A stretch of 64,000 nt of DNA from Sphaerolaimus hirsutus. Its lineage: Eukaryota; Nematoda; Chromadorea; Monhysterida; Sphaerolaimidae. The position numbers and the translations under genes are program-made. The stretch's first letter is position 1, and each line of letters starts with the position of its first letter. Of this stretch, positions 1 to 64,000 are shown piece by piece. Location of the stretch: assembly GCA_964036195.1 (NCBI GenBank), contig OZ038460.1:8807504-8871503 (forward strand). The letters are read 5' to 3'. The notes beneath the pieces were generated by a model, which was not told where the DNA came from, searched no databases, and worked only from the letters and a program-made list of their open reading frames with translations.

Positions 1-153
1 TTTGCCAAAATTTTGAGTCGAGTCGGGCAAAAACCTCGAGTCTCGAGTTTGGGCCATATTTTTCCGGTCGAGTCAGACGAGTCGAGTCGGTACCGTTTTA
101 CCCGCGAGTCACAAGTAGAGTGAAGTCGAGTCGAGTCGAGTTCGAGCCCTAGT
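1..153. repeat. GAGTC-type tandem repeat, probably the end of a mobile element
   Basis: Short iterations of GAGTC/TCGAG run from the window edge to a terminal GAGCCCTA. The iterated subterminal motif followed by CCCTA resembles the ends of the TAGGG-class elements elsewhere in the window. The other end lies outside the window, so this is a partial element by inference. Confidence 0.5.
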
Positions 154-215
154 GGTGCGCCGTGGCGTGCTGCGTATTTACATTTAGTGCTGTACCTGTC
201 TGGGTAATGCTGATC

Positions 216-639
216 GGGGATGGTCCGGCCGTAAAGTAAACCCGGCCGTAAAGTAGAGGGTGCTACTTTAGGCCGGGCATCATTACGGCAGAGTTGTTAA
301 AAGTACTGAACTTTTTTCAAAAGTAAACGTAAACGTCAAGTTTTTTTTTTAGTCACACCTGAATACAGAAAACGTAAAGTAAAAAATTTACTACTTTTAC
401 GCTGTGTAAAAGGTGAGTAAACGTAAATATATGTAAATACTCGTTTTCTGTACTCGCGTACTTTCAAAAAGTACGCGAGTAACTGAGTACCGGTATTTTT
501 TCAGGAGGAAACGTAAACGTATTTACGCAGCACTCGAGTATACGTATTTACCGAGTAAACGTAAATACGTTTGTGCAACTATGCATTACGGCCGGATTTA
601 CTTTACGGCCGGGTTTACTTTACGGCCGAGATCTCGCCA
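216..639. mobile_element. hAT-like non-autonomous element with inner GTAAAG repeats (outer of a nested pair)
   Basis: Imperfect inverted ends built around GGCCGTAAAGTAAACCC are flanked by the 8-bp direct repeat TGCTGATC at 208-215 and 640-647. The element contains another insertion at 289-583. No transposase reading frame is visible. Confidence 0.65.
289..583. mobile_element. CAGAGTTG-class MITE, nested
   Basis: It starts CAGAGTTGTT and ends GCAACTATG, with GTAAACG iterations inside. The flanks CATTACGG at 281-288 and 584-591 are a perfect 8-bp target-site duplication, as hAT elements make. Confidence 0.8.
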
Positions 640-647
640 TGCTGATC

Positions 648-773
648 TAGGGGCACTCCCAGACCCTCTAAAAAGCCCTGTAAAATGAAAAATGACATGT
701 AAAGTGTCATATGTCATGTAAAATGCCCTGGAAAATGGCAAACGTACGGTACAGGGTCTGGGACTGGCACCTG
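648..773. mobile_element. GTGCCAGTCCC palindromic element (introner-like family), intergenic copy
   Basis: The ends GGGGCACTCCCAGACCC and GGGTCTGGGACTGGCACCTG are inverted copies, with ATGTAAA/TGTCAT iterations between. It is the same family as the two intron-forming copies at 21571-21774 and 22154-22336. No clear target-site duplication was found. Confidence 0.7.
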
Positions 774-1120
774 GTGAACAGTGAGTAATTGATGGCAAGT
801 CTTTGTCCGTAACCCTTATTTTGTAAATGAAATACTGTTTCCATAAAACTTCTGTACAACCTGCGACCCCAGAAACATTTTCTGGTAAACGTGGCAATTA
901 AAAACTGTTTGGAAATTGATATAGGTATTCAGCTTTATTGACCCCAAATAGTAAATGGGAGGACACTAATTAAAAGGTGCAAAAGGGATTTAAGCACCAC
1001 GCGGAGAGGCTTTTCAATCAAGATACTCGGCATCATTTTACCCCTTCTGCAGTGTTTCGCTGCATATTTCAGTGGCACTGTAGTGGTGGAAGTGCACCAA
1101 AGGCGCAGTCATGACTCATG

Positions 1121-1325
1121 AGCTGTGTAAAGTGTAAAATCATGTGAAAAATGTCGTGTAAAATGATAATGAAAATAAAATGAAAAGATTTTATTACTGA
1201 ACATTGCATGACATGACAATAAACCCTTTGCCTGACACTTTGTTTGACAATCGACAAATTTCTATGACACTGTATATGACATTTGACACTTGACTTCACA
1301 CTTTACAGGCTTAGGACTGACTCCT
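1121..1325. mobile_element. Degraded copy of the introner-like family
   Basis: It shares the internal runs of the family (GTAAAGTG, TGACATTTGACACTT, and a central stretch related to the copy at 29682-29855) and ends near CAGGCTTAGGACTG. The left end is not clear. Confidence 0.45.
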
Positions 1326-1477
1326 AAAGTAAAATTAAATCGGCCAATCGCTTTTACAAACATCTCGAGTCATTTTGTCATGTGCACTGTTCGAATCAAC
1401 TTCACTTTTATTTTTAGCAGACAAGTTGAGGGTTAATTGCACCTGCCCCGATTTGTCCATAAAACAGTGTTCTGAAC

Positions 1478-1790
1478 CAGGAGCCAGTTCCGCAAATGGA
1501 GAGGTGAAAAATTGTTTGAGAAATGAGAAGTGAAATGAGAAGTGAATTGAGAACTGATCTGAAAAATGAAATGACAAATGACGTGAGAGGTGAAATGAGA
1601 AGTGAAGTGAGAAGTGAATTGACGTGTGAATTGATACGTTGAATAAGAAGTGAAAATATTAAAAAGGGAGTAAACTGAGAAGTGAAAACTTGTGAAATGA
1701 GATGTAATTTGAGAAGTGAAACAGGAGGTGAAATGAGAAGTGAAATGTGAAGTAAAAAGCTAACTTCTCCACTTGCGGAATTGGCACCGG
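1478..1790. mobile_element. GCCAGTTCCGCAAAT palindromic element (second subfamily)
   Basis: The ends CAGGAGCCAGTTCCGC and GCGGAATTGGCACC are inverted; the interior is made of GAAATGAGAAGTGAA-type iterations. The outer CAGG(T/A)GCCAGT resembles the introner-like family, but the CCGCAAAT inner end marks a separate subfamily, also seen twice at 27419-27834. Confidence 0.65.
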
Positions 1791-2426
1791 GCCAGATTTA
1801 ATTCTCCCTACAGATTTGTAGGGCAGGGTGTACGCCCAACAGATTTTTTAAAGTTCAGCTGCATCGACGCACATGCACCCAGAGCAAGGCGGTTCATAAA
1901 ATATACGAAACCAACCCTTAAGGTTGCCGATATTGCAATATGACGTATATCACTTCGAATTTGGCACGGAAATCATGATTTCGTCATTTCTTGGCCGTCG
2001 GCCAATTCGTTTTTTATTTTATTTTGTCGGGCGGGTTACTCGCATAAGTCGCGCTTTTGTGTAGTCAGGTGGTCACTTTTTTAATGTTCACTGCCTACAA
2101 CCGAAACCATGAGGGCAGCGACAAGAAAGAAATGCATGCACGAGCGTACAAAAGCGCGACTTATGCGAGTAACCCGCCCGACAAAATAAAATAAAAAACG
2201 AATTGGCAGACGGCCAAGAAATGACGAAATCGTGATTTCCGGGCCAAAATCGAAGCGATATACGTCATATTGCAATATCGGCGACCTTAAGGGATAGTTT
2301 TGTGTATTTTATGAACCGCCTTGCTCTCGGTGCATGTGCGTCGATGCGGCTGAACTTTAAAAAATCTATCGGGCATACGCCCTACCCTACAAATCTGTAG
2401 GGAGTACATATTATATCTGGCCCCTG
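1791..2426. repeat. Long fold-back element, arms about 260 bp
   Basis: The stretch 1801-2060 is repeated in inverted orientation at about 2147-2405 with only scattered mismatches (for example CTCCCTACAGATTTGTAGG against CCTACAAATCTGTAGGGAG). About 90 bp separate the arms. The similarity continues weakly out to GGGCCAGAT / ATCTGGCCC. No coding content. Confidence 0.75.
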
Positions 2427-2501
2427 TGCGTGCAAATAATGGCCGCCGCAATGACACTATGACTCAACTCGTGAAGTATTTCTCGATAAAAGGGTTCACA
2501 C

Positions 2502-2765
2502 CAGGGTTGGTTTTATCAAAATTAATGTTAGTAAAATTGTAAAAAAGATTTTTTTTTTTATTCTTCAATTTTCCATTTTATTTTTATCTTTTCTTTAGTT
2601 TGTGACCAGGATTGGTTTTTATAAAATAATTTTTACTGAAATTGTAGTAAAATTGTATAAAAGTTTTTTTTTTCTTTTTTTATTCATGTTTCATTTTATT
2701 TCATTTTATTTTATTCTTCAATTTTCCATTTTATTTTTATTTTTTCTGAGATTTTGCCAACCGTG
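2502..2765. mobile_element. CAGGGTTGG-class MITE
   Basis: It starts CAGGGTTGG and ends in GCCAACCGTG. The flanks GTTCACAC (2494-2501) and GTCCACAC (2766-2773) match at 7 of 8 positions. The interior is T-rich ATTTTATTTT repeats. It is the same family, reversed, as 16515-17541. Confidence 0.65.
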
Positions 2766-3055
2766 GTCCACACATCGTTGGCCCGGCGCACTTCCATCAC
2801 TAGCTGTGGGCTGGTCCCCCGAGAAAACGATTACCATCTACCTATGTATCGTTAACGGTGGAGTGGAGGGATCCATTCATTATATAATGTATAGGCTTTC
2901 ATTAAGCCTTTTTATTGCCCTTGCCACTTATTCTATGGACTATGGAGCATTGCATGTTGTTGTCATGTCGACACTATCGACGCACAATATTGTATCACTG
3001 TGCATTCTAGTGCAACGCTGCATTCCATTTTGTATTGAAATGAGTCAGTTGCAAG

Positions 3056-3285
3056 TAGGGTGTCAACTTTCCGTTTTCCGTTTCCAAAGGACAGATTTTT
3101 GTTTTATTTTCCGTTTTCCGGCAGCTGAAAAATTATTACTTTTCATTTTGTGTTTTCCGGCAGCCAACTTTTTTTGCATTTCCCTTTTCCGGCAAGTGGA
3201 GTTTTTCATTTTAGTTTTTTATTTCCCGGCAGTCGAAAATTTTTTTAACCTTTCGTTTTTATAAAAATATTTTTTTTACACCCTA
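3056..3285. mobile_element. TAGGGTGTC-class MITE with TTTTCCG iterations
   Basis: It begins TAGGGTGTCAA and ends ACACCCTA, flanked by GTTGCAAG (3048-3055) and GTTGCAAC (3286-3293), 7 of 8 identical. A larger relative sits at 28416-29002. Confidence 0.7.
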
Positions 3286-3472
3286 GTTGCAACTTGCAAA
3301 TATGCGGTGAGCTACAAACTGCACAAAATCTAAGGTTCTAAACGAAATAGGACCTCAAAAATTTCTCCCCGTACCCGTGGATTATATTTACATGAATACC
3401 TACCTAATTACCTAACTACAACTCAACTACCCATCAACAATCTCTATCTATCACAATTACGCCGCCCCCCAG

Positions 3473-4293
3473 CCATCCACCACGCACTGCCCAAGCCAGA
3501 GTCCAAGCTGTGCGGCTCCGGCCTGCTGCCGGTGCCCACCGACGGCACGTCGAGTCGTCGCAGGTCATCCGCGCAGGGCAGAGATGGCGCGGGCAGGAGG
3601 AGAAGTGCCAGGGAGGCATTGATAGCGGCGCAGAGTGAGGCGGGGTTGCATTTATTACGTGGGATTGGACTATTATACCTGAATGAACTGTAGTTTTGGA
3701 TATATTTATACAATTTGTGGCTGATATTTAATTGCGGAGAATATATGAGAAGTAAATATGAGTCATCAATGGCATGCTGACTCCTTCTCACCGGTTACAG
3801 TGTTGCAAACAACGGTTTTCCAGTAAAATATGATTATGATTTCAAGTAAATTATGCAATACACGCCACTGCAAAAAGCTGTCATTTTTTACCTTGAAAAT
3901 TGTGCATAGTCCACCCAGCTTAAAAAATATAGGCAACTTTCATGGAACCCTGCCGTAAATATTTATAAGTTTTTATTCATAATCTAGTGGCAAATTATTT
4001 ATACCGTTCAAAATGCAGTTTCGTAAAGGCCCATCAACTACCTCTAAAAGTGCCCTTTAGAAACTGATATTAAAGTTATACAGTATTTTTCATACGCATA
4101 CCCTTTGAAATCAATTAGCATCTATTTAGGAAGGTCATTGGATGGTGGGGAAAATCTCGGTGCGTCAACGCTCTTGGGCACCGCACCCTTTCTTGCGGTT
4201 GAAGTAAACTCGGCGGACATGATGGCATACAATGTTCTGAAAGATTACGCAACGACTGTAGTGTTAACCGAATGGGCACTTTGCCAAACGTAG
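3473..4293 (+). CDS. Two C-terminal exons of an unrecognised gene (gene 0)
   Basis: Exons are 3473-3634 and 4130-4293. The first follows a pyrimidine-rich tract ending CCCCCCAG and ends at a good donor GTGAGG. The second follows CTATTTAG and ends in TAG at 4291-4293. Both junctions are phase 1, so the frame is kept. The first exon is GC-rich and codes an Arg/Ser/Gly-rich, probably disordered stretch. The second codes a short segment rich in Leu, Ala and Val ending WALCQT. I do not recognise the protein; upstream exons were not found and may lie left of the window. An alternative is that the first exon reads through its donor to a TAG at 3691. The case rests on phase agreement and protein-like composition only. 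Confidence 0.4.
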
Positions 4294-5001
4294 CTGCACA
4301 AAATATTTCGCAATATGAGGGAAACGAAATTAATGAAATCGTCGCGATAGACCTAGAAATTAGATATCAATTGACATATCCTACGTTAATAATGTTTGAA
4401 GAGTTTATGTTGCGTTAAAACGAGAGTGATTTCACTCGTTTCGCAATGATAATTTTTTCGTTTACACAACTTTATCTGTACATCTCTATCTGCCTGTGGG
4501 TTAGGATACATACGTGTTATTTTGGTACTTTTCACGTATGTATCTAACATCCCGGTTCGATTTCAAACTGCGTCGTTGAGCCGAAAATGCAAAAACGTTT
4601 TGTTCTCACATCACATGGTCGCACAAAAGTAATATCGACCGTGAACTGAGTGGAAATCATCCGTCAAAACTTGAACGTGAGCCATAAGTTTTGGTAATTA
4701 AGTCCAACAACATTGTAGAGTTTCATGTCCGCCGAGTATACCTAAATATGTACGTATGTATACATAAAAATGCAAATGATAATTTGCAACACCACCCTGG
4801 TTTACAATACGCTGTTGATACCGAAGAAGAAAAATGGTGAGTTCACACCGAAACTATTTTTGTCAACAAAAGGCGAAAAAACTGAAACTTCCTTAAATCA
4901 ATCCGCGCTTTTATCACATTAGCTCTTGTTAGGTGTATCGCTCGAATGCAGTGCACTGCGCGAAAATGCTGGAAACTTCCGTAGCGGAGAGTGTTTCCCC
5001 G
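4294..5001. other. AT-rich spacer with no gene or defined repeat
   Basis: I see no protein-like exon, paired terminal repeats or RNA gene here. Confidence 0.4.
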
Positions 5002-5009
5002 ATACACAT

Positions 5010-6447
5010 CATAGTTGTTAAAACGTATTACTTTTAGTCAATAAATACGTGTACTCGAGTACAGAGTAAATAAATTTACGTTTCCTCCGAAAAACGTTTT
5101 TGTACTCGTGTTTACTTTTTTAAAGTTCTCGAGTATAGAAAACGTATTTATGATAAGCGTTTTTATAGGTTTTCTGAAGGCATGGATGGAAGAAAATGGT
5201 GAAAAAGCTGAAAATATAGAAAAATAGCCAAAATGATAATATACACTAGCGGCCAGAATAGTTGAGACTCTCCACTGTCATCTCATAAGGGAAATTTGTT
5301 CAGGTGAGGTCCGACTGTGTTCGCGTGCACGTCACTCCTCAACCGCTGAGCGAAAATTGTTGATATTTGAATATAATGTAATTCTATGTAGGGGCTAACG
5401 TGAAAATCGATGGCATTTTTCAAGATTCCCCTGACCCAAGAAATGGTGGGTCTGAAAAAAAATAAATTCTCTAAAAAATTGGGTGTCACCCAGAAATAAC
5501 ACAGTTTGCACATCAATAACTCGTTTATTTGTTGACCGATTTTTGTCAATCGACTTTTAAAATGATCACAAATGATTGGAGAGTTCATTGTTGAGGTCAA
5601 ATCGGTGATGTATAGTTCTGCATACATCGATTTGGGCCTGCGGTTATTGATACAGATGAAAGACAGAAGTTTGAAGTGCTATAACTTTTGATTGGTAAGA
5701 GATATCGATTTGATGCTTTCGGTATTGTGTTTCTCTCAATCAAGAGTATACGATAGCATGTTCAGAAAATTTTATTTTTTTTGTTGTTGAAAAACTGGGT
5801 CAATTCGGCATACGGAATCAATACATCACTTGTCTGACATTAGAAATGGAACTTTCAGGTCGTACCGATCATTGTAAGAGTTGAATGATCCAAATCGGCC
5901 CAGAAATGGCCAAGTTATTAAGCTTCAAAATCAATCACCCAGATTGGCCTGATTTTTGTTTATTGATCACCTTTTTATAGACCCCCCTTATCTAGTGACT
6001 GGGGGATTATTCAAGCAAACTAATTTGTTTAGTCAAATTCCCGACCTGAAAGCCCAACATACTCTAACAGCATCAAAATTGGGCCAGGGATAAGTAAGTG
6101 GGAAGCAACAAAAGTGTGGTGGACCCCCTGCTTCCCATTTCTCTATGGTGAAAAGTCTCAACTAACCTGGCCGCTAGTGTATATCGCCAAAAAGCTGAAA
6201 ATAGGTGAATTTGAAGGTGAAAAAGACAAAAAAAAGAACGAAAATTAGTGATTTTGAATTTGAAAATCTGAGCAAAATTTACAAAAATACTCACATCAAC
6301 GTTTTCCGGGGAAAAACGTTTACTCACGTTTAGTCACGAGTAAAGGTAAATTTTTTTGACGTTTTCTGTACTCAGGGAGTGAGTAAAAAATGAATACTTT
6401 ACGTTTACGTATACTTTGAAAAAAGTTCGGTACTTTTAACAACTCTG
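5010..6447. mobile_element. CAGAGTTG-class element, outer of a nested pair
   Basis: It starts CATAGTTGTTAAAACG and ends TTTTAACAACTCTG, flanked by perfect 8-bp repeats ATACACAT at 5002-5009 and 6448-6455. GTAAACG/TACTCG iterations lie at both ends. It is split by the TA-class element at 5244-6179. Confidence 0.8.
5244..6179. mobile_element. Tc1/mariner-like non-autonomous element, CACTAGCGGCCAG ends
   Basis: The ends CACTAGCGGCCAG and CTGGCCGCTAGTG are exact inverted copies, each bordered by TA (5242-5243, 6180-6181), the duplication made by Tc1/mariner transposition. Subterminal GTTGAGACT repeats are also inverted. No open transposase survives. A diverged relative in reverse orientation lies at 54732-55982. 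Confidence 0.75.
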
Positions 6448-6455
6448 ATACACAT

Positions 6456-6887
6456 ACGACGACGCAAGACTAATTTCGTGTACTTTGCGAGGCACTTTTG
6501 CACGGCGTAGGCCATAGGGCGGGCGCGAATCTCGGTCAAACACAGATCCATATCTCAGTGGTCAGTGCAGATGCGCAGCTTACAGTGCGTTGCTCTGCAG
6601 GAAGGCGTGGCCGCTCAAAACTGCCCGCCGCTGCGCGCGCTGATGTGATCAAGCACGGCAATGTTCTTCCGGCACCGGCGGAAGTGATTCGATTTCTGTG
6701 CTACAGCGGGAAGTTTAGAGTAGAACGTCACATGATTTGCGATTGTGGTCAAATCACGATGTCGGGTATTTTACTAGACTTTGTCTAGACACGTAATCGG
6801 CTGATTAGTCACGATTGTGAGTCTCATGCATTAAAGCAACCTTGCCATGTAATTTTTCTGCCACTGATGTGTGAAATTGGCGCCCTC
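6456..6887. other. CpG-rich patch upstream of gene 1
   Basis: About 6480-6680 is markedly richer in G, C and CpG than its surroundings. No exon could be supported. It may be promoter or untranslated sequence, but nothing confirms this. Confidence 0.25.
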
Positions 6888-9019
6888 TAAGGTTGGGGAA
6901 CCGAACCGACCCGAACCGAACCGAACCGAGAACCGAGCACTATTTTGGAACCGAGAACCGAGAACCGGAACCGAGCTTGAGAACCGAACCGGAACCGAGA
7001 ACCGTCACTTATACCCGGAACCGAAATAAATACCCGAAAGAACCGAAATTTTCTAGGGATCTTAAAGTTTTTAAACAGCGTTTTTTCAACACCTACATCC
7101 AGAGTTGGAAAAACGTATTTACATTTACCCGAAATACCCGGTTATTCGGGTATTTATATTTACGTTTACGTTTACGTTTTCCAAAAATACCATTACGTTT
7201 TGTTACGTTTTCCTGACCGAAATACCCGGGTACTTCGGAAAACGTAAAAATTCTGATATTTAGGTGTTTTTAGTGGCTGCACCCTCAGAAGAAACTGTAT
7301 ATTGCCATGAATTCTCTACCGATTTTGATGGTTGACCACTTAAAATGGTCAGAATGACGTGCGGATCACTTTAGTCCCGTGATTAGAATGAGTACAAACA
7401 CACCTCAAATATTTAATACACTCCAATACTTAGCCACTATTGTCCACTGACCGGAGTAAATGCTGTACATAAAAATGAAACTGTATTTTGTCATAAACTG
7501 ACAATAAATTATGAACAAAATAATGAAAGAAATGTTATATTTATGATAAAAATTCAACACAATTTTAGGTTCCGTCTTCGGATAGGTATGGCAGATGTCA
7601 CAGTATATTTGATGAGACATTTTTCCAAAATAGGCTAGGCTAAACAAACAGTTTTAAAAGTTGCAATGCACTGAAACAGTGGCTGTAAAGTGTCCATTTA
7701 GCCATGCTGGGCTTTTGAAATTTGGTAAAAGGATCCATTTGGGATGTGGAAACATTTGAGCAAATTATTTATCAGACTGAATTACAAAAATATGTAATTT
7801 TTGCTCAATTTTGATGTCGATATCATTGTTGTTTGTGTTAAATTAGATTATCATTTGTTATCGTTGTCTGACTCGATGTTGTTCATTATGGTGAGCATGT
7901 AGTGCTAAAACATAAAGATATTGTATGGAAATCAGTGATTGACTCATATAAAGGTGAAAATAATGGTATTTTCCAAAGCAAAATGGCAAATACTATGCGT
8001 ATAAAATTTTTATGTTTACGTTTTTTTTTACGTATTCCTCGGTATTTTAAAAATACCTTACGTTTTAGTAATTATACTTTAGATTTGGAAAAGGTATTTA
8101 CGTTTATGTTTACGTTTTCCAAAAATACCAGTATTTGTACAACTCTGCCTACATCTAAGCCTTTAAACAGCAGCTGAACATCTTGGTGCGTGTTCAGAAT
8201 TGCAAAATTCATCTGTTTGCAAAATGATTGCGCGGGAGCGTGTAATTTCACATATACTCCAGCGACATTACACCTTACAATGAAATCTACCATATCCCAC
8301 ATGAATAAAAGAACAAACATAAAAAAATTTCATCATATTTATCAAATTGCTTTGATAAATGTGATGAAATTTTTTATGTATGTTTGTTTATTCAGATGGG
8401 ATATGGTAGATTTCATTGTAAGGTGTAATGTCGCTGCAGTATACACATTATCACTGGTAGTAGTTTTCATTGGTTTTGTGGCCATTTTAACCATAGTTGG
8501 CAAAAGTTATTTATGTTTGTACTCAAAATAATAGGCGTACTCACTCGCGTACTACATAAATACATTTACATTTCCTCCAGAAAAAATACCAGTAATCATT
8601 TACTCGTGTACTTTTTGAAAGTACGCGAGTACAGAAAACGTATATGTTTGCTTTTACACTTTTTTAAATACCAGTATTATTATAACAACTCTGATTTCTG
8701 CATTCTACCATGAAATAATAAGCTGTGATATGCTCCTGTAGTATGAAATATCCAACCAATGTACTTACACATGTAAACTTGGGTATATTGTTTTTCTGTT
8801 GTTCAGCCGATTATTACCCGATACCTGGTTATTTTATTACCTGGAACCAAAATTTTGATCATTTTAGAACCAAAAAAACCGAACCGGAACCGAATTTAAG
8901 AACCGAACCGAGAACCGGAACCGAAAATTTTCAGGAACCGAGAACCGATACCCGAACCGAAATTTTTTGGAACCGGGAACCGAGAACCGGAACCGAAAAT
9001 TTTGAAATTCTCAACCCTA
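6888..9019. mobile_element. TAGGGTTGG-class hAT-like element with AACCG arrays, containing a nested insertion
   Basis: Arrays of GAACC/AACCG occupy both ends in inverted orientation. The flanks GCGCCCTC at 6880-6887 and 9020-9027 are a perfect 8-bp duplication. A 1048-bp insertion sits at 7100-8147. The sister copy at 61735-62811 is half as long and lacks that insertion. Confidence 0.85.
7100..8147. mobile_element. CAGAGTTG-class element nested in the TAGGGTTGG element
   Basis: It runs from CAGAGTTGG to CAACTCTG between perfect 8-bp repeats CCTACATC (7092-7099, 8148-8155). The sister host element around 61940 has one CCTACATC and no insertion, an in-window empty site. Confidence 0.9.
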
Positions 9020-9616
9020 GCGCCCTCCCCAAGGTTTCGTGCGTGCGTTAAATTATCGGCAACCTTTATTTGTTTTCATTGCGTAACCAAGCTATTTTTA
9101 GTCAAAGAATCTCAGTTCGTTTCATGCATTACATGCATTCATTCAGATTATGCATTCTTAGTACTACATTCCCCTCAAAGGATCCTAGCTACTAATATAT
9201 TGATTCTAAAATCTTTTTAAATCACCTGCTTTTCCTTTTTGCCACTTTTCAAGTTAAAGCACATTTTCAAGGCCGGTTCAAGTTGCTTGATGTAGTTATA
9301 GTGTATCCATTTGTATCTCGTCTGTCTCTTGTCTTTTGTCATGTGAGAAAAACGTAGCAAAGGTGCTTCACACATTTCAAGCGAAGTCACATTGTGTTAG
9401 GCTATTTGTGAGCAAAAAGCCACTACCTATTTATAAATCTATCTAGAAGGGAACCTACTCAGACACTCATTTAGCCATTAAGTGTCTCGTGGGATACAAT
9501 TTGTCCATTGCACCTTTCATAGCACATATGCCGCCTGCCACAGAAAAATAGTCAACGTTGTTCGCAGTCGTACAGCAACCCACACTTAGCAGCCATCATC
9601 CTAAATACACCCTAAA

Positions 9617-12600
9617 ATGCACGCCGCGCAAAACAGAAGCCCAGCGGCGTGGCCGGGCGCGTCGCCCTCGCCCACAACCAACACAGTGTTAACCTCGTGC
9701 GCGCGCATGAACCGCGCCAAAAGCATGCGCGCGCCGCGCCGCCGTCCCACGCAATTGTCGCCGCTGCAACAGTGCCGCAGCGGCGGCGGACGCGGCTCAA
9801 CTACAGTCGACCGGCCAAAAACAGCCAGGGTGGGCCGGCACTCGCTGCCCACGCACAACCGGGCGGCGGTGGGCTCGCTGGCCACCGACATGATCGCCAG
9901 GCAGCTGCAGCAGTTGGCTGCGAGGACTAGCGCCAGTTTGTTTCGCAGTGAACTATCTCAGGGTGCAGTCCCAGACCCTGTACAATGCCCTGTAAAATGT
10001 CAAGTGTCATGCAAAGTGCTGGAAGTCACGGAAAATGCCCTACCAGTAAAATGTCAACCGGCAATAATACAGGGCATTTTCCGTGACTTTTGACACTTTG
10101 CATGACATTTGACATTTTACAGGGCCTTTTCAGGGTCTGGGACTGGCACCTGTAGTCACTTCGCTAGTTGGACTAGACACGGTCATCTGAAGGAAGATAA
10201 ATACTAGACAAACCCGCGTTGCATCATTGAAAACGTTGAGCGCGCAGTGCACTGCATTAGAGCCGTAAAAATCGACTGGGGACATTCTAACATATTGTGG
10301 AATCCAGAGTTGTTAAAATACCGGTTTTTAGAAAGTGTAAGTGTAAGTGTAAATACACTTTCCAAATTTTGAGTATGGATACAAAAAGTGTAAGATATTT
10401 TAAAAATACCTAGGAAAGTGTAAAAAAAGTGTAGGTGTAAAAATTTTTTTTAGAAAAAGCTCTCACTGTTGAGCATTAGAAAACACCACTATTTTTATTT
10501 TTAGATCAATTTATTTGTCATTTTCATGCATTATTTCACATTTTACTGCCTTTTATGCAACATTTCAGACTGTAACAAATACTGTAGTGGTATGAAGTTC
10601 CCTAATAATGGCACCTTTTCAGTGTTGATATTTTACTGATTAAGCAATGCGATACACACTGTTTAAATGCAAGAATGGACATGCAGCAAATGTCAATGCA
10701 AAAGCCAGTTGACTTTGTGTCCAGCTGGTGAATTTCCATTGATCTTGTCCTTTTTACAAAGGTATGATGAAACTGTAGAATACCATGAGTACTGATCAAA
10801 GACTAGTTTGTACATTTGCCATATTTTCTACATTCAATGCATAACTGCATGTGTGCACTGTGCAGTTATTTTTTGTACATGACCCTATTTTATGCTTTCT
10901 CAAAAGCATAAAACAGGGCCATCTGAAAGAAAAAATACACTTTCTGTACCCGGGTATTTTGCTCAGGAATGTGTAAAAAAAGTGTATTGGTATTTTATGA
11001 AAGTGTAAGTGTAAGTGTAAATATAAATACCCATTTACCCATTTTTAGGTGAATTTCACATGTCCAAAGGTGAATCTTGAATGCCCAGCGTGAAATATAC
11101 ATGCCCATGGCCAAACGTGAATCTTTCATGCCAGTCGAGCCCGTGAACTTTTTAACAAAAATAACTAAACAACTGCAGATAATAAAATCTGCTGAGTAAA
11201 ATTGATCTACTATATTTCCTTGAAATACCCCCTGGGGTTTATATTTTCAGAGTGAGAATTTTGATGTGGGTTAAACAAGGGGGTATTTCCAGGCAGATTG
11301 ACAGACGAATTGATAAGGATCAGGCACTGATAATTATTAAAAGGTTTTTTCATGCTGGGCGTGTGAGATTCACCTTTGGACATGTGAAATTCACCTTCGG
11401 GCATGTGAAATTCACCTTTGGGCATGTGAGATTCCACATTATATGTGATTACACAATATGTTAAAGTAGAATCACCCATAAAAATCCACCCGTTTCTGTG
11501 ATGAACAACGTTAAAAGCTGGACGTCGTTTTTAGCGTCTCGGCAAAATCCCGGCAAAGCACCGGAAGGGAGCGTGGCGTGTCAAGATTGCGTGAACAATG
11601 CGTTTGATTGCTTCCATGCGTTGCATTGCCGTGCGCAATATACTCTCACCCCCTCTTTTTGCAGTGACCGCGGCGGCTAACAGCGATGTCGGCTACACCA
11701 GTCAGTTTCTGTATTGTGCTGTTCTTTTTGACGATTTTGCCGCCCGTGTTGCACAACAGTAATTGGAACTGTAAGGCAGACAACTCAGCGGGCGTAATCG
11801 CATTAGACGCACCGTTTTAAAACAATTTTGGTTTCTAATTTGATCATGGTTCTGGTTTGTGTTAATTTCTTATAGTATATTTCTCCCACCTACCTAATAT
11901 CCTGTTTTTTTCTCGAAACCGCCCAGGGGGTTTATTGTTTAACCAGCAAATTTTAAGGGGGGTTAGTTCAAGGGTGGTATTCAAGTGTTTGTTTTATAAT
12001 TTCGTGTTTATCGTAAAGAATAGGCTTTTAGAATACCCAAAACTGGTAATAGTTGTGACAAAACAGATATTTGGACATTGTTTATTATTTTTCCTCCGCT
12101 CACTCATCTGACCTGGGTGTATTTCGGAGGGGCTTACGTACCCTATCCCCCCATGGACTTCTTACCCCCTGGGTTGATATAGCCCTCGAGGACTACTTCA
12201 CCCGGAGGACTACTTCGGCCCGACTTTTATAACATGGGATGATGTAGTCCTCCATACAAAATATCTAATTACACTATTGGGGCATCTGTTGGGCCATGGG
12301 AATGTGTTTTATACTTCCTTTTATTTATTGCGATGCAAGAACACTGCTTGCATCAGATCAAAAATATTTATTGACGCGTGGCACGCCACAATTATGCACG
12401 CGTCTGTTAGGCCTATTGACATCGATTATCGGTGTGTCCAGTTATGGGACTTTCGCCATATTGGATTATTGCGGGGTCAATGGCGTGTGCGGAAAAATAC
12501 ATCCGCCACCCGAATTATGTAATTCGCGTGCAGACGTATTTATAATCGGATTATTGATTGCATGGGTGAATGCATGCAACTTCAATACTCAATTTCTTGG

Positions 12601-15600
12601 CCATTTCTCAGCCGATTTTCACCAATGAACACTTAAAATGATCAGAATCACATGGAGATTGCATTTTTATGTTCAGATTATTAAGAATTTGGTAAACTCA
12701 TGCTAATCATAACAGACAAATCGCCAATATACTACAGACAAAACGCGAATGCAACACAGACAAAAAGTGAATGCAACACAGACAAAACGCCAATGGATCA
12801 CAGACAAAATGCTTTGGCATTTTGCTGTGTTGCATTGGTGTTTTGTCTGTGTTGCATTCGCTTTTTGTCTGTGTTGCATTCGCGTTTTGTCTGTGTTGAA
12901 TTGGCGTTTTGTCTGTAGTATATTGGTGATTTGTCTGTCATGATTACCATGAGTTTACCAAATTCTTAATAATCTGAACACAAAAATGCAATCTCCATGT
13001 GATTCTGATCGTTTTAAGTGTTCATTGGTGAAAATCGGCTGAGAAATGGCCAAGAAATTGAGTTTTGAAGTTGCATGCATTGTTCTTCGTTTACAGTTAT
13101 TCGTTTTCGTCAGATCTGATCGTTCTGATCGGTCAGAACTGATCGTTTTTCCTCAGATCTGGTTGTGTAGAGACTGCAGCAGACCCGCTGGACATCAGAC
13201 TTGCAAAGTAAATGCAGTCATATACCTGTCACCAAACAACGGAGTTGACATATGTGCGCACTGATTACTTGTTAGATACAAGGCGGAACTCGAAAAACGG
13301 TAGCGTTGGGTATATTCTAGCCTGTCGTGAAGTTCCATTCTATGCCTTCAATAAACTCGAAACTTGAAACTTACCCATGCAATCGATGCCAATAGGCCTA
13401 ACAGACGCGTGCGTAATTGTGGCGTGCCACGCGTCAAAAAACATTTTTGATCTGATGCAAGCGGGTCGCGGGCAACGGGTCAATGTAAGGTCAATATAAA
13501 GCAAGGCCGCGTGCCGCGTGCCGCGGGTCAATGTAACGCATGCAGTAGGTAAAATATATATAATTGGTTGATATAGTCCTCATACAAAAAGGGCTGTCGA
13601 CCGATATAGTCCTCGAGGACTATATCATCCCCTGGGGTAAGAAGTCCATTGGGGGATAAATCCCGGTAATCTTTCGGAGGGGGGGGGGCGGGGGGTCAAT
13701 TCAAGGTGGCGATAATTCGAGGAAGACGGTATGTTTTTCTTGCAGCACATCGTTTACCAATCGTTTAATTACATTTTTGAATAGACGTTGGTTTTAACAC
13801 CAAAAGCGTTAAAATTGTGCCGATGGATTGCAGCAGGTGCAGAGTAGGACGTTGCTTTCAGGTGGCGACACCGGGCCGGGCGGCGACAGCAGCAACGCAG
13901 CCGAGCCGACCATGTTCTACGCGTGTCTGGCCATCGTGCTCATGGTGCTGATCATGTTTGGCTGCCTGGCCGTGTCCATCGTCGACTTGGAGCGATATAA
14001 CTTTGGATTGTACATTGTGCTTCTGTGCATCATCGGCATCATGTTGGCGTGCGCCCTGTGCATAGCTAACCCCACTATGTGTTCGAATCCGAGATGGTGG
14101 GTTGGGTGTGTTTTCGACCGACGTTGGCCGATCAAACAAATCAAATGGCATCAAATCACACGGAAATATTCTATCAATTAAAATCGCACTCCGCACACTA
14201 GTACACCATCGAAACTTGGGAAACTCATGCATCTGTTTTGAACACATTTAAGTTTGTGGAGTCAGGAGTGAGGAGTTTGTCAACTACTAATGATCGAGAC
14301 AAAATTCATTCATTCTGGTAAACTCAAATGTGTTCAAATCAGATTTATGTGTTTCCCGACAGTGTACTAGTGTGCGTGGCCACACTACTGCTCAGTAGGG
14401 TTGGGAATTTCAAAATTTTCGGTTCCGGTTCTTGGTTCTCGGTTCTAAAAATTTTCGGTTCGGTTCTCGGTTCCAAAAAATTTTCGGTTCCGGTTCTCGG
14501 TTCGGTTCTTAAGTTCGGTTCCGGTTCGGTTCTTTCGGTTCCAAATTTTAAAAAATTTCGGTTCCGGGTAATGAAAAAATCGGGTATCGGGTAATGAAAA
14601 AATCGGGTATTGGGCAATAATAAGCTGAATAAAGGAAAAACAACATACAGTTATAGTGTAGCAAACATCATACATGAAACCATGTGCAAATCCAAACAAA
14701 GCAGCTGTTTCAATCTCATTTCAAAGTGCCCTGGATATTCTGCCGCAGCTAACCCGCGACAAGGCAACCCATAAAATTTGAATTTGAACAAGTTTTTTTT
14801 ATTTTTTGTAACATGCAATCACCCGTACACAGGGACGTATCCAGGATTTTGGAGCGGGGGCTGCTTGTTTACGGAGCCCAGCGAACGGGGGGGGGGGGGG
14901 GGGCTCAGCCCCCCCCCCTAAAATTTTTACTATGTGGTGGCGGAATGGCGTCATGGCGCTGACGCCATTCGAAGACGCCACGCCATGGCGCCATTGGCAT
15001 GGGCGCTGGCGCCAAAAATCACTTATATCTATGTAAATATACATACATATTCATATAGCGACAACCCGGCCATTTCATCTATTTAAAAGAGTACAGGGCA
15101 AATTCTTTCAAAATACCCCTGTATGATGGACAAATGCGCGCTTGCGCGCAAAATTTTTTTCACTACACCTTCAAAAGTTGTACTAAAAGTTGCATTTTCA
15201 GCAACTTTTTTAGGTCTCGCCTGGGAAGGGGGGGGGGAGGACTGCAGCCCCCCCCTGGATACGTCCATGCCCCTACATCTGTGGGAGGAAAATGTCCAAA
15301 ACGCAATGGTGCAAATGTTGCATTTTGATAGGATTATTGTAAAAAATTTCGGTTCTTTCGGTTCTTTTGTTCGGTTCCGGGTCTAAGTGTCGGTTCTCGG
15401 TTCCGGTTCGGGTATTTTTTTCGGTTCCGGTTCTCGGTTCTCGGTTCCAAAATAGTGCTCGGTTCTCGGTTCGGTTCGGTTCGGTTCGGTTCGGTTCCCC
15501 AACCCTACTGCTCAGTGAGAATTGGGTGAAACGAGATTCCAAACTTCTTGTAGAATTCCCGATGTTCCAGGTTTTCTGGACTGCTTCTTATAAAATCAAA

Positions 15601-18600
15601 GGAATGCCTACATGTTTTTACTGGAATTTTATCAGATACCTATATATAATTTAAGTGATATGCTCGTTGACCCCACGCTTTACCTTCACCGTGGCAAGCC
15701 TCCACTTAAATTTCCCCCTGCGCAGGTACGTGCACTTGTGCGCCATCCTGAACGACATGGGCGGCGAGAGGGAGCAGGCGGTCGCCGAGGAGGCGGAACG
15801 ATTCACCGGTGGAAACATATCCAGCATTTTGCGAAACGCCAAGCAGGCGGCCGCTGAACAGCAGGAAAATGAAGAAACTTCCACTACCAGACCCGGCAGG
15901 AAAGCAAATAGCAGGTTGGCAGTGTTGTTTTAGGCACATTTATTTTTTTTTTTTTGGGGGGGGGGGGGTTCGTTACCAGTTTTGGAATGTAGTACAGCGG
16001 TTCTTTTTTGTCAAACTCAAGTTTTTAGACATCACAATTCATTTTATTGTATGCTTAGAAATAGTTCTCGTGCACGTTCTCGTCTTAGCTGTGCAATAGC
16101 CTGGGTCTCCTCAGTAACGATGGCAAAAAAAAAATCGAAAATTCGAAAACATTTTTGAATTTTCGAATTTTTTCAGAATTTTTGAATTTTTATTTCACCC
16201 CTAGAAAAAACTCGATTTATTTTTCAAAAAATTTGAAAATTTGAAAATTCGAAAATACTTTTCGAATTTTTCAGGGAATTCAAGGCAACAGTACGCACTC
16301 TTAAGTTCGACGTGCTACAAAAATCGGCAATTGATACGCGGCGCGTATGAAAAAGCGAAATGTAACATAAAAAACACAAAAAAATGTAGAAATGTCGAAG
16401 AGGTGGACAACGACTAGTGATGGAAAAAGTGCCATGGCGCCAAACACCAAAAGCGCCATGGCACTTTTCCATCACTAACCCCAACACATCCTTTGAGGAA
16501 TGCAGTGTGCCAACCAGGGTTGGCGAAATCTCAGAAAAAAATAAAAATAAAATAAAAATAAAATGGAATATTCAAGAATAAAATAAAATAAAATAAAATG
16601 GAAAATTTAACAATAAAAATAAAAATTGTATAAAAATTCGAATTTTTGTAAAATTTTCGTAAAATTGTATAAAAATTCGTATTTTTGTAAAATTGTATAA
16701 AAATTCACATTTTTTGTAAAATTTTGTCTCATTGCTTGAGTCTCTACCTGTTTATTCATGGATCTGGGGGCAGTCCCAAGCATTGTAAAGTGTCAAATGT
16801 CATGTAAAATGACATGCAAAGTGTCAATTGTCATGACAAATGTAAAGTAAAGTGTAAATTGTCATGACATGTAAAAATTAAAGTATCAATTGTCAAGCAA
16901 ATTGTGTTCAAATCTCATGTTTAATTTCGAAATCTTATGTTTTGTATCCAAATTGTGTTGTTGTTGACTCCAAATTTTATGTTAACATTTGGATACAAAA
17001 ACACAAGATTTGGATCTAAAACATACTATGGACACAAAAACACAAGATTTGGATACACAATTCACACTTTGCATGACATTTGTCATGACAATTGCCACTT
17101 TGCTTGAAATTTTACATGACACTTGACATTTTGCATGACAATTGATACTTTGCATGACATTTTACAAATGTGCCAAGCACACTCCAGTAGTCCTTCTATT
17201 GAAAATGCAAACCATTCTTATCAATAATTGTAACTTTACACTTGCAGCTAGCTAACAATACATACTGCATGCAACTTTTGAAAAGTAAGGGAAAAATTTG
17301 TCACAGGTTTTTCATGTATAGGTCTAATTACAACATTTTTCTGGCCTTGCATGCATGTTTCTGATTTTTTGTAAAATTTTTGTAAAATTTTTGTAAAATG
17401 TGTCATTTTATTTTATTAATGACTTTTGGGAATAAAATAAAATAAAATAAAATGAAACAAGAATAAAATAAAAATAAAATAAAATTTTTATACAATTTTT
17501 ATACAATTTTACTAAAATGAATTTTTATAAAACCAACCCTGGTGCCAACCAAACTATCCCAACCGCTGCGCTCTACTCCCCTACTTCCGCAGAGACAGAC
17601 GCCACATCAAAAAAAATCATTCACGGGTTGTCCAAAGGGCATTTTTTGGAAGGCCTGCAGCCTCACGAATGCCAAAAAAGATTCGAAAATATTAAAACAT
17701 TTTCGAATTTTCGAATTTTTTCGGAATTTTTGAATTTTTATTTCACCCCTAGAAAAAACACTTAAAAATCGATTTATTTTTCAAAAAATTCGAAAATTAG
17801 AAAATTAGAAAATAGTTTTCGAATTTTTCAGGCAATTCAAGGCAACAAAACGCATTCTTAAGTTCAACGTGCCAAATAAAGCGACAATTGATATGCGGCG
17901 CGTATGAAAAAGCGAAAGGTAACAAAAAAAATTGAAATGTCATCCGCGGCGGAAGAGGCGGACTCCGACACATCCGTTTTTATACCGTATTTCCTTGAAA
18001 TATCCCCTCCCCTCAAAATACCCCCCTCAATATTTGCCCCATGAATTTATGACCCCCCCTCGAAATACCGCCCCCAAATTTGGTGTATAGAGAACGTTTG
18101 TGTGGTTTGTTTTCTGGGAAACACGTTAAAAACAATGACTGTGTTGCGTTAGAACAGTGTTTGTACCGTCTACGTACTTATATAAGTCTATAGAGTCTTA
18201 TAAATGGCGGTTTTTGTTGCATTTTTTACATCTGTGTTACTTACAAAAAAAAAACAATTTAGCACTGGGATTTTGAAAAATCTCTGGCAAAGTAATAGAC
18301 CCCCAGGGGGGGGGGGGTTAATTCAAGGAAATACTGTATTCGATGCCAATATTTTATTTGATGCCAATATTCTATTTGATGCCAATATTTTATTTGACCC
18401 CGATTTTTAAATTGTTGTTTTTATTGCCTTTGCTGCGTTGGTGAATTGAATGTGTCAATGTGTGAATTAAATGAAGAAGCAAGACACTGGTCTGTATAAC
18501 TCCTTCCACCATTTTTAATGCTAAATTATGGTAAAAATAAAGTTATAAAAACTGAGGAGAATATGAAAACAGTCCAAATAATGTGTTTGAAGCTTCAGAT

Positions 18601-21600
18601 TCAATACTTTTCCAAAAAAATTTGAAAATTATTTGAAAAAATTTGAAAACTGGCCAAAAAAATTCGAAAATTGCTAAAAAAGATTCGAAAATTCTAAAAT
18701 TCAAAAATTAAATTCGAAATTCGAAAATTAATGTGGGGAAAAATTCAAAAATTCGAAAATTAATTTTAGAAAAAACACTTAAAAGTTTAAATACTTTTTC
18801 TCTTGGGGGTTTGCCATTGTTACTGCAGCCCCAGGCCCAGGGAAAATGGTGTCGCAATGTGCAAACACGCAATGCAACACATGACTCATTCCATTATTTT
18901 TTATGCTAAATTATGGTGAAAATAACATTAAAAAGTGATCAAAACATGAAAACAGTCCAAATTCTGTGTTTAAAGCTTCAGATTCAATGTTTTTTGGAAA
19001 AAAATCGAAATTTATCTGAAAAAATAAAAAAAATAGCTAAAAAAATTCGAAAATTGCCAAAAAAAGATTCGAAAATTTGAAATTCGAAAATTAAATTCGA
19101 AATTCGAAAATTAAATTCAAAATTCAAAAAATATTGTGGAGAAAAATTCGAAAATAAGAAAATTCACTTCAGAAAAAACACTTAAATATTTCAATACTTT
19201 TTTTTGACTGTTTGCCATCGTTACTCCTCAGTAGCAACTCAGCTCAGTGTACTCAGCTGACGGAAGGCCGACGATGGCTAAAAAACACATATTAAATACA
19301 GAAAATCATTGAGTTTCTGTGTTTTTTACACAGAATTTTTTTTGAAAAACTTGGAACTGTTTTTACACAGAAAACACTGAAATAAAAATTGTTTGTTTAA
19401 GGTTGTTCCATTTGATTTAATGCATTCTATGCTGTGTTTAACTGAACAAAATAAGGTATGGGCAGGTATAAATATCAAAAGATTGATGCATACATTAGGT
19501 TTCCAAATATAATTCCAAATTTGAAGTATACAAAAAGTAACAAAAATACAAATGACATCCATGGTGCTTAATCATCCTGCCCATGATGGCAATTGTGACC
19601 AGAGACTTGAAGAGACACCTACACCCACCAGCTCACTACATAGAGGTTATGGCCAACCCTGAAGCTTTCAAAAGCATCACCTGGTGACTGAGGCCTAGTA
19701 CATATATCTAATCCCACTACACATCGAGGCCCATTACACATCTGAACACCCCATAGATGTGTAATGGGCTTAGATGTGTGATGAGTCTTTATCCGTAATG
19801 GGCGTGGGATTAGTGGCGTGTCAATATAAGTTAAAAGATTAGAGTATTATTCGACACACCAGGAAAAATAATGGAATGTCAGTTGACAAATGTTAATTTT
19901 TTTTTGACTTTTCAAACTACTCAGAGGAAAAATTCCGAGGATTCCGAGGAAAAATAGTGCAAAAACGGTTGACAAATGTAAATGGAAGGTAAAATGGGGG
20001 AGGTAAATTGAACACTTCGAGTTTGCCAACACGTGCCCATCACACATATACACCCATCACAGTATCATACATCTAAGCCCATTACGCATCTATGGGTATT
20101 TAGATGTGTAATGGGCCTAGATGCGTTATGGGTAGAATTAGATGGATGGCGGGTCTAGATGTGTAATGGTCAAAGGTAAGATAAGCACCAGGGAACCTAT
20201 CAAGTCACACTCAACCCCCCCCTTTCAGAGCAACCGGCGCGCCAGCCCTAGTAATGCTCGCCCCAGCCATGCACATAATGAACGGCATCTGGAAGGGCAT
20301 GGCTTGGGTGGCTGAGGACATGGACGACGAGGAGGAGGAGGAGGACGAGGAGGACGAGGAGGAGGATGAAGATGAACAGGAGTATACCAGTGAGCTGGCT
20401 GGCGTGGTGCTGCCAAAGTGCCATGGGATGAGTGCCAAGAGAACGGTTGGTTCGGTTGGGAAATTTGAGAGGCCGTATTTTGAGGAAAATTTGAGGGGTC
20501 TTGTCAACTGGTGAAGATGACAGGTGAAAATAAGCATGTAAGTTGTATTATATATGAAGTGACAAGGCATGTATATTTGGCGGACCACATGCTGTGGCTT
20601 TTTCTGACGGAAAACTCCATCATGACGTCATCGGTAATAAAATAAAACATTGTTCTCCCCGAAAAAGAAAAAAAGTGTCTGAAAAAACCGTTCATCGCTT
20701 GTACGCGACTCGGCCTTTTTCTTTTTAAATATTTGTCTTTTTTTGTGAATGTGAAGTATCGTGCCTGCGCGTAATCGGCTAATACATAAGTCAAGTGACA
20801 AGAACGCTTGTAAATGGCATGGCACCAAGAACGTAGCCAGGGGGGGCGGGGGGGCCGGCCGCCCCCCCCCCCCCTTCCCGGGTCGGACAGAAAAATATGC
20901 CAGAAATGGCACTTCCAGAAGACAATTTTGTCACAGTTTGAAAAATTTTTGCAAGCGCGCATTTTTCCGTCACACAACACATAGTTTCGGCTGATTAATC
21001 TCTGCTGCCACAAAGTCAGTGAAAAACTCAAATTCCTGTCCATGTCGCTGTCTATACCTGTGAGATACAGACATACACAGCTGTTTTGGCGCCAATGCCA
21101 ACGCCAGTGGCACCATGACGTCGCACCTACGAATGGCGCCAGCGCCATGGCGTCACGCCTACGAATGGCGCCAGCGCCATGGCGTCACGCCTACAAATGG
21201 CGCCATTCCCTTACTACTGGGGCAAAATTTGGCGCCCCCCTCCGTTCACCGGCCTCCGTATACAATCCGCCCCCCCCCGCTCAAAGAACCTGGCTACGTC
21301 CCTGAATGGCAAGTATTTTCACTTGTCTACTTGTGAAGTAAATACTCGTCACTTCACTTATCGCCCAAAACTAACTGATCACTCGACATTCTGCGAAACA
21401 GGCCACTGATGGATATAATATCAACGATAAAATATACCCTACCCCAGAGACAAAACTCAACTGGATCTAGGAAAAAATCGAAAAGTCAAAGAAACATCCC
21501 TGGAGAAAACAACTGCTCAACTGTGCCGAATAATGCACCAGCAACAAGCAATATGAATGACGCTGGCCAGGTGCCAATCCCATACCCTGTAAAGTGTAAA

Positions 21601-22501
21601 GTAAAGTGCTAAATGTCATGTAAAATGTCATGCAAATTGTCAACTCAACTGTCATGGCAAATGTAAAGTAAAGTTTCATTGTCATGGGAAGTTCAGTACT
21701 AATTGTTTTGATTTACATTTTACATGGCATTTGACACTTTACATTACACTTCACAGGACTTGGGACCACCCCAGGAGTGCCATCACCACAGCAGATTTGC
21801 CAGTTCATCATCTAAACGAAGCAGTTGCATAGCTATCGACTCGGCTGACGGTGCAGCGGAACCACTTCTGGTTGCACCCATGTTGCGACAGCACGCTAGA
21901 TCGATTAGCTCTATTCAGTCTGTTTCAATTGGGGGCCATTTCAGCGCTGCCGGTAGTTCACTGAGCACTGTGAATGACGATTTCCAGGTTCATTTTAGAA
22001 AACCACTGTTTGCAAATAGATTAATTCTTTATGTATATTAAATAAAACACATTTAATTATCCGCAGCAACGGCACAGACTCAACACCAGCATTTCGGAGG
22101 GAAGGAATAGGCAAATGACCTATCTACCATCACACATGGAACCAACAGACCAGGTGCCAGTCCCAGACCCCGTAAAATGACCTGTAAAATGTCAAATGTC
22201 ATGCAAAGTGTCAAAAGTCACGTAAAATGCCAAGTAAAATAGAAAATGTACATTTTCCATTTTACTGGCCATTTTACATTACTTTTGACACTTTGCATGA
22301 CATTTGACATTTTACAGGGTCTGGGACTGCTCCCAGGACAGCAATGTGTCTGTGAGCAGTGATAAAAGAGAGTCAGTCATACAAGTGGAAAATGTGAATG
22401 GTGATCATAATCTAGCGAACTCGCCAATGATCGATAGACACCAACAATCAGAGAATGTTCATTTCCCACTAGTAACTATAAGCTATGTGGAAACTGTGTG
22501 A
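9617..22501 (+). CDS. Unrecognised two-pass membrane protein with acidic run and C-terminal PDZ-ligand-like tail (gene 1)
   Basis: Exons: 9617-9962, 13862-14057, 15726-15914, 20229-20445, 21448-21570, 21775-21987, 22067-22153, 22337-22501. They sum to 1536 nt (511 aa) with agreeing phases. Residues 1-115 are basic and Pro/Ser-rich. Hydrophobic segments lie at about 134-157 and 163-186 with a short loop, then a charged Glu/Gln-rich helix. Residues 273-294 are nearly all Asp/Glu, followed by a Ser/Asn-rich tail with basic SRKKSKSQR. The last residues ISYVETV fit a class I PDZ ligand. I do not recognise the family. Uncertain points: the start (an ATG after an in-frame stop at 9602, or the signal-peptide exon at 11686); exon 2 may end at 14078; exon 6 may begin at 21757 (adds DLGPPQ). 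Introns 5 and 7 are transposon copies. Confidence 0.55.
9959..10152. mobile_element. Introner-like element at the donor of gene 1 intron 1
   Basis: It is a near-complete palindrome with ends CAGGGTGCAGTCCCAGACCC and GGGTCTGGGACTGGCACCTG. The exon 1 donor GT at 9963-9964 is the GT of the element's own GTGC end. The element is followed by TAG at 10153-10155, so it could itself splice; that product would read into TGA soon after, giving a short alternative C-terminus DTVI. Confidence 0.75.
10305..11040. mobile_element. CAGAGTTG-class element, GTAAGTGTAA subtype, in intron 1
   Basis: It starts AGAGTTGTTAAAATACC with GTAAGTGTAAGTG arrays and is closely related throughout to the complete copy at 33006-33792. 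The right end merges into other repeat sequence, so that border is approximate. Confidence 0.6.
11041..11480. repeat. Inverted CACCTTTGGGCATGTGAA-type repeats
   Basis: Several copies of a short unit (GTGAAATTCACCTT with GGGCATG) lie at 11045-11140 and, inverted, at 11365-11445. A CCGTATT-class fragment (CCTTGAAATACCCCC) sits between at about 11215-11295. Exact borders are unclear. Confidence 0.45.
11686..11770 (+). CDS. Candidate alternative first exon of gene 1 with signal peptide
   Basis: The exon body starts at 11665 after a strong acceptor-like CCCTCTTTTTGCAG and ends at donor GTAAGG (11771). The ATG at 11686 opens a peptide beginning MSATPV, then a hydrophobic core, then HNSNWN: a plausible signal peptide or anchor. 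It ends in phase 1, as does the 9617 exon, so either can join the exon at 13862. That would make gene 1 a transcript pair with different N-termini. Another reading frame is also open but meets a stop before this donor. Confidence 0.4.
12144..13658. mobile_element. Nested fold-back complex in gene 1 intron 1
   Basis: Three inverted pairs sit inside each other. The outer arms carry ATGGACTTCTTACCCC and CTCGAGGACTA. The middle arms at about 12340-12435 and 13375-13475 carry GCGTGGCACGCCACAATT. The inner palindrome is at 12570-13082. Duplications were not resolved. No coding content. Confidence 0.6.
12570..13082. repeat. Near-perfect palindrome with ACAGACAAAANGC iterations
   Basis: About 235 bp on the left (GCATGCAACTTCAAT onwards) is repeated inverted on the right. 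The centre carries several copies of a 17-19 bp unit ACAGACAAAACGCGAATGCA. The arms share most positions, so it is young or maintained. Confidence 0.7.
14396..15507. mobile_element. TAGGGTTGG-class element with TTCGG arrays, in gene 1 intron 2
   Basis: The flanks CTGCTCAG at 14388-14395 and 15508-15515 are a perfect 8-bp duplication. The ends carry CGGTTC arrays in inverted orientation, the same family as 6888-9019 and 61735-62811. It contains a nested element at 14830-15269. Confidence 0.85.
14830..15269. mobile_element. CAGGGACGTATCC-class MITE, nested
   Basis: The inverted ends CAGGGACGTATCCAGG and CCTGGATACGTCCATG enclose G-runs, C-runs and a GGCGCCATGGCG palindromic cluster. The flanks CCCGTACA (14822-14829) and CCCCTACA (15270-15277) match 7 of 8. 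Confidence 0.8.
16515..17541. mobile_element. CAGGGTTGG-class element nested in 16115-19223
   Basis: It starts CAGGGTTGGCG and ends ACCAACCCTG. The flanks GTGCCAAC (16507-16514, 17542-17549) are a perfect 8-bp duplication. AAATAAAAT arrays fill both ends. It encloses an introner-family copy. Confidence 0.85.
16764..17187. mobile_element. Introner-family copy, third nesting level
   Basis: It begins CTGGGGGCAGTCCCAAGC and ends GTGCCAAGCACACTCCAG, with TGTAAAGTGTCAAATGTCATG iterations inverted across a centre. It lies wholly inside another transposon, so it was not selected as an intron here. Confidence 0.6.
17985..18336. mobile_element. CCGTATT-class element with TA duplication
   Basis: The ends CCGTATTTCCTTGAA and TTCAAGGAAATACTG are inverted, each bordered by TA. 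Poly-C/poly-G blocks (CCCCTC, GGGGGG) sit inside both ends. Other copies: 31627-31895, 44457-44670, 52760-53070, 53391-53722, 53835-56055, 54357-54637, and one cut by the window end at 63721. Confidence 0.75.
19695..20170. repeat. Inverted ATTACACATCTA repeats in intron 3
   Basis: The unit CCCATTACACATCTA and its inverse TAGATGTGTAATGGG recur at about 19695-19800 and 20035-20170 around a unique centre. This looks like a mobile element, but its borders and duplication were not resolved. Confidence 0.5.
20826..21304. mobile_element. CAAGGACGTAGCC-class MITE in gene 1 intron 4
   Basis: It runs from CAAGAACGTAGCCAGG to CCTGGCTACGTCCCTG with long G- and C-runs and a GGCGCCAGCGCCATGG cluster. The flanks CATGGCAC and AATGGCAA agree at 6 of 8, a weathered duplication. 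Confidence 0.7.
21568..21774. mobile_element. Introner-like element forming gene 1 intron 5
   Basis: The exon ends GGCCAG and the intron starts GTGCCAATCCCATACCC, the family's left end. It ends CTTGGGACCACCCCAG, the right end with terminal CCTG changed to CCAG, which makes the acceptor. A second possible acceptor, CTTCACAG at 21756, would add six in-frame codons. Nothing but the element lies between the two exons. Confidence 0.8.
22151..22336. mobile_element. Introner-like element forming gene 1 intron 7
   Basis: The exon ends GACCAG and the intron starts GTGCCAGTCCCAGACCC. It ends GGTCTGGGACTGCTCCCAG and the frame resumes GACAGC. The 183-nt intron is almost one palindrome. The TTTTACAG 19 nt upstream of the acceptor would shift the frame to an early stop, so CCCAG is preferred. 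Confidence 0.85.
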
Positions 22502-22590
22502 TGAATTCATGCTCAATTTCATACTCAGATTATTGATGTAAATATTTACAAGTGTGCTAACTGCCGGGTCCATTTGCAAACTATATGCGC

Positions 22591-22596
22591 AATAAA
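22591..22596 (+). terminator. Poly(A) signal of gene 1
   Basis: AATAAA lies 90 nt after the gene 1 stop codon. A second AATAAA is at 22886-22891. Confidence 0.5.
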
Positions 22597-22619
22597 TAGT
22601 GTCTCATGCCAGTAATGGA

Positions 22620-23300
22620 ATCTGTATGCACCTGGACCTAAATTTAGATAAACAGTTCAGTGACAAAATACTACGGTGGCAGACATTGTGCTTTCACCAT
22701 GAATTTGATAAAATCAATATGTATAGGTAACTGTGAAAAGTATTGATGGCTGGATGTTTTGGCTGATGATCGAATATTTCATACAGAATGAACAGTTAAA
22801 TCAGTGAATGGGTGTTGACTAAAAACGAAGAAATGAAGGAGATAGCAGCATACAATAGGCACCGAGGCGGCTTGAAACGTTTTGAAATAAACCTATACTG
22901 TAAAAGAGAAGTAATCCTTTAAAATATTTAGCTAGACGAACAGTCAACTTCATTTTCAAGTTTCACCTTCCTAATCGTTATTTTCGTCGATAGAAATGGC
23001 TACCTATATACCTATTTTTACCTGTTTTAGCGTGTTTCATCTCTATTGAAAGCGATTTCGAACATTTTGGCCGGCTACCAACTTCACTGAGGCTACTTTC
23101 GTTTCCATACCCGTTTCTGAATGTAAGTATCAGGAACGAATAAATGCTTGAATTATCGCCGTCGCGGACAATGATACAGATACAATAACATCATCGTCAA
23201 GCTTCGTCGAAACGATTTTTGTACGGTATTATTATATAGATCATATATTTACACTCTCTGCATCCAAGTTATCTTAACAAGACTATCTAATGACGTTTTT
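22620..23300. other. Spacer between gene 1 and SUB1
   Basis: No exon or paired repeat was seen. AT-rich ATTATTATATAGATC at about 23227 could be a core promoter element for SUB1, but this is weak. Confidence 0.3.
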
Positions 23301-23366
23301 CATACTGGGAAAGTTGGGTTTGCAAAAAAAGTTTTAAAGAAAAATTCAAAAGTCGATCTCCCGAGG

Positions 23367-26300
23367 ATGTCGTCATCAGATTCGGATTCTGGTTCAGGAG
23401 CCGAAACCGTTGGTTTTTTGGGTGCTAGCTTTCCATTAAAGTTGACGATGCATGTCGTTCCACAGCTCGTTACGCTGATTGTTGCGGTCGATAAGCGCAG
23501 AAACATTTCTTGGCACTCGTCCAAATTTGAAAAAAATTCCCAGGCACCAAAGACTGCCGCCAAAGCGAATGACAAGCCTTCAAAAGAGAAAGGCAAGGTA
23601 GCTGCGGCGGGTAAAAAGCGCGGCGCTCCCGCGGCACAAGAAAAACCGTCCTCAAAGAAGTCCAAGGCGTCAAAAAAATCGCGCAGCGACAATTCTTCGA
23701 ACAGCGGGTCTGGCGGCGGCAGCGGCAGCAGCGGCGACGAGATCGACCAGGATGGGGCGGGTGATGTACCGAAAAAGTTGGAGGTGCGTTTATGCTGAAG
23801 GATTGGTGTTATGTACATTTCGCTCGCAAACTGGCTCGCAGGGGTATCTTGAATTTTGACCCTCTGAGTGGTTGGATAGATAGCAAATCGCTCCTCCGGA
23901 AAAGCTGAAAAATTTTCTGGGGGGGGGGGGTTGTGGTGGTTCGATATATAGGCTTTTTCGGGGCATAGAAGGAGGAAAAGGGAGAAAAATCGCCAAAAGT
24001 AGGTGTAAAATAGCTCAAAATGAGTATACAAGAGCATATAGTACTTAAAATAGCTGAAAATAGGCAGTTAGACGCATGAACTAGTGATTTTGGAGGTGAA
24101 AATCTATATATAGGTATGAAAAATAACGATTTTGAGCGAAAATTGGGGTATAGTTTCTGAAAAATCGCTCCAGATAGCCAGATAGCTGGGCGATTTGGGG
24201 GGGGGGGTTAGGGGGTAGTAGCCCAAAATTTTGCCTCCGGGATAGATAGATAGCTGAGCGGCCTCCGGGATAGATAGATAGCTGGGCGGTTTGGGGGGGG
24301 GGGGGTAACCCCCCCCCCCATTCGAGACCCCTGCTGGCTCGTAACCTTTCACTGGCAAATTACCGTAGTAAATAGTTTACTTAGGTGCATCGTTGGCGCA
24401 TTGAGCGGCGTTTTTCCATGCTCAAACAGCTGTGACGCTACCAAAAAGTTGTCTCAGGGTAGAGAATTATGCACAAAAATCAAACGATCCTAATCGAACA
24501 GCCCAATCCAACATGTAATCATTATTAATTAACAAAATTATCATTATTTTTTAAATTGACCGTTGTTGGAAATGTTTCCAAGCAGCAAAAAACCACTCGA
24601 AGCGAAAATTGTCATATGTTTAGTGTGTCGTTGTTTTTTTCAACCATTCCAAAGTTGGCTTTGAATTCGCAGCTGGGCAACAAACGCTTCGTATCGATCA
24701 ACGTGTTCAAAGGACGCAAATTCGTCGATGTGCGCGAACATTACATGGACGGTAGTGGCGAGTTGAAGCCCGGAAAGAAAGGTAACTTTTAGAATTCTTG
24801 GACCTAGACTTCTTGGGGGCGAGAAAATTTTTATCTTATTTCCATCATAATTTTTATTATTTTCCTTGAGTATATCCAGTATTTTCTCAGTGAAATGGTA
24901 CGGTAAGGTTAGGGACGACTAGGGTTCAAACGGGATCAAGGACGTATCCAGGGGGGGGCGGGGGGGGCTGCAGCCCCCCCCCCCTTCCCGGGGTGAGACC
25001 AGAAAACTCTCTGAAAATGCGATTTTGGGGTGGAATTTAAAAGGTACCCATAAAATTTTTTGCGCGCAAGCGCGCAATCTTAATTAACATATGAGGTGTT
25101 TTCAGCGGATCGCCCTCTGCACGCGCATATCGCTGAAAATGCCACCTCTGTGTGCCTGCCGCTGTGTTTATATGTATATTTACATACATATACAGCGGCT
25201 CTTGGCGCCAGCGCCAACGCCAATGGCGCCATGGCGTGGCGCCTACGAATGGCGCCAGCGCCATGGCGCCATTCCGTCACACTGTAGACAAAATTTTAGG
25301 GGGGGGGGCTGAGCCCCCCCCGTTCGCGAGGCTCCGTAAACAAACAGCCCCCCCCGCTCAAAAATCCTGGATACGTCCCTGAACGGGATAGACTTTTTTG
25401 ATCGGGATTGGTATTTTGAATTTTCGGCATCGGGATTGGTTTTTTGAGTTTTCAGGGTCGGGATTATCTCGGGATCCTGGTCATGTGATCGGGATTTTGG
25501 AATAGAAGGTATTAAAAGGGATACTGAATATTTCGGTTTACATTTCTCAGTGAAAAAAGTTATTTCTTTAACTTTATCTTTTTCTCTAAATTTTCCGGGG
25601 ATGGGACCTGATTGGGGAAGTTTTCCGGTGTCGGGGTTTGAAATTTTTTGGATTGGCATTTTCAGATTTCGGGATTGGGAATTGGGATTGGCTTTTCAGG
25701 ATCAGTACCGCCGAATCGCGGAAATTATTGTGATTCAAGATTAGGGTTGGCCGATGTTTTTTTTAAAACGTTTTTAAAAAAAACAACGTTTTTTAAAAAA
25801 AAAAAACATGACCTCCGAAATGTTTTTTTTAAAAAAAAAACATCGGCCGAAATTTTTAGTACTAAGCACTAGGTATTTTGCAAAATTTTTGCGCGCAAGC
25901 GCGCAATTTCACACACAAATTGACATTGGTAGTTGTTTTCATTGGTTTTGTTGCATTTTTAGTATCAAAACATCCATTTCTATGTGCTACCATGGGTGAA
26001 TAAGCCGACATATGTTGCTGTAATATATAATATTGAGGTAATGTGCTTCCATGTACCTCCACAGTGTGTAACTTCACTCCCAAAGTAACAACCTCCTTTT
26101 ATAACCTTGTTTGATCACCATTCTGTGCCAAACTTTACCTGAAGTCACGAACATTCGACTATAAGGCAATATACGAACGATATGTCGACGAAAAATGGAT
26201 ATTTTTGACACAAATCACCACTTATAATGCTATCCCATGGCTCCACAGCCATTATATGGTCATATTTAACATCACAGAGTATTGCCAGTGTCTGATATAC

Positions 26301-26811
26301 CTATATATGTTGACACTAGGTCATATCTGGGAGCTTTTAAAAAAAAACGTTTTTAAAAAAAAAAAAACATCGAGTTAAAAAAAAACGTTTTTTTTCCGAC
26401 CCTATTCAAGATAGGGATCCCGTTAAAGCGTAGGGACGACCAGCGCTTTCTAAATGCGCTTTTTTCCATTTTAGTTATTAAATCCAGGTATTCTCTTTTA
26501 ATACCAGGTTAATTGATACCAAAAATGTAATGTTGATCTCGCAATTTTATGGTGCATGAGTGCTTTCAATTGCATATGGTAAATTTTCGGAAATTGTGGT
26601 ACGGTACGGAAAATTTCTAAAATTGCGGTAAATATGGTACGGTACAGTATATTTTCCAAAAATGCGTTACTGTAGGCAAATTCTGCCACCCTTCTGGCGA
26701 CCCGTAAAATTTCACCCACATGATGCAGGTATCAGTCTCTCCGTGGAGCAGTACCGTACGTTGATGAAAGGTGCCGACACAATTAACAAGATGATCGATG
26801 CCGCTGATTAG
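23367..26811 (+). CDS. SUB1: SUB1 / PC4, RNA polymerase II transcriptional coactivator p15
   Basis: Exons 23367-23408, 23544-23783, 24673-24781 and 26729-26811 give 474 nt, 157 aa, ATG to TAG. Residues 1-94 are a Ser/Lys/Gly-rich tail like the regulatory N-terminus of PC4. Residues about 95-157 are the PC4 single-stranded-DNA-binding fold: NKRFVSINVFKG, then DVREHYMDGSGELKPGKKG, then ISLSVEQYRTLM, matching the human order FKGK...IREYWMDPEGEMKPGRKG...ISL. PC4 is a nuclear, single-stranded-DNA-binding cofactor in transcription and repair. Intron 1 (135 nt, starts GTTGGT) is in frame with no stop, so retention would add 45 aa. Exon 3 might start 18 nt earlier at a weaker acceptor. Introns 2 and 3 hold nested transposons. 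Confidence 0.9.
23839..24333. mobile_element. CAGGGGTCTC-class MITE in SUB1 intron 2
   Basis: It starts CAGGGGTATC and ends GAGACCCCTG. The flanks CTGGCTCG at 23831-23838 and 24334-24341 are a perfect 8-bp duplication. The interior has G-runs and AGCTATCTATC iterations. Relatives: 48978-49106 and part of 28300-29290. Confidence 0.85.
24937..25381. mobile_element. CAAGGACGTATCC-class MITE, nested
   Basis: The inverted ends CAAGGACGTATCCAGG and CCTGGATACGTCCCTG are flanked by perfect 8-bp AACGGGAT (24929-24936, 25382-25389). G-run, GCAGC and C-run, TTGCGCGCAAGCGCGCAA and GGCGCCATGG palindromes lie inside. Confidence 0.9.
25742..26404. mobile_element. TAGGGTTGGCCGATG-class element, nested
   Basis: The flanks TTCAAGAT (25734-25741, 26405-26412) are a perfect 8-bp duplication. 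AAAACGTTTT arrays lie at both ends. The sister copy at 42748-43406 is highly similar through the middle. Confidence 0.9.
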
Positions 26812-27140
26812 GCACGTATTTAGACCGGAAAAAGTGATGTATAGTTTACAACTGGAAAGGCGGAGTTATTTCTGGATGAAAGGTGTTCGCAGTCCCCTCG
26901 ACGTAGGAATGTTTTTGCAGCCTCAGTTGTGAGGCTGCACCGTGAGCGGGACCTTTCTTTCTGTTCACTTGAGTTGTTTGCTTTAGGCATTTTTCGGGTT
27001 TTACGGCTGGTCGCTGTTGTGACTTGTGATCCTCCGCGTTGATGTTGTGATTTTTGCATTTTTTCTCAATCTCTTGTGAAATTAAAGCTGAGAGCGTTTT
27101 CAGTAGATAGGTCTGTTGTATTTATTTTTGTCGATTGCAT

Positions 27141-27146
27141 AATAAA
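27141..27146 (+). terminator. Poly(A) signal of SUB1
   Basis: AATAAA lies 330 nt after the SUB1 stop, before the repeat-rich spacer to the convergent UPRT gene. This implies a 3' UTR of roughly 350 nt. Confidence 0.55.
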
Positions 27147-27418
27147 GAAAATTGGCGGGTGGATGTGTTCCATATAGATTGCACAAAAATGTATCAGCAG
27201 CGGGTGTAGGGCTATTTTTTGGACGGAATGCTATGTTCCAGGATTTCGCGATCAAATTGGCAAGGTTAAGTGACGTGATAACTAGTATTCACTATACATT
27301 GTAGAGTTATTGGGTGGTATTTAGGTAAGTCAGTTGCTTGCGAATGAATGGATGGAAAAACCAAAATGGTACTAAATGGCGTAAAACATGTAGGATCAAA
27401 ACTTTTAAGCAGAGTTAT

Positions 27419-27605
27419 CAGGTGCCAGTTCCGCAAATTGAGACGTAAAATGGCAAAAGTGAAGTGATATGGCAAGTAAATTGGCAAAACCTAAGTAAAA
27501 ATATCATTTCTCCGCTTTTCATATTTTACTTATAAATTCACTTCACTCTTGCCATTTCACTTAGAATTTGCCATTTTACTTCTCAATTTGCGGAACTGGC
27601 CCCTG
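27419..27605. mobile_element. GCCAGTTCCGCAAAT element, copy 1 of a tandem pair
   Basis: It begins CAGGTGCCAGTTCCGCAAAT and ends ATTTGCGGAACTGGCCCCTG, a near palindrome with AAGTGAA/GGCAAAA iterations. It lies between SUB1 and UPRT. Confidence 0.7.
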
Positions 27606-27834
27606 GGGCCAATTCCTGCAAGTGGAGAAGTCAAATGGCAAAAGCGAAGTGAATTGAGAAACAAAATGGCAAAAACGAAGTGAATTGACAAGTCAAATTG
27701 GAACAGCCACGTGAAATTACTTATTATTTGACTTCGGTTTTGTTAATTTCTTTGCCATTTCGCTTCGCTTTTGCCCTTTTACTTCAATTTTGCCATTTTA
27801 CTTATCACTTCTCAATTTGCAGAACTGGCCCCAG
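27606..27834. mobile_element. GCCAGTTCCGCAAAT element, copy 2 of a tandem pair
   Basis: It begins GGGGCCAATTCCTGCAAG and ends TTGCAGAACTGGCCCCAG, abutting copy 1 head to tail. Ends and interior are inverted as in copy 1. Confidence 0.65.
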
Positions 27835-27912
27835 GTCGCAAAAGCACCCTGAAGTAATATTGTGAATATTTACAGGCCGTACAAATATGCACATTAAAAC
27901 GCGCCCATCCAA

Positions 27913-30292
27913 TTAATCAGTGCCGAAATACTTCTTGCCAAAGTGCGTGGGCACAGTGTCCCCGATCTCCGAAGTGACCACCGTTACCTCGGGAAATGTC
28001 TTTGCGATGAATGCGGCAGCTGCGTTTCAGTGCACCTCAGTTGAACGGAGGTTTCTAAAAAACCCAAAAATGTTGAAAATGCACCTTTGGGGGTAGTGAA
28101 AAGTGTGAGCAGAGTGACCCTCTCGTCCTGGACGCCATGTTCCTCCAAGACACGCAGGGCCTGGGCCACGGTGCTGCCGCTGCCTGCGGAGTTGTAGTTG
28201 GAAGTTGCTGGGTGTTCAGAAAAGAGTTCTTTTGCACAGTTATGATCTTCTCATGCCGATATTGCATTTCCGATAAAAAAAGTCCTCGATACGTCCGCCC
28301 AGGGGTCTCCTATGGAGGGGGGGGTTACCCACCCCCCAAACCGCTCAGCTATCTATCCCAGAGGCTGCTCAGCTATCTATAGTTCCCGGAGGCAAAATTT
28401 TGGGCTACTACCCCCTAGGATGTCAAAATTCCGTTTTCCGCAGGCAAATTTTTTCCGTTTTCCGGCTGCTGAAATTTTTTCTGCTGAAGTTTTCCGTTTT
28501 TCCGGCTCATTTTCCGTTTTCCGGCTAAATTTTCAGTTTTTCTGCCTTTTTCCCGTTTTCCACCTCAATTTCCAGTTTTTCCGCCTTTTTTTCATTTTCT
28601 GCCTCAATTTTCCATTTTTCCACCTCATTTTACCTTTTTCTGGCTCAACTTTCTGTTATCTGATCAGCCAAACTGGTAAAAATTCATGCAGATTGTCAAT
28701 GGTGTAAAATTTTTTTCATTTTCAGCAAAATTACTGCAAATTTTTTCCACTTCCAGCAAAATTTCAGCAAATTTTATCTGTTTTCCGGCAAAATTTCAAC
28801 AAGTTTTACCATTTCCGTGCAAATTTGATTTTTCTGTTTCCATTTTTCCGGCCTCTTTTTCCGTTTTCCGGCCTCTGAAATTTTTTTTCCGTTTCCATTT
28901 TCTGCCAAGTGCAAATTTTTTTCCGTTTTCCGTTCCGTTTTCCGGCCGCTGAAAATTTTTTTCCGTTTCCGTTTTCCGTAAAAAAGTTTTTTTGACACCC
29001 TACTACCCCCTATAACCCCTCCCCCCAAATTGCTCAGCTATCTACCTATCTGGAGCGATTTTTGAGAAACGATACCCCAATTTTCACTCAAAATCACTAT
29101 TTTTCATACCATTTTATAGATTTTCACCTCCAAAATCACTAGTTCTTGATCCTATTTAACTATTTTCAGCTATTTTTAGTACTATATGCTCTTGCATACA
29201 CATTTTGAGCTATTTTACACCTACTTTTAGCGATTTTTCTCCCTTCTACACCCTGAAAAAGCCTATATATCGACCTTATGGGAACCTTATCAGGATCGGG
29301 ATTTTTTTGTTGTATTTTCTGGATCAGGGTGCACTACCCCCACTCACTCATAATGGGATAAAGCAACAATATCCTTCTATTGACAATGTCCGCCCTGGGC
29401 CACAATCTCGAATAGAGCACCTTGGCTCTCCCATCAGTTTCCGTCTCCACAAGAACCTTGCCAATGCGAATGGAGCGGCAGCATTCGCGGAGAGCCTTCT
29501 CCATGGCTTCTCCGGAGCGGCCGATGGATACTCCGCAGTTGCCCTTGCTGAATTTGACTCCGTTGTAGAGAGCGCCTGGGAAAGAGACGTGTTTGGGGTG
29601 GTGTTTTTTTAGAAAATGGTTTTTTAAATTTACTGGAGAGTAAAAATGAATGAATGAGTTGACGACATGTATTGATCTGATTTGGGGGCAGTTCCATGTC
29701 CTGTAAAGTGTCAAATGTCATGCAGTGTCAATTCTCATGACAAAATGAAAAGTAAAGTGTCAATTGACATGCAAAGTTCAGTAATAAAATCTTTTCTTTT
29801 TTGTTTTTATTGACATTTTATATGATAATTGACACTTTACGGGGCTTGGGACCTGTAGTTGTAAAAACTAAGGATTGTAAACAAATAATTTTCTGGATAA
29901 TAATAAGACAATTTTTATGCCGTCGAAAAAAAGGTCTTGCGTTTTTTTAAAAACATTTCCAACCAACCATTGGGAGTAATGACTTCCTTCGATTCATAAG
30001 GCAGCTGATTGAGGCCCTCCTCGGTAACCAATCGAATCTGATTTTGTGAAAGATGCTAAATAAAAAAATGACAGAACCTACAATCGGGAAAATCAATTCA
30101 ACCTACCAGTCGATCGGCGTAGAAAACGAATTCACTCGGTGTAGTTTCGCTGGAAATCGCGGGTCATAAATAAATGACAAATGAATAAAACAACCATTAA
30201 AAGACTTACATATCGCGAATGATAGTTTGTAATTCACGAATTTGGTCGTTTGCGGGTAGCACTTTCACCCGACCGGCGACTGGAGTTTCCAT
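27913..30292 (-). CDS. UPRT: Uracil phosphoribosyltransferase homologue (animal UPRT)
   Basis: Minus-strand exons in coding order: 30292-30210, 30149-30107, 30037-29968, 29575-29348, 28183-28085, 28019-27913. They total 630 nt, 209 aa, ATG to TAA, all phases agreeing. Family landmarks in order: NDQIRELQTIIRD, FVFYADRL, IRLVTEEGLNQLPY, YNGVKFSKGNCGVSIGRSGEAME, CCRSIRIGK, the PRPP-loop equivalent YPIMSSGSTV (138-147), then VPTHFGKKYFGTD at the C-terminus. Bacterial UPRT makes UMP from uracil and PRPP in the cytosol. Animal homologues keep the fold but are diverged in the PRPP loop, and this one lacks the acidic residue of the bacterial DPMLATGGS motif, so activity is uncertain. Length matches bacterial UPRT. 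Introns are 60, 69, 392, 1164 and 65 nt; the two large ones hold transposons. Confidence 0.95.
28184..29347. mobile_element. UPRT intron 4, filled by a CAGGGGTCTC-class element
   Basis: About 28300-29290 matches the element at 23839-24333 (CAGGGGTCTCC, G-run, AGCTATCTAT, then CTATATATCGAcc near the other end). It is split by the TAGGATGTC element at 28416-29002. The outer borders were not fixed by a duplication. Confidence 0.55.
28416..29002. mobile_element. TAGGGTGTC-class element with TTTTCCG iterations, nested
   Basis: It starts TAGGATGTCAAAATTCCG and ends TTTTTTGACACCCTA. The flanks CTACCCCC (28408-28415, 29003-29010) are a perfect 8-bp duplication. It is related to 3056-3285. Confidence 0.85.
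29682..29855. mobile_element. Introner-family copy inside UPRT intron 3
   Basis: It begins GGGGGCAGTTCCATG and ends GGGGCTTGGGACCTG, with TGTCAAATGTCATG iterations. Unlike the gene 1 copies, it lies in the interior of the intron and does not supply the splice sites used. Confidence 0.65.
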
Positions 30293-30420
30293 TTTTTAAT
30301 GAGTCACGATATCTCCGTGTGGATTCGTTTATAAAGCGAGATTTCCATATTTAGCTCCCCTATTAGCATCATCTGATCGCTCGTCATTTTTACCTAGGAG
30401 TTTTCAGATAGTCCAATTGG
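30293..30420. promoter_or_regulatory. Probable shared divergent promoter region of UPRT and gene 4
   Basis: UPRT starts leftward at 30292 with a short TTTTTT-rich leader. The + strand gene 4 must start to the right. No TATA box is evident. The role is inferred from gene layout. Confidence 0.35.
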
Positions 30421-30731
30421 AACGGGGCACATATTTTAATATCATCCCTGTTCTTCAAGGGAGCTTTTCAGCAGTTTGTTCAGACAAGAGTTACGAGCTT
30501 CCATTCGAATTCATTTGTTGTTTGGGTCTACCGGTAAACGTTTTTTTTCGATCTGGTCTTTGCAGTTATTTGTCTATTTTTCTACCGAAATTTGAAAATT
30601 TGGAAAATTTTGATCTTTGAACGCATTTGAGTTTACTAGAATGGGTTCGAAATTGTAGTAGAAAGCTAGCGTGTGCAGGCACACTGTTTTCGTTGGAACT
30701 GATTACTCCTTAACTTTTTTTTCACATTCAA

Positions 30732-30969
30732 TGGCGCACCGCACACTGCAAAGTGTAACGATCGGGTCCGGACGTTTTAATTTCCGCCCGGGCAGAATTA
30801 TAAAGTCAGTTCGGACGATTTTATTTACGACACATCTAAAAAACTACTGAAATTTGGGTCGGTTCGGACGATTTTTAATTCCACCCTCGTTTTTAATTCC
30901 GCCTTTGAATTCCATCCATGCAAAAATTGTCCGAACTTCCCGTTACACTTTGCAGTGTGCGGTGCGCCA
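30732..30969. mobile_element. MITE with identical 29-bp inverted ends
   Basis: The first 29 bp (from TGGCGCACCGCACACTGCAA to GTAACG) are repeated without mismatch in inverse at the right end. The interior has CGGACGATTTTA/TTCCGCC repeats, also inverted. Identical ends suggest a recent insertion. No target-site duplication was resolved. Confidence 0.8.
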
Positions 30970-31499
30970 CTTAGTCTTCTAAGTTTCTGTTCTGTTGCAT
31001 AACATTTTGGCAGTGATCCAAATTAGTCCAAACAGCTCGTTTCACGCAGACTTTCTCCACTTCGAATGCGTGCAGCGGGGCCGCACAAAATGTCAGTTGC
31101 AGTACACTCGTCTATTAACAGTGAGGGTGTGTAATTTTCGCCCTTTTTTCTCATAACAGTTCATAAAGTATTCTAAATTCTGAAATAACACCTCCCCTTG
31201 AGTTACCCCCCCCCTGTTCGCTGAACAATTTCATTATGGACATTATTTATACTTGTCGAATTTTAGAGGTGTATGTCAACATGGACTTTTTCCATTTCTT
31301 ACTGTCTTTTCCTATAAAAATTTGCCACAAGCGTGGACTTCTCGACTTCTTGCCCAATTTTTCTCAAGAGTGCCAAAATTTGACACTTGAAAAACGAGGC
31401 CGATGAATTTATGGAAAATGGTCAAAATTAGCGGGATCACCATTATATAAAATTTCTGCCTAACCGAATTTTTCCAATTTTGGATTTATCGACTTTCAG

Positions 31500-34400
31500 G
31501 ATTGGATTTGTTGCGCTATCGCCATTCGCGTTGTATGAAATGTTCAAAACATACAGGGCGACGCTCCTGGAGTTACGATTGGCTTCGGGAATCCGAGAGT
31601 TGTGAGAAAACAGGTGTGTCAATATACCGTATTTCCTCGAAATACCCCCAGGGGGTTTATTTTTTCAGAGTGAGAATTTTGAGGGGGGTATTTCGAGGGG
31701 GGGTGTTATTATTTCGCCAGAAAGTTTTTGAAATCCCAGCTCTAAACTGTTGTTTGTAACGCGCACAGACGTTGAGACGTGCAACAAAAACGGCCATCTA
31801 TAAGACTCTATAGAGTTTATATTTGGGGGGTGTTTCGAGGGGGGTTTATCAGTTCATAGTGTCCATTTTGAGGGGGATATTTCGAGGAAATACGGTAAGC
31901 ATGAATTTTTTAAATAACTCTTTCGCAATTAATGCGTGTGGTGTAACTTTGCGTCTTCTTTTTGGGCGTGGCCTGCAGGCTTGATAGTGGGTCTCTAGTT
32001 TACTATGAAATACGCGTATAACTGGGACAGGGTAAGTACTCATGGATACAATATTTTAATTGTACCAGTACCAATCTGTACACATATTCACATGTATTTT
32101 TTCTTAGAATGCAGGCATATTTAGATTTTTAGATGCATTTAGATATTTATGTACTTTCTTCAAAAACAATTGCGCATCATCTCGTTTGCGTTGTCGACTG
32201 TTTTCCATCATTTAAAAACAAATTATTTGGTTGCAATTAAAAGGTTCCACCCAATTTCATACCCATATTCCATGGAATATCCGGAAAATTACTCGATTTT
32301 ACTCTTTCGTGAATAAAAAATACTTTTACGCAATTTTACCTACGCAACCCCCGCCCATACTGAACCCCTATAGTGGCATGTAAGTGCCGCATTTTTTTAT
32401 ACTATACAGCACGTCGTATTTATGCTGCATTAGCCGTACATTTATCAACTGGCATTAGCATGTGCGAAGGTAATTCAATATGTTGTTTGGCGCTTTTTCA
32501 TGTCCTGTAAATTGTTCAGTATGTGAAGTGACGCGGAGTCAAAAAATATTCTATGATTGTTAAGCCGCAGAGTGACCCCGCATGTTGCTGACGCGTCCTG
32601 GGATTATGGAAAAAAGGAAACTTCAATGACATTTCCAAAATTGGGGCGTTCATATATTAATTTTTTATGCACCATTTCAATCAAACTTTTTCTGTATGCA
32701 ATCGAAAGTAAGTCACCCGAAGCCGCAGCACAGGTTATCGAATGTTGCAAAAATGTCTACGATGCCTGCGGCTGGGGCCAGATTCGATTAGAACGTGAAG
32801 CGCACGTAAGGCGTCCAAAACTCGAGTACGCGCATGAAATTGTGCTCGGACGTTTACTGGTGTGTTGGACGTAATGATGTTAAAGACACCGGGAAATATG
32901 GCACCGCACCCGCACCTCTGCCATTTATGGCATTCCTTAGAAAGGTCACATGGCACCTTTGGCACCGGCAAAAAATGGCACCGCACCAGCACCGGTGCTT
33001 TATGGCAGAGTTGTTAAAATACTGGTATTTTTGGAAAGTGTAAGTGTAAGCGTAAATACACTTTCCAAAGTTTGAGTATAGATACCAAAAGTGTAAGGTA
33101 TTTTTAAAATACCCAGGAAAGTGTAAAAAAAAGTGTAAGTGTAAATTTTTTTTAGAAAGCGCTCTCACTGTTGAGCATCAGAAAACACCACTGTTTTCAC
33201 TTTTAGATTAATTTATCTATCATTTTCATTCATTATTTCACATTTTACTGCCAATTATGAAACGTTTCAGGCTGTAACAAATTTAGTGGTTTGAAGTTGC
33301 CTAATAATGGCACTTTTTCAGTGTTGATATTTTACTGATTAAGCAATGTTATACACTCTGTTTAAATTCAAGAATGTACATGCAGCAAATATCAATGCAA
33401 AAGCCAGTCGACTTTGTGTCCAGCTGGTGAATTTCAATTGATCTTGTCCTTTTTACAAAAGTATGATGAAACTGTAGAATACCATGAGTACTGTTCAAAA
33501 ATCAGAGATAGTGCTAGTTTGCACATTTGCCATATTTTCTACATTCAATGCATAACTGCATATGTGCACTGTGCAGTTATTTTTTGTACATGAACCTGTT
33601 TTATGCTTTCTCAAAAGCATAAAACAGGGCCATCTGAAAGGAAAAAAATACACTTTCTGTACCTGGGTATTTTACCCAGGAAAGTGTAAAAAAAGTGTAT
33701 GGGTATTTTATGAAAGTGTAAGTGTAAGTGTAAATTAAATACCCATTTACCCGGGTATTTCGGGTAAGTGTAAATACACTTTCGCAACTCTGCTTTATGG
33801 CACCGGCACTGGCAGGGCACCTCTGAAAATACCAATGGCACCGCACCAGCACCGGTGCTTTTCTGAAAAAATGGCACCGGCACCGGCAGGTAGGGTGGCA
33901 GACGGTACGGCCTTGCAGTAAACCATACGGTACGGTAAATTTTCTATGTTGCGGTAAACGGTACGGTATGGTACATCTTTAATTTTGTGGTAAACGGTAC
34001 GGTACGGTAAATCTGAAAAGTGCGGTACGCGGTACGGTACGGTACGGTAAATTTCCGAATGTCAGAAATGAATCGATGCCTGATTACAGACAAATTTTAC
34101 TTCATAAATTGACACCAAATTCAATTACAATTTGATCAATGGACTTGAAGAACACAAAAACAGTATGATGACATAAAATTACATTACCCACAATGTAGGG
34201 GCTCAATATATAGGCTTATTCATGGTGTAAAGGGCAGAAAAGGGAGAAAAAATTTGCTAAAAGTGGGTAAAAAATTGCTATAAGTAGGTGAAATTCACAC
34301 CTTAAAGCTGATGTTGAAGTGTTGATGTAGATGTTGAAGCACATGGCTTGATTTTATCAACACATTATACAAATATGTAAACTTGACTTATAACAATATT

Positions 34401-35385
34401 TTGCATGCATAAATGGAGGGGCTTCAAAGCAGGAAAACGATGTTGGGAAATTTGCGCGCTTGCGCGCAAAAAATTCAGAACACCACATAAATTCTCATCA
34501 ATAAATCGACATATTTAAGATTAATCTAAGTCAAATTTACCGCATTCTGTGCGGTAAATGAGTGTGGTACGCGGTACGGTACAGTAAATTTTGGAAAATA
34601 CGGTACGCGGTACGGTTCGGTAAATTTCTAAAAGTGCGGTAAACGGTACGGTACGGTAAGGTAAATTTCCCAAAAATGCGGTACGGTACGATAAATTCTG
34701 CCACCCTAGGCAGGGCACCTCTGAAAATACCAATGGCACTGCACCAGCACCGGTGCTGGTTTCCTTCGGTGCCCAGCACCGGGACACCGGTGCTAGTGAT
34801 GGAAAAAGCGCCAGGGTGTTGGCGCCGAGCGCGAAAACGCCATGGCGCTGCGCCAATGGTGCCAGAGAAAAATGGCGCCAAGCGCCATGACGCTTTTCCA
34901 TCACTAACTGGTGCCTTTACATCACTAGTCAGACGCCTTACGTTCAAATTGAATTTCTTCCCAGTGTTAAATAGCGCTGTTCTCGCGCAGTACGCACGTT
35001 TTGTTTCGAGCTAATGGTGCTTAATGGCTTCCTTCATTAAATCGCATTTTTGTTTCACAAATTTTTGAATAGCTCCAGAAATATACAATTCATTCCATTC
35101 ACGTTTCGTTGGAAAGTGATTTGAATTTTGGAATTGGAATTTGGAAATAAATTTAAGGAATTTGAAGCAAATATTAAAGTGTATGTAGCTGGGCATTTCA
35201 TATGCATAATTATTTACCGCCGGAAATGTTCAAAACAGAAAAATGTGCTTTTTTGCAGACCTCGTCCATTAGCAAACGAACATGAAAGCCGGTTGCAGTT
35301 GCATTATTTCTGTGAATATTTAGATTGGGCAGATGAGCCTGAAATAACATTCTCGCACTTTGAATTTCACCCGTCAAAATATTAG
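31500..35385 (+). CDS. C-terminal exons of an unrecognised gene (gene 4)
   Basis: Exons 31500-31613, 32729-32805, 35073-35107 and 35259-35385 join in phases 1, 1, 0 and 2 to a TAG at 35383-35385. The first two exons give a Cys-rich stretch: CMKCSKHTG, then WLRESESCEKTAQVIECC, then VYDACGWGQIRLEREAH. The last gives LHYFCEYLDWADEPEITF and ends FHPSKY. I do not recognise the family; paired Cys could bind metal or form disulphides. The 35-nt third exon rests on phase only (its donor is GTTGGA). N-terminal exons were not fixed. A stretch at about 30425-30539 ending at donor GTAAAC is a candidate, but no ATG was found. Intron 2 is almost entirely nested transposons. Confidence 0.5.
31627..31895. 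mobile_element. CCGTATT-class element in gene 4 intron 1
   Basis: It runs from CCGTATTTCCTCGAAATACC to TTCGAGGAAATACGG, bordered by TA on both sides. Confidence 0.8.
33006..33792. mobile_element. CAGAGTTG-class element, GTAAGTGTAA subtype, nested
   Basis: It starts CAGAGTTGTTAAAATACTGG and ends CGCAACTCTG. The flanks CTTTATGG (32998-33005, 33793-33800) are a perfect 8-bp duplication. It is highly similar to 10305-11040. Confidence 0.9.
33892..34708. mobile_element. TAGGGTGGCAGA-class element with GGTACGGTAAA arrays, nested
   Basis: It starts TAGGGTGGCAGACGGTACGG and ends TTCTGCCACCCTA. Arrays of CGGTACGGTA at both ends are inverted. GGCAGG occurs directly outside each end (6 bp seen). A partial relative lies at about 26580-26695 in SUB1 intron 3. 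Confidence 0.7.
34794..34906. mobile_element. Short TAGTGATGGAAAAAGCGCC palindromic MITE, nested
   Basis: The 113-bp palindrome has GGCGC/CATGG units inside. The flanks ACCGGTGC (34786-34793) and ACTGGTGC (34907-34914) match 7 of 8. Another copy is at about 16415-16476. Confidence 0.7.
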
Positions 35386-35654
35386 AAAACTCCATTCGTT
35401 ATGTCCATCGAGTGCCGTGTGGCCCGTTGAATGCAAGCGCGTATTTTCTTTTCTTCAAATCTCTCTGCTATATGTATTTATCTCCACCTATACAATTTCG
35501 AGAGAACTGCACGCTAAGGATGCTTCAATGCAAAAGATAGGAGGCACAATCGCAGGCCTCATTGTGCCCAATTCGTGTGTGTTTTTGCACACAATGCAGT
35601 CACTATTTATTAGTACAAATGCCCTTTACAAACACGATCCACAATCTTGACAAA

Positions 35655-35925
35655 CAGGGTTAGTAGATGGCAAAGTTGCTTCCCAAGAATGCAATTGCAC
35701 ATGTATAGGGGGTTGACTTGAGTTTTTAGGGGCTGAGTTTACAATTCAGGGTTGAGTTGATGGGTGTTTATAAATTAGGGTTGAGTTGACAGAAGTTTAA
35801 AAATAAGGGGCTGTTGACACAAGTTCACAAATTAGAGGCCGAGTTTATGGGAGTTGAGTTGATGGGTGTTTGCCAAATTAGGGGCTGAGTTTATGGGAGT
35901 TAACAATAACATTACCATAATCCTT
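35655..35925. repeat. Degenerate GGGGCTGAGTTTATGGGAGTT tandem repeat
   Basis: Six or so loose copies of a 30-45 bp unit with GAGTTGA, GGGTGTT and AAATTAGGGGC lead into the satellite array. Confidence 0.55.
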
Positions 35926-35929
35926 AAGT

Positions 35930-38590
35930 GAGGCCCCCGGGGCTAAAAAATATAAAGTGTGATATAATGCATTTGTGGGTTACTGATTACAATGATTTGA
36001 AATATGCACTCCATTCTGACAGTACATTACAATAACCCTGAAATTGAACCCAAAATGGGGCCAAAACTTTCAAATTGTGAAATGATGCATTGTGGGTTTC
36101 TAATTGCACTGATTTGATATATAATGCACTCCATTTTGACACTACATTACCATAACCCTGAAAATGAACCACTGGGGCCAAAAACTTTCAATTTGTGAAA
36201 TGATGCAATTTTGGGTTTCTGATTGCACTGATTTTAAATTTAGGTTTCTGATTGCACTGATTTGATATATGCACTCCATTGACACTACATTACCATAACC
36301 GTTAATGAACCCATGGGGCCAAATACTTTCAATTTGAGAAATGATGCATTTTCGGGTTTCTGATTGCACTCATTTGAAATATGCACTTCATTTTGACACT
36401 ACATTACCATAACCCTGAAAATGGACCCATGGGGTTAAATACTTTCAATTTGAGAAATGATGCATTTTCAGGTTTCTGATTGCACTGATTTCAAATTTGG
36501 GTTTCTGATTGCACTGATTTGATACATGCACTCCATTTTGACACTACATTACCATAACCCTCAAAATGGACCCATGGGGTTAAATACTTTCAATTTGAGA
36601 AATGATGCATTTTCAGGTTTCTGATTGCACTCATTTGAAATATGCACTTCATTTTGACACTACATTACCATAACCCTAAAATGAACCCCCTGGGCCAAAA
36701 ACTTACAAACCATAAAATGATGGATTTGTGGGTTTCTGAGTGTAGCGATTTCAAATATGCCCAGGGCTTAAAAAATTAGAAATTGTGAAATGATTCAATG
36801 TGGGTTTCTAATTGCACTGATTTGAAATATGCACTCTGTTTTGACACTACATAACCCTGAAAACTACATAACCATAACCCTGAAAATGAACCTCTGGAGC
36901 CAAAAACTTTCAATTTGTGAAATCATTCATTTTTGGGTTTCTGATTGCACTGATTTCAAATTTGGGTCTCTGATTGCACCAATTTGATATATGCACTCCA
37001 TTTTGACACTACATTACCATAACCCTAAAAATGAACCCATGGGGCCAAATACTTTCAATTTGAGAAATGATGCATTTTCGGGTTTCTGATAGCACTCATT
37101 TGAAATATGCACTTCATTTTGACACTACATTACCATAACCCTAAAATGAACCCCCTGGGCCAAAAACTTTCAAACCATAAAATGATGGATTTGTGGGTTT
37201 CTGAGTGTAGCAATCTCAAATATGCCCAGGGCTTAAAAAATTAGAAATTGTGAAATGATCCAATGTGGGTTTCTAATTGCACTGATTTGAAATATGCACT
37301 CTGTTTTGACACTACATAACCCTGAAAACTACATAACCATAACCCTGAAAATGAACCTCTGGAGCCAAAAAATTTCAATTTGTGAAATCATTCATTTTTG
37401 GGTTTCTGATTGCACTGATGTCAAATTTGGGTCTCTGATTGCACCAATTTGATATATGCACTCCATTTTGACACTACATTACCATAACCCTAAAAATGAA
37501 CCCATGGGGCCAAATACTTTCAATTTGAGAAATGATGCATTTTCGGGTTTCTGATAGCACTCATTTGAAATATGCACTTCATTTTGACACTACATTACCA
37601 TAACCCTAAAAATGAACCCCCTGGGCCAAAAACTTTCAAACCATAAAATGATGGATTTGTGGGTTTCTGAGTGTAGCAATTTCAAATATGCCCAGGGCTT
37701 AAAAAATTAGAAATTGTGAAATGATTTGATGTGGGTTTCTAATTGCACTGATTTGAAATATGCAATCCATTTTGACACTACATAACCCTGAAAACTACAT
37801 AACCATAACCCTGAAAATGAACCTCTGGAGCCAAAAACTTTCAATTTGTGAAATCATAAATTTTCAGGTTTCTGATTTCACTCATTTGAAATATGCACTT
37901 CATTTTGACACTACATTACCATAACCATAAAAATGAACCCCCTAAGCCAAAAACTTTCAAATCATAAAATGATGCATTTGTGGGTTTCTGATTGTAGCGA
38001 TTTCAAATATGCACTCCATTTTGACACTACATTACTAAAACCCTGAAATTGAACCCCTAGACCCAAAAATTTCTTATTGTGAAATGATGCATTTTGCAGG
38101 TTTCTAATTGCACTGATTTGAAATGACTCAATTTCAACTCTACATTACTGTAAGCCTTAAATTGAACCCATGGGGCTAATAAATTAGAAATTGTGAAATG
38201 ATGCATTTGTGGCTTTTTGATTGCCTTGATTTGAAATATGCACTTCATTTTGACACTACATTACCATAACCCTGAAAATGAACCCCCAGGGCCAAAAATT
38301 TTCAAATCATAAAATGATGTGTTTGTGGGTTTCTGATTGTAGCGATTTCAAATATGCACTCCATTTTGACACCACATTACTAAAACCCTGATAATGAACC
38401 CCTGGGCACAAAAACTTTCAATTTGTGAAATGATGCATTTGTGGGTTTTTTATTGCAGTGATTTGAAATGTGCACTCCATTTCTACTCTACATTACCATA
38501 ACTTTTTAAGTCTAACCCCTGGGGCTAAAAAATTGAAAATTGTGAATTGATGCATTTGTGGATTGATGATAGTGATTTTTTGAAATATTC
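35930..38590. repeat. Satellite array with higher-order structure
   Basis: The monomer is about 115-120 bp and carries GTGAAATGATGCATTTGTGG, GGGTTTCTGATTGCACTGAT, TGACACTACATTACCATAAC and GAACCC(C/A)(T/C)GGGGCC. Variant monomers repeat in blocks: GAACCCCCTGGGCC recurs at 36683, 37148 and 37614, giving a period of 465-466 bp made of about four monomers. No coding content. Confidence 0.85.
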
Positions 38591-38599
38591 ATACCATTT

Positions 38600-39615
38600 T
38601 CCAAATTGGGGGCTGACTTTACAGGAGTTTCCAAACTAGGGGCTGTGTTTACAGGATTTAGAGGGGGTCCCCATGGGGTGCCATTTTTGGGGGGTCTCCA
38701 GGGGGTGCCATTTTCTGGAGGTACATATGGGGGTGCCATTTCAAGGGGGTCCACATGGGATGCCATTTTTTGGGTGGTCCCCAGGGGTGCCATTTTTTGG
38801 TGGTCCTCAGGGGGTGCTATATTTTTTTTTGCGGGGGGGTCCATAGGGGGTGCCATTTGGGGGGGGGGTCCCCAGGGGGGTGCCATTTTTGGAGAGTCCC
38901 CAGGGGGAGCCAACTTTGGGTGGGTCCCCAGGGGGTGCCATTTTTGTGGGGGTTCCTAGGGGGTGCCATGTTTGGGGGGTCCCCAGGGGGTGCTATTTTT
39001 GGGGGGTCCCAAGGGGGTGCCATTTTTGGGGGGTCCCTAAGGGGTGCCATTTTTTGGTGGTCCTCAGGGGGTGCCATATTTCTGGGGCCCTAGGGGGTCC
39101 CATTTTTGGGCGGTTCCCAGGGGGTGCCACTTTTGGGGGGTTCCCCGGGGGGTGCCATTTGGAGGGGGGTCCCCATTGGGGTGTCAGTTTTTGCAAGCCT
39201 CTGAGAAGTGGGTACCTATAGCAGGATTCTCTCCAACCTTCAGTTGGGTTTTGTAGAGTCCCCAGGGGGAGCCAACTTTGGGTGGGTCCCCAGGGGGTGC
39301 CATTTTTGTGGGGGTTCCTAGGGGGTGCCATGTTTGGGGGGTCCCCAGGGGGTGCTATTTTTGGGGGGTCCCAAGGGGGTGCCATTTTTGGGGGGTCCCT
39401 AAGGGGTGCCATTTTTTGGTGGTCCTCAGGGGGTGCCATATTTGTGGGGCCCTAGGGGGTCCCATTTTTGGGCGGTTCCCAGAGGGTGCCACTTTTGGGA
39501 GGTTCCCCAGGGGGTGCCATTTGGAGGGGGGTCCCCATTGGGGTGTCAGTTTTTGCAAGCCTCTGAGTAGTGGGTATCTATAGCAGGATTCTCTCCAACC
39601 TTCAGTTGGGTTTTG
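38600..39615. repeat. GGGGGTGCCATTTTTGGGG minisatellite with a 360-bp internal duplication
   Basis: Units of about 27 bp (GGGGGTGCCATTTTTGGGG plus GTCCCCA) run without pause. The block from about 38895 to 39255 is repeated almost exactly from about 39257 to 39615, each copy ending in TTCTCTCCAACCTTCAGTTG. Frames here are open in all directions and encode only repeats. Confidence 0.85.
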
Positions 39616-40030
39616 TGGTTCTCTACAATTTATACCACAAGGATTTACAAACACAAAAAGAACAGCAAAGCACAAATGTAACCAATTGAAGATTACAACA
39701 AAGTTTGACACCTTGCAAAAACCACACTATCATATCACAAAAACTATACCACACAGAATGCACACTGCACACCATCATACCAAATCGCAAACTGTCTACA
39801 TTTTACTACCGAGTTTCATGCCCAACCATTTTACAGAAGTTTACAAAAATCCATTCCAAAACATTGCATCTTTGGTATTGGTCTTGTTATTGTTGGTAGA
39901 TTACATACCACATTTCAAAACACATGCCTAGCATGTGGGCAAACTTAACTAAAGTATCATATTTTCTCCAATGGTATTAATTGTAGAGAACCACAAAACC
40001 CGACCGAAGGTCGGAGAGAATCCTGCTAGT
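39577..40030. mobile_element. Element with inverted GCAGGATTCTCTCC...GTGGTTCTCTACAA ends abutting the minisatellite
   Basis: The stretch 39577-39633 and 39966-40030 are inverted copies (GCAGGATTCTCTCCAACCTT against its inverse). The left end is shared with the minisatellite units, so the array may have grown from this element's end. Confidence 0.55.
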
Positions 40031-41220
40031 TAGCTACGATTTCAAAGTGAACCAGCCGGGTCTATTTTATTCGCCACTGCTGCGGCTGTCAGTACGGCAG
40101 AATTACCTGAAGCTTTCAAATCTTGAATTGTGCCATTTTAATGTGCTAACCTTGCACATAGACGCACGTTTTATACCCCTCTAGATGGTTGATATTTTTA
40201 GGTCGCAATTTCGGACACCAAGTGTTGTTTTGCGCGAAAATACCCATCTCTCACCATTTCAGCAGGCTATTTCGCGCGCTTCGGTGTGCCTTTTGGTGTT
40301 GTTCCATGGAAAATCATGATGCATCGGGTGCGTGTGCTCCTGCCGCGCGGCAGCGTGAAATTGACTACGAAATAGGTCCATAGGTGTAAAATGTGCCGTT
40401 CGATGAAGCGACACTGCGTGAAAACAAGTGGTTCCATTAAAATCGGTTTATGGGGCGATTTTCCGGCGCCGTTCCGACGAAATGAAGTGCATTTATCAGA
40501 GAGATTGCGCCGCTGCAAAAACCGCACCAATAGTCCCAATCAAATGAGCATTTTTTTGCACGGGAAGTGCGTTTTTCAAGTGCTCATCACGAGATTCATC
40601 GCTCGCGGCGCAGCAATAGACATTCTCGGTTTTGCGTCGTTTTTTCCAACTGTAAACATGATGGTTTACGTTTGTTGTCTCACAACGTGCCGCGGTGCGT
40701 GACGAAAGTCCATGCGTGTGTATTTACATATCGCGCATTTTGCACTTTTTTCCCATAAAAAACGACTGAAAATTGTAATCTGTCAGCGCCGAACCGGGCT
40801 CCACTCCATAATTTACCGCGCAAAATCACAGGCAGACGCGGCGGCGTGTCTTTTTATTCGACGCCGTGCACTCTCCAGTGCGCTGCATGGGCGCGTCTTT
40901 ACGCGCCGGCGCGTGGTGGCATTTTCAATATCAAATGAGGTCGGCCGGCCGGCCGTTGCCCGTATTAGCCCGGTCTGGTAAATAGCCGCGGACTTTTGTG
41001 CGTTTCAGAAAATTCTGAGACGATGAGTTTTTCGACTGAACTTTTTACCCCTGAAACAAATTCACCCCCGTCGTTTTTTGCCCTCCCGGCTGGCACCTGC
41101 CCTGCGGGATCGCCGCCGCGATGTCTCCACACACGTTGGATGTCAACTGAATTCGTGTCAACTAAATTTAAGCGAATTATGTTATTTCAACTTTCCTATC
41201 TGATAGAGCATAGTTAATTT
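40031..41220. other. CpG-rich region around the candidate first exon of gene 5
   Basis: Compared with its neighbours, 40040-41120 is rich in CGCG, GGCCGGCCGGCC and similar. This fits a promoter/5' region. Apart from 40306-40375, no exon with agreeing phase was found. Confidence 0.35.
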
Positions 41221-44200
41221 TGCATCATGACAGTTAACTATGATTGTTTCCGTTAAGTGTGATGCTTTAAATTTTTTTTGTGTTATTTGAGTTGACACGA
41301 ATTTGTGGACCCAATGTCGCTACGCTGAGTAGATGCACTAAGCTATTTTTTTAAAAGTAGGTTTTTAATGTTGCGTATTCATCCCCTGGTACTTTGAGCC
41401 ACCATGTTATGCTTCCTGGATCGAGATTCAATTAGAATAAGAATTACAATGGCTGCTTATTCAATTTAGGGCCTGGCCCCAGATTTGATTAGGAAGCCAG
41501 GCGCGCCCGACATGCCCGGCACGTCTGATGCATCCATTTCCATGCAAATTTGATGGACACGAGCAATATTTAAAAAAAAACGATTCATAGACATCTTCGA
41601 ACATCGTTTGTTTTTGTAAAAAGCGTTTAAAATCGCAAGTCCATGCCAATTGACCCAAGTTAGTGAATTCAACGCTTTTTACGAAAACGATGTCGCAACG
41701 ATATGGAAAACCTTTCGATAAATCGCTTTTTAAATTTTATTATCGATTCCATCAAATTTGTATGGAAATCGATCATTATATCGATTCATCTGCATTTGTC
41801 GGGCATGCCGGGCGTGTCGGGCATGCCTGCCTTCCAAAATCAAATCTAGACCCTGGTGCTCTTACCAGGGACTCTACTATTTACTCCCATACTGTTCGTT
41901 CAACTAGTGGAGAAAAACCAAGTATTGAAAAACCATTCAGATTTCCAGTCAAATGAGAAGAAAGATAAATCTTGTTAACATTTTACTGGTAATTTTAGAT
42001 TCGTATTGTTTGAAAAAATTTGCTAATGCACAACATGTTCATCATGCGAGTTGGAATTTCAACAAAAGGTGCAATGTTAGAAACATTAGTGCCACATTAA
42101 CCGTGAATTCTATGAAAAATTGGTAATTATGAAATGTTTTAATTAGGAACGCTTAGCACCGAATGCCCAGTGTCCCGGAACTTAAAAATACCCTAAACTG
42201 ACATACATAACTAGTATATGTACTCCTGGTCCTGGGCCTGGCGTATTATGGAAAATGGCAGCTAACAAAATTGCGCCCAGTCATGCGATGCAAAAGTGAC
42301 ATTCCGTGTGCCCTGACCCTGAGTACATTCTACATAAATATTTCGTTTCGGTGATAGACTCAGGCAGCAGTGCACTGCATTCTTTTTTGAGTATTTCTAA
42401 TTGGGAGTGTAGCAACAATTGTCCAGTTGCTACATTTAATTAGTCTGGGTGTCAACTTTTGGATTGTGGTGATCACGGAGAATGTGTGTCAGGTAGGGAT
42501 GACTGGTGTTTTCACCATCGTTTTTAATGTCTTTAAAAAACGCAGGCGTCGACACCATTTTTTTAACTGCCAAATTTTTTTTATTACTTATGCACTATAT
42601 AATTTGCATTTTTTGCACGCAAGCACGCAATTTCACATCATTAGCATTGATTTGTTGTTTTCTTTGGTTCTTAGGCATTTTTAGTGTAAAAGCTTTCATT
42701 TGTTCCTGCTATTGTGTAATAATAAGCCACGATATGTTAGTGTAGTATAGGGTTGGCCGATGTTTTTTTAAAACTTTAAACGTTTTTTAAAAAACAACAA
42801 CGTTTTTTTTAAAAAACAACAACATGACGTCCGAAATGTTTAAAAAAAAACATCTACTGAAATTTTTAGTACTAAGCACTAGGTATTTTGCAAAATTTTT
42901 GCGCGCAAGCGCGCAATTTCGCACATAAATTTACATTGGTGGTTGTTTTATTGGTTTTGTGGCATTTTTAGAATCAAAGCATCCATTTCTATGTGCTACC
43001 ATGGGTTAATAAGCCGTCATATGTTGCTGTAGTATATAATATTGAGGTAATGTGCTTCTGATGTAACATCACTGTGTGTAACTTCACTCCCAAAGTAACA
43101 ACCTCCTTTTATAACCTTGTTTGATCACTATTCCGTGCCAAACTTCACCTGAAGTCACGAACATTCGACTATAAGGCGATATACAAACATGTCAACAAAA
43201 AATGTATATTTTTGACACAAATCACCACTTATAATGCTATCCCATGGTTCCACAGCCATTGTATGGTCATATATAACATCACAGAGTATTGCCACTGTCT
43301 TATATACCTATATATGTTGACACAATGTCATATCTGGGAGCTTTTAAAAAAAACGTTTTTTATTAACAACATCGAGTTAAAAAAAACGTTTTTTTTTTCA
43401 ACCTTAGTGTAGTATATAGTATCCAGCCAATGTGCTCTCACATACTTCTACAGTGTGAAACATTACTGTCAATGTATTAACCTTCTCTTATAACCTTATG
43501 TAAGCACTACTCCCTGCCGAAGTTCACTTCACTTGAAGTTCACTTGAAGTCATGAACATTCAACAAAAGCGATATACATAACGACTTGACATAAAAATGG
43601 GCATTTTTGACAAAAATCACCACTTCAAATGCTATCCCATGGCTCCACAGCCATTCTGTATTTAACATCACAATGGCCCCACACACGCTAGTTGACATCG
43701 ACACCAAATGTCAACTGGTTCCGTTCCTAATTCAAAGATTGCGTTTGAATGTCGTTCGTCCACTCGTCAGCAAGCTTTGAATCGGGATCGGCACCAGTTG
43801 ACATTTGATGTCGATGTCAACTAGCGTGTGGGGGCCCAATGTACCGACTCTTACGTGTCTTCTTACACAGGTTCATAAAAACAATTTTTTCCATCCCTAG
43901 TTCACGCCATATCTACATTTGAAGTAAAAAAAAAAACTGCCTCTGGGTTCTTATTAGTTTCATTGTAAATATTTTTTCTAGCTGTATCTGGTTTTGACAA
44001 CCAAATGCCACCGCGAAACATGGCCGTGTTTGTTTGGAATGTCATGAGTTTCTTTTCAATTCCTTGACAGAAAATGTACGCTGCAACAAGCCTAAAATGA
44101 AATTGTTGGGTTTCTATTTTTTACGTGACTTGATTTTGTATTGGCCGCCACGTGCTATTTTTGAAAAAGTGCCAAATTTCCCGCCAAGTTTTGGCTTGCT

Positions 44201-47200
44201 AGTGGATTTCATTCAGCTCATGCACATATGCTACCGGTACTGGTAAATCAAAAATCATATTAGTGTTATGGTCCGGAGTTTTCCGTGTGGCAGCTCGCAG
44301 AAGTGAGTCTGTACGGGGTATTTTTAGATGTTGCTTCCAATTTCTTATATTATTACTGCAGTGCGCTCTATATTTACGTAAATGCGTAGCAATATTTAGG
44401 TACGCAAGTGAAAAATTTTCAATGAACAAGACTTTTAAGTTGTAGTACAATGCTTACCGTATTTCTTTTAATAGAACGGCGTACCACCAATAGAACGGCA
44501 TGTTTTGACACGTCTTTGCACTCACGAAAACAATAGAACGGCAGCCTCCAATAGAACGGCAGCCTCCAATAGAACGGCAGCCTCCAATAGAACGGCACCT
44601 CCAATAGAGCGGCAGGTAAAATAGTTGACGAAAAAAATAGAACGGCGCTCTTCTATTAGAATAAATATGGTATTTTCATGCTTTTACCGTTAATGATTTA
44701 TTCGGGCGGGGTGTTTGCGTGTGTTCTTTAAAATACAAACATATCAAGATCCTTTTGTCATAATGGCGTGCTCGTAGATTAAATTGCGTATGTAAATGTA
44801 ACAGTTGTAATTTCCCCAAAGGTTTTTTACTTTTTCTTTTTCCAAACACTGCAAAAAATGGTTCGTAAAGTGTGTGGATGTGAGCTGGATGCTCTTGAAG
44901 CAGCTTTTGTGAAGGTTGAGCTATTTGGTGCCGTAAAGCCTTTTGGCCTTATGCCGTATGCCTAAATTGCCACAAGCTTCATGAGAGTTGAGGCTAAGTG
45001 TCTTCCACACGCTTCATTACGATAATCAAAGTTGTGAAGCGCACTTCACGAACCACCGCAGCATACTATGCTTGTAAAGCATCGTGGAGTGTCTGGAGGT
45101 CGAAAAATGATAAATTTTACTTCCACACTTTCCTTTTTTGAAGTGTTAATATTTGACAACGATTGGACAGATTGACAAAGAAAAATTGTTGAAAAGTCAA
45201 CAATTCCACTCAGAACCGTAAAAGTCGATAAGTCCACACTTGCAGCGATTTTTTTTGTGGTAACTAAAGAAATGGGTCAAGTTCATTTTGGACACTGATT
45301 TCTAAAAGTTGACAAGTACAAAAAATTTCCAAGGGCAATTTTTCCCAGACCGGGACAAATTGAGTGTCGCGGGCAAGAAGTCCACTTGTTTTAATCATCT
45401 TCCTGGAATTGTATCTTTTAAAATTATCAATCTGTCCAATCTTTGTCGCAAGCATGATTCAAAAGTCTTAAAAGAATCGTTTTGTTTCGCATTTCGTACA
45501 CAATGCGCTGCGATGTCCAACGTTAGACGAGCTTGATGTCAATTATCACCATGGTGCTTCCCAGCACATCTGCCTCTGACTATAACACACTTTTTACAAT
45601 AATACCTACCATATCACATCTGAATGAGAAATCAAACATTTTATTTTTCCTCATCACATTTTATTGATCTCACTGCGGGTGAGGTTGTTATTATTTTTTA
45701 TATAATTTTATTCATCAAAATGCGGTAACACTGTTTGTCAAGTAAGCAGTATACTTCACACTTCACATCAATGTCCTTCCAGTTATTTTATCTTACTCTG
45801 ATATTCTGTGTACTTTCGTCATCTATGCTGCCGTGCATACACTCATTTTGCTATTCCTTGACATATTTTTTATAAATACAGAAATACATACACAACGGTG
45901 GCATAAAGGGCCCACACACGCTAGTTGACATCCACACGAAATGTCAACTGGTGCCGATCCCGATTCAAAGCTTGCTGACAAGTGGACGAACGACGTTCAA
46001 ACGCAATCTTTGAATTAGGAACGGAACCAGTTGACATTTGGTGTCGATGTCAACTAGCATGTGTAGGGCCAATAATATAATCAGATGTTAATGTCACATC
46101 AGATGTCACATCGCTTTTATTAGCTCTGTTCTGTCCTTTGTGGATTATATTTTTTATACGACTATCCTAACAATGCGGGCGATGATCCTACTTGTTCATA
46201 TAATACAAATGTAAAAAATGTCTGCAACGCGACAAATAAATTTATTCCCGTATTGATGATATGTTATTAAGAGATTATTTTGTATTTGATAATACATTTC
46301 TCGTCAGTGAGACAAAATGGTGAAAGTACATAAATTTAGGCGTTAACTACCTATATACCTACATTCGCTACCAACAAGGACGTAGCCAGGGGGGGGCGGG
46401 GGGGCGGCCGAAGGGAAAGGCCATGAAGGGAAAATGCGCGCTTGCGCGCAAATTTTTTTCAAACTGTCGACAAAATCGTCGTCTGAAAGTGCCATTTCTG
46501 GCACATTTTTTGGTCCGGCCCGGGAAGGGGGGAGGGGGGCGCCGCCCCCCCCCGTTCGCCGGGCTCCGTATACAATCCGCCCCCCCGCTCAAAAATCCTG
46601 GCTACGTCCCTGGCTACCAATTAGAGTTAAAAAATGTAAACTGCGTGATTACGTGACAACGGCTGCGCCAGAAACGCCACAAGCACCATGGCGCATTGTT
46701 GAACCACAGCGACAAGCGCCATGGCGCTGTCTGCTCGGGCGTAGCGCCATGGGGCTTGTATTTTCATCACTAGTCCAACAATCGTTGAGAAATGGCTATG
46801 GCGATACTACCTCGGTGCCGGACCGGGCCGTGACAAGAAAGATTGGGATCCATGATTTTCTCTGTTTTTCAATTAATGGCTTGGTCATTGTTTTCATGAC
46901 GGATGTAATTGTCTGAGATCGAAATCATAAAATTTTAAAACTAAGAGGACGTAAAAAACCTCTACTGGGTGGGCAGACGCTAAATCTGTATCTACTGCGT
47001 TTTATCAGAGACCATTTCACACAGAAGCGAAATACCGGGCAGCTATGATGGATATTACTTTTACATCATTACTCTCATCTGCATCACATTTTATGACTTA
47101 TTCCCTGTCAATCCAACTTTTTCATTTCATGTCATTTCATCAACAATACCGCTGGTGGCTACACGAGTCATGGATATCCGCGTTATACAAATGAAAAAGT

Positions 47201-50200
47201 TAAAATTTCTGAACATACGACAGGTACATTTTACGAAATGTTATATTTATAAAGACACAGGCAAATTTTTGATTGTAATTTTCAAGGGCACCACATATAG
47301 TAATAGTAACAAGCGATAACGATACCAAGGCCTTGGAATTTAACTTACTAAAAGAATAACAGATCTAGCAGCAGTTGCAAATTCAAACAATAAGTGAAAT
47401 TATTGAATGTTTAATAGGCGATAGGGTCAATACAGTAGAGTAATGGTCCGAGCAATATTAAGGTACAGGCCTGTATGCATATAATTGCATACCATTTCGC
47501 CCCTATCCATGGATTCAGAACCTTTGTGGTGTTATACTATCATAACTATCCCACTGATTCTGCGTTGACACTCCATAGAAGCATATGTTATGTTCTATTT
47601 TGTGTTTTCGCTCTCATATTGTGTGAGTATGTTTTTGCTCTGGACCCGAGTTTTACCCTTTTAGGTGCGCGGTGTGTAATTAATTAATGTACCATTCAAC
47701 TTTCATAGCCTCATTTTATCATTTCTAAAGTTTTTTATGTTATAAAATAACACCCACAGGCGAAGGTCATGCTATTACCCGAATATGCACCCCTGTACGA
47801 CTGCGTTGCATTTCCATGGGACCAATTCTAATCTAGCGAATACTCATTGGCAGGTCGGACAGTTTATTTACATGGAGCACACTCAGCTAATTTGATAAGC
47901 TGCTCCCCTGTGGAAGACTGGATTCCATTTTCTGACCACTTTGTTACCGTAGTGTTCGCAATATAAACACGGTTGGTTGACCGAGTCAATGTTCCCGATG
48001 CTGTCTTTCTTCAACACGTCACATGCTTTTACAGTGAAATGTTTCACCACTAGACAGACTATTCACCGCAGTTACTATAGCACTTTCGTTAGCCAACTTT
48101 AATCGGCTTGCGCGTGCAAACATTGCCAGAAAATGTGCCATCTTTAAATCTCAATCGTCAATCACCGAATGCGTCCAATCCCCCGCTCGCAGAAGAAAAC
48201 CGCCTGTCCGACTCGTTCACCGTCGACCACTCCGGCACGATGATCGGCGCGCGCGGCGTCGCCCTGGGCGTGGGCAAAATGCACCTGCGGGAACTGACGC
48301 AGGTCTGTGCCGCTCTTCCAGACTTCTCTCTTTGCGTTCCACGTTGGGTGACTGATTTTAGTAGCCACTTTTATTTGTGTGCTATTTTGTGTTTTGCATT
48401 TGCGAATGTGATAGATTCTCATTTTCTAGCAGATTTGTAGTTGATAATAAACCGCTTTTGTGGTAGTTTTGTTATATTGGCGCCACACACTGATTTCAGT
48501 GTCAACTCAATTTAATTTCAATTTAGGTAGCAGGAAAATTTTCAAGTATACATGTGGCAATGTCTGACTTGTAAATTTTGCCCCTCTGACTAGCTAGTAT
48601 GGATAGTCAGAGGTCCTACAAAGTGGTGTAGGCTGACGGGTCCTTGTTAACGGAAAGAGTTATTGTACCTAGGTATACTTTTTAAAAATGGTCTGTTTCT
48701 AAAAAATAGGCAAAAACGTTTTCTTGGTGTGACAGATATTTTGGGATTTTCGGGCGGTCTAAAAGTACCTAATCTGCTCTCGCCTAGTGCCGTTTAAAAC
48801 AAGTCAGGAGTCCTGACTGCTATACAATTTATTGGCATGGTCGAAAGTTGTTGTAACAAAGATGTTTATTTATGAAGTTTTTCCTGAAACTTTTTTCTTT
48901 TTTTTTGGCTGGAAGAATTACTATTTTTTAAATTATGACGTCATGACTGTGGGTTTCCTTCAGAAAAATCCGCCGAGCAGGGGTCTCCAATGGGGGAGGG
49001 GTTGGAGGGGTTGCCCACTTCCAAGCCGCCCAGCTATCTTTCTATCCCGGAGGCCGCTCAGCCATCTATCCAACCCCCCGGAGGGTCAAAATTTAGGAGA
49101 CCCCTGCCGCAGAGTAAAGCCTAACACAATAGCATTGGAACGCGCAGGTGCCAGCGGGACAGCAGTTGGCAGCCAGGCAGGCGCACAAGCGACACCTCAA
49201 GCAGGTGGCCATGAGCAAGAAACGCTTCGTCGTCAAGAAGAAGGTTGACAGGAGGGTGAGTCTTTTCAGATGTGTGTAAAGGGTGAAGTTTTGGGGTCGC
49301 GTGGTGTTGTTGGCATAATCGTGTGTTTTTGGTTTCTGTTTGAACTTTTATGTCACTGAGTGCTTTTTCCATTAGTATTTTTGTGATTGGGCGTCAAGCT
49401 TTCATATATCTATTATTTACATCGAACATCACTGGTCAGAAGGCTGAACTATCATGTCACCAAACCCCAATCCTTCACTAACCCTCGAAAACTCGCTTAA
49501 AACAATGGGACAAGACACCCACTAAACATAAAGGCCAGGCCCTGCAGTGGGCCCCATGAAAGTAGGGTAGGCTATGCGGCAGCATGGCTGACCGCAGCCG
49601 CGCGTTAACAGTGCACATAACTCCTTCTGCTCATCGGGTGTCCCAAAAGTAGCGAGCCAGCTGGCGTGAAGTTCACAAGGAAGTAGTGAACCACCATTTA
49701 CGTGGCACCTGGTGCCCTCGTAGCAGGCGTGAATAAAGCCGGCCCGACCGGTGGCGCCGTGCCGGCACGCATGAGCCATCTAATAACCTATTCATTGGCA
49801 GTTGCATGTTTTTTGGATACCCTTGGCGGCGTGCTTCCTTCGTGTAAGCCTCCCGGATGGGCCCTCCGGCGCGCCGCGCCGCTCCCGCATTCAAATTGGC
49901 CCGGTGTGATGCGGAAAATGTCCCCCCCCCCGGTGCCCCCCGGGCCCCCGTGTTCATTTTAAGGCGGGGCGGGCGCATAAATAACCTGGTGACATTTGGA
50001 TTTATGGGACGCATGTGATGCTGATAGTAGCTAGCAACGTTTCGGGTGGATTGATCGAGCGTGATGTTTGCAAAGATGTTTCCGACGTGGGCGTTTATAT
50101 ATCGCGCGAGCGGATGCAGTGGTGAAGCTCAACGTAAATGACCAATGAAACAATCAGTTGCCATCGACAAAAATAAATGAGCCGAAAAAAGCGTCAGCGC

Positions 50201-53200
50201 ATGATCATGTGTTAACCGCGGTTAACAACGGCTAACTATCGTATGTATACCTGTTGTTAGCCGCACCAGTGGGGCGGCGCTGGTGGCCGTGTCACATGGC
50301 TCGCATCCCGCAGCGCATGTATTCACATATTGCGGTGCGGCGGCGCGCCGAGCCGGAATTCATTGTGTATGCTTCTCGCGATGCTTCTTAGCGCCATTGT
50401 CTTTTAGCTGTACGTGTATTGGTTATGCCGCGGCGGAAACATCTTGGTGTTTATGTGTATGTATATTAAATGTATTCATGGAACCCCCCTAGTCGTGGTG
50501 GAAGTTTTGTGGGTTATTTATAGCTTCTGCGAGTGATAATGGAGCTGATCGGGCTTGTCGCATGGAATCTACGCTGTGCGCCGTCTGCGAAACCGCGCTC
50601 TGTTAGGATTTTCATTTTGTAGTCGATCAATTTGTATTACATTTTCGCTTGTCATTGTATAAATTTGTCAGACGGTCAAGTCAAAGTTGTGCGCTGCGCT
50701 GCAAACGAACAAATACTTCGGTATGCATCGTGCTAATCAGCCTAACTGAGACTCACCGTTACCCACCTCAAAAACAAGAACCCAATACTCTGGGGAAGTG
50801 CTAACCTCGCCGCACTTACTATGAACATCTACACACGGCGCACCTTTACGTGTACGCGCGCGCCGTTTCTCAGCGTGCCGCCGCCGCCGTGCCAAACTGC
50901 AGCTGCTGCGCCGGACCGGGTCAGCGGCAACAGCATGAGCGCATTGCACATGCATGCGAAGTCGTTTGCCTCGGCTGCGACTGCACGGCGGCATGAACTC
51001 GCCGCCCCGCCGCCGCGCCGCAGCCGGCTCAGAGCGAAAGTATGTCGAGTAGCTGCGCAGCACCTTGGCGCCCGCTAGATGCCGTCGAGTCGACGTGGTA
51101 AAGTGCGCCGCGCGATTGTTCGCTTGTTTGAATCGCGCACAGGTGTGCTTACGCCGATTTAATGCTGTGCGCTGCTTTCTGCTGCGCCGGCGGCTTGCCG
51201 CCAGCCTCTGTTAAGCTAGAATCTCTGAGTGCTTTGCACTTTGTCAGAACACAGCCGGCAGTGGCTGGCTACAATGCACATAGCCGCCAGAGCGCTGTCA
51301 GGCGTGAAAGCTAAAACGTGGCTCCATGTTTGCAAAATTTACCAATGATTGGGTATAATAAATATTTTCTCTACACTAGGGATGGCCAAGGGTTTTTTTC
51401 AAAGTTTTTTTTTTAAATAAAAAACGTTTTATTTAAAAAAACCGACCATCGGAACCGTTTTTTTTTTGTTAAAAAAACCTTGGCCAAAATTTTTTGCACA
51501 ATTTTTTTGCATTTTTTTTTTAAAAGTACTCGTTTTTACATTTTCCTGAGAAAAAAGTAATTTACTCACATTTGCGCATGAGTACGAGTAAAAAAAGTAT
51601 TTTACATTTTCTAAACTTTGTGGTGAGTAAAAATAAAATACCTACTTACATTTACATATACTTTTAAGAAAAGTTCAGTAATTCTAACAACTCTGGTGCT
51701 ATTATGTCATAATAAGCCGTGATATGTTAGTGTAGTATATAATCTTTACAGCTAATGTGCCCCCACATAGTTGTACAGTGTGAAACACCACTGCCAATGC
51801 GTTAGCCTGCTCTTATATCCTTTTTAAGCACTTTTCCACACCCAACATCACCTGAAGTCACAAATGTTCGACAAAAGGCGATATCTGTAATAAGTCGACA
51901 TAAAACAGATATTTTTGACAGAAATCACCACTTATAATGCTATCCCATGGCTCTAAAGCTCTATGGCTATATATAACATCACAAAGTACTGTCACCTGTC
52001 TGACTTACCTGTATGTGTTGACTCATGAACATATCTGGGAGCTTTTGAAAAAGACGGTTTTATTTTAAAATAAAACCCTGTTTTTGAAAAAAACACAGTT
52101 TTTTTTAAACCCTGTCGTTGAAAAAAAACGTTTTTCGGCCATCCTTAATCTACACGTGCTTTGTTGTTAGCATCAAACCCGCTAAAATCACTGTTATTTA
52201 CATTCTGCACTTTTTCTAATTTTTTCTTTGAATCCGGTTGTGCTGTCATAATTTCTCGCATTCTATTCCCCCACAAACGAAACGTCAACGCAGCTACAAA
52301 AAACAACAACAACATTACACTGGCCGAAATTTCGACCCATTATACCTGCCGCAACGATACCCTGCCGTTCAAGAATGCCATGAACTCCTTAGCGACCGCT
52401 GGCGGGCTCAACTTACTGCCTTCCGGTTTACCGATACCGACCGGCCGTCGCTTACCGATACCGACATCTTTACCGTCGTCACGCGCGTCGGCATGCGGCA
52501 GCAGTACAGCTACGTGCAGCTGGCTCAGGAGCCGGTGACAACCTTAGACCGTAACAGCATGGCGTCACCGGTTCGAGTGCCCGCCGCCGCTGCTACCGTC
52601 GCGCCGGGCACCAACGGCGCCAACGGTTCCGGCGCCAATAATGTCGCCGTCGACGGGGTCGGCTTCAAACAGGTGCTGACCGACGCTCTGAAGAAACACA
52701 GACATTGGGTGCGTCCGCTAGCATCGCTGCATTCGCTGTCACAAAACAAATAGAATATACCTTATTGCCTCGAATTATCCCCTCCCCAACCTTGAATTGA
52801 CCCCCCCCCCCCCCGCCGAAATGTCTGCCATGTATATGATGTATAATTGCTGCCAATTTGCACCGCAGCTACACACACTAGTTTGTGTGCATATTTATAT
52901 AGGTATTTATACATGTACAAATCGATCCCTTTTTGTCACATCAGTTTGGGTATGTAAAGGCCTAATATTTACTATGATCATTCACGAAAATTTCTGGCAA
53001 AAAAATAAAACCTGCCCTCGAATTGAACTCCCTCAAAATTTGCTGGCGAAATAATTTCGAGGAAATACGGTACGTCGTATTTAGGGTTGGGAGTGGGACG
53101 ATATATCGTATCGAATATCGAATATCGGATATTGACTATTTTTTCATATCGAATATCGATATCGAGGGTCCATATCGTATCGATATCAAATATTGAGTTT

Positions 53201-56200
53201 CAGAAAAAAATATCGAATATCGATATCGAAAAGTCATATCGTCCCAACCCTAGTTGTATTATTAAGTGAGTCCCACCCTCGATCCGGTCCCACTTGTATC
53301 ACTCCCAGCTGTGCCATGTAAGGAAAATATAACTCCCCTGATCTAGTGAAATTAAATTACCTAGTAAACAGATATTACATTGCAAGTGAACCGTATTATC
53401 TCGAATTGGCCCCATGGGGTTTATTATTTCGTCAAAAATTTTTGTGAATATACTTGTGAACAATACGTTCTAACATACCCCAAACCGGTAATGAATGTGA
53501 CCGAAAAGGATATATTTGAGAATTTTAATGTTCATAGCTACTTACACAAGGTAAATATAATTATGTGTAGCTGCGGTGCAAATCGACAGAAATAAATACA
53601 TCATGTACATTGCATACGGGGGTATTTTAAGGCGGGGGGTTTATGTTTCCTCAGCTCAAAAAAACCTGGGGGTATTTCGAGTGGTGATTTTTTCAAAGTG
53701 GGGATAATTCGGGGTAATACGGTGTTCTTGAAAGGATCAGTCAAAAATATTCCTCCTTGAATATCCCCACTTCTATTACTCCCAGTTAAAACGGTATAAT
53801 ATTACAAAAATACAGACACATCTTGACTTATCCACCGTATTTCCTCGAAATACTTCCTTGAATTAAGGCCCCTTGAAATACCCCCAGGACTTAGCGAACT
53901 GAGGAACCCCCCCCCCCCCGCCCCCGTTGTTGTTGATGCCATGATAGCGATTCAGCCACTCATACCGATGCCACCTTCAAGGAGGGGAAGTGTTTGAAAC
54001 AGTAGACGCAAATGAATAACTTTTTGTAGGGCATGAGAATCTGTCCCTCGATCATGTGGCACTGGGGGTGTGAATTCACGAAACAACAAATACACAAAAA
54101 ATTGCATTTTTCCATAATAGCATAACTGACAAAATTGCTTCCGCTAGTCCGCAGGCCTTCACTTAAGCTTTGCCACCCCAAGGTGCGTGTGGTGCTCACT
54201 AGGGACTGGCCTGATACTGACTGGAACATGTTGTTTTACTATGGTGGAAAAAGTATGCTTTTTGCATTTTCGTTGTTTCGTTAATTCACTTGGTGAACGG
54301 CAGCTACACACAGACTGGCTTGTGTAAAGATGTATGTCTGTTGATAAATCATCATACCGTATTTGCTTGAATAATTCCCCTGGGGGATTATTATTTCGTC
54401 AGAGGTTTTTGAGGGGGGATTATTCAAGGGGGGAATTTTTTTTCGTCAAAGTTTTCAAGCATGTTTCTATCAACTCATTCAATGAAATATGCTCTATTGA
54501 CACAATAATGTGCCATTTTTGTTCAAATTGGGTACAACAAATTGATCAAATCTCTTCAGGGGGGGTTTATTCCCTCGCTCGTCTTACAGAGGAGGGGGGA
54601 TTATTCAAGGGGGAACTATTCAAGCAAATAAATACGGTATATCCCGTCTGGTCACACTAAATACCCTAACTTTTGGGCATGTGAAAGCCAATTTTTTACT
54701 ATGATTCTTCACGAAAATTTCTGGCGAAATACACTACCGTGCAGAATAGTTGGGGCTCTCCACCCATAGGAAATGGGAGGCTTTTTGTCCACCACACTTT
54801 TGTTGCTTCCCACTCTGTTAAACCGTGCTCAATTTTGATGCCGTTTGAGTATGTTGGGGTTTGCGATCGGGGCTTTGACTAAAAAAATTTTTTGCTCGAA
54901 AAATCCCCCAGGCAAGATACAAGGGGGTCAATAAAAAGGTGGTCGATAAAAAAACGATTTGGATGATTGATTTTGAAGCTTAATAACTCAACCATTTCTC
55001 AGCTGAGCTGGACCGTTCAACGCTTATAATGATCGTAAGGACCTGAAGATTCCGTTTTTGTATTTGCATTAGTGATGTCTAAATTTTGTATGCCGAATTG
55101 ACCTGATATTTCAAAACAAACAGATAAATTTATCTTAAAATGCTGTCGTATACTTTGTATGAAAAAAAACATCTGGCTCAGAAATTTTGTGAATATCTCT
55201 TTCCAATCAAAAATCCACTTCAAACTTATCAGTGGTGTCACAATTACTTATACTAATTTGACTGACATGGTTTCTGATATAAATTTGTTTTCGAACATGT
55301 TATCATTTACTTTAAACAGACAGAATTCATATGAAAAAAAACTTTTCAATATCTTTTTCCAAACAAAAGTTATAGCACTTCAAACTTTCATTTTCTTTCC
55401 ATCAAAAATACTTGCACATTACATCTGGACAGCTGGATCAAGTTTTCTCCTCAAAAGAGTGATACCAAAACTTAGACAGCAAAACCCAAAACTTTACACA
55501 CCAAATAGTCCCACTTACGAGTAGGCTTACCCACATTCTGAGTGACTGACAATGGATAAAAAACTGGCTGAAAAAATACCATGCCACAGTCCCACATATG
55601 CATAACTGTCTGCCATTCATGCTTAGAATGTTCCTGGCTGCTCACAGAGCTCAGCAACACAGGGAGACAGTGTCCATATTGAAAATTTTGTTCAAAAATG
55701 AAGATAGGGATAGGATACAAACCATATAAAAGAATCTAGGCAGCTACTGCCCAAAACAAGAGAAGTACCAGCTATTTTGAAACACAAACAAATTTAGTGA
55801 ATTTTGTTACTATACTAAGAATATATGCACATACAGACCTCAGGGGTGGTCATCCTGGGCAGATGTTAAAAACACCCCACAGTACCCACCAATGGTATCT
55901 AAACATTGTGCACGTTCAACCTTTGAATTTTTGGCAATGTTTATCCTGCAGCAAAAAGTCCCAACTATTCTGCACGCTAGTTTAATACCCCGTGCAATCA
56001 CCCATCTCGAATTAACCCTTCACAAAATCCCTGGGGGTATTTCGAAGAAATACGGTATTTACAAAAACTGCATTTTCTCGTTATGTTGCAAATGTTCTAT
56101 CTTTCTGTATATATTCATAATGTGGCTTGGTGAACGTTTTCATTTCTCAGTGTCTATTTTTCCATCTTTGTTCAATGCAATTAGCTGTACATCGGGAAGG

Positions 56201-59200
56201 TTTCTTTTCTTTTTGCAACTGCCAATGCTAACTGACTTAACCTGTAACGTAATTATCTCGGATAGCTGGGGGGGGGGGCAATGCGCGTCGGTTGCCGCGC
56301 TGAGCTGTGCGTTCGTGTGAACTTCGCGTGCGCGTTGCCCCGCTTTTAGTGCGGTGCACTGCACTTCGTGCGGTGTCGTGCCTAAGATGCGGTAGGCTGC
56401 GGTGCGATGCAAATGGAGTCTACCGGCGCGTATGTGTTCGAATCACGGCTACATTGTTCTAGCCGAGGATATAAAGTCGTCTTTGCACTGGATACATCAC
56501 ATGCACCTCGGCTCTGACGCATACGAACGTCTAACGGATGAAGTAGGTAGGTAATCTATTTCCGGCTGTCAGCACTAGTCTATTTCTGCAAAGCACCAAT
56601 CGGAAAGCCGTAAAGGTCAAATAAATAAGCCACAAAGTTTCACCGCGGCCATAATTTCTGCAGTCCAGCCAAGCAACATGCGTTATAAAAGGCAGCGCAG
56701 TCTCAGTCTGCGAGCAATGCACTCTATTCAACTGTCGAATAAACAGTTGCCAGCCGGCGACAAAAACGGCACTTGCAAATTAGGCAAAAGCGTGCGAAAT
56801 CTTGATGAATTCCATGGCACACAATTCAAAGTAAGCAGCAGAATTGATAGCAAGGTGTGTTGTGTTTTTGCTGGTTTATGGGATAAGTATATAAGGATGC
56901 GGACAGTGATCGGGTAAATGCATATATTTGTATTACCACCGATATGTATGGTCTTTGTTGGTTTTCGTTGTTGTTCAGTCGTGATTGATTTTGCAAAGAC
57001 TTTAATAAATATCTGTTTAAACTGTTTGCAGCAAAGCTGGTGGAAAAAACTGAATTTTTGTATAAAACTGATCGATTATGGGTGTCTCATGCAAAATTTT
57101 ATGGAAAATGAACCAGATGAAAGGACACAAAAACTATGTATAGGGATGAAAAAGACGTTTTATTTAAAGGTCCCGTTAAAAAAACGAAAACACTTTTTAA
57201 AGTATTTTTTTTCATAACACCCCTTGATCGTTAGAAGTCAACATACACATCTGTATAACTCAAATATGATAATGAAATATTGAAGAAATCATATAATTTA
57301 CCTATAGAAATTACCTAATAATCCTTAAAAAACAACATCTTCCAGGCTAAAAATATCTTCCAGTGTAAAATTCGCTCTCACATGTGAAAAAGTATTCGCC
57401 TTTACGTTTTACATGAAAAAGTACCCACTTTTACATATTCTGTGAAGAAAAGTACTTGCTTTTACATTTGCCAGGGAAAAAGTATTTACTCACTATTACA
57501 TTTTCCTGTTAAAAAGTATTTTACACACATGTACTCTTCCATTTACTCTTAAAGTACGAGTAAAAAGTATTTTACATTTTCTTTACTCAGCAGTGAGTAA
57601 AAAGTATTTTACATGTACATATACTTTGAAAAAGTTCAGTAATTTGTACAACTCTGGATAGGCCTTTGATCACCCTCAATATTTGAGCAATATCTCATAC
57701 CATTATTCAAGCACTGCTCCATGCCCAACTTCACTTAAGTCCCGAATTCTGCATGAAAGGTGATAAATCTATGTAGCAAGTCAACATAATATGGATTTTT
57801 TTGGCAAAATGGACTTATAATGTAATCCAATGGATCCAAATACAGCCACTATATTGCTTTAAATAACATCATAAAGTACTGCCACGTGTCTGATCTACCT
57901 GTATACACTCCACTAAAAAGTCGTTGTCCTATTGATTTTTGGTTCAGTGGCGAACCATGCATTCAATATGGGTCACTGAGGGGTGGAACTAACACATAGG
58001 GGGGTAATGATGTCAACCTTTTACAGTAGAAATATGGCCCCTCCTGTGTGTATAGTCAAAATTTCGTTTACCGAGAAAAGCGCATTCCACAATTTTTTGT
58101 TGCTTTTTACATTTTGCAAAATGCATACAGCTATGAACTGGCACAGTGCTAACATTTCTTTAATTCAACAATACATACTATGCCACGATTGTCAACATAA
58201 TGCAAAATTATCATGGCATGCTTCCAACGTGAGACAAATCAGTATCAAGTCCACCGCGTATACCATTTTGGAAACTAATTCGCGAATAAGTGATTATTAT
58301 TTGAATGGTGGATGTCTTATTCATCGTTTGAACATGTTTTTTCTTTGTTTTAAACTTATCACAAAAAGGACAAAGACTTTTTCCACCTGAAATTTGACTT
58401 TGGATGGCTGTCAAACGAGCAGCAGCAAACCCAGACAACTAAAAATCGACGTGTGCACTAAAGGCCCCGTAATCTACAAGAATTCATCCCATGTATTTAT
58501 ATCCTGACATAGGTCACAGCATGGAGAGATTTATTTTAAATTCCCGATCAGTAGGACAAATACTTTTCCTGGAGTGTATGTTGATTTATAACCATATTTG
58601 GGAACTAAAAAACAATTTTTTTATATAAAAAACAACGTTTTTTTCCATCCCTAGTTAATCTTGATTTAAATGTAAAATTATGCACCTACATGCAAAAAGT
58701 TGCAAATTATCTTGTGAATCAGTACTGAAAATTTCAGCTGCCATTTCAAAACTTTTTGATGCTCGCATTTGAAAAACGTGTTTTGAACAGTTTTCCTTTA
58801 AACTGAATTTGTCCAAGTGTTTGTTGACCCAGAACAAGTATTTGGTAAGCTAGGTGGTGTGCGTTTTTTATAATAAAACATATGCTAAAAAATTATATGC
58901 TGCCGTAAATTATAAAATTGTATTCTAAAATATTATTATATGGACGTTTTAGAATCTTACGTCGACCATAAACCGGGGCAGGCCTGATACGCACATTTGC
59001 CTGTTTTTTCACTTGACACTTTTTCAAGTGATTTTCAGATATGAGTGAAGTGAAAAAAGTTCACTTATGTCATTGCGCAACTTTTCTCACTTTACTCATA
59101 TCTGAAAATCACTTGAAAGAGTGCCATGTGAAAAACAGTGAAAAATGGCTATTTTTCACTGTTTTTTCACTTGACACATTTTCAAGTGATTTTCAGATAT

Positions 59201-62200
59201 GAGTGAAGTGAAAAAAAGTTCACTAATGTCATTGGGAAACTTTTTTTCACTTTACTCATATCTGAAAATCACTTGAAAAAGTGTCAAGTGAAAAAAACGG
59301 GCACATGTGCGTATCGGGCAGATGTGCGTATCAGTGCACCCCCCATAAACCCACTATTCGGAATAAATTAGTACGTATTTAGCTCGCGCTGGACGTTAGA
59401 TACATATCTAGGTATTTACGCCTTTTCGTATGCGTCAAATGTGTGTCTTGAATTATTACGAGTTGGTGATATCTCAATTATTTGATTCTATTATACTGTG
59501 ATTATATTTGTGAAATGCCATTAAGTGCATTTATTTCGGTCGAACGTTTCCATAGTTGTTGCATAAACACCTAAATCCGACGTCACGATTCACCACATTG
59601 TCACAGACATTCTGGGCGGCATGTCGGGCGGTGGTGTTCGCTTCCGTGCTCATGGTGGTGGGCGCGGTCATGTCCGTCCTGGGCTACTTCGACGAGACGC
59701 TGGCCACCGTGTTGGTTGCACTGTTTTACACTGTTTTACCTTACAACATGATACGGCAGTGGGTCGCTTGACTGTTGCTGCACGTGCAATTATCACATTT
59801 TACCTGTAATTAGTGAGTACGGCAGTTTGTGAGCTGTGTGGCAGTCTGTAAATGATTGATCGAACAATGGCCGATCATAATTTTTTTAATCATTTTAGTG
59901 ATTTCTGTGCATCGCAATTTCTGCCACTTATGCCTAAAGCTGCGTTTACACTGGCTCGTGTGACGACAAATTGTTTTTTGCGCTTCAACTTTATGTCACG
60001 AAAATTGAATATTTGTTGTGTCAGACACCTAGATCTCGATCACTCTTTTTGCCTGGACAAACATGAATTTTCATATATGATGTAATCATACACAATAAAA
60101 CAAAACAAAATTTTGTTGTCACAGGTTCTCGGTTCGGTTGACGGTCATTTGTTCTATGCAGCCTCGTTAACGAGTCCACCTAGGCAAAAATAGGCAAAAA
60201 TAGGCAAAAAGGCAAAAAGTGGGATCGAGATCTAGGTGTCTGACACAACAAATATTCAATTTTCGTGACACTTAAAGTTAAAGAAAGAAAAGAAAACATT
60301 TTCGTGACATTTAAAGAAAGTTGAAGCCCAAAATTTTTTTTGTCGTCACACGTGCCAGTATAAACGCAGCTGAAGAAGCAAAACACGCACTATTTACCTA
60401 CACATTATGCTAATCACTTGACATTTTTCGACCACTTTGCAGCCACGTCTGGAACGCCACCTTACACGATTACGTTCCACGTTTGGACACGGTCCGTCTA
60501 GTGCAGTTTAAATCGTTGGGCTACATCGGACCAGTGGTGATGGGCTTCGGCACTTTCATACTGATGATCGCCTGTGTGATGACATTGGAGAACAGAGACA
60601 AACACGCAGAGGTTATAGAAAGATTACCTGCAGAGGGCAGCACACCGGTGAGACGGGCGGATAATTTTTTCTTTCTTTATTTCTTTGTAGATAAACTAAT
60701 TTAAGGAATCAATTCCAAGTCAGTACGTATTTATCAAAAGGGCAAAGTTTAGTCTAGCCTGTGCTCTGGAACACTAACACTTATGTAAACGTGATTTTAC
60801 CGATTTTCCATCTCAGAATTTTGGTTAGGATATGCTTGCGTTGGAACGCAAAATTTAGGCGCTTATGGATGAAATTCGCTTATTGAATGAAATTCTGACA
60901 AAATATTTAATTAAAAAACCCAACTATTATTTCACAAAACGCTATTAGTAGAAACCTCCGACCCTGTGACGATGACAATGAAGAACATACCAAAACCAGA
61001 TAAAATAGCGAATTATAGGAAGCCGATGACAGGGCATCCAATGGGGGGTGGTAGTCATCTAAACCCGCTAGTCATCTAGACCGGCTCCTCATCTGTTTCT
61101 ACTCGCCACTCGTCTATACTTGCTAGTCATCTATGCACCTTAATTGGGGTGTAGATGAGCAGTGGGCACGAAATTAGTTGCAGTGTTCCCATGAAGACAG
61201 TGCAGGCAGCAAACACAAAGGACCCACAGCAATATGTAGATATGCCTTTTTTGTTTGCCCACCACCCTGAGTTATACAATTTTTAAACATGTGTTCCACT
61301 TCCACATGCAAAAAAATATTTGATTTCAGTTGACTCAAAATTTCAGTGTGTGGTGTGCCATTGGAGATTCCATAGCAGGGGCCTTAACTATATTCTTTAT
61401 GTTTTTCATAACATTCTAGCCAATAATATGTAAAGTTTCATGGCACCTACCCAACTATACATGTGTTTAGAAGAGGTCATTCCACAGTGCACCACACACT
61501 GAATTTTTTTGTTATGCAGTCGAACACTGCCACGAATCCCCTGTGCTGTGCTTATCCCCTGCCTGCGCCCCATCTACACCCCCAATAAAGGAACATATTT
61601 AGATGACTAGTGGGTATAATTGTGTAGTGAATTGAAATAGATGAGTAGTGGGTCTTGATGACTAGCAGAAAAAGATAAGTAGCAGGGAATAGATAAGTAG
61701 TGGATTTAGGTGACTAGTTGGTGTGGATGACTACTAGGGTTGGGGAACCGAACCGACCCGAACCGAACCGAACCGAGAACCGAGCACTATTTTGGAACCG
61801 AGAACTGAGAACCGGAACCGAGCTTGAGAACCGAACGGGAACCGAGAACCGGCACTTATACCCGGAACCGAAGTAAATACCCGAAAGAACCGAAATTTTT
61901 TAGGAATCTTTAAGTTTTTAAACAGCGTTTTTTCAACACCTACATCTAACCCTTTAAACAGCAGCTGAACATCTTGGTGCATGTTCAGAATTGCAAAATT
62001 CATCTGTTCGCAAAATGATTGTGCGGGAGCGTGTAATTTCACAAATACTCCAGCGACATTACACCTTACAATGAAATCTACCATATCCCACCCTGAATAA
62101 ATGAACGAACATAAAAAAATTTCATCATACTTATCAAATTGCTTTGATAAATATGATGAATTTTTTTTGATGTATGTTCGTTTATTCAGATGGGATATGG

Positions 62201-63370
62201 TAGATTTCATTGTAAGGTGTAATGTCGCTGCAGTATACACATTATCACTGGTAGTAGTTTTCATTGGTTTTGTGGCAGTTTTAACTGTAGTTGGCAAAAG
62301 TTATTTATGTTTGTACTCAAAATAATACGCGTACTCACTCGCGTACTACATAAATACATTTACGTTTCCTCCAGAAAAAATACCAGTACTCATTTACTCG
62401 TGTACTATTTGAAAGTACGCGAGTACAGAAAACGTATATGTTTGCTTTTACAGTTTTTTAAATACCAGTATTATTATAACAACTCTGATTTCTGCATTCT
62501 ACCATGAAATAATAAGCTGTGATATGCGCCTGTAGTATGAAATATCCAACCAATGTACTTACATGTAAACTTGGGTATATTGTTTTTCTGTTGTTCAGCC
62601 GATTATTACCCGATACCCGGTTATTTTATTACCCGGAACCGAAATTTTGATCATTTTAGAACCGAAAGAACCGGACCGGAACCGAGTTAAAGAACCGAAC
62701 CGAGAACCGGAACCGAAAATTTTCAGGAACCGAGAACCGATACCCGAACCGAAATCTTTTGGAACCGAGAACCGAGAACCGGAACCGAAAATTTTGAAAT
62801 TCCCAACCCTAATGACTACTGGGTATGAATGACTATTGGCGCAGGCTCCTTAAAAGCATATACCAATAATTCATTTTCCACATTGCTGCATGTGCATTTG
62901 AAACTTGCCATTCAACCTGTCAACTGAAATCTGAATTCACATAAAAAACAGTTGACATCCAGTGTGTTTAGCGCCAATCGAGCAATAACAGGCTATTTTC
63001 TTTGTTATCAGCATCAGCAACCACCATTCACTGGGAATTTTTTATCAATTTCTGATGTGATTTATCAAAAAATTGAACCTCAAACTTCGCCAATCGATAT
63101 CCTCCCTCCACTAGGCCAATTCGGCCGTGAGTCGGCCACTAGACGGGTCCAACACGGCGACCACCACCGTGCCCGGCGCGAACAACACCGACGGCGCCAA
63201 ATTGGCGCCAGTCGTCGTCGGCAGTGGCGTCGATTTGAAGCCCAACGCCGTGCGCAACAGTAGTTCTAGAGCGTGCTCGAAAAATGACGAAAGCGAGATG
63301 AGCGGAACCGCGACTGTGGTGGAGAATGAAGGCAAGACGAGTGCCAGTCACTTAAAGTTTGAGGATGGAG
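40306..63370 (+). CDS. TMEM200-like (DUF2371) two-pass membrane protein, 3' end beyond window (gene 5)
   Basis: Exons: 40306-40375, 48193-48302, 49148-49255, 52502-52708, 59607-59710, 60443-60647, 63115-63370, running on past donor GTCAGT. All junction phases agree. Surest are the fifth and sixth: TM1 FASVLMVVGAVMSVLGYF (about 173-193), a loop with glycosylation site NAT (about 204-206), TM2 LGYIGPVVMGFGTFILMIAC (about 226-248), then ENRDKHAEVI. TM1 ending in LGY(W/F) and TM2 followed by ENRD are TMEM200 hallmarks; function of the family is poorly known. The N-terminus has basic KKRFVVKKKVDRR and Ala/Gly/Asn-rich linkers; the last exon is Ser/Thr/Asn-rich. Exons 1-4 are less sure: exon 1 rests on ATG, donor and phase, and exon 4 may start further left. 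A CpG-rich stretch at 49.6-51.3 kb could be an inner promoter. Confidence 0.6.
41221..42480. other. Intronic sequence with a weak inverted pair around 41480-41860
   Basis: GGCATGCCCGGC/GCCGGGCATGTC-type segments and ATGGAAAT(C/G)GAT occur in opposite orientation at 41505-41560 and 41750-41830, suggesting an old fold-back element. Nothing else is defined. Confidence 0.35.
42748..43406. mobile_element. TAGGGTTGGCCGATG-class element
   Basis: The flanks GTGTAGTA (42740-42747, 43407-43414) are a perfect 8-bp duplication. The interior matches the SUB1-intron copy at 25742-26404. It sits inside a larger TAGGGATG-ended element of about 42498-43902 whose duplication is not clear. Confidence 0.85.
43675..43840. 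mobile_element. CCCACACACGCTAGTTGACAT MITE, + orientation
   Basis: The inverted ends GGCCCCACACACGCTAGTTG and CAACTAGCGTGTGGGGGCC enclose an asymmetric centre (AATTCAAAGATTGCG to CAAGCTTTGAATC). The second copy at 45909-46072 has the centre in the opposite direction. Confidence 0.75.
44457..44670. mobile_element. CCGTATT-class element carrying AATAGAACGGCAGCCTCC tandem units
   Basis: It is bordered by TA on both sides, with ends CCGTATTTCTTTTAATAGAA and TTCTATTAGAATAAATATGG. The centre has at least four copies of an 18-bp unit containing AATAGAACGGCAGCC. Confidence 0.65.
44680..45900. other. Gene 5 intron sequence with no defined feature
   Basis: No protein-like exon in phase and no paired repeat were seen. 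A short inverted pair around 45180-45460 (AATTGTTGAAAAGTC against GACTT) is too weak to call. Confidence 0.35.
45909..46072. mobile_element. CCCACACACGCTAGTTGACAT MITE, opposite orientation
   Basis: It has the same ends as 43675-43840, with the asymmetric centre (GGATC..GAATTCAAAG..AATTAGGAACGG order) reversed. Confidence 0.75.
46375..46612. mobile_element. CAAGGACGTAGCC-class MITE
   Basis: It runs from CAAGGACGTAGCCAGGGG to CCTGGCTACGTCCCTG. The flanks GCTACCAA (46367-46374, 46613-46620) are a perfect 8-bp duplication. A TGCGCGCTTGCGCGCA palindrome lies inside. Confidence 0.9.
46630..48100. other. Gene 5 intron 1 sequence without further defined features
   Basis: About 46660-46770 has GCGCCATGGCGC palindromes, probably a degraded TAGTGATG-class MITE ending in TCATCACTAG. 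The rest is AT-rich with no exon in phase. Confidence 0.35.
48978..49106. mobile_element. CAGGGGTCTC-class MITE just upstream of a gene 5 exon
   Basis: It runs from CAGGGGTCTCCAATGGGGG to GGAGACCCCTG. The flanks CCGCCGAG (48970-48977) and CCGCAGAG (49107-49114) match 7 of 8. It ends only 41 bp before the exon at 49148. Confidence 0.8.
49500..51330. other. CpG-rich intronic island of gene 5
   Basis: This stretch has far more CpG and GC than its surroundings, with long accidental reading frames on both strands. No exon with a matching phase stood out. It could hold an alternative promoter or first exon (for example around 50821). Confidence 0.35.
51377..52147. mobile_element. TAGGGATGGCC-class element
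   Basis: It runs from TAGGGATGGCCAAGGGTTT to TTTTCGGCCATCCTTA. The flanks CTCTACAC (51369-51376) and ATCTACAC (52148-52155) match 7 of 8. It contains a partial CAGAGTTG-class segment ending at about 51695. Confidence 0.75.
52760..53070. mobile_element. CCGTATT-class element
   Basis: It runs from CCTTATTGCCTCGAATTATC to TTTCGAGGAAATACGG, bordered by TA. A C-run lies at 52800-52813. It is 51 bp downstream of the 52708 exon end. Confidence 0.7.
53082..53252. mobile_element. TAGGGTTGG-class MITE with ATATCGAT arrays
   Basis: It runs from TAGGGTTGGGAGTGGGACG to CGTCCCAACCCTA. The flanks GTCGTATT (53074-53081) and GTTGTATT (53253-53260) match 7 of 8. The 171-bp element is nearly all ATATCGA iterations. 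Confidence 0.8.
53391..53722. mobile_element. CCGTATT-class element
   Basis: It runs from CCGTATTATCTCGAATTGGC to ATTCGGGGTAATACGG. The TA borders are eroded (AA and TG). Confidence 0.6.
54357..54637. mobile_element. CCGTATT-class element, nested
   Basis: It runs from CCGTATTTGCTTGAATAATTC to CAAGCAAATAAATACGG with TA on both sides and GGGGGATTATTCAAGG repeats inside. Confidence 0.75.
54732..55982. mobile_element. Tc1/mariner-like relative of 5244-6179, reverse orientation
   Basis: It starts CACTACCGTGCAGAATAGTTG and ends CAACTATTCTGCACGCTAGT. Several blocks match the reverse of 5244-6179 (GGGAAGCAACAAAAGTGTGG, AAAATTGATTTTGAAGCTTAA-like). No transposase survives. Confidence 0.65.
56060..57137. 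other. Gene 5 intron 4 sequence, no defined feature
   Basis: A CpG-rich patch lies at 56270-56420. No exon in phase was found. Confidence 0.35.
57138..58653. mobile_element. TAGGGATGAAAAA-class composite element
   Basis: It starts TAGGGATGAAAAAGACG and ends AACGTTTTTTTCCATCCCTA. It includes a CAGAGTTG-class segment with GTAAAAAGTATTTTAC iterations ending at about 57655. No clear 8-bp duplication. Confidence 0.55.
58985..59335. mobile_element. Double-hairpin element with CTGATACGCACAT ends
   Basis: The ends CTGATACGCACAT and ATGTGCGTATCAG are inverted. Inside are two successive inverted pairs of CACTTGACACTTTTTCAAGTG and TTTCAGATATGAGTGAAGTG. Confidence 0.65.
61040..62860. mobile_element. 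TAGTCATCTA-repeat element split by a nested TAGGGTTGG element
   Basis: Iterations of TAGTCATCTA at the left and their inverse TAGATGACTAG(T/C) at the right flank a unique centre with CACACAC(T/C)GAA. The insertion at 61735-62811 lies in the right-hand array. Outer borders are approximate. Confidence 0.55.
61735..62811. mobile_element. TAGGGTTGG-class element with AACCG arrays (uninterrupted copy)
   Basis: The flanks ATGACTAC (61727-61734, 62812-62819) are a perfect 8-bp duplication. It is colinear with 6888-9019 but lacks the 1048-bp insertion of that copy. Confidence 0.9.
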
Positions 63371-63720
63371 GTCAGTTGGAGGGAGATATACAGCGCTTCT
63401 TCATTTTGCTCTTGCATCCTGAGCTGTGGCAGTGTCGATAGTGCATATTTACTTTTTTAAATTTCTTTTCTCTATCTGAAAATCTATCTGAGTTATCTGA
63501 AAATTTCGGCTGTGGGAGAATGGCACACCCGAACTAACATATGTGCACAACAACACATGAATCCTTATACTGGTGAACTCGGCTCAGAAAGTCAACTTCG
63601 GTTGTCAACTAGAGTGCGTCGCGACTATGTGCACAATATTTCATAGTTTTCAAAATTTTCTACGCCGATATTCTACCTATATTAAAGTGATCTGAAAAAA
63701 TTTCAATAGTTTTCTGAATA

Positions 63721-64000
63721 CCGTATTACCTCGAATTATCCCCCTTGAATAAACTCCCCCCTCGAAATACCCCCAGATCTTTTTGAGCTGATGAATAAAC
63801 CCTCCCCCTCGAAATACCCCCGTCTGAAATGATGTAAACACCTTCCCGGTCACGTCCGGCAGCCATTTTTTGATTTTACTTCTTATATCCTATCCCAGTT
63901 CTAGGGCGCCCCAGAGGCTGAAACTTGGGGAAGATATTGGCTCAACCCCCCTCTACTTCGCATGAACTGGGGGGGGGGTCGCCTTAAGTGCAAATTTTTT
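63721..64000. mobile_element. CCGTATT-class element, cut by the window end
   Basis: It starts CCGTATTACCTCGAATTATC after TA, with the usual CCCCC blocks. The right end is not in the window. Confidence 0.6.

Follow-up and report, generated by a model that had tools for sequence, protein, structure and literature searches.

How do two predicted introns of a single gene come to be whole copies of one transposable element? The gene lies on the forward strand of a 64,000-nucleotide stretch of the Sphaerolaimus hirsutus genome (hereafter the window), where the original prediction placed element-derived introns at 21571-21774 and 22154-22336. Both stretches are present there, each a whole copy of a hairpin MITE of about 180-200 bp, and excising them together with an ordinary intron at 21988-22066 does join the exons in phase 0 up to a stop codon at 22501. 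That the introns start exactly at one end of the element was likewise borne out; the claim that they also finish on its other end needs amending, since the terminal CAG comes from a CWG target-site duplication (TSD), as its second copy, and not from the element. The gene is laid out as follows (a caret marks a splice border).

21403..21570, + strand: coding exon A, open frame in phase 0, read from 21403 and possibly extending upstream, ending ...GGCCAG
21568..21570, + strand: left TSD CAG of intron copy 1, which stays in the exon
21571..21774, + strand: intron 1, element 21571-21771 (GTGCCAATCCC...GGGACCACCC) plus second TSD copy CAG at 21772-21774, with 4 in-frame stops
21775..21987, + strand: coding exon B, 213 nt, 71 codons
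21988..22066, + strand: ordinary GT-AG intron, not element-derived, CAG^GTTCATT...CCGCAG^CAACGG
22067..22153, + strand: coding exon C, 87 nt, 29 codons
22151..22153, + strand: left TSD CAG of intron copy 2
22154..22336, + strand: intron 2, element 22154-22333 plus second TSD copy CAG at 22334-22336, with 5 in-frame stops
22337..22501, + strand: last coding exon D, 54 codons plus stop, C-terminus ...SYVETV

Searches of PDB and Pfam returned no match for this gene and a search of the genome no second copy of it; its exons were therefore read from frame, splice sites and the stop-free join. Both element-derived introns are hairpins: the inverted arms of intron 1 (21578-21636 and 21707-21765) are 81% alike, with an RNA fold of -76.6 kcal/mol and a right end one base below consensus length, and those of intron 2 (22181-22249 and 22250-22318) are 93% alike, with a fold of -103.5 kcal/mol. 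Just upstream of the gene, a 32-bp unit stands in three tandem copies (21110-21205).

We consider it very likely, judging from genomic sequence, that these stretches are introners, that is, copies of a non-autonomous hairpin transposon, probably PIF/Harbinger-like (NuwaI-type), that become spliceosomal introns when they land in exons. The label is applied because the transposon has many copies, with ends that fall on exon borders; removing a copy restores conserved reading frames, copies take one orientation in the sampled coding exons, and distant paralogues are without it; within the family, intron similarity reaches both (inferred) splice borders. The introner reading as originally proposed is thus supported, though it lacked the TSD as source of the 3' AG and did not note that the element ends are asymmetric or that a share of copies, the CTG type, has no AG.

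The two ends of the element are unlike, with GTGCCAGTCCC at the intron start and GGGACTGCCCC at the opposite end (GTGCC at the start and GCCCC at the finish in short form; GTGCCAGTCCCAGA at one end and TCTGGGACTGCCCC at the other in wider form). Among 85 copies with paired ends, 63 had one of each kind and 9 had two alike (4 AA, 5 DD), 13 being ambiguous. Insertion duplicates a 3-bp CWG target, for which the wider consensus c-CWG-g is the best site: after mismatch limits had cut 82 copies to 67, 48 had the same TSD left and right, which was CAG or CTG in 47. Exact 29-base left ends occur 334 times after CAG and 231 times after CTG in the genome (p 2e-5), so about 40% (231/565) adjoin CTG, as the CWG target can be met in either orientation. 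Exact right ends occur 412 times before CAG and 246 times before CTG; the difference in CAG excess between the A-end and the D-end was not significant (p 0.22).

A whole-genome search had been suggested for the proposed mobile family, and when run with the intron 2 copy against the 348-Mb assembly it confirmed multiple copies bearing terminal inverted repeats (TIRs) and TSDs elsewhere in the genome. It yielded 80 alignments from 40 candidates scored out of 3407, so the family is large. On contig C1, two near-identical coding-like segments (L033 and L034), separated by about 200 kb, have the element in matching positions, which looks like another insertion inherited through duplication. The window itself holds further copies outside introns, as predicted, none with coding-like sequence on both sides.

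650..770, - strand: short family copy, TSD CAG/TAG, no coding-like flanks seen
1126..1319, - strand: diverged copy
9962..10149, - strand: full copy, TSD CAG/CTG, coding-like on one side only
16764..16866, no strand assigned: partial copy
17061..17166, no strand assigned: partial copy
29685..29858, - strand: diverged copy; a UPRTase-like exon lies about 90 bp downstream, also on the - strand

The exon last named (29415-29591, - strand) belongs to a uracil phosphoribosyltransferase-like gene (Pfam UPRTase, E 2e-9). Elsewhere in the window, 38512-39726 is a tandem repeat, open in several frames in both directions and with recurring peptides, GGAIFGG and PPKMAPP among them.

The anatomy of the element suggests how an insertion could become an intron at once. 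Landing at a CAG target with its GT end first, a copy would read CAG^GTGCC...GCCCC-CAG^, in which the 5' splice site would be the element's own GT and the 3' splice site the AG of the duplicated target. The spliceosome would then take out the element plus one copy of the target and give back the original message; since the element inserts at CWG and duplicates it, such a removal adds nothing. Insertions in the reverse orientation would have no donor and would be purged. Because the preferred c-CWG-g looks like the exonic part of a splice junction (CAG^G), the transposon would be pre-adapted to intron making. This proposed mechanism can be read from the sequence itself, given the junction-like target and the GT carried by one element end.

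Copies chosen blind to genes bear on how often the element lands in exons. Our sample comprised the first 20 listed copies with an exact left end in each class (CAG and CTG), all from the first 15 Mb of contig C1, and the fractions given here may not extend to diverged copies; 37 of the 40 loci were scored, L029 and L037 being without a second end and L046 too poor a match. A leave-one-out codon model called 8/17 CAG-type and 6/20 CTG-type copies sense-coding and none antisense, with 1 ambiguous. The original prediction called for a test of enrichment at exon borders; in this sample copies were enriched in coding exons: 14/37 copies were sense-coding, compared with 35 of 4000 junctions left by random 180-bp removals (a further 29 of which were called antisense). 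Reading frame agreed across the copy in 15 of the 16 cases with coding-like flanks on both sides. A first run of the model, trained partly on the loci being scored, had called 12/17 CAG-type and 6/21 CTG-type copies sense, with weak antisense calls for L038 and L066; in the leave-one-out run L038 became sense and L066 received no call, which makes individual calls close to the threshold uncertain. A supposed equality of CAG and CTG among non-exonic copies was dropped, being based on circular counts. A candidate antisense exception at L040 (TMEM165-like, Pfam GDT1) was also set aside: a usable ordinary intron (GTAATA...TTTACAG) surrounds the copy, and neither model run called this locus. Exonic copies cannot be read through as coding inserts, because all 24 of the 24 picked for this check contain in-frame stops (1 to 9 each). 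Apparently, the element often lands in coding exons mainly one way round because its ends let the cell splice the copy out as a new intron.

Conserved proteins whose genes are crossed by a copy point the same way. With the copy removed, the PDZ domain of a RIM gene (CAG type) aligns to a solved structure across the join (E 1e-33) with a 3- to 6-residue gap nearby, which falls where RIM1 and RIM2 also differ. Three CTG-type cases align without a gap at the join: a BCKDHA-like enzyme with a solved structure (E 4e-17), an SLC23-like transporter with the solved structure of SLC23A1 (E 1e-11) and the kinase-homology domain of a guanylate cyclase with a solved structure (E 1.6e-9). The BCKDHA-like gene has a Pfam score below the curated cut-off and could be dispensable, since an uninterrupted paralogue (42% identity) is present in the genome. 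Pfam matches also span the removed copy for Oscp1 (CTG type, E 4e-17), where the sole genome matches of the OSCP1-like protein are the two exons flanking its copy, and for calpain domain III, with a score just over the cut-off.

CTG-type copies have no 3' AG, yet interrupt conserved exons. The spliceosome normally needs a 3' AG, and in C. elegans splicing can proceed without one. The clearest instance is a copy, CTG at both ends, common to three guanylate-cyclase paralogues at one site (two near-identical genes on contig C2 and one on C15). Between C15 and C2, dN is 0.073 and dS 0.32-0.39 over 64 codons (dN/dS about 0.2), and the introns of the two lineages are 82-85% identical. Genome matches in the wider guanylate-cyclase-like family number 22, and another 16 of these (36-55% identical, perhaps partly kinases) run through the site uninterrupted, 1 of the 16 containing a stop. 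Since three paralogues keep the copy and 16/22 matches are without the insert, the intron was gained and then inherited through gene duplication under purifying selection. The L021 cyclase gene bears a second CTG/CTG copy as well.

GT-AG alternatives were enumerated in 13 individual copies. Within the range scanned, the nine CTG/CTG exonic copies offered in-frame alternatives as follows: one had none, six had only ones adding 24 to 63 nt, and two (L064 and the first L021 copy) had ones that change the message by 3 or 9 nt. An internal GT-AG pair within the hairpin (CT^GTAAAATG...TTTTACAG^GG) was rejected, as the consensus count leaves 37 nt, out of frame. The simplest reading of the cyclase copy is a GT-TG intron. 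It is fairly probable that CTG insertions in sense orientation are removed too, as predicted GT-TG introns, and we lean, a little less firmly, towards the broader proposition that one family makes introns whose 3' end would be set by element and hairpin instead of AG, with sense exonic CTG copies removed in this way. A large share of the landing sites lack the usual intron-ending letters and would then seem to work nonetheless.

A competing reading of the CTG class is that its exonic copies are young, unspliced and harmful insertions in one haplotype, only the CAG type forming introns. Their want of a 3' AG would fit, as would the greater number of CAG-type copies (334 versus 231 at one end, 412 versus 246 at the other) and the finding that CTG on the left goes with CAG on the right seven times against one of the reverse (some rows being duplicated loci), as if the AG were being restored. 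Harmful insertions, however, sit poorly with a CTG-type copy kept under purifying selection in three cyclase paralogues whose introns have diverged between lineages, with a second CTG/CTG copy in one of those genes, or with exonic CTG-left copies that the model called six times sense and never antisense (one of the six, L065, has CAG on its right side). We regard this alternative as unlikely, though it deserves weight. GT-TG splicing of sense CTG copies is the reading we retain.

Removal might instead be driven by the long RNA hairpin, not by the spliceosome. Models for this are the nonconventional introns of euglenids and IRE1-type cleavage; the near-perfect hairpin of intron 2 would bring the ends together, and no AG would be necessary. 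The antisense hairpin is almost identical, yet no antisense copy was called exonic, and what differs is the GT end; we give this route very little credence. The absence of antisense copies among the exonic calls, with a hairpin nearly the same either way round, indicates that the terminal bases matter, and hence favours RNA splicing from a donor at the GT end over removal from DNA. That the copies are ordinary MITE insertions in pre-existing introns or pseudogenes, their ends matching exon borders by chance, has an even slimmer likelihood: the model made no coding call for 23 of the 37 scored copies (one an ambiguous case) and some do lie inside ordinary introns (the TMEM165-like L040), but chance accounts poorly for the frame agreement of 15/16, the excess of sense-coding calls over random junctions, structure alignments that run through the join and a dN/dS of about 0.2 in copy-carrying paralogues. 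Least credible of all is programmed, ciliate-like excision from somatic DNA, which would restore the target exactly, as transposase-derived excision does, and would accommodate CTG-type copies without a 3' AG, but which would be blind to gene strand, whereas exonic calls were 14 sense to 0 antisense for a hairpin whose orientations differ chiefly at the terminal bases.

In the NuwaI group, an autonomous partner of the element would be expected to encode a DDE transposase and a Myb/SANT protein. The genome contains 163 matches to DDE_Tnp_4 (PF13359), and most of those listed form a very uniform Harbinger-like set that looks recently active (L071 and L072 are 97% alike over 2516 bp). The two copies read from this abundant family, as candidates for the partner, did not carry the introner ends, and one terminus that they share reads GGCCCCACGC.

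Other features of the host genome were noted alongside. A Pfam search found a Srx/Srv chemoreceptor domain, which points to a nematode, and a search for SL1 RNA gave no match in the host genome or in any control genome. The mitochondrial COX1 frame stays open when TGA is taken as Trp, and AGR presumably encodes Ser, judged by conserved residues; the COX1 motifs we take to be nematode-like. A segment of contig C762 (L070, 7702-8887) is presumably mitochondrial cytochrome b; two overlapping frames are joined there near 8060, a frameshift that is either programmed or an assembly error.

Our literature search found neither this family nor nematode introners, and a 2025 introner paper could already cover this family or one related to it. 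The original prediction could not match the family to a known one; its CWG duplication does fit the NuwaI group of PIF/Harbinger-like (PHIS) transposons, a group known in animals that this duplication marks (PMC4482050), although no transposase with these ends was found in the two DDE_Tnp_4 copies read. NuwaI TIRs usually start GGG (PMC4482050); one end here is GGGGC and the other GTGCC, and a GGG-type end may have been altered to give the GT end. In the NuwaI passages of that source, the listed hosts are fish, beetle, crustacean, mollusc and anthozoan, with no nematode, and introns are unmentioned (PMC4482050).

Animal introners as such have been described before, although the 2022 survey gives them for only two animal groups, copepods being named, so that ongoing intron gain from transposons is reported for few animals (PMC9860276). 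Our family shares with the DNA-transposon introners of Gozashti et al. (2022) multi-copy introns similar up to the splice borders, TIRs and short TSDs; one class (Chrysochromulina, 4-bp TSD) likewise supplies its own 5' splice site, the 3' site coming from elsewhere at the target (PMC9860276). By description, the present family is set apart by its 3-bp CWG duplication, animal host, asymmetric ends and AG-less CTG share (PMC9860276). If the GT-TG reading is true, the CAG and CTG classes would amount to a natural large-scale experiment, within one genome, on the spliceosome's need for a 3' AG. GT-TG introners appear in the literature we found only in Micromonas, where IE-B and IE-D are repeat-derived introns with the splice sites predicted here (PMC3879977). 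Compared by description, those are 25 (IE-B) and 6 (IE-D) members in an alga, while here GT-TG would follow target orientation and be mixed with GT-AG in one family (PMC3879977). Single GT-TG introns are recorded in human genes (PMC4176328). In another animal, Fritillaria borealis, the U2 spliceosome is described as removing very many introns without GT/AG (PMC13326754); unlike the introns proposed here, those have AG/AC and AG/AT termini and YAY triplets, and a duplication of U2AF is reported there (PMC13326754).
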